The notes under the pieces were generated by a model, which made no database searches, was not told where the DNA came from, and saw nothing but the letters and a program-made list of their open reading frames with translations. Below are positions 1 to 46,754 of a DNA stretch of 46,754 bases, piece by piece. The stretch covers positions 119,105 through 165,858 of the forward strand of contig CAIYLG010000018.1 in the NCBI GenBank assembly GCA_903927025.1, read 5' to 3'. The translations under genes and the position numbers were made by a program. The DNA is from an uncultured Armatimonadota bacterium. GTDB taxonomy: Bacteria; Armatimonadota; Fimbriimonadia; Fimbriimonadales; Fimbriimonadaceae. Each line of letters starts with the position of its first letter. Position 1 is the first letter of the stretch.

Positions 1-1
1 G

Positions 2-916
2 ACTGCCTTTACGATAATCCCGGGCGTCGTCATTCTTCTTACGATGATGTCTTGTCGAGCGGGAAGCCCGTCCCATCCAAGCATGTCCTCCGGCCACAGC
101 CACAAGTCGTTGCTGGACGCCTTCCAACAAAAGCCAGGAATGGCGGACAGTGATTTGATTGGCAAGTTTGATGCGGCTGCAAAGCGCAAAGGTATCAACA
201 TCAAGGATCCCAAGTTTGATCTGAAGGCATTTGACCATGTTATCGATGCAATGTCAAAGGACAAGGGAACGAAGGCAGACGACTTATCCAAGATCCAAGC
301 GGTGAGGCCAGAGGTAGCCGCAAACAATGCCGAAAACGTCGAACAGTCAGCCGTCGATAAGGCCATCGCACAGATGCAGAATGGCAATATCGCATTCAAT
401 CACCCCGCTGAAATCGACACGGGCCACACCGCGGATGTTGCCCTGATTCTTTCCCCCAACAAAACGATCGATGCCATTAAGGCGGATATCTTGCAGGCCA
501 ACAAAGAGGCTGGAGTTGTTGAAGGCCACTCCATAAAGTGGTCTCCGTTCATGGAAGCCGACCTCGTTGGTGATGGCCTGAGCGTCACCAAAATTGGACC
601 CAGTATGCAGGCGGTAAGTGGCACCACCGATGCCACCTGGAACTGGAGCATCAAAGCACTGGAGTCGGATGAAGATACTCGCAAACTGCACTTAACACTC
701 AATGCCCTGATCACAATCGACGGGAAGGACAGACCTACTGCGGTTCGAGTGTTCGACGACACGATCAAGGTCAATAACCCTCTTCCAACTCGAATCAGAC
801 ACTTCTTTTCAGGCAATTGGCAGTGGATCGTCACCACGCTGTTGCTGCCCTTATTTGGTTGGATCGGAAAGAAGCTGTTCAAGAAGCGAAGAGCTAGGCA
901 CCAAGTCCGGAATTGA
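2..916 (+). CDS. Putative lipoprotein with C-terminal membrane anchor, 5' end cut by window
   Basis: The frame is open back to the first base. Codons before the first ATG (44) encode a hydrophobic stretch ending in LLTMMSC, which reads as the end of a lipoprotein signal peptide with Cys as the acylated residue. I therefore think the true start lies upstream of the window and the ATG at 44 is internal. The middle is helical and charged. The last third is beta-rich, followed by a hydrophobic segment near residues 258-275 and a basic tail (KKLFKKRRARH). From memory, the C-terminal part resembles a domain found near the end of some predicted signalling or conflict proteins, with a phrase like 'WNWSIKALESDEDTRKLHL' followed by a membrane anchor. 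This is a weak family assignment. Function unknown; the lipobox and a second anchor in one protein would be unusual, so one of the two readings may be wrong. Confidence 0.6.
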   Translation, partial: TAFTIIPGVVILLTMMSCRAGSPSHPSMSSGHSHKSLLDAFQQKPGMADSDLIGKFDAAAKRKGINIKDPKFDLKAFDHVIDAMSKDKGTKADDLSKIQAVRPEVAANNAENVEQSAVDKAIAQMQNGNIAFNHPAEIDTGHTADVALILSPNKTIDAIKADILQANKEAGVVEGHSIKWSPFMEADLVGDGLSVTKIGPSMQAVSGTTDATWNWSIKALESDEDTRKLHLTLNALITIDGKDRPTAVRVFDDTIKVNNPLPTRIRHFFSGNWQWIVTTLLLPLFGWIGKKLFKKRRARHQVRN

Positions 917-968
917 AGCTTGGGGTGGCGCCTGCAAGGTCGCCGCGCGTCTTGCCCGTTTGCATCCT

Positions 969-3900
969 TCAATTGGATAGCTGAAGCACGCGCACTGGTC
1001 CGAGCAATCCAGAGGGAAGCAGGGGGTCCTTGGCCCCGTAGGTTTGCCATGTGGTGTGCGTGACGCGCTGGTTCTCAGGAAGGGCAGAATCCCCGATTAA
1101 GCGGTTGGCCCAAAGGTTGGCAACGGTCACCTCCAGGGTGTTTCCTTTGGCCTTAAGCAACCCATTCGGAATCTCAACTCTAAATGGCGCGCACCACGCC
1201 GTGCCGATGTTGACTCCGTTCAACCGAACGCTGGCCGCGTTGCACACCGATCCAAGATCCAGTACCAAAGCGCGCTGAGCGGATACGGGTGCGTCGAACT
1301 TCTTCCGATAGACCGCTTTGCCCGAGTAGAACCGAATGGCGGGATCGGAGTTCTCTTTCCAGTCGGAGAGATGACCAAACCTGGCAGAGGAGGGTCCACC
1401 AAATCGCTTTTCGAACGACACTACCCAGCTTCCCGAAATGGCCGCGACGGGATGTAGTTCCGGAAAGTTTGTCGCGGCAGCCTGTGCCTGGCTCGCGTGA
1501 CGGGAGAACACTATAAAGCCGCTCTGATCCTTTGATAGGTGCATCGGGATCATGGTGACTCCGTGACTTCGATTCCATTTAGGTAACGGGCGGCAGTTTC
1601 CGGTGATCGGATCCCACCACTCAGGAGTGCCAACCGAGACCCTAAATAGCGCTTCGCCCTTGTAGTCCGAACCGGTACGGTTGGCAACAAAGTACAGGTC
1701 AGAGTCAGACAGCTTGCGATGTGAATACCTCAGCGAATCGTCACTGTCCAAATCTGGCGAAACGTGGAGATCGTTCTGCAAAATCTGCTCTGTGGTCGAG
1801 TAGTCCGGATACATGGAAGGCGAAGGCAGGCTCTGCGAGTTCAGCCCCCAAGGCCCCATCGTCCAAGGTCCCAACACTTTCAGCTTGAACCGGGCGGAAA
1901 CCTTCCATCCTGGCCCAGTTCGAACTTCGGTCGAACTCCCATCGGAATAATCGATCGCGATTTTGCCCAGCACTCCGGCTGGGTTGGGAGCGTCGCCATC
2001 GTTGGCGGCGAGTACTCGGATCGTGTTGTCCCCTGCTCGGAGAAGTGATCCTACATCGGCCAAGCCCACCTTGTGAAAGTCAGTGCCTTCCAAACACTGA
2101 GTGCCATTCACCACGAGTCGGAATCGATTGTCAGCAGTGAAAGCTGCTTGGGCTCGCTTCAGATGCTTACCCGGAGCCATCGAGAAGTGAATTTCAAAGT
2201 TCCGATCCCCAATCGGGGCCGCCACGGTAGGGTCTCCCTCATCTGTCCAGATCCATTGCGAACCATACAGGTCGACCGGGCGCGTCTCGGCAACATGATC
2301 GACAAAAACCGTGCCCTTCCCCACCTTCCGAGCGGTGCCAGGTGCGCTGTCTCCGAATAACCTATCGCAGACATGGTTCAGTCGCGTGTCCGCCTCTGGG
2401 AAAGCTTGCAGGCTCGGCGATTGCTTCGGTCGTCCACAGACGATCGATGCACCCGCTCTAACCATCTCTTCCAGCTTCAAAGCAAGAGAAGGGGTCATCG
2501 CATCGACCCTTGGAAGCACCAACAGCTGATAGCTCATCCCATCTGGGAACACGATGCGGCCGTCTTTAACTTTCGCCGCGGCGATCAGTCGGTCCGGCGA
2601 GCAGGCATCGAAGTTGAATCTCCTTCGGTCAGGCAGGTTGCCTATCGTGGCGTCATTTGGAGCGGTGAAAACGTTGGGAGCGCCTTGAGGAATCAAGTAG
2701 AGGATGTCCGCAACCGGTAAACCCTGTCGCAACAGGTGAGAGCACCTGGCTAAATATCGATGAAACGCGGGCACCATATCCCACCACGTTTCGGTTCGCT
2801 CCCAGTGGACGCCGTATGGTCCCATCGTCATCCCCGGATAGACGTTTGTTTCCGGCTGATGCTCGTAGCGATGGAAGTAGATTTTATTGATCCCACAGCC
2901 CAGCGCCCAATCCGCCTGAGCCTTCATCGAACCAGGATGCTGCAGCCAGCGATCACCATCGTCAGCCGTGAACGACTCCGCGCCAATTACCTTTTTACCG
3001 TTGGTGTGACCAACGGAAACGGCCTCGATACAGCTGTACTCCGTGTTGTAGCCAAATCCCTTCGACCAGAATTCACCCATCGGCTCAGTTGCCGCCGCAC
3101 CAAGGTCCAAGTCCGCAGTTGGGTTCAGATCATACGGTTCAAGGGAAAGGCCAAGCCCGTACTGATCTGCCCGGCGCTTTATGGTTCCAACGTGATTCGC
3201 GATCACCAACTCGTGAGCCGTGCGCCGAACATCCCACAGAAATCTCTCCGAAATGTTCACCGAGTCCACGACCGCACCAGCGAGCACCGGCAGGTACCGA
3301 AGCGGGTCGTAGCCTCGCAGAGCTTTGAACTCATCGCGGAATTTCGCCGACCAATTTTGCGAACCCATCTCCCAACTATCGAAGTGGAGAGCGGTGAGCC
3401 CCCTGCCCGGTGTCTGATTCGGACCGGTTTCTTGAACGATTGCATCGATGAAATGATCCAGGTGAGCGGTGATCCCTTCGCGATCAAATTTGTCGGTTTC
3501 GAATCCCAGTCCCAGGTTTGGAGCGGGGCGACTCGTTTGTCCCGTCAGTGTCCTTCCAAATCGATAGACTGTCCAGTTGCCCGCAGGTACGTCCCAAGTC
3601 AGCTCACCCGAAGCGGAAAGTTTTGAGGTGAGATCAATGACGGACTTTGAATCCACAGCAGACCCTGCTGGTCCCTCCAAACGATTCGGCTTGAGAAAGG
3701 CGGGCACGTTGGGCTGGGAGGAATAGGCTCCCCTGTAGACCAGGGATTTCCCGTCAAGATCTTCGATCTTGGCTCCCAGTAATGCGGTCGGTACTGCCAC
3801 AACCGCCTCGTCTTGGTAGAAATCCTCCCACAGCTTCAGCAACTCGGGTGTGAGAGTGCTCCGTCCGAAAAACGGCTCCCTTGGACGCGGACGCGCCAGC

Positions 3901-4319
3901 GTCCCCTCAAAGTGGCTTGGACCTTTAACCTTGGTTTGAGAAGCGACGAGATGCTGCATCGCGTGCTCAGGAGTGACCCAAGGCCCACCCGTCCCGCACC
4001 AGCCCGGTCCCGTTCCGAGGTCAATGCCGAGCCCCAGACGGCCTGCTTCATGGACCGCATGGCCAACGAGCGAAAGCCACTGTGGGCTCATGTACTTCAC
4101 GGGACCAACCGGAATCCCGATGTTGACTTCCAAAAAGATTCCGCCACCCAGCCCCGAGCGCTTCATATCTTCCAAGTCAGCGGTCATGCCATCCCGCGTC
4201 ATGTTGCCCTCCATGAAGTACCAATACACCCAAGGGCGGGCACTGTCTGGAGGCGATGCAAACTCCGTTCGAAGCTTCTGATTGGATAGGGCAAGGACGG
4301 CGAGTAGGAGGGCGGTCAT
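969..4319 (-). CDS. GH106-like alpha-L-rhamnosidase, secreted
   Basis: A 1116-residue protein with a short N-terminal hydrophobic leader (MTALLLAVLALS), so probably exported. The segment after it has the typical GH106 opening: 'PWVYWYFMEGNMTRDGMTAD', then a Gly-rich turn (SGLGGGIFLEV) and GIDLGTGPGWCGTGGPW. Members of glycoside hydrolase family 106 remove terminal alpha-L-rhamnose from plant or microbial polysaccharides. The length fits the family (about 1000-1150). The C-terminal 250 residues look like beta-sandwich, carbohydrate-binding-like modules (VRLNGVNIGTAW, LEVTVANLWANRLIG). It is transcribed leftward, behind the hydrolase at 4497-5519, with 177 bp between them. The long plus-strand open frames inside it are antisense shadows. 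The family call is from recognition, not a search; the exact glycan is unknown. Confidence 0.85.
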   Translation of the reverse strand: MTALLLAVLALSNQKLRTEFASPPDSARPWVYWYFMEGNMTRDGMTADLEDMKRSGLGGGIFLEVNIGIPVGPVKYMSPQWLSLVGHAVHEAGRLGLGIDLGTGPGWCGTGGPWVTPEHAMQHLVASQTKVKGPSHFEGTLARPRPREPFFGRSTLTPELLKLWEDFYQDEAVVAVPTALLGAKIEDLDGKSLVYRGAYSSQPNVPAFLKPNRLEGPAGSAVDSKSVIDLTSKLSASGELTWDVPAGNWTVYRFGRTLTGQTSRPAPNLGLGFETDKFDREGITAHLDHFIDAIVQETGPNQTPGRGLTALHFDSWEMGSQNWSAKFRDEFKALRGYDPLRYLPVLAGAVVDSVNISERFLWDVRRTAHELVIANHVGTIKRRADQYGLGLSLEPYDLNPTADLDLGAAATEPMGEFWSKGFGYNTEYSCIEAVSVGHTNGKKVIGAESFTADDGDRWLQHPGSMKAQADWALGCGINKIYFHRYEHQPETNVYPGMTMGPYGVHWERTETWWDMVPAFHRYLARCSHLLRQGLPVADILYLIPQGAPNVFTAPNDATIGNLPDRRRFNFDACSPDRLIAAAKVKDGRIVFPDGMSYQLLVLPRVDAMTPSLALKLEEMVRAGASIVCGRPKQSPSLQAFPEADTRLNHVCDRLFGDSAPGTARKVGKGTVFVDHVAETRPVDLYGSQWIWTDEGDPTVAAPIGDRNFEIHFSMAPGKHLKRAQAAFTADNRFRLVVNGTQCLEGTDFHKVGLADVGSLLRAGDNTIRVLAANDGDAPNPAGVLGKIAIDYSDGSSTEVRTGPGWKVSARFKLKVLGPWTMGPWGLNSQSLPSPSMYPDYSTTEQILQNDLHVSPDLDSDDSLRYSHRKLSDSDLYFVANRTGSDYKGEALFRVSVGTPEWWDPITGNCRPLPKWNRSHGVTMIPMHLSKDQSGFIVFSRHASQAQAAATNFPELHPVAAISGSWVVSFEKRFGGPSSARFGHLSDWKENSDPAIRFYSGKAVYRKKFDAPVSAQRALVLDLGSVCNAASVRLNGVNIGTAWCAPFRVEIPNGLLKAKGNTLEVTVANLWANRLIGDSALPENQRVTHTTWQTYGAKDPLLPSGLLGPVRVLQLSN

Positions 4320-4496
4320 CTTAAAGTCTCTGTGATAGCTGCCCTAGCTCAGCTCCGAGAACATTGGTCGGTGACGACTACAGTTGACACGGCGCTATCA
4401 CCCCTACGACGAAATGGGGAGCCCTTCAGTTCATGGAACTCACAACGGGGCGGAAAGCCACGCGTCTCGAGTTCTAACCGCCTGTCAGCTGACGGA

Positions 4497-5519
4497 TCAC
4501 TTCTCAGATAGAAATGCGTCGACAGCCGGCCCAACTTTGGACATTTCTGCCCCGGGTGCGGAGTGGCCCTCGTCGCCGGTCAGAACCAGAGTCTTGGCCA
4601 TCAAGATTTCTGCAAATTTAAGTGCAGGGGCTGGGTTCACGCAGTGATCCTGGGTCGAGACAATGATGAACACCTTCGCATGTATTGCGGCCGCCGTCGA
4701 TGTTTGACTCCCACCAAACGGCTTGAAGATATCTTGAGTGCAGAGGGCACTCAAGCCCGAAGCCATATCGTAAGGATCCCATGCCAGGAGAGCCTTTTCA
4801 AATCCATCAAAACTTCCAATGGCATCCTCACGCTTGGTGTGCTGCACGTAGTATCTAGGAGTGTTTAGGCCCAGCCAGAAGAAGTCAGCGTAGGTGCGAA
4901 TCAAGGATGCAGCCCATGCTTTATGGGCAATCGCCTGCCTAACCGCTTTCAGTCCCGCTGAATAGAACATCAGGTCATAAGATGTAGGCTGCGGTGATCC
5001 GACGATCGGTACCGCACAATCCATGAAGTCGGGGTAGGCAGATATCCATTGGAAGGTCTGCATGCCACCCATTGAGATCCCCATGACGGCGTGAAGGTGC
5101 TTTATCCCAAGCTTCAAGAGCATCCGATGTTGGCTCTCGACCATATCGCGGATCGTGATGGTGGGAAACGACACTCCGTGCTGACTTCGGCTGTTCGAAG
5201 CGGAGGTTGAGACTCCATTCGAGAGGGCATCAACCGCGATCACAAAGTATTTCGAGCTGTCGGCGAGTCCGCCGCTCTTAAAGGAGTTCCTAAGGTCGTT
5301 GGTCGTGCCGAGAAACCAGGTTGGCACCAGGATCGCGTTGGTGCCGCGCGGGTCAAGCTTTCCAAACGTCCGATAACCCACTCGGCAGGAATTGAGGGTC
5401 TTCCCGGATCGCAGCTTCAAATTCCCGATTTCAACAAACCGCTGGTCTCCCTCCGCCTGAGCGAAGCCAGAAATCGCCAACCCAGCGAAGAGTGCCAGAA
5501 TCATCTTTGAACTGCCCAT
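4497..5519 (-). CDS. Alpha/beta hydrolase, homoserine O-acetyltransferase (MetX)-like, with signal peptide
   Basis: The protein has the MetX/HAT fold pattern: a nucleophile elbow GISMGGMQ (Ser about 149 from this start), a late Asp in STQDHCVNPA and a His in GDEGHSAPG, giving the Ser-Asp-His triad in the usual order. The start at 5519 (ATG) places a clean signal peptide (MILALFAGLAISGFAQAEG) at the N-terminus; an upstream GTG at 5567 would add 16 residues before it. Cytoplasmic MetX makes O-acetyl- (or succinyl-) homoserine for methionine synthesis. An exported relative with a signal peptide is more likely an esterase or other hydrolase of the same fold, so I do not use the symbol metX. It lies upstream of the GH106 gene on the same strand, which may be coincidental. 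Confidence 0.8.
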   Translation of the reverse strand: MGSSKMILALFAGLAISGFAQAEGDQRFVEIGNLKLRSGKTLNSCRVGYRTFGKLDPRGTNAILVPTWFLGTTNDLRNSFKSGGLADSSKYFVIAVDALSNGVSTSASNSRSQHGVSFPTITIRDMVESQHRMLLKLGIKHLHAVMGISMGGMQTFQWISAYPDFMDCAVPIVGSPQPTSYDLMFYSAGLKAVRQAIAHKAWAASLIRTYADFFWLGLNTPRYYVQHTKREDAIGSFDGFEKALLAWDPYDMASGLSALCTQDIFKPFGGSQTSTAAAIHAKVFIIVSTQDHCVNPAPALKFAEILMAKTLVLTGDEGHSAPGAEMSKVGPAVDAFLSEK

Positions 5520-5712
5520 CGCCTGCGAAGTTACCCCAGAGAAGAACGGGGGTTCCCCAAGGTCCACACCACATAAGATGTTCTGGCTTAGTCGTCGTCA
5601 CGTTCGTTTCACGGCATCCAAGTCACCGTGCACCATGAACACTCGATGTGTCTCGAGTGTTGCGCTCGTGAAACCGGGCCTCAATATGGACCGTCGTAGG
5701 GTCGTGTTGCAG

Positions 5713-7002
5713 ATGGGACATCAACTAATCTCTACGGCTATCCGTAAAAGGCGCACGATCTGTTTGACGCTGGCACTCCTCACCGCCTCAGCCTTCGGGC
5801 AGAAATCGGAATTGCCAAGGGTGAACCCGGCAGATGTTGGACTCTCCGCGGAAAAACTCCAGCGCGTTCGCGAAATCGTTCAGTCAGCAATCGATAAGAA
5901 CCAAACCCCAGGAGTTGTTGTTCTCATCGGTCGCCATGGCAAGGTTGCGGACCTGGAGTCATTCGGGCAAATGGACCGTGAAGCAAAACGGCCGATGCGG
6001 CCCGATGCGATTTTCAGGATCTACTCGATGACCAAGCCGATTACAACGGTGGCAGCGTTGATCCTGATAGAACAGGGAAAACTGGGATTGGATGACCCGA
6101 TCTCGAAGTTCATTCCCGAGTTTGCGGACACCAAAGTCTATGACCGCACGGTGCCTGCCGGTGTCCCTACGACAACGCCTATCACAGTCCGCGACTTGAT
6201 GCGACACACGGCAGGATTCACGTATGGAATTCCAGGTGGAGGCCCAGTCGACAAGACCTACATGGACAGCCACGTTGAGGATGGTCGCGAGGCCCTGCCT
6301 TCGTTTGTACATCAATTGGCGGGCCTGCCCCTTGTCAGTCAACCCGGAACGAAATTCAATTACAGCGTCGCTACAGACGTCCTTGGGCGGATCATCGAAA
6401 TCGTCAGCGGTCAAACCCTCGATCTCTTCCTCCGGGACCGTATCTTTCGGCCCCTCGGCATGAGGGACACCGATTTTGAAATAAGCCCAAAAAACCTCGA
6501 TAGACTCACCACGAACTATTGGCGACCTGGCGCTGGACTCCTGAACCCCACCGATGTTCCGCAAAGAACAAGGCTTCTGCAGCGTCCCGTTTTCCTCGCT
6601 GGAGGCGGAGGTTTGGTTTCGACTGCCCGAGATTACAGCCGCTTTTGTCAGATGCTTCTAAACAAGGGAAAGCTAGGACGCGTACGCATCCTCAAACCGG
6701 AAACGGTGTCGGAGATGACCTCCAATCAGTTACCGCCTTCGGCCTTGCCGATGACTTTGGGAGGCTTCAAAGTACCCGGGCTCGGGTTTGGGTTGGGGGT
6801 TTCCGTGAGGATGTCGCAAAGCGCCGGCCAAGCCGATCCCGCGGCAGGAGAGTATGGCTGGAGTGGTTCCGCAAGCACCTTCTTTTGGGTTGACCCTGCC
6901 TTGGATCTGTATGTCGTCGTGCTTCAGCAAGTGGAGCCGATCAGCATCGGACTTCAACTCGGGTTGGAGCCAGCGGTGTTGGCGGCAGTCGAAAAACGCT
7001 AG
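5713..7002 (+). CDS. Class C beta-lactamase-like serine hydrolase (family VIII esterase type)
   Basis: A penicillin-binding-protein-fold hydrolase. The catalytic SxxK tetrad is SMTK at about residues 105-108 from the chosen start, the second motif is FNYSV (Tyr about 217), and the third is in the YGWSG region near the C-terminus, where class C enzymes have KTG and family VIII esterases often have WGG or HxG. The third motif is not KTG, so esterase or peptidase activity is more likely than antibiotic hydrolysis. The start at 5713 gives a normal signal peptide (basic KRR, then ICLTLALLTASAFGQ). The same frame is open to 5578, and another ATG lies at 5686. No strong ribosome-binding site decides between them. 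The stop overlaps the last 4 bases of the convergent OYE gene. Confidence 0.82.
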   Translation: MGHQLISTAIRKRRTICLTLALLTASAFGQKSELPRVNPADVGLSAEKLQRVREIVQSAIDKNQTPGVVVLIGRHGKVADLESFGQMDREAKRPMRPDAIFRIYSMTKPITTVAALILIEQGKLGLDDPISKFIPEFADTKVYDRTVPAGVPTTTPITVRDLMRHTAGFTYGIPGGGPVDKTYMDSHVEDGREALPSFVHQLAGLPLVSQPGTKFNYSVATDVLGRIIEIVSGQTLDLFLRDRIFRPLGMRDTDFEISPKNLDRLTTNYWRPGAGLLNPTDVPQRTRLLQRPVFLAGGGGLVSTARDYSRFCQMLLNKGKLGRVRILKPETVSEMTSNQLPPSALPMTLGGFKVPGLGFGLGVSVRMSQSAGQADPAAGEYGWSGSASTFFWVDPALDLYVVVLQQVEPISIGLQLGLEPAVLAAVEKR

Positions 7003-8069
7003 CCTTCTACGAATCCCGGCCATTTGCCCATGTAGTCAACGAACTTCGGGCTCAGCCCCTCGCGAGACAAATAGTCCCTGCTCACCGGCAGCAAATGCTG
7101 TTCAAAGCCGGGATCGGCTAAGACTTGGTTCGCGAAATCATGGTGGAGGATGGCGGCACGGCCAATGCTGACGAAGTCGGCACCTTCGTCTAGCATCCGT
7201 TGAATGACCGCACCCGAACCAATCTTGCCAGCAACCCCGAGTCGCACTCCGTTCCGTAGGAGGTCGGTGAAGTAAGACATCAGCGTCTTGCCCTTGAATT
7301 CATCCTCTTCTGGCTCCTTGAGTACGTCCCATAAGCTGAGGTCAAGATAGTCGTATCGGGCATCAGCCAAAACCTGCGAGGAAACTTCGATCGATTCCGC
7401 CACATTGATTCCGAACCTCTCAAGGGAGAGTCTCAACCCCACCTGAAAATCTGTGCCGCACCGATCACGGATCCCCTCAAGGATCTTCTTGATCGGGCTG
7501 AATCTATTCTCCAAGCTACCGCCAAAGGAATCGGTTCGCAGGTTGGAAGTTGGGGACAAGAATTGGCAAAGGATATAGCCGTGGGCACCATGAATCTCGA
7601 CTCCGTCGAAACCTGCCTTTTCGCATCGAACCGCGGCCGAAATAAAGTCTTCGATAAGCTGTTCAACTTCTGATGTGGATAAAGCTCGAGCTCCGGATTC
7701 AGGGTCGTCCGACGGTGCCACAGGAACCCCAACGAGATCTTTCGGAGATCGAGCCCCCGCATGGTGGAGCTGAACACTTGCATTGCTTCCGAGATGCTTT
7801 ATTCCCTTCGCAAGTCGGGTTAAACCGGGGAGGTGCTCATCTGAAAACACGCCAAGCTGGCCAGGGAAGCCTTGCCCAGCGGCCTGGACATGGGCTGCAC
7901 AGGTCATCGTCAGGCCAAAGCCACCCTGCGCCCGAAGGGTCAGCCAGTGATACTCTTCCTCCGACAGGACTCCATCGGCATGACTCTGGCAGTTTGTCAT
8001 GGGAGCCAAGAAAAACCGATTCTTGATCGGCTCTCCATGATTCAGGGTCAATTCTTGGGCCGGATTCAC
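6999..8069 (-). CDS. NADH:flavin oxidoreductase, Old Yellow Enzyme family
   Basis: A 356-residue TIM-barrel flavoenzyme of the OYE family. Visible family features are the N-terminal NRFFLAPMTNCQS strand binding FMN, QLHHAGARS at the second active-site strand, GVEIHGAHGYILCQFLSP with the conserved His pair region, and the late GSGAVIQRMLDEGADFVSIGRAAILHHDF phosphate-binding end. These enzymes use NAD(P)H and FMN to reduce activated C=C bonds; the physiological substrate is usually unknown. The start is GTG (8069); no clear Shine-Dalgarno sequence precedes it. It is tail-to-tail with the beta-lactamase-like gene, the stop codons overlapping by 4 bases. Confidence 0.88.
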   Translation of the reverse strand: MNPAQELTLNHGEPIKNRFFLAPMTNCQSHADGVLSEEEYHWLTLRAQGGFGLTMTCAAHVQAAGQGFPGQLGVFSDEHLPGLTRLAKGIKHLGSNASVQLHHAGARSPKDLVGVPVAPSDDPESGARALSTSEVEQLIEDFISAAVRCEKAGFDGVEIHGAHGYILCQFLSPTSNLRTDSFGGSLENRFSPIKKILEGIRDRCGTDFQVGLRLSLERFGINVAESIEVSSQVLADARYDYLDLSLWDVLKEPEEDEFKGKTLMSYFTDLLRNGVRLGVAGKIGSGAVIQRMLDEGADFVSIGRAAILHHDFANQVLADPGFEQHLLPVSRDYLSREGLSPKFVDYMGKWPGFVEG

Positions 8070-8142
8070 GAGTTCAGGTTACCAGCCGCGTTTCTGGTTC
8101 ATCCGACGTGACGATGGGCCACAGGTGCGATAACAGCTAAAG

Positions 8143-9063
8143 CTAAAGCCCGACCGCTGGTTCCAGCTTTCTACCAAACGTACTGCGTCGTCGACGTCGA
8201 TAGCCCTTTGTGGATTTCTCGTCGAAGTTCACGCAGAGCGTCCCCTGCGGGATCGAGTAGAAGAACTTTCGCATCGCTTCGAGATCTCGAGCGATGTGAG
8301 GCGGGATGAAGATTGACTCGTCTTCACTTGTCACTACGAAGCACCTCGCCCCGCCTTGTTGAACTTGAAATACGGCCTGAACCTCTGGCCAATTTATGGA
8401 TTTGCCGCCTCGGAACCGCGTTTCGGAAATCGACTCCGAGTTCATGCGAAGTCTGGCCGAGACGTCTCTTAGTTGATAGAATTCTTTCCAAATGCGTGTA
8501 CCAAAACCGCCTATGACCGCGGCACTGTTGCAGAAGTGGACCAAAACTCCCGCGAAGCAGCCTAATGTGCCGACGCTAATGATCCATGATCGGGCATCGA
8601 AAAGCGGCTCATCGACTTCGGCCACCGATGGAACCTGACCCGTTTTCCATCGCTTTGCCCGCAAGGCTTGCGTTGCATTCGAGACCATCAGGCGATGAAA
8701 GTCGTCAAACTCAATGTTTGGGAGTTTGTATTCCTTTTCTTCCGTCGCCACGCGCCAGTTTGAACGTGAGGACTGCCTGTATGCGGTCAGGTCAGAGTAG
8801 GGCAGGGCAAACTTAAGTCGGCCCAGCCAGTCGTAAGCTTCGATTCCCTGCGAAGTGGCCACGACTCTGCTGAACTTCAACATCATCGCCATCACCGTGA
8901 GCCCGATAACAACCACAGCCAGCCCGATGCAATTCGAAATCCAGGAAGAGTGCGCACTTCGATGCCGGAACAAGTGGACTAACAAGGGAGACGCCGCAAC
9001 AAGTCCGTAGCAAGTCACTACCGACGCGCGAATTTCTCGACTCACCTTGAATTCCCGGAGCAT
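8143..9063 (-). CDS. Hypothetical membrane protein with PH-like repeats
   Basis: I do not recognise a named family. The protein has two hydrophobic segments near the N-terminus (YGLVAASPLLVHLF and CIGLAVVVIGLTVMAMMLKF), then a soluble stretch like a bacterial PH/DUF304-type domain (SQGIEAYDWLGRLKFALPYSDL), a second hydrophobic region (WIISVGTLGCFAGVLVHF), and another PH-like stretch (SINWPEVQAVFQVQQGGARCFVV). It ends in a basic tail (KGYRRRRRSTFGRK). The alternation suggests a duplicated membrane-plus-PH unit. The start is put at ATG 9063; a TTG three codons upstream is the alternative. It follows the Gfo/Idh gene on the same strand after about 105 bp. Confidence 0.6.
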   Translation of the reverse strand: MLREFKVSREIRASVVTCYGLVAASPLLVHLFRHRSAHSSWISNCIGLAVVVIGLTVMAMMLKFSRVVATSQGIEAYDWLGRLKFALPYSDLTAYRQSSRSNWRVATEEKEYKLPNIEFDDFHRLMVSNATQALRAKRWKTGQVPSVAEVDEPLFDARSWIISVGTLGCFAGVLVHFCNSAAVIGGFGTRIWKEFYQLRDVSARLRMNSESISETRFRGGKSINWPEVQAVFQVQQGGARCFVVTSEDESIFIPPHIARDLEAMRKFFYSIPQGTLCVNFDEKSTKGYRRRRRSTFGRKLEPAVGL

Positions 9064-9168
9064 TGCGTTCAAGTGTGACCATCACAGGCACACTGCTGCA
9101 AGTTCAGGACCTACTTACGTCCATCATGGGCTCATTAGCGCCAAGTCAAGGTTCCCAAATTCGAGCGC

Positions 9169-10257
9169 TTAGCCGTATTGAGGGATCATCACCCACTCGC
9201 CACCGAGCAGAGACGATTCGTGGGCGCAGATCCCAGCGGCGGTCCAGTTTGCGGCGACCGACTCGTTCACAGCCGAAGGGCGGTGCTCGACAATCGACGA
9301 GACAAACTCGTGTACGAGATGCGGGTGAGATCCACCGTGTCCTCCGTCTGCGTAAGCCGCCAACTCGGTTGGGAGTAGGTCAGGTCGGGGTGGAGTGGGA
9401 TGTCGTTGCGCAGAAACATCTCGCCAGCGAATTCCAGTCTGAACACGTCCCAGCGTGTGGACCACGGGGTCTTCGGTGTCTAGCTGGCTCCACTCAAACG
9501 ACTGATGCTCCCCGATAATGGTGAACGACTCGACATACGCGTGAGCAGCCTGATACCAAGCTCGATTGATCTGAACGATCGCATCTGAGTTCGCGACTCG
9601 AAAGTGGGCAACCTGCATCGGAAAGGGATTGGAGGGATCCTCCAGAAGGTCTTGCCTCATCGTGCCCGCTCCCACGCAGGACACCGATGTGGCGCGCGTT
9701 TCCAATAGAGACAGGATCGGCCCAAGGCAATGGGTGGCGTACTTCATGGGCGGAACGCTTCGCCAGTACGCGGGATACGGAGCCTCTAGGTCTTGGTAAT
9801 AGTCACCACGAGCAAAGTTGATCGTCCCAAACTGGCCGGCATCGCGCATGTCACGCGCAAAGAAATACTCCTTCGTATACGCACCGGTCTCCATCATCAT
9901 GTATCGCAACCCACTCCGCCGAGCGGCATGGTGGACGTTTCCGACTTCTTCCAGGTTGAGCCCCATCGTCACAGCACACGCGCAGTGCTTCCCCGCAGAA
10001 AGCACCTGTTGCGTCTGCTCTGCATGCAGGGGAAGCGGCGTGAGGAGGTGGACCGCGTCGATCGTCTCGTCCCTCAGCACCTCATCCAACGAAGCGTAGC
10101 CGCCATCAAGTCCGAATCTCTGGTTGCCTACTCGAAGAGCTTCGGGATCAGCGTCACACAGAATCACCTTGCCAACCAGAGGATGATCCTTATAGATTGG
10201 AACGAACGCAGAACCGAACCCTAGCCCTACCACCGCAATGTGAAGAGAACCTTGCAT
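9169..10257 (-). CDS. Gfo/Idh/MocA-family oxidoreductase
   Basis: A 362-residue protein opening with a Rossmann NAD(P)-binding strand (LHIAVVGLGFGSAFVPIYKD), followed by the expected 'DAVHLLTPLPLHAEQTQQVL' helix and AGKHCACAVTMGL. In most members the last motif is GKHVxCEKPxA, whose Lys takes part in catalysis; here the EKP tripeptide is replaced by AVT, placing the protein in a non-canonical branch or making it a different kind of binder. The C-terminal half has the alpha/beta sheet expected (YPAYWRSVPPMKYATHCLG). Members oxidise sugars, inositols or amino sugars with NAD(P). Substrate unknown. The start ATG at 10257 has no clear ribosome-binding site. Confidence 0.83.
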   Translation of the reverse strand: MQGSLHIAVVGLGFGSAFVPIYKDHPLVGKVILCDADPEALRVGNQRFGLDGGYASLDEVLRDETIDAVHLLTPLPLHAEQTQQVLSAGKHCACAVTMGLNLEEVGNVHHAARRSGLRYMMMETGAYTKEYFFARDMRDAGQFGTINFARGDYYQDLEAPYPAYWRSVPPMKYATHCLGPILSLLETRATSVSCVGAGTMRQDLLEDPSNPFPMQVAHFRVANSDAIVQINRAWYQAAHAYVESFTIIGEHQSFEWSQLDTEDPVVHTLGRVQTGIRWRDVSAQRHPTPPRPDLLPTELAAYADGGHGGSHPHLVHEFVSSIVEHRPSAVNESVAANWTAAGICAHESSLLGGEWVMIPQYG

Positions 10258-10649
10258 GTTGGAGAGAGTCTATCAGTGGACTTTACAAACTCCAAAACAC
10301 AAGCATTCCCACCTAATCTCTCGTCCACTCCTTGATCTTGCCGCAAAGGGAATTCAACAGCGAAAAGTCTCCGAGATAGGCTCTCACAAAACTGCTAAAT
10401 GTTTTCTGACCGCAAATTCTGCTTCTAGCCCGCATTATTCATGCGGGCTAGGTCCTCCGTTTTTTTTTGCAAAAGGAATGCTGTTCAGTTGTTCTGAGAG
10501 GACCGCAGATAGCGTTCACGGGTGAGATTGCCGGTTCTGTGGGAGATACTGCTGTGCGCGTCCCGTCGTCTGGCCGGTTTTCGAGGCTTTGGGTTTCGTC
10601 CCATGCGGGCGGGCGGTCCCAGTAGTTGGATGCATGCAGGGCAACTGCT
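10258..10649. other. Gene-free stretch between oxidoreductase and IS remnant
   Basis: These 392 bases have no convincing gene. They hold the hairpin described at 10427-10469 and probably the outer flank of the IS1380-type element whose transposase remnant begins at 10650. An open frame on the minus strand across 10516-10863 is proline-, arginine- and threonine-rich without recognisable domains and overlaps the transposase remnant in another frame, so I treat it as spurious. Confidence 0.55.
10427..10469 (+). terminator. Perfect 10-bp hairpin followed by T9 run
   Basis: TAGCCCGCAT (10427-10436), a 5-base loop, and ATGCGGGCTA (10442-10451) form a perfect 10-bp stem. Nine T residues follow at 10461-10469, 9 bases after the stem. 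The shape is that of a plus-strand intrinsic terminator, but no plus-strand gene precedes it; the T run is also further from the stem than usual. It may instead be a subterminal structure of the IS1380-type element. Confidence 0.5.
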
Positions 10650-11572
10650 TTAGGCGAGCAGAGATTGGACGAGATCGGCGTGCGGATGTCCCCTGGGCAG
10701 CCTGACGAGGATTCTTCGGGTGCTCGTCTGAACGAGGGCGGCCGTTTTGAGCAGCTTGAGTCGTATCTGGCCCAGAGTTGCTCTGGCGAGTCCGGTTCCG
10801 GTTAGCATCCGGCGCACTTCCGAGAGGAGGTCGAGTTTCATCTCCTTGATTCGGTTCTCGCACTCGCCGCGGTCGCAGTACTCCTCGTAGGGCGTCTAGG
10901 GATCCCCGATTCGGTTGGTGACGACGAAGCGGGGGTTCTCACCTTTGTCCATGATCTCGGCCTTCACGATGATCCGCCGCTCCTTCGTCCAAGAGGCTGC
11001 CGCGTAGGAGATCTCGCCGAAGAGGCGAACTTTGGCGCTTTGCTTCTCCTTTTCCGCACGGACCTCCTTCATAAGGGGAGCCGCCATCTCTTGAAGCCGA
11101 GAACTGCGCGCCAGCGAGATGACATAGGAGACTCCGAACTCCTCGCACGTCTCGTACCTCTGGGGCAAGGCGAATCCCGCGTCGGCGCGAAAGTGGATCT
11201 CAGTTTTGGGAAGCGCCTCTTTGAGCATCCGCACCAGACGCTTCAAAACCGCCGCCAATCTTCTTCCTGCATGGACGTTCCCCGGACGAAGAATCGCCCC
11301 CACCAGTTCTTGCGCCGACCCGTCTGCTGAGCAGAAGACGAACAAAGGCAGGAAGCAGTGATGCCCGTAGAACCCGTGATAGAACTCCAGCTCCTGCTGA
11401 CCGTAAGCGGGATCGTCCGTCGCGTCCACATCGATGACGATCCGTTCTCGAAACGCGAAAGGGTCGGCTGCGACGCCGGCTTGTCGCCTAATGCCAAACC
11501 GAACAGCGGATCATCTTTTAGACGGTCGAAGTCGTTGCAGTCCTCCCAACCCTGACAGGTCCCGTAAACCCG
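10650..11572 (-). pseudogene. Decayed IS1380-family DDE transposase, 5' end removed
   Basis: Three pieces on the minus strand line up with an IS1380-type transposase (normally about 430-460 residues). The first piece runs through 'FDRLKDDPLFGLALGDKPAS' to QPTLSRFEN. The next residues in another frame are RIVIDVDATDDPAYGQQEL, so a stretch of roughly 35 codons between the two motifs has been lost with a frame change near 11450. The catalytic-core piece then runs to an in-frame TAG at 10896-10898 (GDP-stop-TPYEEYCDRGECENRIKEMK). The C-terminal piece continues to 10650 but jumps from LDLLS to EVRRMLTGTGLARATLGQIR, apparently missing the segment that usually separates these motifs. The N-terminus is missing because the TniAB transposon starts at 11573. 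The family comes from recognised motifs; the deletion sizes are estimates from memory of the family. Confidence 0.82.
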
Positions 11573-11574
11573 TG

Positions 11575-11623
11575 TCACTTTGCGAATTATTTGGCGCAAA
11601 TATTTGCGCGATAAATGGCGTAA
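11575..11623 (+). repeat. Left terminal inverted repeat of TniAB element
   Basis: 49 bases starting TCACTTTGCG and ending ATGGCGTAA, pairing with 13996-14044 at 43 positions (mismatches at repeat positions 10, 17, 23, 37, 40 and 41). Within it an 18-base unit beginning TTTGCG and ending GGCG occurs twice, at 11579-11596 and 11603-11620, 24 bases apart. These are probable transposase binding sites. Confidence 0.88.
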
Positions 11624-11630
11624 GTGAGAC

Positions 11631-12587
11631 TCAGGCCTCTCCAATTACAAGGCTCTCACGAGCTGCTTCCACAACCACCTTCGTTACTTCTTGGAGTGAG
11701 TTCACCTCAAGAATCCGCTCGATTTGAGTCAGTAGACGGTTCAGCAATCGGAAGTTGCCTGCTGTCATTCGGATAATTGACGCGACAGCTTCCGAACCGA
11801 GTGGCTGTTCGGGAAGATTCACCCCTGGAGGCGCCCAACCTTTCTCTAAAAGGTCGCGAATCTCGTTCGCGGCGAGCGGTCGAAACTCGTGGACAAAACC
11901 GATTCGAGAATAGAACTGGGGATATCGTGCGAGCCGTTTTTCTATGCCCGGCATCCCAATCAGAATCATGCCAATATCCCCGGAATCGAAGATTGCACGG
12001 ACTTGTTCGAGGCTTGCCATGCGTAATCGGTCAGCCTCGTCAACCAGAATGAGCGCGGTGGGGTCCGCGATTTCCATTTCCTTTATCGAGTACGCCTTGG
12101 CCACCTCGCCATACGTGGGTCTGAGTTCGGGAACCGGCTTTGAGAACCAGTCGTGTTGGCGCAGGACCTCAGCCTTGTAATCCTCATCTCTCTGTCGAAT
12201 ACTGTTCAGCTTCTCCTCCATTTCGAGTCTCAAAGGCCGCTTTGCAAGGTTTCTGTTGAGGTCACGAGAGCGCTTTATTGCGAGGTCGATGGCGCGTGGT
12301 GTGTTCACAACTGAAGGGGTGTAGAAAACCGTTTCAAGCGATTTAGATTCACCCGAGCCGTCCGTCCGGCTGTAATGCCTTGCAGACAGCGTTTTTCCGA
12401 CCCCCGGCGCTCCGAAGCAAAGGCCAATATATCGATAGCGTCTACAAGCGTCGCAGAACTCAACGAACCGCCGATGTTCCAGCGTTTCGACCATTGATGA
12501 GAGTTGCTTGTTACTCGTTCCGATATCGTTTGAGTTCTGAGGTGGCCCGCTTTGGTGGTTGTTTGGCTGTTGGGTTTGGTGGCTCAT
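11631..12587 (-). CDS. tniB: TniB/TnsC-like AAA+ transposition ATPase
   Basis: An ATPase that in TniA/TniB and TnsB/TnsC systems selects target DNA and activates the integrase. The Walker A motif is GAPGVGKT (about residues 59-66 from this start), Walker B is LILVDEAD (about 179-186), followed by an AAA+ sensor region (GMILIGMPGIEKRLARYPQF) and a helical lid. The start ATG at 12587 is decided by an excellent ribosome-binding site, AAGGAG seven bases upstream; an open frame extends eight codons further without one. The 5' end overlaps the integrase gene by 77 bases, which suggests translational coupling. The stop lies 7 bases inside the left terminal repeat. The length, 318 residues, is normal for the family. 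Confidence 0.88.
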   Translation of the reverse strand: MSHQTQQPNNHQSGPPQNSNDIGTSNKQLSSMVETLEHRRFVEFCDACRRYRYIGLCFGAPGVGKTLSARHYSRTDGSGESKSLETVFYTPSVVNTPRAIDLAIKRSRDLNRNLAKRPLRLEMEEKLNSIRQRDEDYKAEVLRQHDWFSKPVPELRPTYGEVAKAYSIKEMEIADPTALILVDEADRLRMASLEQVRAIFDSGDIGMILIGMPGIEKRLARYPQFYSRIGFVHEFRPLAANEIRDLLEKGWAPPGVNLPEQPLGSEAVASIIRMTAGNFRLLNRLLTQIERILEVNSLQEVTKVVVEAARESLVIGEA

Positions 12588-13989
12588 CTGGCTTCTCCTT
12601 GACCTCGCCACACTTCAGTTCCAACAGGGTGTCTACAGTTTTCTGACGGTCCTTCAGGACACCACGCAATTCGCGCCGCCTGCGATTTCTAGCGGTGATA
12701 ATCTCGCGCAGGGGAACAGTCTCTCCAGCCAGTTCAGCGCAAACCGCCCGGCACAAAAACTTTTCCTCGTGAAAGACTCGGACCTCACCCATGTCCCGAG
12801 GGTCGTACCGAAGGGTCACCGTTTCGCCTACATAAGCTGCCAGCGTGGTTGAAATGTATCGAAGACTTTGGAAGTAGATTCCATCGGCTCTAACCTGCCG
12901 CGACCTCGCCACGCGAATCAGCAGCAGGTCCAACTGTTCAAGCGAGTCAGGCATTCGGGGCAAGAAGCCACCTGCTTCCCAACGTTCCACGGGCCTTTCC
13001 TTGGTTTCGCTATGTTCACGGCGGTGATAGGCGTCGAGCAGAAACGTGCGAAATCTCGCGTCAAGTTCCTCAAGGGTCAGCGTTGGCTTTCCGCGCATCT
13101 TGCCGCCCGGGGGAGCATAGCCCTCGAGCTCGCAAAGGAACATCTCGTTGACGGTCGAGAAGAACCGTTCAATTCTGCCCCTGCCTCTGGGCCTGCCCGG
13201 AATTGAGAACACCAGGCGAATCTTGAGGTCCGCACCGACTTGTTCAAGGTGGCGTGATGTGAAGTCGCTTCCATTGTCCGTATAGAGAACATCGGGGATG
13301 CCACAAACAACCCACCGAGAATCTCCTTTCCTCCAAATCGCTTGTCGCAATGCGAGCGAAGTGTGAAGCGAGCATGGAGCCTCGAACGAGAGAAAATATC
13401 CGGTCACTGCCCTGCTGTAGTCGTCAATTACGACGGTTAGCCAAGGATTGACTGCTCGACCGTCGGGCCGCAGCACAAGAACATCGAGGGGCGTGTGGTC
13501 GGCCTGCCAGATTGCATTCGGCCCTTCGGCTTCACGCCGATGAATCAATTCGAACGATTCCCCATACGCTTTGCTGCCTTCATGAGCAAGAGTAAGCAGG
13601 TCGGCGGGCAAACAGGAAACCGTTCGATAGACGACCCAATAGCTGGGAGCAGTCTCGCCGATGTCTGTAGCAAGGCGGCGTACTTGGCGGCAAATGACTG
13701 AGATGGGGAGCGGAGGTCTTTGAAGCGCCAGACCTTCAATCGCTTCTCGCAATTGAACCGACACAGCTCTCGGCTCACCCTTGTCAGTTCGACTCTTTCT
13801 GGAAAGTCCGACTAGACCAAACTCATGGTAAAGCCCAACCCAACGTTGCGCCGTTCTGAAGGGGACTCCAGCGTCCTCCGCGACAAGGCGGAGAGAAGTC
13901 CCGTTCTCAATGTGCGGTTGCAACAAGCGGAATCGACCGAGAGCAAGTTCTCGGGCGTCTTCCGACAGTACTGCCAGTTGCTCCACCAC
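12511..13989 (-). CDS. tniA: TniA/TnsB-like DDE transposase (Mu-type integrase)
   Basis: A 492-residue integrase with an N-terminal helix-turn-helix region (GTSLRLVAEDAGVPFRTAQRW), an RNase H-fold catalytic core, and a Mu-type C-terminal beta-barrel followed by a basic tail. The DDE triad can be placed: Asp164 (WQADHTPLDV), Asp238 (LYTDNGSDF) and Glu274 (GRIERFF), with exactly 35 residues between the second Asp and the Glu. The start used is GTG at 13989, only 6 bases inside the right terminal repeat, so the promoter must lie inside the repeat. The enzyme would bind that same DNA, so autoregulation is likely but inferred. It is followed by, and overlaps, the ATPase gene. No frameshift or stop interrupts it. 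Confidence 0.9.
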   Translation of the reverse strand: MVEQLAVLSEDARELALGRFRLLQPHIENGTSLRLVAEDAGVPFRTAQRWVGLYHEFGLVGLSRKSRTDKGEPRAVSVQLREAIEGLALQRPPLPISVICRQVRRLATDIGETAPSYWVVYRTVSCLPADLLTLAHEGSKAYGESFELIHRREAEGPNAIWQADHTPLDVLVLRPDGRAVNPWLTVVIDDYSRAVTGYFLSFEAPCSLHTSLALRQAIWRKGDSRWVVCGIPDVLYTDNGSDFTSRHLEQVGADLKIRLVFSIPGRPRGRGRIERFFSTVNEMFLCELEGYAPPGGKMRGKPTLTLEELDARFRTFLLDAYHRREHSETKERPVERWEAGGFLPRMPDSLEQLDLLLIRVARSRQVRADGIYFQSLRYISTTLAAYVGETVTLRYDPRDMGEVRVFHEEKFLCRAVCAELAGETVPLREIITARNRRRRELRGVLKDRQKTVDTLLELKCGEVKEKPDEPPNPTAKQPPKRATSELKRYRNE

Positions 13990-13995
13990 GAGAGG

Positions 13996-14044
13996 TTACG
14001 CCAAATAGCGCGCAAATATTTACGCCAGATAATTTGCAAAGTGA
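13996..14044 (-). repeat. Right terminal inverted repeat of TniAB element
   Basis: Read inward on the minus strand it begins TCACTTTGCA and ends TTGGCGTAA, pairing with 11575-11623 at 43 of 49 positions. The outermost base pair group is TTT rather than the TGT seen on the left, so this end may be mutated. It also contains the leader of the integrase gene. Confidence 0.88.
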
Positions 14045-14707
14045 AAGCATGAAGGAACCGTGGACATCGACGTCGTGTTGGACCTCAAGCAGCCAGGCGC
14101 AGACGAGGTCTACACCTTGCATGAAATCCTCGAGCGAAGGCTTTTTGTCCAAGACCCAAAGAAGCCCTTTCGCTATACGAAGGGCGTTGATATGGAGGGC
14201 GAGCCCTATCAAGTTCTGATCGAGCTACTTGCCGGCGGAAATCCACCGCCTGACGGACTACGGCACATTCGATCCGAGGATGTCTACGTCAGCATCATCC
14301 AAGGCATGGAAGTGGCCCTCGAAAATCCCCAGGAGGTTCAGCTTCCAGACGATTCAAGTCAGAGCGTTTCGGTTGCGTCGCTTCCTGCGTTCTTCTCTAT
14401 GAAAGCCGTTGCTTTGAGCCGACGAGAGGAGCTCAAGAAGACCAAAGACGCTTACGACATCGTCTATTGTCTGCGGAACTATCCGGGCGGAGTTGACGCG
14501 GTGGCCGAGGAATTCCGTAACGCGATTTCTAACCCAATCGTGGCATCCGGCGTCGAGCTCCTCAAAGATTTGTTTGGTTCAATCGATTCGGTTGGACCCG
14601 TCGCATACGCGAGGGAGGCTGATGACTTTGAAGATGCCTCCCTAAAGCAGCGCGAGGCATTCGAGCGGGTTGCCGAATTGCTGGCCAAGATAGGTAGTGC
14701 CACTTGA
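14045..14707 (+). pseudogene. 5'-truncated nucleotidyltransferase-fold (AbiEii-like) gene
   Basis: The open frame begins right at the transposon end; a GTG at 14060 could serve as a start (215 residues), but the frame before it is stopped at 14042 inside the terminal repeat. The first residues, EGTVDIDVVLDL, look like the DxD metal-binding strand of a nucleotidyltransferase fold. In this family that strand is normally preceded by a helix with a GG/GS motif of about 30-40 residues, absent here. Later features fit the AbiEii/AbiGii-like group: SLPAFFSMKAVAL and 'KKTKDAYDIVYCLRNYPGG'. AbiEii proteins are toxins of abortive-infection toxin-antitoxin pairs; no antitoxin partner remains. The protein is probably inactive. 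The family assignment is by recognition and could be a neighbouring nucleotidyltransferase family. Confidence 0.65.
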
Positions 14708-14725
14708 ACCGCGAAAGTGTTTCGC

Positions 14726-14884
14726 ATGAACAGCGGACGTGGTCTCGATAGATTTCCGGCCGTTGGCGAGATTGGGATCGGCGATAGCTCAAATACTATT
14801 GCTTGCATTAACTACCTTGACCAAGTTTCCAGAATATATTTCACGGACAACCTCGAGGAGCTAATCCACATGAGCAGCCGCTGA
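14726..14884 (+). CDS. Small ORF, possible remnant of SMI1/KNR4-type immunity protein
   Basis: A 52-residue frame starting at ATG 14726. It contains 'GEIGIGDSSNTIACINYLDQ' followed by VSRIYFTDN and a closing helix LEELIHMSSR. The order (Gly-rich turn, hydrophobic strand, VYF/D strand, helix) is reminiscent of the C-terminal half of SMI1/KNR4 immunity proteins. No clear ribosome-binding site. It may be a fragment of a lost immunity gene, or a chance frame. Low confidence. Confidence 0.25.
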   Translation: MNSGRGLDRFPAVGEIGIGDSSNTIACINYLDQVSRIYFTDNLEELIHMSSR

Positions 14885-14983
14885 GTGTTTGTGTTCCAGA
14901 CATCTTGATCGAACCTGGATTTAAGCGCACTTAAAGGACAGCTTCCCCCAAAGCGGGCTTGATTGTTCAGCGAGGCGAGTTCC

Positions 14984-15026
14984 GGTGTCAAGGATAGTAG
15001 CGAGCGCCTTCGTCGTCCTTGACACC
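14984..15026. promoter_or_regulatory. 11-bp inverted repeat with 21-base spacer
   Basis: GGTGTCAAGGA (14984-14994) and TCCTTGACACC (15016-15026) are perfect inverted repeats. The spacer is 21 bases and there is no T run. It lies about 200 bp upstream of the AraC-type gene's start, so it could be an operator or the scar of an insertion; it could also form a weak hairpin. Confidence 0.4.
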
Positions 15027-15223
15027 ACAGCCGCCTTCGTTGATCTTGATATTTTGCCTTTGGGCGAAAGGCTGGTCTAACGTCACTTTCACTTTGCGAC
15101 TGGTTGGCGTTAGTTGCAAGTCAATTGGCATTTCCTGTCAGTGCCATAGCTGCTGAAAGGTTCTACACTAACTCACCAACCAAGGAGACGAAGGACAAGC
15201 TTTCTGTGTCAGGTGACAAACCG

Positions 15224-16273
15224 ATGAGCAACATTCCACCCGACAGATGCAGAGTGCCCCAAGCGTTCTGGCGTTCGATCGAGAGTATCGGGCTGACGGC
15301 GGCTTCGGTGCTCCGGCAAGCCCGTCTTCCAGGAACACTCCACCTCGGCGATCAAGGATTTGTCACCACAGCGCAATATTTTTCTCTGTGGAAGGCGCTG
15401 GAGGATCTGACCGCAGACCCTGGTCTGAGTATCCGGTTGGTGACGGGGACAGCGACCGCGGTACATCCCCCTTCGAGTCTGTGCGCGTTTTATGCTCGGG
15501 ACTACCGTGACGGGCTCGCGAGAACTGCACGTTTTAAGCGGCTGTGCACGCCTGAGCAGTTGCATTTCACCGAAGAAGACAACACCTTCACGATACGAAC
15601 CGGTTGGCTACACGCAACAGGACCGGAACCCATGATCGCCACAGAGGTCGCCTTCGCCTGTCTGATGGAACTAGGACGACGGGGCACAGGCCGTCACTTG
15701 ACGCCACATTGGGTGGAACTTACCTGCAGTGCTCCTAACTCCGATGTTCATCGCGCCTATTTCGGATGCGAGATTCACTACGGTGCTTCACAAAATGCAC
15801 TGGTCTTGAAGACCGCGGACCTAGATCACCCCTTTCCCGGCCACAATCCCGAGCTTCTGGAGATGCTCACACCCGTACTGGCTTCCGCACTTGACGAGAT
15901 TCAGGCCCACAGTTCGATCCGAGAACAGGTGAAAATCGTTCTTAAAAGGGGCCTGCCGAGTGGTCGACCGGAATTATCGGAGGTCGCCAGGGACCTGGCG
16001 ATGAGCGAGCGTACTTTGCAGCGTCGCATCACCGAGGAAGCCGCCACTTTCCGAGAGCTTCTCATGGAAGCACGACAAGAACTGGGCAGACAGCTTCTAT
16101 CAGACCCATCCGCTACGATTGACGAAGTCGCTTGTCTGCTTGGCTACCAGGATACGAGTTCCTTTTATCGCGCCTTTCGAGATTGGGAAGGAGTGACTCC
16201 CAGTCAATGGCGAGGAACCAGGCTTGGTTATCTTTCTCAGACTATTCCCTTTAGCAATGCCTCACTGACGTGA
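15224..16273 (+). CDS. AraC-family transcriptional regulator
   Basis: From the ATG at 15224 the protein is 349 residues. The N-terminal about 200 residues match the 'arabinose-binding-like' domain of OruR/VirF-type AraC regulators ('TGPEPMIATEVAFACLMELG', LELTCSAP-like strand). The C-terminal 100 residues hold two helix-turn-helix motifs: SEVARDLAMSERTLQRRI and DEVACLLGYQDTSSFYRAFR, ending GVTPSQWR as in AraC proteins. This start is chosen because AGGTGA lies 8-9 bases upstream and the extra 40 residues of the longer frame are not family-like. It is followed by two dehydrogenase genes on the same strand, a common arrangement in Proteobacteria, so it probably controls them. The ligand is unknown. 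Confidence 0.88.
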   Translation: MSNIPPDRCRVPQAFWRSIESIGLTAASVLRQARLPGTLHLGDQGFVTTAQYFSLWKALEDLTADPGLSIRLVTGTATAVHPPSSLCAFYARDYRDGLARTARFKRLCTPEQLHFTEEDNTFTIRTGWLHATGPEPMIATEVAFACLMELGRRGTGRHLTPHWVELTCSAPNSDVHRAYFGCEIHYGASQNALVLKTADLDHPFPGHNPELLEMLTPVLASALDEIQAHSSIREQVKIVLKRGLPSGRPELSEVARDLAMSERTLQRRITEEAATFRELLMEARQELGRQLLSDPSATIDEVACLLGYQDTSSFYRAFRDWEGVTPSQWRGTRLGYLSQTIPFSNASLT

Positions 16274-16350
16274 AAGCAAAACAGACGCTTTCACTTCTAT
16301 CATCGTGACCCGCGGCGATATGCAAATTCTATTCAACTGATCACATAAAC

Positions 16351-17235
16351 ATGAATATATCATTTACTGAAGACAACAACAAAAAGGCAGGAACGACATT
16401 GGTAACCGGGGCCTCATCTGGAATTGGCGAGGAAACGGTCAAGGGCTTACTTACAGCTGGCTACATTGTTTATGCTGGCGCACGGCGGGTCGAGGCGATG
16501 CGTTCGCTCGAAGCCGCGGGGGCGCGCGTGTTGTCGCTAGACGTAACCGACGACGCGTCAATGACCGCCGCCGTTGAGGCCATCCTCCACGAGACTGGTC
16601 GAATCGATGTCCTTGTCAACAATGCAGGCTATGGCTCCTACGGCGCGTTGGAGGATGTGCCGCTCGATGAGGGACGGCGGCAGTTCGAGGTCAACATCTT
16701 CGGCTTGGCCCGCCTGACCCAGCTCGTCCTGCCGACGATGCGCGCGCAGCGTTCCGGGAGGATCATCAACGTTTCGTCTGTTAGTGGCAAAATCGGTGAA
16801 CCGTTCGGCTCTTGGTATCACTCCAGCAAACATGCCCTAGAGGGGCTGAGCGATTCGCTCCGCATGGAGTTGCGCCCGTTCGGGATCGATGTCGTTATTA
16901 TCGAGCCGGGTTCGACGCGTACTGCATGGGGCGGAATCGCTCGGGACAGTTTGACTCGACACTCGGGCGAAGGCCCGTATCGGGACGAAGCGCGCGTCCA
17001 TGTCCAAATGATGGCCTCCATCAGCGAAGGCTCGTTGCCGAAACCGGCCAGCAACGTTGCCGCCACCATTGTCAAGGCAGTGCAGTCTCGCCGTCCCAAA
17101 ACACGCTATACAGCCGGTGGCGGGGCCAGACTTGCCTTGTTCCTGCGCCGAACACTATCAGATCGCGGCTTCGACATGGTCATACACATGGCGAGCGAAA
17201 GGGCACGAAAATCGATGAAGGAACTCCAGCGCTAG
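16351..17235 (+). CDS. Short-chain dehydrogenase/reductase
   Basis: Classical SDR of 294 residues. The cofactor motif TGASSGIGEE is near residue 20, NNAGYG in mid-domain, and the catalytic set is Ser (NVSSVSGKIG) and Tyr-x-x-x-Lys (WYHSSKHALEG). The loop YAGARRVEAM after the second strand has basic residues, which favours NADP(H). Enzymes of this type act on a wide range of alcohols and ketones, so no substrate can be given. It starts 77 bases after the AraC-type regulator and is followed by a second SDR after about 147 bases, suggesting one acquired cassette. The ATG lacks a strong ribosome-binding site. Confidence 0.88.
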   Translation: MNISFTEDNNKKAGTTLVTGASSGIGEETVKGLLTAGYIVYAGARRVEAMRSLEAAGARVLSLDVTDDASMTAAVEAILHETGRIDVLVNNAGYGSYGALEDVPLDEGRRQFEVNIFGLARLTQLVLPTMRAQRSGRIINVSSVSGKIGEPFGSWYHSSKHALEGLSDSLRMELRPFGIDVVIIEPGSTRTAWGGIARDSLTRHSGEGPYRDEARVHVQMMASISEGSLPKPASNVAATIVKAVQSRRPKTRYTAGGGARLALFLRRTLSDRGFDMVIHMASERARKSMKELQR

Positions 17236-17382
17236 CAAGAGTCCGCTGCACACCGAGTAATGAGACGGTTAGCGGATTGGCGTTTTCTGCTACTGACTTG
17301 GCGTAATTCGACATTCTCTAAACAATCCGCCACTGGTACCACTCTATCAGGAGCATTTGCTTCAGATTTTGTGGAGAACGAT

Positions 17383-18237
17383 ATGTCAGGAAAAATTTGG
17401 TTTATAACGGGCGCTTCGCGTGGGTTGGGTCGTGTATGGGCAGAGGCGGCACTCGACCGTGGGGATCGGGTCGTTGCCACCGCCCGCAAAGTGGCCTCTC
17501 TGGCTGATCTTGTGGAGCGTTACGGCGATGCGGTTCTGACTCTAGAACTGGACGTAACCGATTCCGAGCAAGTTAAAACCGTCATCGCGCGAGCACACGC
17601 ACATTTCGGCAAACTGGATATCGTCCTCAACAATGCCGGCTACGCATTGGTGGGTGCGGTTGAAGAAGCAAGCGATGCGGATGTCAGAGCGGAGTTTGAG
17701 ACAAACTTCTTCGGCGCGCTCCACGTTATTCAAGCCGTATTGCCGGTTCTCAGGGAGCAGGGCAGCGGGCATATCTTGGGTGTCTCAAGTGTCGCAGGTG
17801 TCGTTGCGATGCCCCTTGCGGGCTTCTACAATGCATCCAAGTGGGCGTTTGAAGCGATTCATGAAAGTCTCGCACAAGAAGTAGCCGAGCTAGGTATCAA
17901 GGTGACTCTGATCGAGCCCGGTGCCTATGCCACCGAATTCGCAAGCGCTACGTCTCTCAAACTTTCGGACGGTATCGACGCCTATGCGAACCTCCGGAAG
18001 CAAATGTTCGCCTATGCCGGAACTGTAGAACTTGGCGATCCCCAGGCGACATCCGATGCCATCCTCAAGATCGTGGACACTCAGTCTCCGCCGTTGAGGT
18101 TCTTCGTAGGCACAGAAGGACTGCCCGCAGCACGTGCCGCCTACGCCAATCGCCTCGCTGTCTGGGAGCAGTGGGAGGACGTCTCAAACGCGGCTCAAGG
18201 ACTCTCAAAGAAACGCGAACTTGAATTCGGAGGATAA
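17383..18237 (+). CDS. Short-chain dehydrogenase/reductase
   Basis: A second classical SDR, 284 residues from the chosen ATG. Cofactor motif TGASRGLGR, NNAGYALVG, catalytic Ser in GVSSVAGVVAMP and Tyr-x-x-x-Lys in FYNASKWAFEA. The start at 17383 is preceded by GGAG six bases upstream; the frame is open 41 codons further back, but that extension is not SDR-like. It differs clearly from the first SDR in the second half, so this is not a recent duplication. A hairpin follows at 18249-18280. Likely co-transcribed with the previous gene. Confidence 0.88.
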   Translation: MSGKIWFITGASRGLGRVWAEAALDRGDRVVATARKVASLADLVERYGDAVLTLELDVTDSEQVKTVIARAHAHFGKLDIVLNNAGYALVGAVEEASDADVRAEFETNFFGALHVIQAVLPVLREQGSGHILGVSSVAGVVAMPLAGFYNASKWAFEAIHESLAQEVAELGIKVTLIEPGAYATEFASATSLKLSDGIDAYANLRKQMFAYAGTVELGDPQATSDAILKIVDTQSPPLRFFVGTEGLPAARAAYANRLAVWEQWEDVSNAAQGLSKKRELEFGG

Positions 18238-18248
18238 ATCCCAGCAGT

Positions 18249-18280
18249 GTCGCCCTTAGGCAATGTTTGCCAAGGGCGAC
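18249..18280 (+). terminator. Hairpin after SDR cassette
   Basis: GTCGCCCTT (18249-18257) pairs with AAGGGCGAC (18272-18280), and GGCA/TGCC extends the stem past a one-base bulge around a 5-base loop. It begins 11 bases after the SDR stop codon. There is no T run, so it may work as a weak or factor-assisted terminator for the cassette. Confidence 0.5.
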
Positions 18281-18427
18281 TAATACATCTGCATAATCTG
18301 GTAGTAGCTATCTCACCCAATTAGCCACACATAACCCCTTTTATGTAGGGCTATTGAAAGATCGAATCAACGCGAGGATGCTCATCGAGGCAATTGGGCT
18401 GTGAGCACCTTTCGGGTGGAGTGCCGT

Positions 18428-19225
18428 TCACCCGATCGAGGGCCAGGAAGGGAGTCGAAAGGCTTTGTACATGAAATACGCGGCGGCCACCAGGCCGTAG
18501 ATCGCGATCACGGTTCGCATCTTGTCCGGGTTCACACGTTGGGAGAACTTGGCGGCGTAGAAGCCGCCGATGATGGACCCGAGCGTAAGAATCAATGCGA
18601 CGGAAGGATCGATGATGTTTTGGGCAAGGAACATGATCGAGGCGGCGAAGTTGATCACTAGCCCAAGCCAGGTCTTCACCGCATTCAGCTCGTGGATTGT
18701 GCCATCCATGAACAGAGCGAAGGCGGCCAACATCATGATGCCCATGCCCGCCCCAAAGTAGCCGCCATAGAGCGCGACAAAGAATTGGAGAACAGCACCG
18801 GCAACGGGAGAAACACTCCGACCCTCGCGCATCGCCAGCTTTTTCACCGTTGGCTGAAACATCAGCAACAGCGCAGCCAGCAGAATCAGCCACGGAATCA
18901 CCCTGTCGAACACCTTGGCACTGGTGCTGATGAAGAGCTGAGCCCCGACCAGAGAACCCAAGAGCGTTGGTAGAAACAAAACCTTGAGATGATGCGCCGT
19001 CTTGGAAATGAGGTTCTTAAACCCAAGGGCGCCGGCAAACGAACCCGGCCAAAGCGCGACCGAGTTGGTCGCATTGGCAATGTTGCTGGGCATGTGGAAG
19101 CCGACCGTCAGCGCAGGGAACGTGATCAGCGACCCGCCACCCGCGACAGCGTTGATGCCGCTGGCAATGGCCCCCAGCACAAAGAATGTGACAGCCTGAC
19201 CGGCGGAGACGGCGTGGAATGTCAA
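18428..19225 (-). CDS. TauE/SafE-family membrane transporter
   Basis: A 265-residue polytopic protein with about eight hydrophobic segments. The N-terminal signature FVLGAIASGINAVAGGGSLITFPAL, with GGG at the end of the first membrane helix, and the matching second repeat FFVALYGGYFGAGMGIMMLAAF are typical of TauE/SafE (sulfite exporter) proteins, which export or import small organic or sulfur anions. The start ATG overlaps the stop of ribH by 4 bases (19222-19225), so the two genes are translationally coupled. The substrate is not predictable. Confidence 0.86.
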   Translation of the reverse strand: MTFHAVSAGQAVTFFVLGAIASGINAVAGGGSLITFPALTVGFHMPSNIANATNSVALWPGSFAGALGFKNLISKTAHHLKVLFLPTLLGSLVGAQLFISTSAKVFDRVIPWLILLAALLLMFQPTVKKLAMREGRSVSPVAGAVLQFFVALYGGYFGAGMGIMMLAAFALFMDGTIHELNAVKTWLGLVINFAASIMFLAQNIIDPSVALILTLGSIIGGFYAAKFSQRVNPDKMRTVIAIYGLVAAAYFMYKAFRLPSWPSIG

Positions 19226-19689
19226 ATCTGGTCGAGCACGCTGGCGGTCTCAACCGCTGCCTGAGCAGCTTCCCTACCCTTGTTGCCCAACTTGAGGCCG
19301 GCACGATCCAGCGCCTGGTCCTGCGTGTCGGGAGTGAGCACGCCCCATGAAATGGGAACACCGTAGGAAACTTGAAGCCCCATCAAGGCGCCACCAACGT
19401 CGGAACCCAAAAGCTTTGCGTGGGGGGTCTGCCCCTGAAGGATGCATCCGAGTGCAATGACTCCGTCCGGCCGATTCTCGGTTCTCGAGACGAGCGCCTT
19501 CACGACAGGGGGCATTTCCCAGGTGCCGGGAACATGGATGACTTCGATTTCCGGATCGCCGCAGCGCTTAAGTTCGCTGAGAGCGCCTTCCAGCAGCTCC
19601 TTGGTCACAAGCTCATTCCAGCGACTGACCACAATCGCAAACCGCTTCCCTGATGCGTCCACTCGACCCTGGATTTCCTTCACTCCCAC
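19222..19689 (-). CDS. ribH: 6,7-dimethyl-8-ribityllumazine synthase
   Basis: Catalyses the penultimate step of riboflavin synthesis, joining 5-amino-6-ribitylamino-uracil with 3,4-dihydroxy-2-butanone 4-phosphate. The length (155) is typical. The family strands are all visible: RFAIVVSRWNELVTKELLEGA, VIHVPGTWEMPPVVKAL (usually PGSFE[IL]P) and GVIALGCILQGQTPHAKLL, where His90 matches the catalytic His that follows the GxTxH phosphate-binding motif. The WN and TW substitutions put it in the divergent branch seen in some non-model phyla. No other rib gene or FMN riboswitch is nearby. It is the first gene of a two-gene unit with the TauE/SafE protein. Confidence 0.92.
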   Translation of the reverse strand: MGVKEIQGRVDASGKRFAIVVSRWNELVTKELLEGALSELKRCGDPEIEVIHVPGTWEMPPVVKALVSRTENRPDGVIALGCILQGQTPHAKLLGSDVGGALMGLQVSYGVPISWGVLTPDTQDQALDRAGLKLGNKGREAAQAAVETASVLDQI

Positions 19690-19711
19690 AGTATGACAGC
19701 CTCCTAAACCC

Positions 19712-20779
19712 CTACTTCAGCTTCGACACGGCCTGGAGGACGTCTGACTCCATCGTCTTTTCCTTGCCCGGCGCAATTCCCATCCAAAGATTTCGAAGCT
19801 TTCCGCCTGCGTCGACAAGGAAAAACATCGGCGTTGCGGGGACGCTCATTGCGGCTCGGCTCTTTCCGTCTGGGTTGATCAATCTGCCGCTCGCCTCGCC
19901 ACGTGAAGCTGCGTCGCTTCCCACCACAACAACCACGCCCTTCTGCTCCAACTCGGCCTTCCATGAGTGCAGGGCCTTGACTGCTCGCTCTCCCGGCATG
20001 CTGTCTGGACTCGTCAACAGGAACAGAACGGGCTTGTGAGCGGGAACCTGCCATTTGGCGCCTGTCCGCGAATCGACCCAACCCTTTAGATTCAAAGGCT
20101 CGTCTACCGTAGCCGGATAGACGCGATCTGGTAAGGCAAACGGCATGAATCCATCCGGGACCGGCGCGTCGAATCTGGATTGTGGGATAGACGGATATTT
20201 TGTGTAGCTCAGAACGCGCCAGGTCTGGTCGATCGTGCCCTGCATGGACTTGCCGATCACCCGATAGTAGTAAATCAAGCCTGCCCTAGAAATAGAAAAG
20301 GCCATGCTTGTGTCCCCCATCGCACCCTTAAACTGGACACTTACCTTATCGCACACTTGCCCGTTGAGCACCTCCGTGCCTGCCGACCTTACCGTGGCTG
20401 TGCCGGGAAACATTTGGTTGAGACTGCCCACCTGCAGGAACTTCGGAAATACTCCTCCGAGTGCCGAGATCCGGGCCGGATAGATCGCAATGCCGCCCGG
20501 ATAGGCAAACTTCTCGTAAACCTTCTGCTTGCGTTCCAGTTCGATATATCCGGCTGGGCTCACGGAAAGCGTGAAATTGTCACCGGTATTGGCAACGGCG
20601 TCAAATCGAAGGCTCTTCCCTTTCTGGATGAGGACATCGGCGGCAACATCGCCACGGCCACCGTGGAATTGAAACTTGACCTCAAAGGCTGAAAGTGCCT
20701 TCATCGCCGGCGCAAATCGCGCCAAAACGGCGTTAGGTGACTGAACGGTGGCGAGGAGGCAGAGAATGGTTGTCGTCAT
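19712..20779 (-). CDS. LolA-like lipoprotein-carrier domain fused to cysteine-less thioredoxin-fold domain
   Basis: An N-terminal leader (MTTTILCLLATVQS) suggests export. Residues about 25-215 look like the beta-sheet of LolA/DUF2092-type proteins, which bind acyl chains or act in outer-membrane lipoprotein handling (FEVKFQFHGGRGDVAADVL, SLNQMFPGTATVRSAGTEVL). The last 120 residues resemble a thioredoxin/redoxin domain: KPVLFLLTSPDSMPGERAVKAL, then GVVVVVGSDAASRG, and VPATPMFFLVDAGGKLR with the cis-Pro motif. The position where CxxC normally sits reads SPDS, so it cannot do thiol-disulfide chemistry by the usual route. I do not recognise a named protein. It lies between tmk and ribH on the same strand. 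Confidence 0.68.
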   Translation of the reverse strand: MTTTILCLLATVQSPNAVLARFAPAMKALSAFEVKFQFHGGRGDVAADVLIQKGKSLRFDAVANTGDNFTLSVSPAGYIELERKQKVYEKFAYPGGIAIYPARISALGGVFPKFLQVGSLNQMFPGTATVRSAGTEVLNGQVCDKVSVQFKGAMGDTSMAFSISRAGLIYYYRVIGKSMQGTIDQTWRVLSYTKYPSIPQSRFDAPVPDGFMPFALPDRVYPATVDEPLNLKGWVDSRTGAKWQVPAHKPVLFLLTSPDSMPGERAVKALHSWKAELEQKGVVVVVGSDAASRGEASGRLINPDGKSRAAMSVPATPMFFLVDAGGKLRNLWMGIAPGKEKTMESDVLQAVSKLK

Positions 20780-20813
20780 CAGAGGTCCAGAGCACGGTCG
20801 CGCACCCTATACG

Positions 20814-21431
20814 TTATCCCAGTTTGGCTCCCTTAGCCGCTAAAGTTGCCTGAATCAGTGCCCAGGCGGATTCAAGAACTTCATCGGAGGACGCGGAGGC
20901 GTCCAGAATGCGCCACCTCTCGGGTTGAGAGGTGGCTTCGAGAAGGAATCCGGCCCGAACCTTTTGGTGGAATTCGATCGGCAGGCTGTCCATGCGGTCT
21001 TTCGACTGAATGCGCGCAAGACCCGCAGCAGGTTCAATATCGAATAGCAAAGTGAGGTCAGGCAGCAACCCGCCGGTGGCGAATCGATTTCCTTGCCGAA
21101 CGAAGTCCTCGTCCAATCCCCTCGCATACGCCTGATACACCTGGGTGGAATCCGCATATCGATCACAAAGCACGATGGCGCCAGATTCAAGGGCGGGTCG
21201 AATCAGCTTGGCAACATGGTTGGAACGGTCTGCCAGAAACAAAAGAAGTTCGGCTTTCGCGTCGAGGTCATCACCGTGGAGGAGAATCTCTCGAATCTTC
21301 TTGCCGAAATCCCCCGCGCCCGGTTCGCGGGTGGTGACCACCTCAAAGTTCATCTCCCGCAACCGCTGGGCTACGGCAGCCAAAGCGGTTGATTTGCCGG
21401 CACCCTCCGGGCCTTCAAACGTGATGAACAT
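20814..21431 (-). CDS. tmk: Thymidylate kinase
   Basis: Phosphorylates dTMP to dTDP for DNA synthesis. From the ATG at 21431 it begins MFITFEGPEGAGKST with the P-loop GPEGAGKS at residues 7-14, as in almost all dTMP kinases; a nine-codon extension upstream is not conserved and is dropped. The TTREPGAGDFGKKIRE and ILLHGDDLDAKAELLLFLADR segments and the DRYADSTQVYQAYARGL motif (DRY/F-S-x-x-AYQ) are all present. The gene is divergent from priA with 54 bases between the starts, so the two share a promoter region. Confidence 0.93.
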   Translation of the reverse strand: MFITFEGPEGAGKSTALAAVAQRLREMNFEVVTTREPGAGDFGKKIREILLHGDDLDAKAELLLFLADRSNHVAKLIRPALESGAIVLCDRYADSTQVYQAYARGLDEDFVRQGNRFATGGLLPDLTLLFDIEPAAGLARIQSKDRMDSLPIEFHQKVRAGFLLEATSQPERWRILDASASSDEVLESAWALIQATLAAKGAKLG

Positions 21432-21485
21432 CTGGCGAAGCGTACCGCGCTTCCACATGGCACGATTGGCTGGTAACCTCGACTG

Positions 21486-23891
21486 GTGCCTACAGTGCGC
21501 GTTGCGGATGTTGCGATTGACCCGCGCACGGGCGGAGCCGAGGCGCTGTACACCTACGCCGCCGTCGGATCCGTAGCTCCCGGAGACGCTGTGTTTGTCC
21601 CAGTGGGGCCCAAGACCAACTTAGGCTTTGTCACCGCCGTGTATGACGCGGACGAGCAGACCCTTGGTTTTCCCATTGGCCGACTTCGCGCCATTCAAGC
21701 CCAAGTTGTGGGGCTCTCCCTCCCTGAAAAGGTGATCGACCTCGCCTCCTTTATCGGCGAAGAGTACTTGTGCACCCTGCCAGTAGCGCTCGCCCCGGCG
21801 ACGCCACCCGGCGTTCGAGATCGCCTGGTCACTGCTTGGACAATACTGGATCACGATCCTAGCGAAATCCTGACGCCGATGCAGGAAGAGATCATCCGGG
21901 TGATGAGGGAACAGGGCGGATTTCTGGTGGACCAGAAAGGGAAGCGAATCCCGGCCGCAACGCTGCGATCTCTGCGGCTGCTGGCAAACCGAGACATCGT
22001 TTCACAGGCGCTGCGCATTTTGCCGTTTGCCGAAAAACCCAAAGGCGATCCGCTCCTCCAACTCTCTGGTGACGAGCAGAAGATCGACGCCTTTTTGTCG
22101 AAGGAAGGCCGGCGCAAACCCGCCCAGGCGCTCACGCTCATGAATCTCCAGGGAGCGGAGACGGCTCGCCTGACCTCCTCGGAAATCAAGGCGATGTGCG
22201 GCGTCACTGAGACGACGATCAAGGCGCTGCTCGATGCAGGACTGCTCGAAAGATTTGATCCGGACTCTGCTTCTCCAGCAAAGCCGCCCACACCGAATCC
22301 GGCCCAACAGCTCGCGATCGACGCGATCTCCGAAGCGGTTATCCAACGCGAGCCTCGCCCCTTTCTGCTGTTTGGTGTCACTGGGAGCGGCAAAACTGAG
22401 GTGTATCTTCGCGCCGCGGCTGCTGCCCTCCAGGCGGGAAGGCAGGTGCTCTATCTGGTACCAGAAATCGCGCTCGCAACTCAGTCCATCGCCCAGCTCC
22501 GTGCGCGGTTTGGAGCGGGAGTCGCGATTCTGCACTCCGAACTTCCCGCTACTGAGAGGCTGAACACCTGGCTTCGGATTCGGGATGGCAAGGTGAGCGT
22601 CGTCCTAGGCGCCAGATCCGCCTTATTTGCCCCACTTTCCAATCTTGGCCTGATCGTGGTGGACGAAGAGCACGAAGCCAGCTACAAGCAGGAGAGCTCG
22701 CCCAGATACCACTCCAAAGCCCTTGCCCTCGAGTTGGGACGGCTGCACCAATGCCCAGTCGTGTTGGGGTCGGCAACCCCAAGCGTCGAGAGTTTTCAGG
22801 AGAGTGAAAGTAACCTGCTGACTCTGCTCAGCATTCCCCATCGAGCGGCAAAAGCCCAGCTTCCCAAGGTTTACATCGACGACCTAACGGTGGGTTATCG
22901 GTCTGGGAAGCCAAGCATTTTGAGCGAGGACCTCCATCGTCGAATCGATCGAACCCTCGCCGAAGGTCACCAGGCCATCCTGTTCCTCAACCGTCGGGCG
23001 TATGCGCCCTTCATCATCTGTCGAGACTGCGGCAATCAGCTCCAATGCCCCAACTGCGCCGTCTCGCTGAGCTATCACCGAAAGGATGGGCGACTGAAGT
23101 GTCACCACTGTGGCTTCCAGATGAAGCCTCCAGAAGCGTGCGCGAAATGTGGCGGAGCGCGCCTCAATCCATTTGGTGTTGGCACGGAGAAAGTTGAGGA
23201 AGCGGTGGCCGAACTGTTCCCTACCGCCAAGGTTGGACGTCTGGACCGCGATATCGCAAGGAAGAAGGGCGCGCTGGAAGACATCCTCGCCCAATTCCGA
23301 TCCGGTGACCTCAATATTCTTGTGGGCACGCAGATGGTCGCCAAGGGCCTCGACTTCCCCAACGTGACCCTTGTAGGAGTCATCGCCGCTGACGTGTCAC
23401 TCAACATTCCGGACTTCCGCAGCTCAGAGCGCACCTTCCAGCTTCTGTCGCAGGTTGCCGGGCGAGCGGGCCGTGGAACCGCGCTTGGCAGCGTGGTGAT
23501 TCAAACGTTCAACCCCGAGCACGTCAGCGTCAAGACCGCTCAGGCACACGACTACGTGGGATTCTATGAATCGATCCGGGAAGAACGGCAGGCAGCAGGC
23601 TATCCACCATACCGAAGGCTCATCAACATCGTGCTCAGCGGGGAATCAAGAGATGATGTTGTGTCGGCATCCAACGAAGTCGCGATTCGACTTCGGTCCC
23701 TCGACTTGGTGGGGCAAGTGCTCGGTCCAGTGGACTGTGCCGTTGAACGGGTTCAAAATCGCTGGCGCCGGCACCTGCTGATCAAGCTTCCCCCAGGGAC
23801 GCCGTCAAAAACGGTGGGTGAGCTGCTGTTGGGATTCGCTCCCAAAAACGTGCAGGTCGTGGTCGACGTGGACCCCAACTCCCTGATGTAG
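21486..23891 (+). CDS. priA: Primosomal replication helicase PriA
   Basis: Restarts stalled replication forks by 3'-5' unwinding and loading the primosome. The 801-residue length fits. Visible features: an N-terminal DNA-binding domain, Walker A GVTGSGKTEVY, Walker B VVDEEHEASYKQ, the GSATPSVES motif, then a zinc-binding insertion with eight Cys in four pairs (CRDCGNQLQCPNC and CHHCGFQMKPPEACAKC), and GTQMVAKGLDFPNV and QVAGRAGRG helicase motifs. The start is GTG at 21486; the upstream spacer to tmk is short. The stop abuts the convergent OsmC-family gene (23892). Confidence 0.95.
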   Translation: MPTVRVADVAIDPRTGGAEALYTYAAVGSVAPGDAVFVPVGPKTNLGFVTAVYDADEQTLGFPIGRLRAIQAQVVGLSLPEKVIDLASFIGEEYLCTLPVALAPATPPGVRDRLVTAWTILDHDPSEILTPMQEEIIRVMREQGGFLVDQKGKRIPAATLRSLRLLANRDIVSQALRILPFAEKPKGDPLLQLSGDEQKIDAFLSKEGRRKPAQALTLMNLQGAETARLTSSEIKAMCGVTETTIKALLDAGLLERFDPDSASPAKPPTPNPAQQLAIDAISEAVIQREPRPFLLFGVTGSGKTEVYLRAAAAALQAGRQVLYLVPEIALATQSIAQLRARFGAGVAILHSELPATERLNTWLRIRDGKVSVVLGARSALFAPLSNLGLIVVDEEHEASYKQESSPRYHSKALALELGRLHQCPVVLGSATPSVESFQESESNLLTLLSIPHRAAKAQLPKVYIDDLTVGYRSGKPSILSEDLHRRIDRTLAEGHQAILFLNRRAYAPFIICRDCGNQLQCPNCAVSLSYHRKDGRLKCHHCGFQMKPPEACAKCGGARLNPFGVGTEKVEEAVAELFPTAKVGRLDRDIARKKGALEDILAQFRSGDLNILVGTQMVAKGLDFPNVTLVGVIAADVSLNIPDFRSSERTFQLLSQVAGRAGRGTALGSVVIQTFNPEHVSVKTAQAHDYVGFYESIREERQAAGYPPYRRLINIVLSGESRDDVVSASNEVAIRLRSLDLVGQVLGPVDCAVERVQNRWRRHLLIKLPPGTPSKTVGELLLGFAPKNVQVVVDVDPNSLM

Positions 23892-24359
23892 CTAACCCTC
23901 GACAACTTCTGGGTAGTGCATCACCGGAAAATTCACCGAGTTGGCGATGAAGCACTCCTGGTTGGCGAGTTGGTGAAGTCGCTCCGCCTTGTCAATATCG
24001 GTTCCCTTCACAACCGTGACCTTCGGTCGCAGAACTGCTTCGACGATTCGCATCTTGCCATCTTTGATCTTCATCGTTGCGGTGGATTGGTCGGTGTAGT
24101 GGGTCACCTGGATACCGTTGCGGGCAGCCAGGGCAAGATAGCTGAGAAGGTGACAGGCGGCAACTGCGGCAAGAAGCAGATCCTCAGGGTTGTGCAGCGC
24201 GGGGTCGCCTAGATAAGGGGGCGCCGCGGAGCCGGTAAGCGTGACCTTTCCATCCACCTCAACCTGGTATTCGCGGGAATAGCTTCGGTAGGTCTCGGTT
24301 GGACCCGCTGACGCACCGGTCCAAGTGAGCTGGGACTGAAACAGATGCTCTTGAGGCAT
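23892..24359 (-). CDS. OsmC/Ohr-family peroxide-handling protein
   Basis: A 155-residue protein of the OsmC fold. The two reactive cysteines are visible in the expected contexts: 'NPEDLLLAAVAACHLLSYLA' (first Cys after a helix) and 'LHQLANQECFIANSV' (second Cys). OsmC/Ohr proteins use these to reduce organic hydroperoxides; the longer N-terminal region (TWTGASAGPTETYRSYSREYQV) fits the broad OsmC family rather than a canonical Ohr. It is tail-to-tail with priA, the two stops touching. Confidence 0.9.
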   Translation of the reverse strand: MPQEHLFQSQLTWTGASAGPTETYRSYSREYQVEVDGKVTLTGSAAPPYLGDPALHNPEDLLLAAVAACHLLSYLALAARNGIQVTHYTDQSTATMKIKDGKMRIVEAVLRPKVTVVKGTDIDKAERLHQLANQECFIANSVNFPVMHYPEVVEG

Positions 24360-24386
24360 GTTTCATACTAGCCCGACACAGCCGAC

Positions 24387-26789
24387 TTAGGCGCGACTGG
24401 TCGTGAACTTCAGATTCACGAGGTATCGAATTTGAACGACGGTAAAGCCGATGAGGATGCTTCCCATTACCCAGGCCGCCGCCGTAGCATAGCCAAATTT
24501 GAGATACATGAACGCGTTCTGCCAAACCTCGAGTCCAATCGTCCGTGTTGCGTTCAGAGGTCCACCTTGCGTGAGAACAAAGATATTCTCCATCGCCTTG
24601 AATCCGCCGATGAACACTCCCAAGAGATTGATGAGAATAAGCGGCTTTAGGCCAGGCATCGTGATGTAGCGGATCTTTTGAACCCAGTTTGCTCCGTCGA
24701 GGTCGGCTGCTTCGTAGCGCTCATGCGAGATATTCTTGAGCGCGGCCAGGTACAGAATCGACCCTGCTCCTGCCCCGGCCCAAATTCCTGGCAGCACCAC
24801 CGCAAACATCGCCAGTGAAGGATTTCCCAGCCAATCATTCGCAGTTGGGACAGGTGCATGACCCACCACAGCGCATATCGGATTGATGATGTGCTCAATG
24901 ACGGGGGCAAGCAGCGAGTTGAGAAGCCCTGTGCTGCTTTTGTCGTAAAACTGCCGCCAAACAAGCGACACCACAATCGAAGAGGTCATCGCCGGCAGGT
25001 AGAAAATTGTGCGGAACAGCACCTTGCCACGGGGAATTTCATTGAGGGCCAACGCAAGGAGGATCGGCAGAAAGAACCCAATAGTGAGGCTAAGGGCCAC
25101 GTACAGGAAGCTGTTGAGAATCGACCGGTAGAACACTGGCTGAGTAAAAACGCCGATGAAATTATCCAACCCGACCCACCGAGCCGGCCGAATCACTCGA
25201 TAGTCCTGAAACGCAATCACAAGCCCGCGCGCTAGCGGGTAGTACGACCAAAGCAGAATGCTTCCCGCCGCCGGGAAGAGACATAAGCCCAAAAACGTGA
25301 AGACTTTGCGCCGACTGAACCCGGCAGGGAGCCGCTCTTCAACCTCAATCTTAAATCCGCGCGCACGCTTGAAGACAAACCAGCTGATTCCGGTGACAAC
25401 TACCACAAAACACAGCAGAATCCCAAGTGCCCATGCCCTTTGTCGAGCGAGCACTTCCGGAGGGGTGTATCCCAGCAGCTTCTGATTCATCTGGTCCTGC
25501 GCCTTGTTGAGGATGTCAATGGCAGGGGTGTTTGGTTCTAGGGTCGCCCTTGCCAGGATGTCGTCCAGAACCGAATAGACCTGTTGACAGTTTTTGCCGT
25601 ACGGTTCCGGGTGGCCAGACTCGAAGAGCGCCTCATTTGCGGCGACGTAGCTGGGGTCGACCTGGCCAAGCAGATCGGTATAGCCAAACCGCTTGAGCCA
25701 GATGGGATTCACCAGGTTCCCAAGGCCGAGCTCAACGCACTTCTTCGTGTTCGCCCTTGCCGCCTCGTCGCCTGCGAAGTACTTGATGAACTTCCAGCAC
25801 GCGGCGAGTTTGGCGGGATCCTTAACCCGTGAGCTGATGGCCCACATCCCCGCGTTCACTTCGTTGCTGCGGCCGCCCGGGCCAGCGGGTAGAGCCGCAA
25901 TCCCGACGATGGATGGGGGCAGCTCGCTGCTGGCGAGCAGGATATCGTTGGTGTACGAGTACCACATCGCCGCCTTGCCCTTGTTGACGTCATCCGTGAG
26001 GTCAAGCGCATCCGCCGCGACCGGCCCAACCACCGATCCGTCTGGCGCCTTTTGCGGCAACACCAATTTCCGATAGAAATCGACGGCAAGCGCGTTTTGC
26101 GGCGAGGCGATCAGCGACCTCCAGTTACCACCAGCATCGGGTCCTACGATCTCTCCTCCCGCCTGGTAGGCGAGGTTCTGCCAGTGGTAGCCAGTCGGGG
26201 TGGTGAACTCGAAACCGTATCGACCCGGTTTCGTCAGCCTGCGACTGTACTCATAGAATTCGTTCCAATCCCTTGGCGGTCGGTTGGGGTCTAGACCTGC
26301 GTCCAGGTAGAAGTCCTTCCGGTAGTACAGCGCAATCGCCACCTGGAAGAACGGGATCGCGTAAATCTTCCCATCAAAGCTGGTGAGAACTTTCTTGACG
26401 GCGGAGTTGATACGGCTGATGGAAGCGGGATCCTTCGCAATCAGGTCATCTAGCGGCCGACAGAACCCCTGCTCAAGAAACGTGTAGTACTGCCGGAAAT
26501 TGACATAGAACACGTCCGGAGATTTATCTCCAGCCATCGACATGAGGAACATGTTGTCGGCCTGATCCCCTACGAGTTCCAATCCGCCCGCATTCACCAC
26601 GCGAATTCCAGGGTTCTGCCGCTCGAACGTCTCGAAGACGGTTCGCCGCACCAATGCCGTCGTGGTTGTCGCCTCTTTGGGCGGGATTCCGTAGCCGGTG
26701 CCCGCCATCATTCGGATGGTGATGGGGTCATCCGCAAACACCTGCGTGACAGAGAGCAGCAGGATAAGGAGTGCGATGAACCGGGACAT
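24387..26789 (-). CDS. Fused ABC sugar-binding protein and MalF-type permease
   Basis: One frame encodes two normally separate parts of a carbohydrate importer. Residues 1-20 form a signal peptide (MSRFIALLILLLSVTQVFA). Residues about 20-430 look like an extracellular solute-binding protein of the maltose/glycerol-3-phosphate group (DVFYVNFRQYYTFLEQG, 'FQVAIALYYRKDFYLDAGLD', MWYSYTNDILLASS). A linker with one hydrophobic segment (ALGILLCFVVVVTGISWFVF) leads to a six-helix inner-membrane permease with the EAA loop, YEAADLDGANWVQKIRYITM. The start ATG 26789 gives a normal signal peptide; a TTG at 26834 would add 15 residues. I see no MalG-type partner or ATPase nearby, so these must be encoded elsewhere. 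The substrate is unknown. Confidence 0.85.
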   Translation of the reverse strand: MSRFIALLILLLSVTQVFADDPITIRMMAGTGYGIPPKEATTTTALVRRTVFETFERQNPGIRVVNAGGLELVGDQADNMFLMSMAGDKSPDVFYVNFRQYYTFLEQGFCRPLDDLIAKDPASISRINSAVKKVLTSFDGKIYAIPFFQVAIALYYRKDFYLDAGLDPNRPPRDWNEFYEYSRRLTKPGRYGFEFTTPTGYHWQNLAYQAGGEIVGPDAGGNWRSLIASPQNALAVDFYRKLVLPQKAPDGSVVGPVAADALDLTDDVNKGKAAMWYSYTNDILLASSELPPSIVGIAALPAGPGGRSNEVNAGMWAISSRVKDPAKLAACWKFIKYFAGDEAARANTKKCVELGLGNLVNPIWLKRFGYTDLLGQVDPSYVAANEALFESGHPEPYGKNCQQVYSVLDDILARATLEPNTPAIDILNKAQDQMNQKLLGYTPPEVLARQRAWALGILLCFVVVVTGISWFVFKRARGFKIEVEERLPAGFSRRKVFTFLGLCLFPAAGSILLWSYYPLARGLVIAFQDYRVIRPARWVGLDNFIGVFTQPVFYRSILNSFLYVALSLTIGFFLPILLALALNEIPRGKVLFRTIFYLPAMTSSIVVSLVWRQFYDKSSTGLLNSLLAPVIEHIINPICAVVGHAPVPTANDWLGNPSLAMFAVVLPGIWAGAGAGSILYLAALKNISHERYEAADLDGANWVQKIRYITMPGLKPLILINLLGVFIGGFKAMENIFVLTQGGPLNATRTIGLEVWQNAFMYLKFGYATAAAWVMGSILIGFTVVQIRYLVNLKFTTSRA

Positions 26790-26849
26790 GAGCGGTGCGG
26801 AGGTGATACCAGATAGCTTAACAAATTCTCTCAAATCTGGCGTCCCTGT

Positions 26850-26882
26850 TTGACCATTTAGTAGAATAACGACTACTATAAT
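26850..26882 (+). promoter_or_regulatory. recA promoter with palindromic candidate SOS operator
   Basis: A -35-like TTGACC (26850-26855) is followed after 18 bases by TACTAT (26874-26879), or with a longer spacer by TATAAT (26877-26882). TAGTAG-N8-CTACTA (26859-26878) is a perfect 6+6 palindrome that fills the spacer and overlaps the -10. This is where a LexA-type repressor would sit at recA. The repeat is not one of the classic boxes, so the LexA link is inferred from its position. Confidence 0.6.
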
Positions 26883-26930
26883 ATGGGGTCTGTCCTTCGC
26901 GGCAGTCTGCCCATAAACAGGACCATACCA

Positions 26931-28028
26931 GTGAGAAAAGCCTCTACCAATCCAGAAAAGACAACCAACGCCGCTTCCGTCGGGCCCGAGCGAGAAAGAG
27001 CGCTTGAGATGGCACTCGGTCAGCTCGAAAAGTCGTTCGGCAAGGGCGCCGTCATGCGCATGGGAGATGGAACGCGCGAAGCGATCGACGTCATCTCCAC
27101 CGGCTCTTTGAGTTTGGACATGGCACTTGGGGTTGGCGGCCTGCCAAAAGGTCGAATTACAGAGATTTACGGCCCAGAATCAGGCGGTAAAACCACGCTT
27201 GCACTCCACTGCGTCGCAGAAGCCCAGCGTGCCGGGGGCCTTGCCCTTTACGTAGACGCCGAGCATGCGATGGATACCGAATATGCCCGAGCGCTCGGAG
27301 TGGATGTGGATCGGCTCTACATCTCGCAGCCGAACAACGGCGAAGAGGCGCTTGAGATTATGGATGCGATCATTCGATCTGGAGCGGTAGACGTCGTCGT
27401 TTTGGACTCGGTTGCTGCCCTCGTCCCCAAAGCCGAAATCGAAGGCGAAATGGGTGATTCGTTTGTCGGCGTTCAGGCCCGAATGATGTCACAGGCGCTT
27501 CGAAAGCTCGGCGGCAGTCTCAACAAGTCCAAGACCGCAGCCATCTTCATCAACCAGCTTCGAGAGAAGATCGGTGTGATGTACGGCAATCCAGAAACCA
27601 CCCCTGGCGGACGAGCCCTAAAGTTCTGGGCAAGCGTTCGGCTTGAAGTGCGAAAAGGCGATGCCATCAAGGTCGGAACCGACCAGGTTGGCACCCGTAC
27701 CAAGGTCAAAGTCGTCAAGAACAAGGTTGCCCCTCCGTTTAAGACAGCTGAGTTCGACATGATCTTCGGTAAAGGAATCTCTCGGGCTGGCGATCTCCTA
27801 GATGTTGCGGTCATGAAGAACCTAGTCGGAAGATCAGGCACCTATTTCAACTACGGAGAGACGCGGCTTGGCCAAGGTCGAGACAATGCACGAAATTACC
27901 TAGAAGAGCATCCTGCCATCTTCAAAGAGCTCGACACAAAGGTGCGAGACCTGTTTAAGGCAGAGAAGGCGAAGCTGGCCACCGAGCCGGTAAGCGAAGA
28001 TGAGCCTGAAGAAGAACCCGAAGAATAG
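26931..28028 (+). CDS. recA: Recombinase RecA
   Basis: The strand-exchange protein and SOS co-protease. From GTG 26931 it has 365 residues; AGGA lies nine bases upstream, and the preceding 16 codons of the open frame are not RecA-like. The Walker A motif is GPESGGKT (residues 81-88), followed by YVDAEHAMD, the Walker B region [20 protein letters not shown], and the L2 loop region [21 protein letters not shown]. The tail is acidic ([12 protein letters not shown]), as in other RecA proteins. The gene overlaps recX by 29 bases and is the first of a long plus-strand run. An upstream palindrome (26859-26878) suggests SOS control. Confidence 0.97.
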
Positions 28029-28479
28029 TCCTTCGGACGAATCGGACCCATACACCCTGGCTCTCGGCATCTCCCTCAAGAAGCTGAGGAGCCAGGCTCG
28101 GTTCGAGTCGGAAATTCGTCAGTTTTTGGAAGAGTTCCCTGAAGAAGTCACGGAACGCGTTATTCAGTTTCTTCGAGAACGTAGAATCTTAGACGACTCC
28201 AAAACGACACAAAGCCTGATTGAGCGCTACTCCGGGAGGCGATCAGTCGGATCAGAAAGAATTCGCGCCGAGCTGACAAAGCGGGGCGCCCCGGAAGAAA
28301 TGATTGATGCGGCCCTTGCTGGCGCCAATGCCGGCGAGGGCGAAGGGATGTTGCAGGCTCTGGAGGCAAAGTTCGGACGAACTCTGCCCGATCGAGCCAA
28401 GGCGGCAAGGTTTCTCTATGCTCGGGGCTTTCCCGAGGATGAGATCGAATCAGCGCTTGATCAATTCTTCCACTCGTAG
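28000..28479 (+). CDS. recX: Regulatory protein RecX
   Basis: RecX binds RecA filaments and limits their activity. The 159-residue protein is built from three-helix repeats: '[20 protein letters not shown]', '[20 protein letters not shown]', then [17 protein letters not shown] and [17 protein letters not shown]. These fit the RecX family pattern (R-S-x-x-E/Q-x, 'GF..i...l'). Its start lies inside the end of recA (29-base overlap), so translation is coupled, the standard arrangement. Confidence 0.9.
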
Positions 28480-28504
28480 CAAATCCCGGCGACGAGGATA
28501 GAAG

Positions 28505-30025
28505 ATGGGCCAGATTTTTATTGCATTGGGGGTGGGATTAGCGACGGTGCTGACGGTGCTCTACGTATGGCTGCGCCCACTCTACCAGCAGCTTGCCAAA
28601 GCCCAATCCGCGGGTGAGCGAGCTGAACAGGAGATTGATCTCCAGAAAAACTCAGTCATTCTCGAAGCCAAGGAGAACGCGCTTAAGATTCGTGAACAGG
28701 CCGAGATAGAAGCCAAAGAGAAACTTTCATCCCTGACACGAACGGAAGATAGACTCAACGCCAAGGAAGAATCCCTTGAGCAGCGACGAGCTCATGTTGA
28801 AGAGCGAGAGCAATCCCTAGCCGCCGAACTCAAGCGACTTTCCGAAAGGGAGCAGTCCCTCGATGGCCGATATAAGGCGGTCGATACCGAACTGGAGAGA
28901 ATCTCTCAGCTCACGCCAGAGAAAGCCAAAGAACTTTACTTGAGTCGGATCGAGTCTGAGTTCACCGAAATCGGTACGCGACGGGCTAAGGAAGTTGAAG
29001 CTCAGGCGGTTCTGGAAGCAGAGAAAAAGGCCAAGAAGATCGTTCTGGACGTCATGCAGAGGTCTGTTGTCGACTACGTGACCGAAGCGACCCTTGCCGT
29101 TGTGGAACTGCCCAGTGAGGATATGAAGGGTCGCATTATCGGCCGCGAAGGACGAAACATCCGCGCCTTTGAGCAGGTTACTGGGGTGGATCTGATCATC
29201 GATGAGACACCAGAAGCAGTCGTGATTTCCTGCTTTGACCCTGTTCGTCGTGAAACGGCTCGCCTTGCGCTTATGAACCTCATGGTGGACGGACGCATTC
29301 ATCCGGGCCGCATCGAGGAGCTCTATGAGAAGGCTCAGGTTGAGGTCAACCGAATGATTCTCGAAGCCGGTGAGCGCGCGGTGGAACGAGCAAACGTACC
29401 AGGCCTATCTCCCAAGGTGATCGAGACCATGGGTCGGCTTAGATTCCGTACCAGCTACGCTCAGAACGTTCTTGATCACTCTGTCGAAGTTGCTCGGCTT
29501 GCTGAAAATCTTGCTGCTGAAATGGGCCTCAACACTGAAGTCGCCAAGCGGGCTGGACTCCTCCACGACATCGGGAAAGCCCTCGGCCCCGAATGGGAAG
29601 GCCCGCACGCCATCACCGGCATGGAGTTCCTTAAGAGCCTTGGCGAGCGGGAGTCAGTCACCCACGCCGTGGGAGCGCACCACCACGAAATCGAGCCGAC
29701 TACGGCCGAAGCGATATTGGTGATCATTGCGGACTCTATCAGCGCTGCGCGCCCAGGAGCTCGACGGGAGAACCTTGAGAACTATCTCAAACGGCTCACC
29801 TCGCTAGAGGCGCTCGCAAACGCTTTTGAAGGGGTTGAGAGATCTTACGCAGTCCAGGCCGGTCGTGAAATCCGGTTGATTGTGAAACCGCTTGAAGTGG
29901 ACGACTTAGGTGCTGCGCGCCTTGCGAACGAGGTCGCCAAGAAGATTGAGCGAGACCTGGAGTATCCAGGGCAGATCAAAGTTACGGTGATTCGGGAAAC
30001 TCGCATCCATCAGGTTGCAAAATAG
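28505..30025 (+). CDS. rny: Ribonuclease Y
   Basis: A membrane-anchored endoribonuclease that starts mRNA decay. The 506 residues show all parts in order: a membrane helix (IFIALGVGLATVLTVLYVWL), a coiled-coil of about 150 charged residues, a KH domain with GRIIGREGRNIRAFE, and an HD domain with RAGLLHDIGKALGPEWEG, where His-Asp coordinate the metal. The ATG at 28505 follows AGGATAGAAG. It is 25 bases after recX and 6 bases before the YmdB-like gene, probably the same operon, and rny-ymdB is a conserved pair in many bacteria. Confidence 0.95.
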   Translation: MGQIFIALGVGLATVLTVLYVWLRPLYQQLAKAQSAGERAEQEIDLQKNSVILEAKENALKIREQAEIEAKEKLSSLTRTEDRLNAKEESLEQRRAHVEEREQSLAAELKRLSEREQSLDGRYKAVDTELERISQLTPEKAKELYLSRIESEFTEIGTRRAKEVEAQAVLEAEKKAKKIVLDVMQRSVVDYVTEATLAVVELPSEDMKGRIIGREGRNIRAFEQVTGVDLIIDETPEAVVISCFDPVRRETARLALMNLMVDGRIHPGRIEELYEKAQVEVNRMILEAGERAVERANVPGLSPKVIETMGRLRFRTSYAQNVLDHSVEVARLAENLAAEMGLNTEVAKRAGLLHDIGKALGPEWEGPHAITGMEFLKSLGERESVTHAVGAHHHEIEPTTAEAILVIIADSISAARPGARRENLENYLKRLTSLEALANAFEGVERSYAVQAGREIRLIVKPLEVDDLGAARLANEVAKKIERDLEYPGQIKVTVIRETRIHQVAK

Positions 30026-30031
30026 ACCCTC

Positions 30032-30817
30032 ATGTCCAGCTATCGCATTTTGTTCCTGGGAGACGTCGTTGGACGACCCGGTAGGGCCGCCATCCAAAAC
30101 GACCTCCCCAAGCTGGCAGATAAGTATCGACCGCTCTTCACCATCATCAACGGAGAGAATGCTGCTGGCGGAGTCGGAATTACCCCCGACATCGCCGATG
30201 AGTTTCTAGATGCAGGTGCCGACGCGATCACCCTGGGCAACCATGCCTTCAACAAACGGGAGATCGTGGATTATCTGCAAACGCAGCGCCCAATTGTTCG
30301 TCCATCCAATATGCCAAAGGGCGTTCCCGGAACCGGGCTAAAGACGATCACCAAAGATGGGGTGCGGCTGGCCATCATGAACCTTTGCGGAAGGGTCTAC
30401 ATGGAAGGGTACGGCGACCCGTTCGCGGAGATCGACCGACTGTTCGAAGGCATCGAAACCCCACACCGTTTTGTCGACTTTCATGGGGAGGCCACCAGCG
30501 AGAAGATTGCGATGGGATGGCACTGCAACGGGCGAGCGACTGCAGTTGTGGGAACTCACACCCATGTTCAGACGGCAGATGAGGTTGTACTTCCGGGCGG
30601 AACGGCGTACATTACAGATGTAGGCATGTGCGGTCCTGTTCGGAGCATCCTTGGAATGGATCGAGAGATCATCCTGAAGAAGTTTCGAACGACACTGCCG
30701 CAGCGTTTTGAAGTCGCAAACGAACCTGGTGTAATCTGTGGGGTAGTCATTAGCGTCGAAAGAGAAACGGGGCGCGCAACAGGCATTGAGCGAATCCGGT
30801 TTGGAGAAGCAGCGTAA
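30032..30817 (+). CDS. ymdB: YmdB-family metallophosphoesterase
   Basis: A 261-residue calcineurin-like phosphodiesterase of the YmdB family (bacterial proteins that hydrolyse cyclic nucleotides and influence RNA decay and stress programmes). Metal ligands can be seen in the usual positions: Asp in ILFLGDVVGRPG, Asn/Glu in IINGENAAGGVGI, Asn-His in LGNHAFNKRE, and His pairs in GTHTHVQTADE. The family often has GNHTWDK at the third motif; here it is GNHAFNK. It follows rny after 6 bases. Confidence 0.9.
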   Translation: MSSYRILFLGDVVGRPGRAAIQNDLPKLADKYRPLFTIINGENAAGGVGITPDIADEFLDAGADAITLGNHAFNKREIVDYLQTQRPIVRPSNMPKGVPGTGLKTITKDGVRLAIMNLCGRVYMEGYGDPFAEIDRLFEGIETPHRFVDFHGEATSEKIAMGWHCNGRATAVVGTHTHVQTADEVVLPGGTAYITDVGMCGPVRSILGMDREIILKKFRTTLPQRFEVANEPGVICGVVISVERETGRATGIERIRFGEAA

Positions 30818-30834
30818 CTACGCGGAGGAATCGA

Positions 30835-31911
30835 TTGAATAGAATTTGGTTGGCATTGTTGGCATCGGCCGTAAGCGGATCTGCCTTGGCCCAGAGCACA
30901 GTTTTTTATCAGCCCGCCAGGAAGGTTAACGACCAGGGGCTGTCGATTCGTTCGTGGGGCAGCGGAACCATTTCCGAAACCGACGAGACTGCTTACCAGG
31001 GCATTTACTCTGTACGCATCTCGACTCACAACTACTTCCAGGGTGGAATTCTCGGGTTCACAAACCCCTACGATGTCACCCGGGACTTCAATGTGAAGAC
31101 GAATTTGCTGAAGATCACCTACAAGGTTGCCGACAGTTCCGTCATCAGCGGCGGTGCAGGTAAGCCGGGCGGAGCCCCTGGTGGATTTGCTCCTCCAGGC
31201 TCAGGTGCCCCAGGTGGTTTTGCCCCCCCAGGATCGGGAGCTCCAGGCGGCTTCGCACCTCCAGGTGGCCGTGGCCAGGGTGGCGGCGGTGGTAGACCAG
31301 GCGGTCGCGGCGGTCCAGGTGCGGGCGGATCAGGCGGTATTGGCTCACCCGGATCAGGTGGACGTGGCGGATTTGGTGGCGGAGCCTCTGGTGTCACAGC
31401 TCCGGTGCTGAAGACGCTTCGGCTGATTGTGACAACGACCGACGGCAAGAAGAGCGAAATCTACGTACCGGCCGATACTTCATCCACCTCCGAAACGGGC
31501 TGGAAGACGGCATCGGTGCCCCTTCAGGCCATCACTGGCTTGGATCGCACCAACAAGACGATCCAGAGCATTGCCTTTGGTGCAAACACAATCGCTACGT
31601 TCTATGTCGGCGATCTCCGAATCGTAGATGACTCCACTCCCATTCGCGGTGAGATCAATGGCAGCACCACCCTAAACCTGGCGCTTGGCGATGAGTTCAC
31701 CTTCAGCGCCTACGGCTTCGGAGGATCCAGCATCCTTCGATACGCTTGGGACTTTGATGCCCGAGATGGAATCCAAGTAGATGCCGAGGGCCAGTCAGTT
31801 ACTCGCAAGTTCCGAAAGGAAGGCACCTATACCGTGACCCTCACGGTTTCGGACTTCTACGGCCTCAAGCCTTCCTACACCACAACGATGAAAGTTACGG
31901 TCAACCCGTAA
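30835..31911 (+). CDS. Exported Gly/Pro-rich protein with PKD domain
   Basis: From TTG 30835, preceded by GGAGG six bases before, the protein has a signal peptide (RIWLALLASAVSGSALA, cut before Q). Residues about 20-100 form a short beta domain, residues about 104-185 a Gly/Pro-rich region with an 11-residue unit APGGFAPPGSG repeated three times, then a second beta domain (LKTLRLIVTTTDGKKSEIYV, AFGANTIATFYVGDLRIVDD), and a C-terminal PKD-like domain ('LRYAWDFDARDGIQVDAEGQ', YTVTLTVSDFYG). PKD domains mediate protein or polysaccharide contacts at cell surfaces. The Gly-rich region could be an extended linker. The function is unknown. Its place directly behind ymdB suggests co-transcription, and a terminator follows. 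Confidence 0.75.
   Translation: MNRIWLALLASAVSGSALAQSTVFYQPARKVNDQGLSIRSWGSGTISETDETAYQGIYSVRISTHNYFQGGILGFTNPYDVTRDFNVKTNLLKITYKVADSSVISGGAGKPGGAPGGFAPPGSGAPGGFAPPGSGAPGGFAPPGGRGQGGGGGRPGGRGGPGAGGSGGIGSPGSGGRGGFGGGASGVTAPVLKTLRLIVTTTDGKKSEIYVPADTSSTSETGWKTASVPLQAITGLDRTNKTIQSIAFGANTIATFYVGDLRIVDDSTPIRGEINGSTTLNLALGDEFTFSAYGFGGSSILRYAWDFDARDGIQVDAEGQSVTRKFRKEGTYTVTLTVSDFYGLKPSYTTTMKVTVNP
31174..31272 (+). repeat. Three 33-bp tandem repeats in Gly/Pro-rich linker
   Basis: Units at 31174-31206, 31207-31239 and 31240-31272 encode APGGFAPPGSG twice and APGGFAPPGGR once. The copies differ at the DNA level, mostly at third positions, so the peptide rather than the DNA seems conserved. Confidence 0.85.
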
Positions 31912-31932
31912 ACAATTCGCTTCCAAGACAAT

Positions 31933-31968
31933 CGCCTCCTTGCTTTGCGGCGAGGAGGCGCTTCTTTA
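31933..31968 (+). terminator. Intrinsic terminator after PKD protein
   Basis: CGCCTCCTTGC (31933-31943) pairs with GCGAGGAGGCG (31950-31960) with one mismatch that becomes a G-U pair in RNA, around a 6-base loop, followed by CTTCTTTA. It lies 22 bases after the stop codon and probably ends the recA-to-PKD run. Confidence 0.7.
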
Positions 31969-32091
31969 TGCAAGCCAGACCGCCCCTACCATTACAGCCG
32001 CTTCCGTTCCGCTCTGGAATCCCTTACAATTGAGGCTAACCTTCCCGTTGCCAATTTCCCTGGCACAAACCTGGAGAGGGGTCGCTTCACA

Positions 32092-32727
32092 ATGGAAAGT
32101 CACTCACGTACGACTCAACCGACGAGCTTTGGGCTGATGCTCGACGAGGAAGTCGTTCACCTTGCCAAACATGGTCACTCAGGTGCAACCGAGTTCCTTA
32201 TCTCGCGTTATCGCCCTTTAGTTGAAACAAAAGCAAAGGCGTACTTTGTAATCGGTGCGGATCGGGAAGACGTGATCCAAGAAGGAATGATTGGACTTTA
32301 TAAAGCTATCAGGGACTTTCGAGACGATAGGCTGAGCAAGTTTCGTCCTTTTGCAGAATTGTGCGTTACAAGACAGATCATTACAGCTGTTAAGACGGCA
32401 ACACGTCAAAAGCATGTGCCTTTGAACGGGTATGTATCGCTCCACCGAGAGCGGGGGGAGGACTTGACCGACGGCACTCTTATGGACGTACTGCCCCACG
32501 CCAAGCCAGAAATTCAACGTTCTACTCAAACTGTCGAAGGACTTCCTGCCCAGATTCCAGATTCAGTTCGAGACAGCCTAAGTGACCTTGAAAAGGGCGT
32601 CCTAAAATGCTATTTGAATGGCCTTTCCTACCGTGAAATGAGTCGAGAATTGGCATGTCACACTAAGTCCATCGACAATGCACTGCAGCGAGTAAAGCGC
32701 AAAATTGGGGTTCTTTTGCGCGATTAA
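32092..32727 (+). CDS. Sigma-70-family RNA polymerase sigma factor (SigH/Spo0H-like)
   Basis: A 211-residue sigma factor with region 2 ('GHSGATEFLISRYRPLVETK', ADREDVIQEGMIGLYKAIRDF, with the core-binding DVIQEG) and region 4 ('DLEKGVLKCYLNGLSYREMS', ECHT-type helix-turn-helix CHTKSIDNALQRVKRKI). The organisation resembles SigH of Firmicutes and related actinobacterial alternative sigma factors. The start at 32092 is chosen as the family-like N-terminus with GAGGGG 10 bases upstream; the frame is open upstream to 31945 without similarity. It is probably transcribed on its own after the terminator at 31933-31968. Confidence 0.85.
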   Translation: MESHSRTTQPTSFGLMLDEEVVHLAKHGHSGATEFLISRYRPLVETKAKAYFVIGADREDVIQEGMIGLYKAIRDFRDDRLSKFRPFAELCVTRQIITAVKTATRQKHVPLNGYVSLHRERGEDLTDGTLMDVLPHAKPEIQRSTQTVEGLPAQIPDSVRDSLSDLEKGVLKCYLNGLSYREMSRELACHTKSIDNALQRVKRKIGVLLRD

Positions 32728-32781
32728 TCGTATTAGGTCGCATATTTCGGTAACAGTTGAGATATTCTAAGAGTAGGACTC

Positions 32782-32856
32782 ATGGCTCATGAGCTAAAAA
32801 AGACGGATCGTCTGCTCGTGAGGAGAAGGCACGGGAATAGGAAGGATAAGAATTAA
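32782..32856 (+). CDS. Possible 24-residue basic leader peptide
   Basis: ATG 32782 to TAA 32856, preceded by TAGGA three to four bases upstream. The peptide is strongly basic (KKTDRLLVRRRHGNRKDKN). It lies between the sigma-factor gene and the LuxR-type regulator, 19 bases before the latter's start. Could be a translated leader or a chance frame; the spacing of the ribosome-binding site is short. Confidence 0.2.
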   Translation: MAHELKKTDRLLVRRRHGNRKDKN

Positions 32857-32875
32857 ATTGGCAAGAGGAAATCTA

Positions 32876-33484
32876 ATGAGAATTGCATTGTGCAGTAAGG
32901 AAGGGCTGTTCGGAGAGGCGCTAGCGAGTCTCCTGGACCATCAGGGAAATTTTCAGGTCGTAGCCGCTGAAGACAGCGCACGCACTCTGATCAATGCGGC
33001 GAAAGACTATCGTGCGCAGATCCTCGTCGTGGACTCTTTCGAGCTGGATCGCAATGACCTCCAGTTCCTGCTTGGCGCTCGAGCATTTGGCGATTTTGCC
33101 ATCGTGCTCATTGTCAGCGAGAATGAGCGCGAAGAGTTCATTGAGGTCCCAGTCGACAGATTGATCGGCCGCGGAAGCAGTGCCGCTCAGCTTTTCGAAG
33201 CACTTGACGATCTCGGCGGCAAGGTTAAGATGACTCGCCCCTACATCCGTGAGACTCGACGCAGTTATGGGAACGGGAATGACCTCACCCGACGCGAGTA
33301 TGAAGTTGCTCAACTCGTTTCAAAGGGAATGTCCAATCGAAAGATCTCCCAGGTAACTGGCCTCCGAGAGCAGAGCATCAAGAACCTCGTTTCCGTGATC
33401 ATGCGAAAGCTGCACTGCGAAAACCGGGTACAGGTCGCCCTCAAGCTGACTCGTGTTGGCGTTCCTGAAGAACTCGGCGAGTAA
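32876..33484 (+). CDS. LuxR/NarL-type regulator with degenerate receiver domain
   Basis: A 202-residue protein. Residues 1-120 resemble a response-regulator receiver: Asp53 sits at the phosphorylation position in LVVDSFELD, but the acidic pair near the N-terminus is replaced (ALCSKEG) and the conserved Lys region reads LIGRGSSAAQL. So phosphorylation by a normal histidine kinase is doubtful. The C-terminal helix-turn-helix is of the NarL/LuxR type: 'DLTRREYEVAQLVSKGMSNR' and KISQVTGLREQSIKNLVS. The start at 32876 has AGAGGA at the ideal spacing; a TTG six codons upstream is the alternative. It abuts cdsA (33485). Confidence 0.82.
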   Translation: MRIALCSKEGLFGEALASLLDHQGNFQVVAAEDSARTLINAAKDYRAQILVVDSFELDRNDLQFLLGARAFGDFAIVLIVSENEREEFIEVPVDRLIGRGSSAAQLFEALDDLGGKVKMTRPYIRETRRSYGNGNDLTRREYEVAQLVSKGMSNRKISQVTGLREQSIKNLVSVIMRKLHCENRVQVALKLTRVGVPEELGE

Positions 33485-34276
33485 TTGAAGTCTAGGGTCC
33501 TCACCGCGATCGGTCTGATTCCGTTCGTTTTGGGGACCTTCCTTTTGGCTAGTCCCTGGCCCCTTCTCCTCATGGCGCTTGCAACGGCAGGTATCTCAGC
33601 CCTGGAGCTTGAGAAGCTTCTAAACTTCCCTGCCCGTTATTCGACCCTTTTCGTCACAGTTGTGGCGGGCATGGCTCCTTTTGCATTCACCGGAATTCCG
33701 GTTTTACTCCTCGCGATTGGTTGCCTCTTCCTAGCTGTTGCAGGCGTAGTGGGTGGCTATATCCGCGCCAAGGATCGAACTTCACAGGTCGGCGCACTCT
33801 TGGCACCTTTGTGGTTCGTTTCCCCGCTAATCTGCCTTCTCATTCTTCATGGTCAGCTTCAACCGAATTCCGGTTCATTCTCACTGAATCCGATCCTGAT
33901 GGCAGTAGCTCCGTTGTGGGGAGGAGATTCTGCAGCGTATTTTGTGGGCAAGGCGTTTGGGAAGCGACTCTTGGCTCCTTCTATCTCTCCAAAGAAGACG
34001 GTTGAAGGTGCAATCGCAAATGTGGCAGCTTGCCTTGCGGTCGCCCTGCCACTTGGACACTATCTGGGCTATTCACCAACCATATCCGCTCTCTGTGGAC
34101 TCTCTGCGGGTGTGTTTGGACAAATGGGCGACCTCTACGAAAGCTATCTCAAGCGACAGGCCAACCTCAAGGATAGCGGAACGCTGTTACCCGGTCATGG
34201 CGGAATCCTCGATCGAATCGACAGTATCCTGTTTACGGCTCCAATTGTCTTTTTCATCATCGCGACAAAGCTATAG
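33485..34276 (+). CDS. cdsA: Phosphatidate cytidylyltransferase
   Basis: Makes CDP-diacylglycerol from phosphatidate and CTP, the branch point of phospholipid synthesis. The 263-residue membrane protein has about eight hydrophobic segments and the family signature near the C-terminus: ISPKKTVEGAIANVAAC earlier, and DLYESYLKRQANLKDSGTLL then PGHGGILDRIDS, where the D-x-x-x-S-x-x-K-R and G-x-L-D-R-x-D motifs are clear. The start is TTG immediately after the stop of the regulator gene (TAA-TTG), so translation is coupled. Confidence 0.93.
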   Translation: MKSRVLTAIGLIPFVLGTFLLASPWPLLLMALATAGISALELEKLLNFPARYSTLFVTVVAGMAPFAFTGIPVLLLAIGCLFLAVAGVVGGYIRAKDRTSQVGALLAPLWFVSPLICLLILHGQLQPNSGSFSLNPILMAVAPLWGGDSAAYFVGKAFGKRLLAPSISPKKTVEGAIANVAACLAVALPLGHYLGYSPTISALCGLSAGVFGQMGDLYESYLKRQANLKDSGTLLPGHGGILDRIDSILFTAPIVFFIIATKL

Positions 34277-34300
34277 TCCCGGTTTGGTAGGCTGATAGCC

Positions 34301-35278
34301 GTGCTTGCAATCGAAACGCGCGAACTCAAGAAGACCTACGTCTCCAGCAAAAAGGCTCCCGGAATCGTTGGCGGCATTAAGTCTCTCTTCAGCAGTGAGA
34401 AGACATACGTTGAAGCAGTCCGCGGTGTGGACCTTAGCATTCAGGAAGGTGAGATGGTCGGCTTTCTTGGTCCAAATGGAGCGGGAAAGACCACGACCCT
34501 CAAGATGCTGAGTGGGATCCTTCATCCCACGTCGGGTCACGCCTCCGTCTTGGGCTTTACACCAAGTCAAAGGAAGCCGGAGATGCTCCGTCAGATCTCC
34601 CTCGTGATGGGCAACAAGATGCAGCTCTGGTGGGATTTGCCTGCCTGGGACAGCTTCATGGTGCTCAAGGAGATGTATGAAGTTGACGAAGCTAAGTTCA
34701 AGCGTCGAGTTGACAATCTGATCGACGCCCTTCAGTTGAGCGACAAGATCAACACTCAGGTTCGCAAGCTAAGCCTTGGTGAGCGCATGAAGTGTGAACT
34801 CGTGGCTGCGCTCCTCCATTCTCCACGGATCGTTTTCCTCGATGAGCCAACGATCGGTCTCGATGTCGTAAGCCAGAAGCGCATTCGTGACTTCCTCAAG
34901 ATGCTCCACCGGGAGGACAACTGCACGGTTCTCCTCACGAGTCATTACATGCAGGACGTCCAGGAACTCTGTGACCGTGTTGTGGTCATTGACCATGGAA
35001 CGGTTATCTTTGAGGGGACCCTAGAGAGCCTAACCAACCGGTTCAGCGACGTCAAGCGAGTAAGGCTCAGCTTCTCCGAACCGGTAGATGCAGCCTATCT
35101 GACCAAATACGGCCGTGTTGTGGAGTCTGAAGAAGCTTTGGCGGTCATTGAGGTACTTCAGACGGAGACGGCGGCAGTGATGGCATCTTTGCTTCAACAT
35201 CTTCCCGTCGCTGATGTCTCGATTGAGCCCGTTGACATCGAAGAAGTCATCCGGAGCCTCTTTACGGAAGGGCGATAG
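34301..35278 (+). CDS. ABC-2-type transporter ATP-binding protein (NatA-like)
   Basis: A 325-residue ATPase: Walker A GPNGAGKTTT, signature LSLGERMKCELVAALLHSP (LSxGE), Walker B IVFLDEPTIGLD, and H-loop LLTSHYMQD. The N-terminal insertion KKAPGIVGGIKSLFSSEK before the family's first strand is typical of the ABC-2 subgroup near 'DUF4162'-type exporters. The C-terminal 90 residues form an accessory domain (LSFSEPVDAAYLTKYG, ETAAVMASLLQHLPVADVS). No permease gene is adjacent, so its membrane partner is elsewhere. The start is GTG 34301. It lies 24 bases after cdsA; the parS site follows. Confidence 0.88.
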   Translation: MLAIETRELKKTYVSSKKAPGIVGGIKSLFSSEKTYVEAVRGVDLSIQEGEMVGFLGPNGAGKTTTLKMLSGILHPTSGHASVLGFTPSQRKPEMLRQISLVMGNKMQLWWDLPAWDSFMVLKEMYEVDEAKFKRRVDNLIDALQLSDKINTQVRKLSLGERMKCELVAALLHSPRIVFLDEPTIGLDVVSQKRIRDFLKMLHREDNCTVLLTSHYMQDVQELCDRVVVIDHGTVIFEGTLESLTNRFSDVKRVRLSFSEPVDAAYLTKYGRVVESEEALAVIEVLQTETAAVMASLLQHLPVADVSIEPVDIEEVIRSLFTEGR

Positions 35279-35284
35279 CGAAAG

Positions 35285-35308
35285 CCAATGTTTCACGTGA
35301 AACATTGG
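35285..35308. promoter_or_regulatory. Perfect parS centromere site
   Basis: A 24-bp perfect palindrome CCAATGTTTCACGTGAAACATTGG. Its central 16 bases, 35289-35304, are TGTTTCACGTGAAACA, identical to the bacterial parS consensus bound by ParB/Spo0J. A further half-site (GTTTCAC) is at 35314-35320. It sits in the intergenic DNA between the ABC ATPase and valS, as is usual for chromosomal parS near the origin. Confidence 0.93.
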
Positions 35309-35373
35309 GCCGCGTTTCACACCGAGTAAAATAACTCCACTTGTCCGCGACATGGACAAGGAGGAGCACATTA

Positions 35374-37977
35374 ATGGACCTGAGCACAATGCCGACGCGC
35401 TACGACGCGTCCGTGACCGAACAGAAGTGGTATGACCGCTGGGAGAAGGCTCTCCTATTTCGCCCTGCTGAGAATTCGGACAAACCCGTTTACACGATTA
35501 CGGTTCCACCACCCAATATTACGGGTTCTCTGCATATGGGCCACGCCCTCTGCTATCCCATTCAAGACCTATTGGGTCGCTATAACCGGATGTTGGGCAA
35601 AAACGTACTCGTTCTACCCGGACAGGACCACGCGGGCATTGCAACGCAGAGTGTTGTCGACAAGCAGCTGAGGAAAGCAGGAACAAGCGCCGCCCAAATT
35701 GGACGCGAGAAGTTCATTGAAAGAGTGTGGGAATGGAGGAAAGAGAGTGGCGACACCATCCTCAACCAGCTACGCACCCTCGGATGCGCCTTCGACTGGA
35801 GTCGCGAACGCTTCACATTGGATGAAAAGTATGCGGAAGCCGTGCTCACCGTTTTCATCAACTGGTACCAGCGCGGGCTCATCTTCCGTGGCAAACGAGT
35901 CGTAAACTGGGATCCGAAGCTACAAACGTCGGTTTCTGACATCGAGACCCTCCGAGAAACGCGACTGGGCAAACTTTATCACATTCGATATCCGTATTCC
36001 GACGGAAGCGGTGAGATCATCATTGCCACCACACGCCCGGAGACGATGCTTGCTGACGTTGCGGTGGCCGTACACCCGAGCGACGAACGGTACAAGGACA
36101 AAGTGGGCAAGACGCTTATCCTCCCGCTAGTGGGCCGAGAACTCCCGCTGATCGCAGACCTCTACCCTGATCCAGCCTTTGGAACTGGCGCGGTGAAGAT
36201 CACCCCTGCTCACGACGCCAACGACTACCAGGTTGGAGTGCGTCACAGTCTCGAAATGCCGATTATCTTGGATCCACAGGCCCGAATCAGCCTCGAAGGA
36301 CCCTACTTCGGGATGGACAGGAACGAAGCGAGAAAGCAGATTGTGCGAGATCTGGAAGATCAGGGCTTTCTCGTCAAGATCGAAGACCACGAAATCCCCA
36401 TCGTCATCAGCGATCGAAGCGGGGAAGTGATCGAACCGCTTCTCAGTGAGCAGTGGTTCTGCGATCAGCCGCAACTTGCGGGCCCGATCATAGAAGCGGT
36501 TAAGAGTGGTGAGGTCAAATTCCACCCTGCCCGATACGAGGGAATCTTCATCAACTGGATGGAGAATATCCGAGAGTGGTGTCTCAGCCGCCAGCTCTGG
36601 TGGGGGCACCGAATTCCCGTCTACTACACGGAAGATGGGTCGCACTTTGCCGCCCTCAGTTGGGAAGACGCACAGAAGCAGGCTGGAGATAAGAAGATTG
36701 TTCGCCAGGATGACGATGTGCTGGACACCTGGTTCAGTTCCGGCCTCTGGCCGTTTGCGACCCTAGGCTGGCCAGAGCAGACGGAAGACCTAAAGAGCTT
36801 CTATCCGACAAGTTGCCTTGTAACGGACCGAAACATCATCAACCTTTGGGTTGCCCGAATGATGATGATGGGATACGACCTTGCCGGCGCCAAACCCTTC
36901 TCAGACGTGATGATCTACGCCACTGTGATGCGCGAAGATGGCCGTCGAATGAGCAAGAGCCTCGGAACCGGGGTCGACCCAATGGAAATCATCAGCACGA
37001 TCGGTGCAGATGCCCTTCGATACACTCTGCTTAGCCAAACCGGAGAGAACCAAGAGCTCCGATACAGCGAGCGGAAAACCGAAGAAGCAAGAAACTTCTG
37101 CAATAAGATCTGGAACGCCACTCGCTTTGTCCTCCTGAACATTGAGGGACCCATTGAGAAGCCAACCGATTTCTCAATCGTCGATAAGTGGATTCTCAGC
37201 AGGCTCTATCAGACTGAAATCGCAGTTCGAACCGCATACGATAACTACGACATTCAATCGGCTTGCCAGGCGCTTTACAAGTTCTTTTGGTCTGAACTAT
37301 GTGACTGGTATATCGAAGTGTCCAAGCCCCGTCTCAATAATGCCGAAGACAAGGCGACGCCTCAATGGGTGCTTCTCACCGCGTTTGATGCGTTTCTGAG
37401 AATGATGCATCCGGTCATGCCCTTCCTCACGGAAGAACTCTTCAGCCACCTTCCAATAGCGGGCAAACCAGAGTTTCTGATGAGCGCTGCCTGGCCAACG
37501 GTTCCAGCTGAGTTCAACAATCCAGATGCGGAGGCCACCATTGAGCGAGCATTCGAAGTCACTCGAGCATTCCGGGCCCTCCGAGCCGAGATCGACCTTC
37601 AGCCCATCAAAACAATCCCACTCGCCTACATCGAGGGGGATCTCCAAGGTGCCGACTTTGTTCTGGCATCCCAAGGCTGGATTCAGGAACTCAGATCCGG
37701 CAAGCCTGAAGACGACAAGTTCGTTTCCACCACAGTTATGGGTGTAGACATTCATCTACCTATCTCTGGACTGGTTGATGGTGAGAAGGAGCTAGCAAGG
37801 CTGGCCAAGGAAGAGGAGAAGGTTCAGGGGGACTTGGAAAAGGTGGAAGCCCGCCTGTCCAACCCTCAGTTCACCGAGCGAGCCAAACCGGAAATCGTGG
37901 AGAAAGAAAAGGCAACCCTGGCTGCTCTGCGTGACCAGCTTGAGAAGCTCCAGCACCGCCGTCGCCTCTATTCTTAG
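35374..37977 (+). CDS. valS: Valyl-tRNA synthetase
   Basis: Class I aminoacyl-tRNA synthetase, 867 residues. The HIGH motif is PNITGSLHMGHAL, the KMSKS motif is GRRMSKSLGTGVDP, and the editing (CP1) domain has 'TTRPETMLADVAVAVHPSDE' and the 'FGTGAVKITPAHDANDYQVG' signature. The anticodon-binding domain and a C-terminal coiled-coil (GEKELARLAKEEEKVQGDLEKVEARLSNP region) are complete. The start at 35374 is set by AAGGAGG 7-10 bases upstream; the eleven-codon extension lacks similarity. It ends at a G/C-run hairpin and faces the convergent ComEC MBL gene. Confidence 0.97.
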   Translation: MDLSTMPTRYDASVTEQKWYDRWEKALLFRPAENSDKPVYTITVPPPNITGSLHMGHALCYPIQDLLGRYNRMLGKNVLVLPGQDHAGIATQSVVDKQLRKAGTSAAQIGREKFIERVWEWRKESGDTILNQLRTLGCAFDWSRERFTLDEKYAEAVLTVFINWYQRGLIFRGKRVVNWDPKLQTSVSDIETLRETRLGKLYHIRYPYSDGSGEIIIATTRPETMLADVAVAVHPSDERYKDKVGKTLILPLVGRELPLIADLYPDPAFGTGAVKITPAHDANDYQVGVRHSLEMPIILDPQARISLEGPYFGMDRNEARKQIVRDLEDQGFLVKIEDHEIPIVISDRSGEVIEPLLSEQWFCDQPQLAGPIIEAVKSGEVKFHPARYEGIFINWMENIREWCLSRQLWWGHRIPVYYTEDGSHFAALSWEDAQKQAGDKKIVRQDDDVLDTWFSSGLWPFATLGWPEQTEDLKSFYPTSCLVTDRNIINLWVARMMMMGYDLAGAKPFSDVMIYATVMREDGRRMSKSLGTGVDPMEIISTIGADALRYTLLSQTGENQELRYSERKTEEARNFCNKIWNATRFVLLNIEGPIEKPTDFSIVDKWILSRLYQTEIAVRTAYDNYDIQSACQALYKFFWSELCDWYIEVSKPRLNNAEDKATPQWVLLTAFDAFLRMMHPVMPFLTEELFSHLPIAGKPEFLMSAAWPTVPAEFNNPDAEATIERAFEVTRAFRALRAEIDLQPIKTIPLAYIEGDLQGADFVLASQGWIQELRSGKPEDDKFVSTTVMGVDIHLPISGLVDGEKELARLAKEEEKVQGDLEKVEARLSNPQFTERAKPEIVEKEKATLAALRDQLEKLQHRRRLYS

Positions 37978-37990
37978 GCCATTGCCCCAT

Positions 37991-38018
37991 TAGGGGGGGG
38001 GATATATCACCCCCCCTA
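37991..38018. terminator. G9/C7 hairpin between convergent genes
   Basis: TAGGGGGGG (37991-37999) pairs with CCCCCCCTA (38010-38018). The stop codon of the minus-strand MBL gene (38016-38018) forms the foot of the hairpin. The G run is nine long (37993-38001), which would make it prone to slippage. No T run follows on either strand; it could act as a bidirectional terminator of the G-rich type. Confidence 0.6.
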
Positions 38019-38855
38019 GGGTTTAACCCTCTCAAATCGCCTTCCAGCGATTTCGAAGCGGATATCCCCCTCCAAATCGGTCCTACAGATCTTGACGCCA
38101 TCCGATTTCAATCGATTGACCACGGTTGGATGAGGATGGTGATACTCATTGTTCAGGCCACAGCTCAACACCGCATATTCTGGGTGGACGGCTTGAATCC
38201 AATCTTCGCTCGTGGCGGACCTGCTGCCATGGTGGCCAGCCTTCATGATTTCCGCGTGCCAGTCCTCCGCACCGCCAAACGCCTCTTCTACCTTTGAAGG
38301 CGCATCACCCGAGAAGACGGCAGAGGCGGCACCATCGTCGATTCGGACAAGCATGGAGCCATCATTCGTCTCCTCATCAGGGTCCGTTTGTGGGCAGTCA
38401 ATCCTCAAATTGAAGGTTCCAACCGTTCCCTTCAACTCTGGACCCAGCCATTTGATGTCAGATGGACGCCTTCCCCACTTTGTTAGTTGTTTAAGCAACT
38501 GTTTATTGTCTCGAAAGCACGCTGAGGCTGCAATAATGGCATTTGGATAAGCTTTTAAGACAGATCCAGTGCCGCCGATATGATCCATGTCCGGGTGGGA
38601 CAACAAAATGAGGTCAATTCCCGAAACGCCCATTTGCCGAAGCTTAGGCACAATCACGCGTTCACCAGCGTCTGACTTGGGATTCCACGGTCCGCTGTCA
38701 ATGAGAATCGTAGTGCCATCATGCTGGAAAACGGCACAGTCCCCTTGGCCCACGTAAAGAAACGTCAGACGAGTCGGCTGGGGCCAAACCCATCCAGCGA
38801 CGAACCCGATCGCTACCGTTGCTAACCCAAGTCCAATATTCTTAGGGGTGAACAA
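38016..38855 (-). CDS. ComEC C-terminal metallo-beta-lactamase domain, separate reading frame
   Basis: From TTG 38855 (GGAGG at 38864-38860, four bases before) the product is 279 residues: a membrane helix (NIGLGLATVAIGFVAGWVW) and an MBL-fold domain with FLYVGQGDCAVFQHDGTTILIDSG, HPDMDHIGG (HxHxDH-like) and KAGHHGSRSATS, the exact pattern of the ComEC C-terminal domain that sits in the cell membrane beside the DNA channel. The frame is open back to 38939, and ATG 38888 is a possible start. The TTG start overlaps the stop of the ComEC channel gene (38842). It is in the +1 frame relative to it (see findings), so it may also be reached by frameshift. Confidence 0.8.
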   Translation of the reverse strand: MFTPKNIGLGLATVAIGFVAGWVWPQPTRLTFLYVGQGDCAVFQHDGTTILIDSGPWNPKSDAGERVIVPKLRQMGVSGIDLILLSHPDMDHIGGTGSVLKAYPNAIIAASACFRDNKQLLKQLTKWGRRPSDIKWLGPELKGTVGTFNLRIDCPQTDPDEETNDGSMLVRIDDGAASAVFSGDAPSKVEEAFGGAEDWHAEIMKAGHHGSRSATSEDWIQAVHPEYAVLSCGLNNEYHHPHPTVVNRLKSDGVKICRTDLEGDIRFEIAGRRFERVKP

Positions 38856-40206
38856 TTCGCCTCCGATAGACGAGGGCCCACCCGCCATAGTAAATAGCCA
38901 GCCAGTAGCCGCTAAACCCAGGGACCGCAACGGAGGCAAATGGAAGCGAGGCGAGGTGAGAGATATTCAGGACCCAATCACAAAGCGGAGACAGAATCAC
39001 GGTGGCGGCGCCTTCTCCCAGGATAGGAGACAGCACTGAAAGGCCATGAGAGACAAATGAGGCCCCGACAATCATCGGTACTGTCCAAAACACCAGCAGG
39101 TTTGCGACGAGTCCGCCAGGTGAGATCACCCCTATAGCGTATGCCACGAGAGGATAGGCGGCAAACACCACCACTAAGGATGCAGAAGTAAATTCAGCTA
39201 ACCTCCTCCGAATCAGGGTCTTCCAATCCGTTTTTAACGCTGGATGGCTATGGAAGTAGAAGGCAAACCCAAGCGCTACCAAAAATGAAAGTTGAAACCC
39301 TAACCCAAAGACGGTTTCTGGACGCCACAAAAGCACACCCGTGCCCGAAAGGCACAGCGCCGAAACCGGGTCAGGGTCTCGACTGAAGATATACGACGAA
39401 TACCCCAGCAAAACCATCGCCGTCGCTCTAACGATCTGAGGCTGCATGCCCGCCGCAATCCCGTAAAGCGTCAACACAATACAGAGGACCAGCAACTGAG
39501 AAGCCCGAGAAATGGGCAACAGGCGAAGCCCTAAGAACACTAGTGCTGCCAACGCAAACACCTGCACTCCCGAGACAGACACAAGGTGAATCAGTCCACT
39601 CGATGCTAGGTCGCCTCGAGTCTTCAGATCGAGCATTGACCTCCCGCTAAAGCAGATCGCATCTGCCAAGGCAGCTTCCTCCACTGGGAGAGACCGAGAG
39701 AGAAAGTCAAAAAAGGATCTTCGCCACCCATCGGCAACCTGAACGATCCACGGCCCCTTTCGAACCTCTCCTAAGCTCTGAACACGAATGGATCCGATCA
39801 CAGGGTCAAAAGTCGGTCGCTGGGATCCAATCGGCTTTGCATTCCCTGAAAGTCGGAACTGGTCCCAGATCATCACCGGTGGAGAAGCGGGAAGGGTAGC
39901 CAGCAAGACGGTGTCCTTCACCTGTACTTCGCAAGTTTGCCGATCCTCAAATACAGCAGGGACAGACGTGACGGTTGCAGTGCCTTCAATAAATTTCGGC
40001 TCGACGAGCCTCTCGGGAACATGAGGACTCAAAACAATTCCGATCAGAAATCCGAGGGCCACGACCCACTTTCTCGGGAGGCCACGCACCATAATCGCCA
40101 GCCCAAGGGCAGCGAGGCAAGCGATCAGTGCCGTCGAGCAAACGAGACCAAGCACGAGCGCGACAAAGAATATGGCAGACGGACGAGCTTCAAGTTCTTC
40201 CCTCAT
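38842..40206 (-). CDS. comEC: ComEC/Rec2 competence channel, N-terminal membrane part
   Basis: Forms the inner-membrane channel for single-stranded DNA during transformation. The 454 residues from ATG 40206 have the ComEC_N architecture: an N-terminal OB-like loop (GTATVTSVPAVFEDRQTCEV), then 'SSGLIHLVSVSGVQVFALAA' (family LHLLAVSGLHV), SFLVALGFAFYFHSH, and about eight membrane segments. It ends at TAA 38842-38844 after 'YYGGWALVYRRRIVHP', just where a full ComEC would continue into another helix and the MBL domain. The next frame supplies precisely these. A GTG-type start up to 40236 is possible; this ATG overlaps the end of the DciA-like gene by 17 bases. Confidence 0.88.
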   Translation of the reverse strand: MREELEARPSAIFFVALVLGLVCSTALIACLAALGLAIMVRGLPRKWVVALGFLIGIVLSPHVPERLVEPKFIEGTATVTSVPAVFEDRQTCEVQVKDTVLLATLPASPPVMIWDQFRLSGNAKPIGSQRPTFDPVIGSIRVQSLGEVRKGPWIVQVADGWRRSFFDFLSRSLPVEEAALADAICFSGRSMLDLKTRGDLASSGLIHLVSVSGVQVFALAALVFLGLRLLPISRASQLLVLCIVLTLYGIAAGMQPQIVRATAMVLLGYSSYIFSRDPDPVSALCLSGTGVLLWRPETVFGLGFQLSFLVALGFAFYFHSHPALKTDWKTLIRRRLAEFTSASLVVVFAAYPLVAYAIGVISPGGLVANLLVFWTVPMIVGASFVSHGLSVLSPILGEGAATVILSPLCDWVLNISHLASLPFASVAVPGFSGYWLAIYYGGWALVYRRRIVHP

Positions 40207-40603
40207 TCTTCCAGTTCGCCAACCGCCTCTCCGCAATTTCGCGGATGCTCAACTCCTTCGTATCTGGTTTCTCTTCAACTACCTGAGTCTCCTGCTGAGG
40301 AACGGGCGGTTTGGGCAAGGATCGCACGCCAAATCGCACATCTATGAAAAGGGATCGTTCTCCAGCCACTTCGTTGAGCCGGAAAAGGATCTTGTCCTTC
40401 ATCAGCCGAAGCTCCTGTGCCCAAGCCGATCCTTCCACCGCGACCCATACCGTCCCTCTACCAAACCGATCAGGGCAAGACTTTGCAGCCAGCATCGGAC
40501 CCACAACTTCCGGCCAACGCCGCATCGCAGCCTGAGCTCGTGCCGCCTTGAGAATCTCCGTGTTCTCAATCGCTCCAGGCAGAACCTGACGAATCTTTCT
40601 CAT
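40190..40603 (-). CDS. DUF721/DciA-family protein, probable replicative helicase loader
   Basis: A 137-residue protein with the DciA/DUF721 core: 'RRWPEVVGPMLAAKSCPDRF' followed by GRGTVWVAVEGSAWAQELRLMK and DKILFRLNEVAG. DciA proteins load the replicative helicase DnaB in bacteria that lack DnaC/DnaI loaders. The C-terminal 50 residues are Pro- and charge-rich (SLPKPPVPQQETQVVEEKPD). Its ATG overlaps the stop of recF by 4 bases, so it is translationally coupled to recF, a common context for the family next to the origin. The 3' end overlaps the comEC start by 17 bases. Confidence 0.85.
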   Translation of the reverse strand: MRKIRQVLPGAIENTEILKAARAQAAMRRWPEVVGPMLAAKSCPDRFGRGTVWVAVEGSAWAQELRLMKDKILFRLNEVAGERSLFIDVRFGVRSLPKPPVPQQETQVVEEKPDTKELSIREIAERRLANWKNEGRT

Positions 40604-41676
40604 CCGGGTGTCACCCTACCAGCCTCCACGTGAAACACCTTTGCCACGTCGAGAATCTTCGCCCCAGCGGCGCCCGCTTCTGTACAGGTTAATACCGCCT
40701 GACCTGCCCTTTCCAGCACAACGTCCACCAACAGTCGCCGGCGAGATTCGTCCAGGTCAGAAAGAATATCGTCTAACAACAAAAGTGGCGGCGTGCGGAA
40801 CTCTTCCTGAGAAATCGCCAGCGTCGCCAGCTTCATTGCAATCACCGCAGTGCGCTGCTGCCCCTGCGATCCGTATAGCCTTGCTTCCTTTTGGCCTATA
40901 TCGATCTGCAGATCATCACGATGAGGTCCAACCCCAGTCCCGCCTCGCTGAACATCATGGTTTCTACCCAACGCGAGTGCCTTCAGCAGAGACTCGCTGT
41001 CCACCGAGGGATCCTTGACTTCGATTCCAAGCGAAATCTGCTCCCCTCCCCCCATTTGGGCATGAATCTCCGCTGCTGGGAATGCCAGGCGTTCTATGAA
41101 CTCAAATCGCATCCTGCGGATCTGAGAACCATGGACAGCAAGCTGCTCCTCCCAAGGCTCAAACACTTCTGAGGGCTGCATCCACTCTCGAGAATCCCTC
41201 AGCAGGGCGTTCCTTTGCTCCAGAGCACGCTTGTAGAGGGTCAAGTGGCGCAGATATGCAGGAAAGAGTCCAGAAAGCTCCAGATCGAGAAAAAGTCGAC
41301 GATCAGCTGGCTCACCCCTGACGAGTTCCATGTCCTGGGCACTGATGCAGACGCAGGGCAATCGCCCAATCAGGTCAGAAGCTCGGGGAAGGGAAAGGCC
41401 GTTGAGGCTGGCGCGCTTACGAACTCCCGCTTCCAACAGCATCGACAGCTTGGTCTCGCTACCCTCAAGCTCAGCCGTCACCATCGCCCTTGAATGGCCG
41501 GCAAGGATCGCTTCAGAGTCGCGCTGACCTCGAAGGAGCCGAGTGGTGGCTAAGAGGTACAGCGCCTCAAGGAAATTCGTCTTCCCCTGAGCGTTGCGGC
41601 CAGCAAGAACGTTGAACCCAGGACACAGTTCGACAGCTTCATGGACGTAGTTGCGAAACGCCTCCAAAGCAACCAT
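40600..41676 (-). CDS. recF: DNA replication/repair protein RecF
   Basis: An SMC-like ATPase that helps load RecA at gaps. Walker A is GRNAQGKTNFLEA, followed by the family 'LYLLATTRLLRGQRDSEAI', the ABC signature stretch YGSQGQQRTAVIAMKLA, and Walker B PLLLLDDILSDLDESRR. The start at ATG 41676 makes the protein begin MVALEAFRNYVHEAVEL like other RecF proteins (358 residues). The frame is open up to 41775, with GTG 41682 and ATG 41745 as alternatives, but that extension is not conserved and would run into the DnaA-box region. It is coupled to the DciA-type gene. Confidence 0.93.
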   Translation of the reverse strand: MVALEAFRNYVHEAVELCPGFNVLAGRNAQGKTNFLEALYLLATTRLLRGQRDSEAILAGHSRAMVTAELEGSETKLSMLLEAGVRKRASLNGLSLPRASDLIGRLPCVCISAQDMELVRGEPADRRLFLDLELSGLFPAYLRHLTLYKRALEQRNALLRDSREWMQPSEVFEPWEEQLAVHGSQIRRMRFEFIERLAFPAAEIHAQMGGGEQISLGIEVKDPSVDSESLLKALALGRNHDVQRGGTGVGPHRDDLQIDIGQKEARLYGSQGQQRTAVIAMKLATLAISQEEFRTPPLLLLDDILSDLDESRRRLLVDVVLERAGQAVLTCTEAGAAGAKILDVAKVFHVEAGRVTPG

Positions 41677-42004
41677 TCTCACTGACAGCGGGCGTATTCC
41701 CACGGGAGTTTCCCCATCTGTCTTTAAGAATTCTATGTCTATCATTTGAATGTTTATAGTTACTCTTATAGACAACCTTTCGGTGGAAAACTTTGAATCG
41801 GGTGCTTCCTTTACCGGGCTTTTAGGCTAATTTGAGTTCAAAACTCTCCAAACCCTATACATACCGAATGTTGAAAACCCAGTGGATAAGTCGAGCTCTG
41901 TATAAGTTTGGATTAGGTGTTGTTAACACTTCCCTAACTGTTCGCATCTGTCCACAGGCATTCCCCACAAACTTTTGCCAAAACCTGGATAACTTTCGGA
42001 AAAC
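41677..42004. other. Candidate chromosomal replication origin (oriC)
   Basis: A 328-base stretch without a supported gene, AT-rich in blocks. It contains sites resembling the DnaA box TTATNCACA: TTATAGACA at 41766-41774 (8 of 9), AGTGGATAA at 41881-41889 (reverse, 8 of 9), TCTGTATAA at 41897-41905 (reverse, 8 of 9), and three 7-of-9 sites at 41948-41956, 41961-41969 and 41984-41992. The five at 41881-41992 lie within 112 bases. The neighbours, recF and a DciA-type gene on one side, are typical origin neighbours; dnaA and dnaN are not in the window. parS lies 6.4 kb away. Confidence 0.6.
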
Positions 42005-42751
42005 TCAAAGGAGCCCCTTGTCCCTTCCATATTTCATCACCGTGGCTTCAGCCAGATAGATTGGGTGGACATTGGGAAGTGCAGGTACCTTGCGCCTTTC
42101 GGCAATAGGCTGCCAGAGATCTCGAATAAACCGGTTTTGGGTTTCCGCCGAGAGTTCTGGGAATCTATCACAGAAGCGCCGCAGAGCATAGTATTCCTCA
42201 CGCGTCATGCCCCGCAGGTCCCCAACCTGAGATTCTAACGGATGGATTCCCACGCCATGTGGAGCGGCCATATAGATGGCGTCTGCTCTCTTTTCGTAGC
42301 ACACCACCGTCGAGGCAATCAGATCTCCCAATCTTTGGGAGCGTGGGTTGGTAAAGATGGCGAGGAGGCCCACAAAGTAAGGTCCCGGCAACATGTCGGC
42401 CGGGCGCATGAGGTTTCTCCCGAGCGCGGAGACAAAAGTGATCGGGGTACCGTCCGCCATCCGAACACGGATGCGAAGGACGCGCTTTCCAAGCGTTTGA
42501 CCGTTCCACAGTCCTTCAAACAGGATGAAGTAGCCAAAAGGAAGCGCGAAGGCGAGGAACAGGCTGAGTCCTGTAGAAACAAATGCATCCGTGACCAGGC
42601 CCACCAGAAGCGCAAGGAGCGAAAGCCCATAAAACATCACGATCACGATGAGGAGATCAAGAATGTGCGCGGTGACGCGACTTCCCAGGCCCGCGAGCCG
42701 GTAAGTTAGAATCGTTTTCTCCGGGCTTAGGATCGTGAGGTCCTGATCCAC
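42005..42751 (-). CDS. RDD-family membrane protein
   Basis: A 248-residue protein whose N-terminal half has the RDD signature: LAGLGSRVTAHILDLLIVIV (R-x-x-A-x-x-x-D), then two more membrane segments (LSLLALLVGLVTDAFV, 'LSLFLAFALPFGYFILFEGL') and NGQTLGKRVLRIRVRMADG. RDD proteins are small membrane proteins of uncertain transport or sensing role. The C-terminal 90 residues are soluble (MTREEYYALRRFCDRFPELSAETQ). The start is GTG 42751, divergent from the DUF58 gene with 29 bases between starts. This RDD plus DUF58 pairing occurs in many bacteria. Confidence 0.85.
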   Translation of the reverse strand: MDQDLTILSPEKTILTYRLAGLGSRVTAHILDLLIVIVMFYGLSLLALLVGLVTDAFVSTGLSLFLAFALPFGYFILFEGLWNGQTLGKRVLRIRVRMADGTPITFVSALGRNLMRPADMLPGPYFVGLLAIFTNPRSQRLGDLIASTVVCYEKRADAIYMAAPHGVGIHPLESQVGDLRGMTREEYYALRRFCDRFPELSAETQNRFIRDLWQPIAERRKVPALPNVHPIYLAEATVMKYGRDKGLL

Positions 42752-42780
42752 TTGTGAATGCTACCTTCGAGGCAATAGGG

Positions 42781-44088
42781 ATGGTACCGACGAAACGATT
42801 TTGGATTCTGGTTGCTGCAGGAATCCCGTTTGCGGCAGTGGCCTCATACGTCGGAATGCCCACCCTTGCGGTTGTCTACGACCTCCTGATCATTCTCGTA
42901 GCCATCGGTTCCGCCTATATGGCGCCCTCAGTAAGCCGCCTCGTGTTCAGGCGGGAGTTCGATTCGGTGCTGTCCGTTCGCGCCTCCAACAAGATCACCC
43001 TGATTCTGGAAAACGACGGAGTTGAGACGATTCGTGCACGTTTGCGAGATGAACCGCCTGCACAGTTCGTGGCAACTCAGAAAGAATTTGATATCGACCT
43101 CCGCCCAAACAAGATCATTGAGCTCACCTATCACGTGACACCTCAGGAGCGCGGTTCGGAGAAGTTTCAGGGCACCTACCTCCGGCTGAATTGTCCGCTC
43201 GGGCTTGTCCTCAAAGACGTCTTCCTCCCCACCGAGGAGGCCGTTCGGGTGTATCCCAATATCCTTGCTCTGCGGGAGTTCGATCTGCTAAAGCAGCAGG
43301 GACGCCTTCGTGAGTTGGGAATCCGACGCTCTCGCTCCCGAGGCTTGGGAACTGACTTCGAGTCGTTGCGGGACTACTCCGAGGGAGACGACTTCCGAAA
43401 GATTGACTGGAAAGCCTCGGCTCGACGCGGCAAGCTCGTGGTCCGCCAGTTCGAGCAGGAGCGAAATCAAAACGTCATTCTCTGCATCGACATCGGCCGT
43501 CACATGATGGCGGAGGTCGACGGTATCCGCAAGCTGGATCATGTTCTGGACGCGCTCCTGATGATGACGAACGCCGCCGCGGTGGCAGGAGACTTCGTTG
43601 GGCTACTGGTGTACGCAGACACCGTCCGCCGCTACATCCCGCCACGAAAGGGCAGAGCTCAGCTCGGCATCATCATTGATGCAGTTCACGATCTGGTTGC
43701 AGAGCCGGTTGAGTCGGACCCGATCAGCGCATTTGCCTATCTCTCAACTCGTTGGAAGCGACGCTCGCTTTTGGTCAACTTCACGGACTATGAAGACCCA
43801 GATCGCGCAAGGGATCTCACCGCCGCATTCGGTCCGCTTGCGCGGCGGCACCTATCGCTGATCTGCAGGGTTCAGGACCCTCGAATCGATGAGGTTCGCA
43901 ACATCACCGTTTCCACAGTTCCAGAGATGTTCCTGAAATCAGCCGCAACCATGCTCATGGAAGATCGTAAGACGGCAGGAAACATCGTCACTGCCGCCGG
44001 AATTCACAACCTCGAGGCGGAGCCCCAGGACCTTGCCTCGGCTCTGGTCAGCTTCTACTTCCATGTCAAAGAGCGTTCGCTCCTTTGA
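42781..44088 (+). CDS. DUF58-domain protein (vWA-like), membrane-anchored
   Basis: From ATG 42781 (GAGG eight bases upstream), 435 residues. Two N-terminal hydrophobic segments (FWILVAAGIPFAAVASYVG, VVYDLLIILVAIGSAYM) are followed by a beta region and the DUF58 core, with 'LGTDFESLRDYSEGDDFRKI' then DWKASARRGKLVVRQFEQE, the family's (L)R-x-Y-x-x-G-D-x-x-R-x-I-x-W signature, and a vWA-like VILCIDIGRHM. DUF58 proteins usually work with a MoxR-type AAA ATPase and a transmembrane vWA protein; those are not adjacent here. A GTG nine codons upstream (42754) is a weaker start that would nearly touch the divergent RDD start. Confidence 0.88.
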   Translation: MVPTKRFWILVAAGIPFAAVASYVGMPTLAVVYDLLIILVAIGSAYMAPSVSRLVFRREFDSVLSVRASNKITLILENDGVETIRARLRDEPPAQFVATQKEFDIDLRPNKIIELTYHVTPQERGSEKFQGTYLRLNCPLGLVLKDVFLPTEEAVRVYPNILALREFDLLKQQGRLRELGIRRSRSRGLGTDFESLRDYSEGDDFRKIDWKASARRGKLVVRQFEQERNQNVILCIDIGRHMMAEVDGIRKLDHVLDALLMMTNAAAVAGDFVGLLVYADTVRRYIPPRKGRAQLGIIIDAVHDLVAEPVESDPISAFAYLSTRWKRRSLLVNFTDYEDPDRARDLTAAFGPLARRHLSLICRVQDPRIDEVRNITVSTVPEMFLKSAATMLMEDRKTAGNIVTAAGIHNLEAEPQDLASALVSFYFHVKERSLL

Positions 44089-44105
44089 ACGAGACAAAAT
44101 AAGCG

Positions 44106-44489
44106 ATGGCCAAATCGCTCCACGATTTTGTTTCCGAGGCACTGAAGACAGTTCAAGAAGTTGCGCCTGAGGAGGTTGTCGAGCTTCAGTCGAACCCGGA
44201 GTATCTCATCCTCGATGTCCGCGAGCCGAACGAGTTTGAGGACGGGCACCTTGCTGGCGCCATCAATATTCCGCGGGGCTTTCTGGAGGTCAAGGCAGAC
44301 TTGGAGCACTACAAGCGGGATGAGCGGTTGGCGGATCGAAATCAGAAGATTGTCTGCTACTGTGGCGGAGGACACCGAAGCGCCCTTGCCGCAAGAACTC
44401 TCGAAGAGATGGGCTTCACTTCTGTTCTCAGCATGAAAGAAGGCTGGACCGGTTGGACGACCCGTAATTTTCCGACAACCCGAGATTAG
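44106..44489 (+). CDS. Rhodanese-domain protein
   Basis: A 127-residue single-domain rhodanese (sulfurtransferase fold). The N-terminal strand YLILDVREPNEFEDGHLAGAINIP is the CH2A motif, and the active-site loop is Cys86-Gly-Gly-Gly-His-Arg91 in CYCGGGHRSALAA, the six-residue loop expected for a persulfide-forming enzyme. It follows the DUF58 gene after 17 bases. The protein may carry sulfur to a partner; no specific acceptor can be named. Confidence 0.9.
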   Translation: MAKSLHDFVSEALKTVQEVAPEEVVELQSNPEYLILDVREPNEFEDGHLAGAINIPRGFLEVKADLEHYKRDERLADRNQKIVCYCGGGHRSALAARTLEEMGFTSVLSMKEGWTGWTTRNFPTTRD

Positions 44490-44499
44490 GAATAACCGT

Positions 44500-44964
44500 A
44501 TGAAGAGCATGCGAACCCTGCATCGCGTTTTGTTGCTTTCCGTTCTGGGCTTGGCGATTGGTTGTGCCTCATCCTCGCAACAGGTCGTGGGAGTTTGGAA
44601 GGGAGATATCATCCCTGCGGCGGAGAAGGATAAATCGACCGCTAATTCTGATTCCGAGAAGCTCGGCAAAGCGCTGGCAGAGGGCATCTCAAGCTTCATG
44701 AAAGACTTTGTTGGCCCTCTCACTCTTGAGTTCAATGCGGACGGGAAATACAAGGCCTCCGTGAGATGGGGAAGCAGCACGGGCACCTACACCGTGAGCG
44801 GAGACACCGTGTCGCTCACACCAGATGACAAGAGCGATAAGAATGGCTCCAAGATGCATGTTGATCTGAGCAGCCTGAAGATCTCCGCAGATGGCAAAAC
44901 CCTTTCCACGGTCAAAGAGTTTAAGTCAGACAGTGATACCCAACTGGTGCTCAAGAAGCAGTAG
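44500..44964 (+). CDS. Hypothetical lipoprotein
   Basis: A 154-residue protein with a lipoprotein signal peptide: basic MKSMRTLHR, hydrophobic VLLLSVLGLAIG and the lipobox LAIGC (Cys about 22). The rest contains QVVGVWKGDIIPAAEKDKS, then 'LTLEFNADGKYKASVRWGSS' and TGTYTVSGDTVSLTPDDKS, a beta-rich pattern seen in small 'lipocalin-like' exported proteins. The function is unknown. It follows the rhodanese gene after 10 bases. Confidence 0.75.
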   Translation: MKSMRTLHRVLLLSVLGLAIGCASSSQQVVGVWKGDIIPAAEKDKSTANSDSEKLGKALAEGISSFMKDFVGPLTLEFNADGKYKASVRWGSSTGTYTVSGDTVSLTPDDKSDKNGSKMHVDLSSLKISADGKTLSTVKEFKSDSDTQLVLKKQ

Positions 44965-44989
44965 TGCGCCACCCAAGTAAACTCTAGGG

Positions 44990-45448
44990 GTGGCCACCTA
45001 TCGCGTCTGCAGGACGTTTACTGTCGAAAGCGGACACATGCTCAGCCGTCATCCCGAGCGGTGCCGGTACCCGCATGGCCATACCCGGACCATCGAAGTC
45101 GTCGTCTCCGGTGAAGGACTGGACGAAAACGGCATGCTTGTGGACTTTAAAGCGCTCAAACTGGCGCTGGAGAGCCACATTGATCGGTACGACCACAGCA
45201 TGGCGATCAATTCGCAGGATCCCCTACTGGATGCAATTCGAGCCGTTCACGGCGACGATGCCATTGTGTTGTTTCAAGACGCCGAACCAACCACTGAAGC
45301 CATTGCCAAGGAGATCTTCGACGTCGTCCTGGCCACATTAGCCGCCGGGTTTACGCGGGATCACTACACGATTCCAGCCGGGACCCTCAAGCTGGAAAAA
45401 GTCCGCGTTTGGGAAACCCCTACGACCTGGGCGGAATACGGAGTCTAA
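44990..45448 (+). CDS. 6-pyruvoyltetrahydropterin synthase/QueD-family protein
   Basis: A 152-residue protein from GTG 44990. Zinc ligands are His16 (ESGHMLS), His29 and His31 (YPHGHTRT), with the catalytic Cys25 in ERCRYPHGH as in 6-carboxytetrahydropterin synthase (QueD) of queuosine/7-deazaguanine synthesis. The second half has DFKALKLALESHIDRYDHS (with the family Asp/His) and a late Glu in ...LEKVRVWETPTTWAEY. No other que gene is nearby, so a pterin-type role is equally possible. Confidence 0.88.
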   Translation: MATYRVCRTFTVESGHMLSRHPERCRYPHGHTRTIEVVVSGEGLDENGMLVDFKALKLALESHIDRYDHSMAINSQDPLLDAIRAVHGDDAIVLFQDAEPTTEAIAKEIFDVVLATLAAGFTRDHYTIPAGTLKLEKVRVWETPTTWAEYGV

Positions 45449-45457
45449 GAAGCGCCA

Positions 45458-45907
45458 ATGAAGCCCAGCAACAGAACTTTTACGCTCACCATCGTGATCT
45501 CCGGCGTTCTTGCCGCGGTGGTCTTATACAGCCTTGCGAAGTCCAAGCCTTCCCATGTGATCAGGGTCAACGGCGAGAACCGGGGCTTACAAACTGCGAT
45601 CGACGAAGCCAAGAAAGGGATGCCGGAATTCGAGAGGCGTCTGGCCAACCCGAAACCCGATGAGAAGTTTGCGGTGAAAGGCACGTTCTACACCCCGCAA
45701 GGAAAGGAGTATCTGTGGGTGCGATCGCCAAAGCTGGACAAGGGAATCTTCTCCGGGATCCTCGATCAGAAACCCATTGCCCTTGTCGGAAAGAAGTTTG
45801 GAGATCCGATCACCGTTCCCGAGAAGGAATCCGTGGACTGGCTCATCAAGGACTCCGATGGGATGCATGGAGCCTACACGGAAAAGGCGCTGCTGGATCA
45901 GCAGTAG
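45458..45907 (+). CDS. DUF2314-domain protein with N-terminal membrane anchor
   Basis: A 149-residue protein. Residues 8-27 (FTLTIVISGVLAAVVLYSLA) form a signal anchor or signal peptide. The remainder matches the DUF2314 pattern: 'AIDEAKKGMPEFERRLANPK', KFAVKGTFYTPQGKEYLWV, IFSGILDQKPIALVGKKFGD and the closing ESVDWLIKDSDGMHGAYT. The role of this family is not known to me. It lies between the QueD-like gene and the HAD gene with short gaps. Confidence 0.75.
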   Translation: MKPSNRTFTLTIVISGVLAAVVLYSLAKSKPSHVIRVNGENRGLQTAIDEAKKGMPEFERRLANPKPDEKFAVKGTFYTPQGKEYLWVRSPKLDKGIFSGILDQKPIALVGKKFGDPITVPEKESVDWLIKDSDGMHGAYTEKALLDQQ

Positions 45908-45919
45908 GCACTCCAGAGC

Positions 45920-46552
45920 ATGATTCAACCCGACAGCATCGTATTTGACTTGGACGGCACTCTCTGGGACACCTGTGACGCCTGCGCCATCGCTTGGAAT
46001 GTTGTCCTTGCAAGGGGAGAGATTTCCTTCCGGACGATCACCGGCGATGATGTCCGAGCTGTTACCGGCCGCTCCCACGAGGAGTGCATCCGCGTCACCT
46101 TCGCTGGCTTGGAAGAGGCGGAGATCCAATGGCTTGTCGAGGAGACGATGACCGAAGATGTCGTCCAGATTCGAGCTTCAGGTGGTGCGCTGTATCCAGG
46201 AGTTGCGAAGGGGCTGAAGCATCTTAGCGAGCAACATCAACTAGCAATCGTGAGCAACTGCCAGTCTGGCTACATCGAAATGTTCTACGAACTCTCCGGT
46301 CTGCAGTCCCTGTTTGTCGACCAGGAGTGTTGGGGCAACACGGGAGAGCCGAAGTCAGAGAACCTACGACGCGTCATTGAGCGCCGCCAATTCAAATCCC
46401 CAGTGATGGTAGGCGACACTCCCGGCGACCAAAAAGCAGCAATCGACAACAAAATCCCGTTCGCCCACGTCTCCTACGGCTTCCAAAACTGCGAAGGCTC
46501 CGACCTCCAGTTTGCCAGTTTCGAACACTTGGCGAATCATTTTCTTGGCTAA
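45920..46552 (+). CDS. HAD-superfamily hydrolase
   Basis: A 210-residue phosphohydrolase. Motif I is VFDLDGTLWDT with nucleophile Asp10 and acid/base Asp12; motif II is Thr/Ser in LAIVSNCQSG; motif III and IV are the Lys in TGEPKSENLRRV and MVGDTPGDQKAA. The cap is helical and inserted after motif I (type C1), as in phosphoglycolate phosphatase and beta-phosphoglucomutase relatives. The substrate is unknown. It is 12 bases downstream of the DUF2314 gene and is followed by a strong hairpin. Confidence 0.9.
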   Translation: MIQPDSIVFDLDGTLWDTCDACAIAWNVVLARGEISFRTITGDDVRAVTGRSHEECIRVTFAGLEEAEIQWLVEETMTEDVVQIRASGGALYPGVAKGLKHLSEQHQLAIVSNCQSGYIEMFYELSGLQSLFVDQECWGNTGEPKSENLRRVIERRQFKSPVMVGDTPGDQKAAIDNKIPFAHVSYGFQNCEGSDLQFASFEHLANHFLG

Positions 46553-46571
46553 ATGGAGCGCCCAAACAAAA

Positions 46572-46599
46572 ACAGCCCAGGCGGAATCGCCTGGGCTGT
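46572..46599. terminator. Bidirectional 12-bp terminator hairpin
   Basis: ACAGCCCAGGCG (46572-46583) and CGCCTGGGCTGT (46588-46599) form a perfect 12-bp stem with a GAAT loop. It lies between the HAD gene (plus) and the partial minus-strand gene at 46624. The A-rich left side (AAACAAAAA) serves as the T run for the minus direction. Confidence 0.82.
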
Positions 46600-46623
46600 C
46601 TGCATTTCTAGAGTGTGTCTGTC

Positions 46624-46754
46624 TTAGTTGCGGACCACCGTGATGGTTCCCACGTTCTCATAGACGCCAGGTCCTACTGTAGGATCGATAACGATCTGTC
46701 GTCCTAGCTGAAGTCTCATGATGCCGCCTGTCTGAGCGACCTGGAAGTTGGGGC
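46624..46754 (-). CDS. 3' end of a beta-rich, probably surface protein (cut by window)
   Basis: Reading left from the window edge on the minus strand gives an open frame ending 'DPTVGPGVYENVGTITVVRN' at TAA 46624-46626. It opens with NFQVAQTGGIMRLQLGRQIVI. The alternating polar/hydrophobic strands and the VGTITVV ending suggest the last strands of an exported beta-sandwich protein. It is too short to name. The hairpin at 46572-46599 would terminate it. Confidence 0.6.
   Translation of the reverse strand, partial: PNFQVAQTGGIMRLQLGRQIVIDPTVGPGVYENVGTITVVRN

Follow-up and report, generated by a model that had tools for sequence, protein, structure and literature searches.

A candidate chromosomal replication origin beside recF and far from dnaA in a bacterium of the genus Fimbriimonas

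The intergenic stretch just upstream of recF is very probably the chromosomal replication origin (oriC) of the Fimbriimonas-genus bacterium examined here, as judged from its sequence and from that of its relatives. The window, which is the whole 46,754-bp stretch of DNA analysed, corresponds to G000:C18:119105-165858 in a genome (G000) of 5.25 Mb and 66 contigs; both this bacterium and Fimbriimonas ginsengisoli (G007) belong to the genus Fimbriimonas by the definition of the genome collection. The original prediction had proposed a candidate oriC apart from dnaA, beside recF and a DciA-type gene. This reading is supported because five lines of evidence agree: the density of DnaA boxes, the conservation of the stretch together with its DnaA-trios, a single strong genome-wide profile site, the position of parS and the strand skew of a complete relative. 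Replication in Fimbriimonas and its relatives almost certainly starts, on these comparisons, just upstream of recF and far from dnaA.

The bounds of the candidate depend on the start of recF, which is most likely the ATG ending at 41745 because the N-terminus that it gives aligns in close relatives. The gene-free stretch is therefore 41746-42004, so that the larger gap first proposed (41677-42004) stands for this part, whereas 41677-41745 is recF coding sequence. GC content falls to 40.5% in the stretch as compared with about 55% in the surrounding DNA, and an A+T-rich segment of the kind expected for unwinding at a bacterial oriC lies beside the boxes (Table 1). The comEC-like gene, dciA and recF are transcribed leftward, as is the RDD gene, which reads toward the gap, and the DUF58 gene is transcribed rightward; gene and domain calls thus agree with the directions given originally. 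The absence of dnaA and dnaN from the window was likewise confirmed, as these genes lie on contigs C62 and C14, respectively, and the candidate origin of the focal genome is beside neither. At 38016-40236 in the window, the ComEC-type competence membrane domain and the metallo-beta-lactamase domain, rather than sharing one protein, are encoded by two overlapping ORFs.

Table 1. Features of the candidate origin and its surroundings, in window coordinates
Feature	Position	Strand	Remarks
parS, perfect TGTTTCACGTGAAACA	35289..35304	.	only site in the focal genome within one mismatch; 6.4 kb from the stretch
dciA (replicative helicase operator)	40190..40603	-	PF05258, E 3e-17; downstream of recF
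recF	40600..41745	-	TIGR00611, E 7e-92; start codon by alignment; transcribed away from the stretch
Likely unwinding region, the 30 bp richest in A+T (80% AT)	41740..41769	.	overlaps recF start codon
Candidate oriC, entire recF-RDD intergenic stretch	41746..42004	.	259 bp, 40.5% GC; only strong R1/R2 match in G000
DnaA-trio array TAA-GAG-TAA-CTA-TAA (recF strand)	41754..41768	-	13 nt after box TTTTCCACC
Trio-proximal DnaA box TTTTCCACC	41782..41790	-	13-nt spacer to trios
DnaA box TTTTCAACA	41869..41877	-	strongly conserved; TTTTCCAC in most close relatives
Best DnaA box TTATCCACT (8 of 9)	41881..41889	-	12 bp from the 41869..41877 box
DnaA-box-like TTATACAGA	41897..41905	-	poorly conserved
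DnaA-box-like TAATCCAAA	41907..41915	-	poorly conserved
TTAACAACA inside TTNTTAACAC block	41918..41926	-	block common to closest relatives
DnaA box CTGTCCACA	41948..41956	+	strongly conserved in form TNTCCACA
DnaA box TTCCCCACA	41961..41969	+	
DnaA-box-like TTATCCAGG	41984..41992	-	
RDD-family membrane protein gene	42005..42751	-	PF06271; neighbour kept in 26 loci (synteny)

Clusters of DnaA boxes in non-coding DNA are typical of bacterial oriC, and the 259-bp stretch contains ten sites that match TTATCCACA at 7 of 9 positions or better (one at 8 of 9 and nine at 7 of 9, all within 41766-41992). Among 2000 dinucleotide shuffles of the stretch the mean was 0.93 sites and the maximum six, and every remaining 259-bp window of the 166-kb contig held at most five box-like sites at the same threshold. 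The boxes had originally been tallied as three 8-of-9 and three 7-of-9 sites. The cluster is confirmed, including the two named sites CAGTGGATAAGTC and CTGTATAAG, and the exact counts vary with the consensus, three sites reaching 8 of 9 when TTATNCACA is used in place of TTATCCACA. Most of the boxes in the focal genome are weak (7 of 9), which is a point against an origin.

Conservation of the stretch points to the same function. Across 26 loci, drawn from the genus, the family and two genomes at order level, the gap between recF and the RDD gene follows a similar plan. A TTA-rich block adjoins recF, a GTGGAAAAC box comes next, paired boxes occupy the centre (spaced by about 12 bp in the closest relatives) and TCCACA boxes lie on the RDD side. 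In a 19-locus alignment, box columns were better conserved than the remainder of the stretch (P = 1e-4), and only five columns were invariant, four of them within the TTA-rich block (41761, 41764, 41766 and 41768) and the fifth in a box (41876). The DnaA-trio rule calls for a box, a spacer of no more than 16 nt (10-13 nt as a rule), and then at least three NAN triplets (PMC8287927); the focal genome has TTTTCCACC, 13 nt and TAA-GAG-TAA. Across the same 19 loci the middle adenines of the trios (41767, 41764, 41761 and 41755) are near-invariant, and the fourth focal trio, CTA, has no middle adenine, which also counts against an origin. Most relatives carry DnaA-trios beside a box on the recF strand (TAA-TAA-GAG-TAA-TAA or similar), and several have the fuller five-trio form, such as TAATCCACAAATCCACACTGC-TAA-TAA-GAG-TAA-TAA in locus L033. 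The best box-trio score averaged 9.5, as compared with 1.5 in shuffled copies that preserve base composition only. By its sequence pattern, the most conserved part of the stretch, namely the DnaA boxes and the trio array, is the putative basal unwinding system (BUS) known from bacterial origins.

An origin is expected once per chromosome, and profile searches found one strong site in each of the two Fimbriimonas genomes. A profile built from nine recF-RDD gaps (R1) matched the focal genome at E 2e-51 and again, marginally, at one other site; F. ginsengisoli had a single match. A second profile (R2) was searched against nine family genomes excluded from the model; in eight of them (G007, G009, G020, G063, G089, G096, G107 and G112) the best match genome-wide lay immediately upstream of recF, and the ninth (G022) gave no match. 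A RecF query against named genome contigs found no relatives.

Chromosomal parS sites are commonly located near the origin (PMC4409726), a frequent but not obligatory property of bacterial oriC. The predicted parS at 6.4 kb from the stretch is indeed present as a perfect site. With one mismatch allowed, nine genomes have one parS site each and four further genomes have no match. In all seven genomes that have parS and recF on the same contig, the two are separated by 5-20 kb (6.1 kb in F. ginsengisoli and 6.4 kb in the focal genome); of the others, G012 has them on separate contigs and G030 has only a weak recF-like match. The parB gene is far from parS, on a different contig in the focal genome (G000:C17:57753-58280) and about 2.25 Mb distant around the circular chromosome in F. 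ginsengisoli.

The focal genome is in 66 contigs, one of which ends about 4.8 kb from the candidate origin, and the skew evidence is therefore that of a relative. The skew over the full genome, proposed originally as a check, was accordingly assessed from samples of F. ginsengisoli; the minimum of the focal genome is out of view. The F. ginsengisoli record is one contig of 5,231,762 bases, which opens with dnaA; recF lies at 1.9285 Mb and dnaN at 5.018 Mb. Raw GC skew was too jagged by eye in this genome, G018 and G029, so we used fourfold-degenerate sites corrected for coding strand, sampled in F. ginsengisoli from 80 stretches of 20 kb. The best two-arm fit to combined GC and AT skew placed the origin at 2.015 Mb and the terminus at 4.42 Mb (t = 4.33, permutation P = 0.005), and an origin at recF with a terminus at 4.389 Mb fitted nearly as well (t = 4.31). 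Raw GC, raw AT, corrected GC and corrected AT skew each put the origin at 1.69-2.02 Mb and the terminus at 4.36-4.42 Mb. Support for a minimum at 1.9-2.0 Mb, next to recF (1.929 Mb), is moderate, as the skew is jagged and bootstrap origins spread over 0.91-3.12 Mb (5-95% range), 61% of them falling within 200 kb of recF. A competing cluster of six weak sites near 342 kb in this genome looks like coding DNA and was taken as chance, and no dif site turned up in a search with a pattern like that of E. coli/B. subtilis.

These data bear on the one published proposal. The 2014 genome paper on F. ginsengisoli Gsoil 348, the only literature that we found on the origin in Fimbriimonas or Armatimonadetes (the DoriC database, outside our search, may hold a prediction), reported dnaA, dnaN, recF and gyrB to be scattered, found no box cluster and suggested an origin at 5.13 Mb by GC skew, with one box at 5.20 Mb (PMC4072686). 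An origin near dnaA and dnaN draws on a strong local shift in raw GC skew between 4.39 and 5.13 Mb (t = 3.8), but that arc implies replichores of about 0.74 and 4.5 Mb. The turning point of that paper at 4.389 Mb is nearly opposite recF, and is therefore a sensible terminus for an origin at recF and not for one at 5.13 Mb. Origins centred on dnaA or dnaN with an opposite terminus did not fit the corrected skew (t = -1.2 and -1.0), and only 0.3% of bootstrap origins fell within 300 kb of dnaA. Regions upstream of dnaA held zero to three weak boxes in 16 genomes (F. ginsengisoli was unscored, since its record begins at dnaA), and the densest 300 bp in the 100 kb around dnaA had four sites, with no box cluster at dnaA. 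A stronger cluster with a skew minimum by dnaA, named originally as the observation that would speak against the recF site, was thus looked for and not found. We consider an origin near dnaA and dnaN extremely improbable; a location at about 1.9297 Mb is a well-supported prediction for F. ginsengisoli and corrects the published position.

Two other explanations accept the boxes at recF and place the origin elsewhere. DnaA regulates genes that have boxes in their promoters. The position directly upstream of recF could thus reflect a DnaA-regulated promoter, with the boxes timing transcription of recF and dciA. Such a promoter would need neither trios with invariant middle adenines, nor parS alongside in every testable genome, nor a skew switch at the same place; moreover, R1 finds dense box clusters unlinked to recF in another family (f2), and no better cluster was found elsewhere. 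This explanation is therefore unlikely, although it retains more plausibility than a DnaA-titration or reactivation site, like datA or DARS, that adjusts initiation at an origin elsewhere. Densely clustered boxes, most of them weak, would suit a site of this type, but the trio, parS and skew evidence would not, and neither the focal genome nor F. ginsengisoli has a second profile match of comparable strength, so that we give it hardly any credence.

If the recF-upstream stretch is the origin, initiation could proceed as follows. DnaA, encoded far off on another contig, would bind the central and right-hand boxes of the stretch, and a filament extending from the trio-proximal box (41782-41790) would cross the 13-nt spacer onto the trios, from 41768 to 41754 on the recF strand. 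By analogy with the known unwinding system (PMC8287927), the filament on the trios would melt the A+T-rich DNA at the recF start (41740-41769). DnaB helicase would be loaded next, probably aided by DciA from the adjoining gene; DciA is described as a helicase operator (PMC5109545), and would presumably act as such at this origin. New origin DNA would then be segregated via ParB on the parS 6.4 kb away. Activity of this origin in the focal strain is predicted from its sequence.

An oriC apart from dnaA is an arrangement already known, and the recF-side origin of Fimbriimonas is a new, well-supported case. The E. coli oriC, between mnmG and mioC, is similarly apart from dnaA but has other neighbour genes, and its BUS score is reported to be weak (PMC8287927), whereas the BUS is the best conserved part of the stretch described here. 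The BUS of B. subtilis oriC (boxes 6/7 and trios; PMC8287927) has the same succession of a box, a spacer of about 13 nt and NAN trios, and several Fimbriimonas relatives also have tandem boxes directly before TAA-TAA-GAG-TAA-TAA; the focal stretch differs in being upstream of recF and not beside dnaA, in its weaker boxes and in its degenerate fourth trio. The mycobacterial dnaA-oriC-dnaN-recF-dciA-gyrB cluster (PMC5720831) shares adjoining recF and dciA next to the origin, but dnaA and dnaN are gone from this group here (as is gyrB in F. ginsengisoli, PMC4072686) and recF-dciA remains with the origin. Within the genus itself, the published F. ginsengisoli origin (PMC4072686) is at 5.13 Mb as compared with about 1.9297 Mb here.

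The first complete genome of this lineage left the origin open, and our analysis now proposes a specific one that can be tested. If such chromosomes are numbered from dnaA, base 1 and the likely origin are about 1.9 Mb apart. DnaA-trios, parS and recF-dciA can, on this reading, remain at an origin from which dnaA and dnaN have departed. What is new beyond the known arrangement is the correction of the published guess and a lead on repeated origin relocation, which this group of related genomes offers a way to follow. On balance we favour, with some reserve, the view that the gene neighbourhood of the origin has changed repeatedly within the order, with the box cluster staying recognisable and parS staying along in the Fimbriimonas family; the settings on which this view is based are recF (Fimbriimonas family), dnaA/dnaN (G039), 11 kb from parB (G029) and other places (G035 and G037).

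The settings outside the Fimbriimonas family come from f2, of the same order, in which the R1 search found dense clusters of perfect or near-perfect boxes. As R1 may recognise any DnaA-box cluster, these may or may not share common descent with the Fimbriimonas site. The cluster is upstream of recF in G033. In the complete genome G029 a cluster of ten or more near-perfect boxes at 2.1388 Mb (L184, G029:C1:2138780) is likely to be the origin. It is far from recF and dnaA, between glycosyltransferase-like and carB-like genes (named from translations). Skew in 20 samples of G029 gave P = 0.02 for this site as compared with 0.20 for recF and 0.30 for dnaA, and the unconstrained optimum under this sparse sampling was 2.6-2.75 Mb. 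In a hand count over the phylum sample, dnaA and recF were within 10 kb of each other in 23 of 71 genomes outside the Fimbriimonas family and in none of the 10 that belong to it, which suggests an old neighbourhood that the family has lost. The f2 cluster of G039 (L183, G039:C34:35126), next to dnaA and dnaN, may be the older arrangement retained. At this locus, dense boxes with TAA-TAA-TAA-TAA trios follow immediately downstream of dnaA, and dnaN is close.
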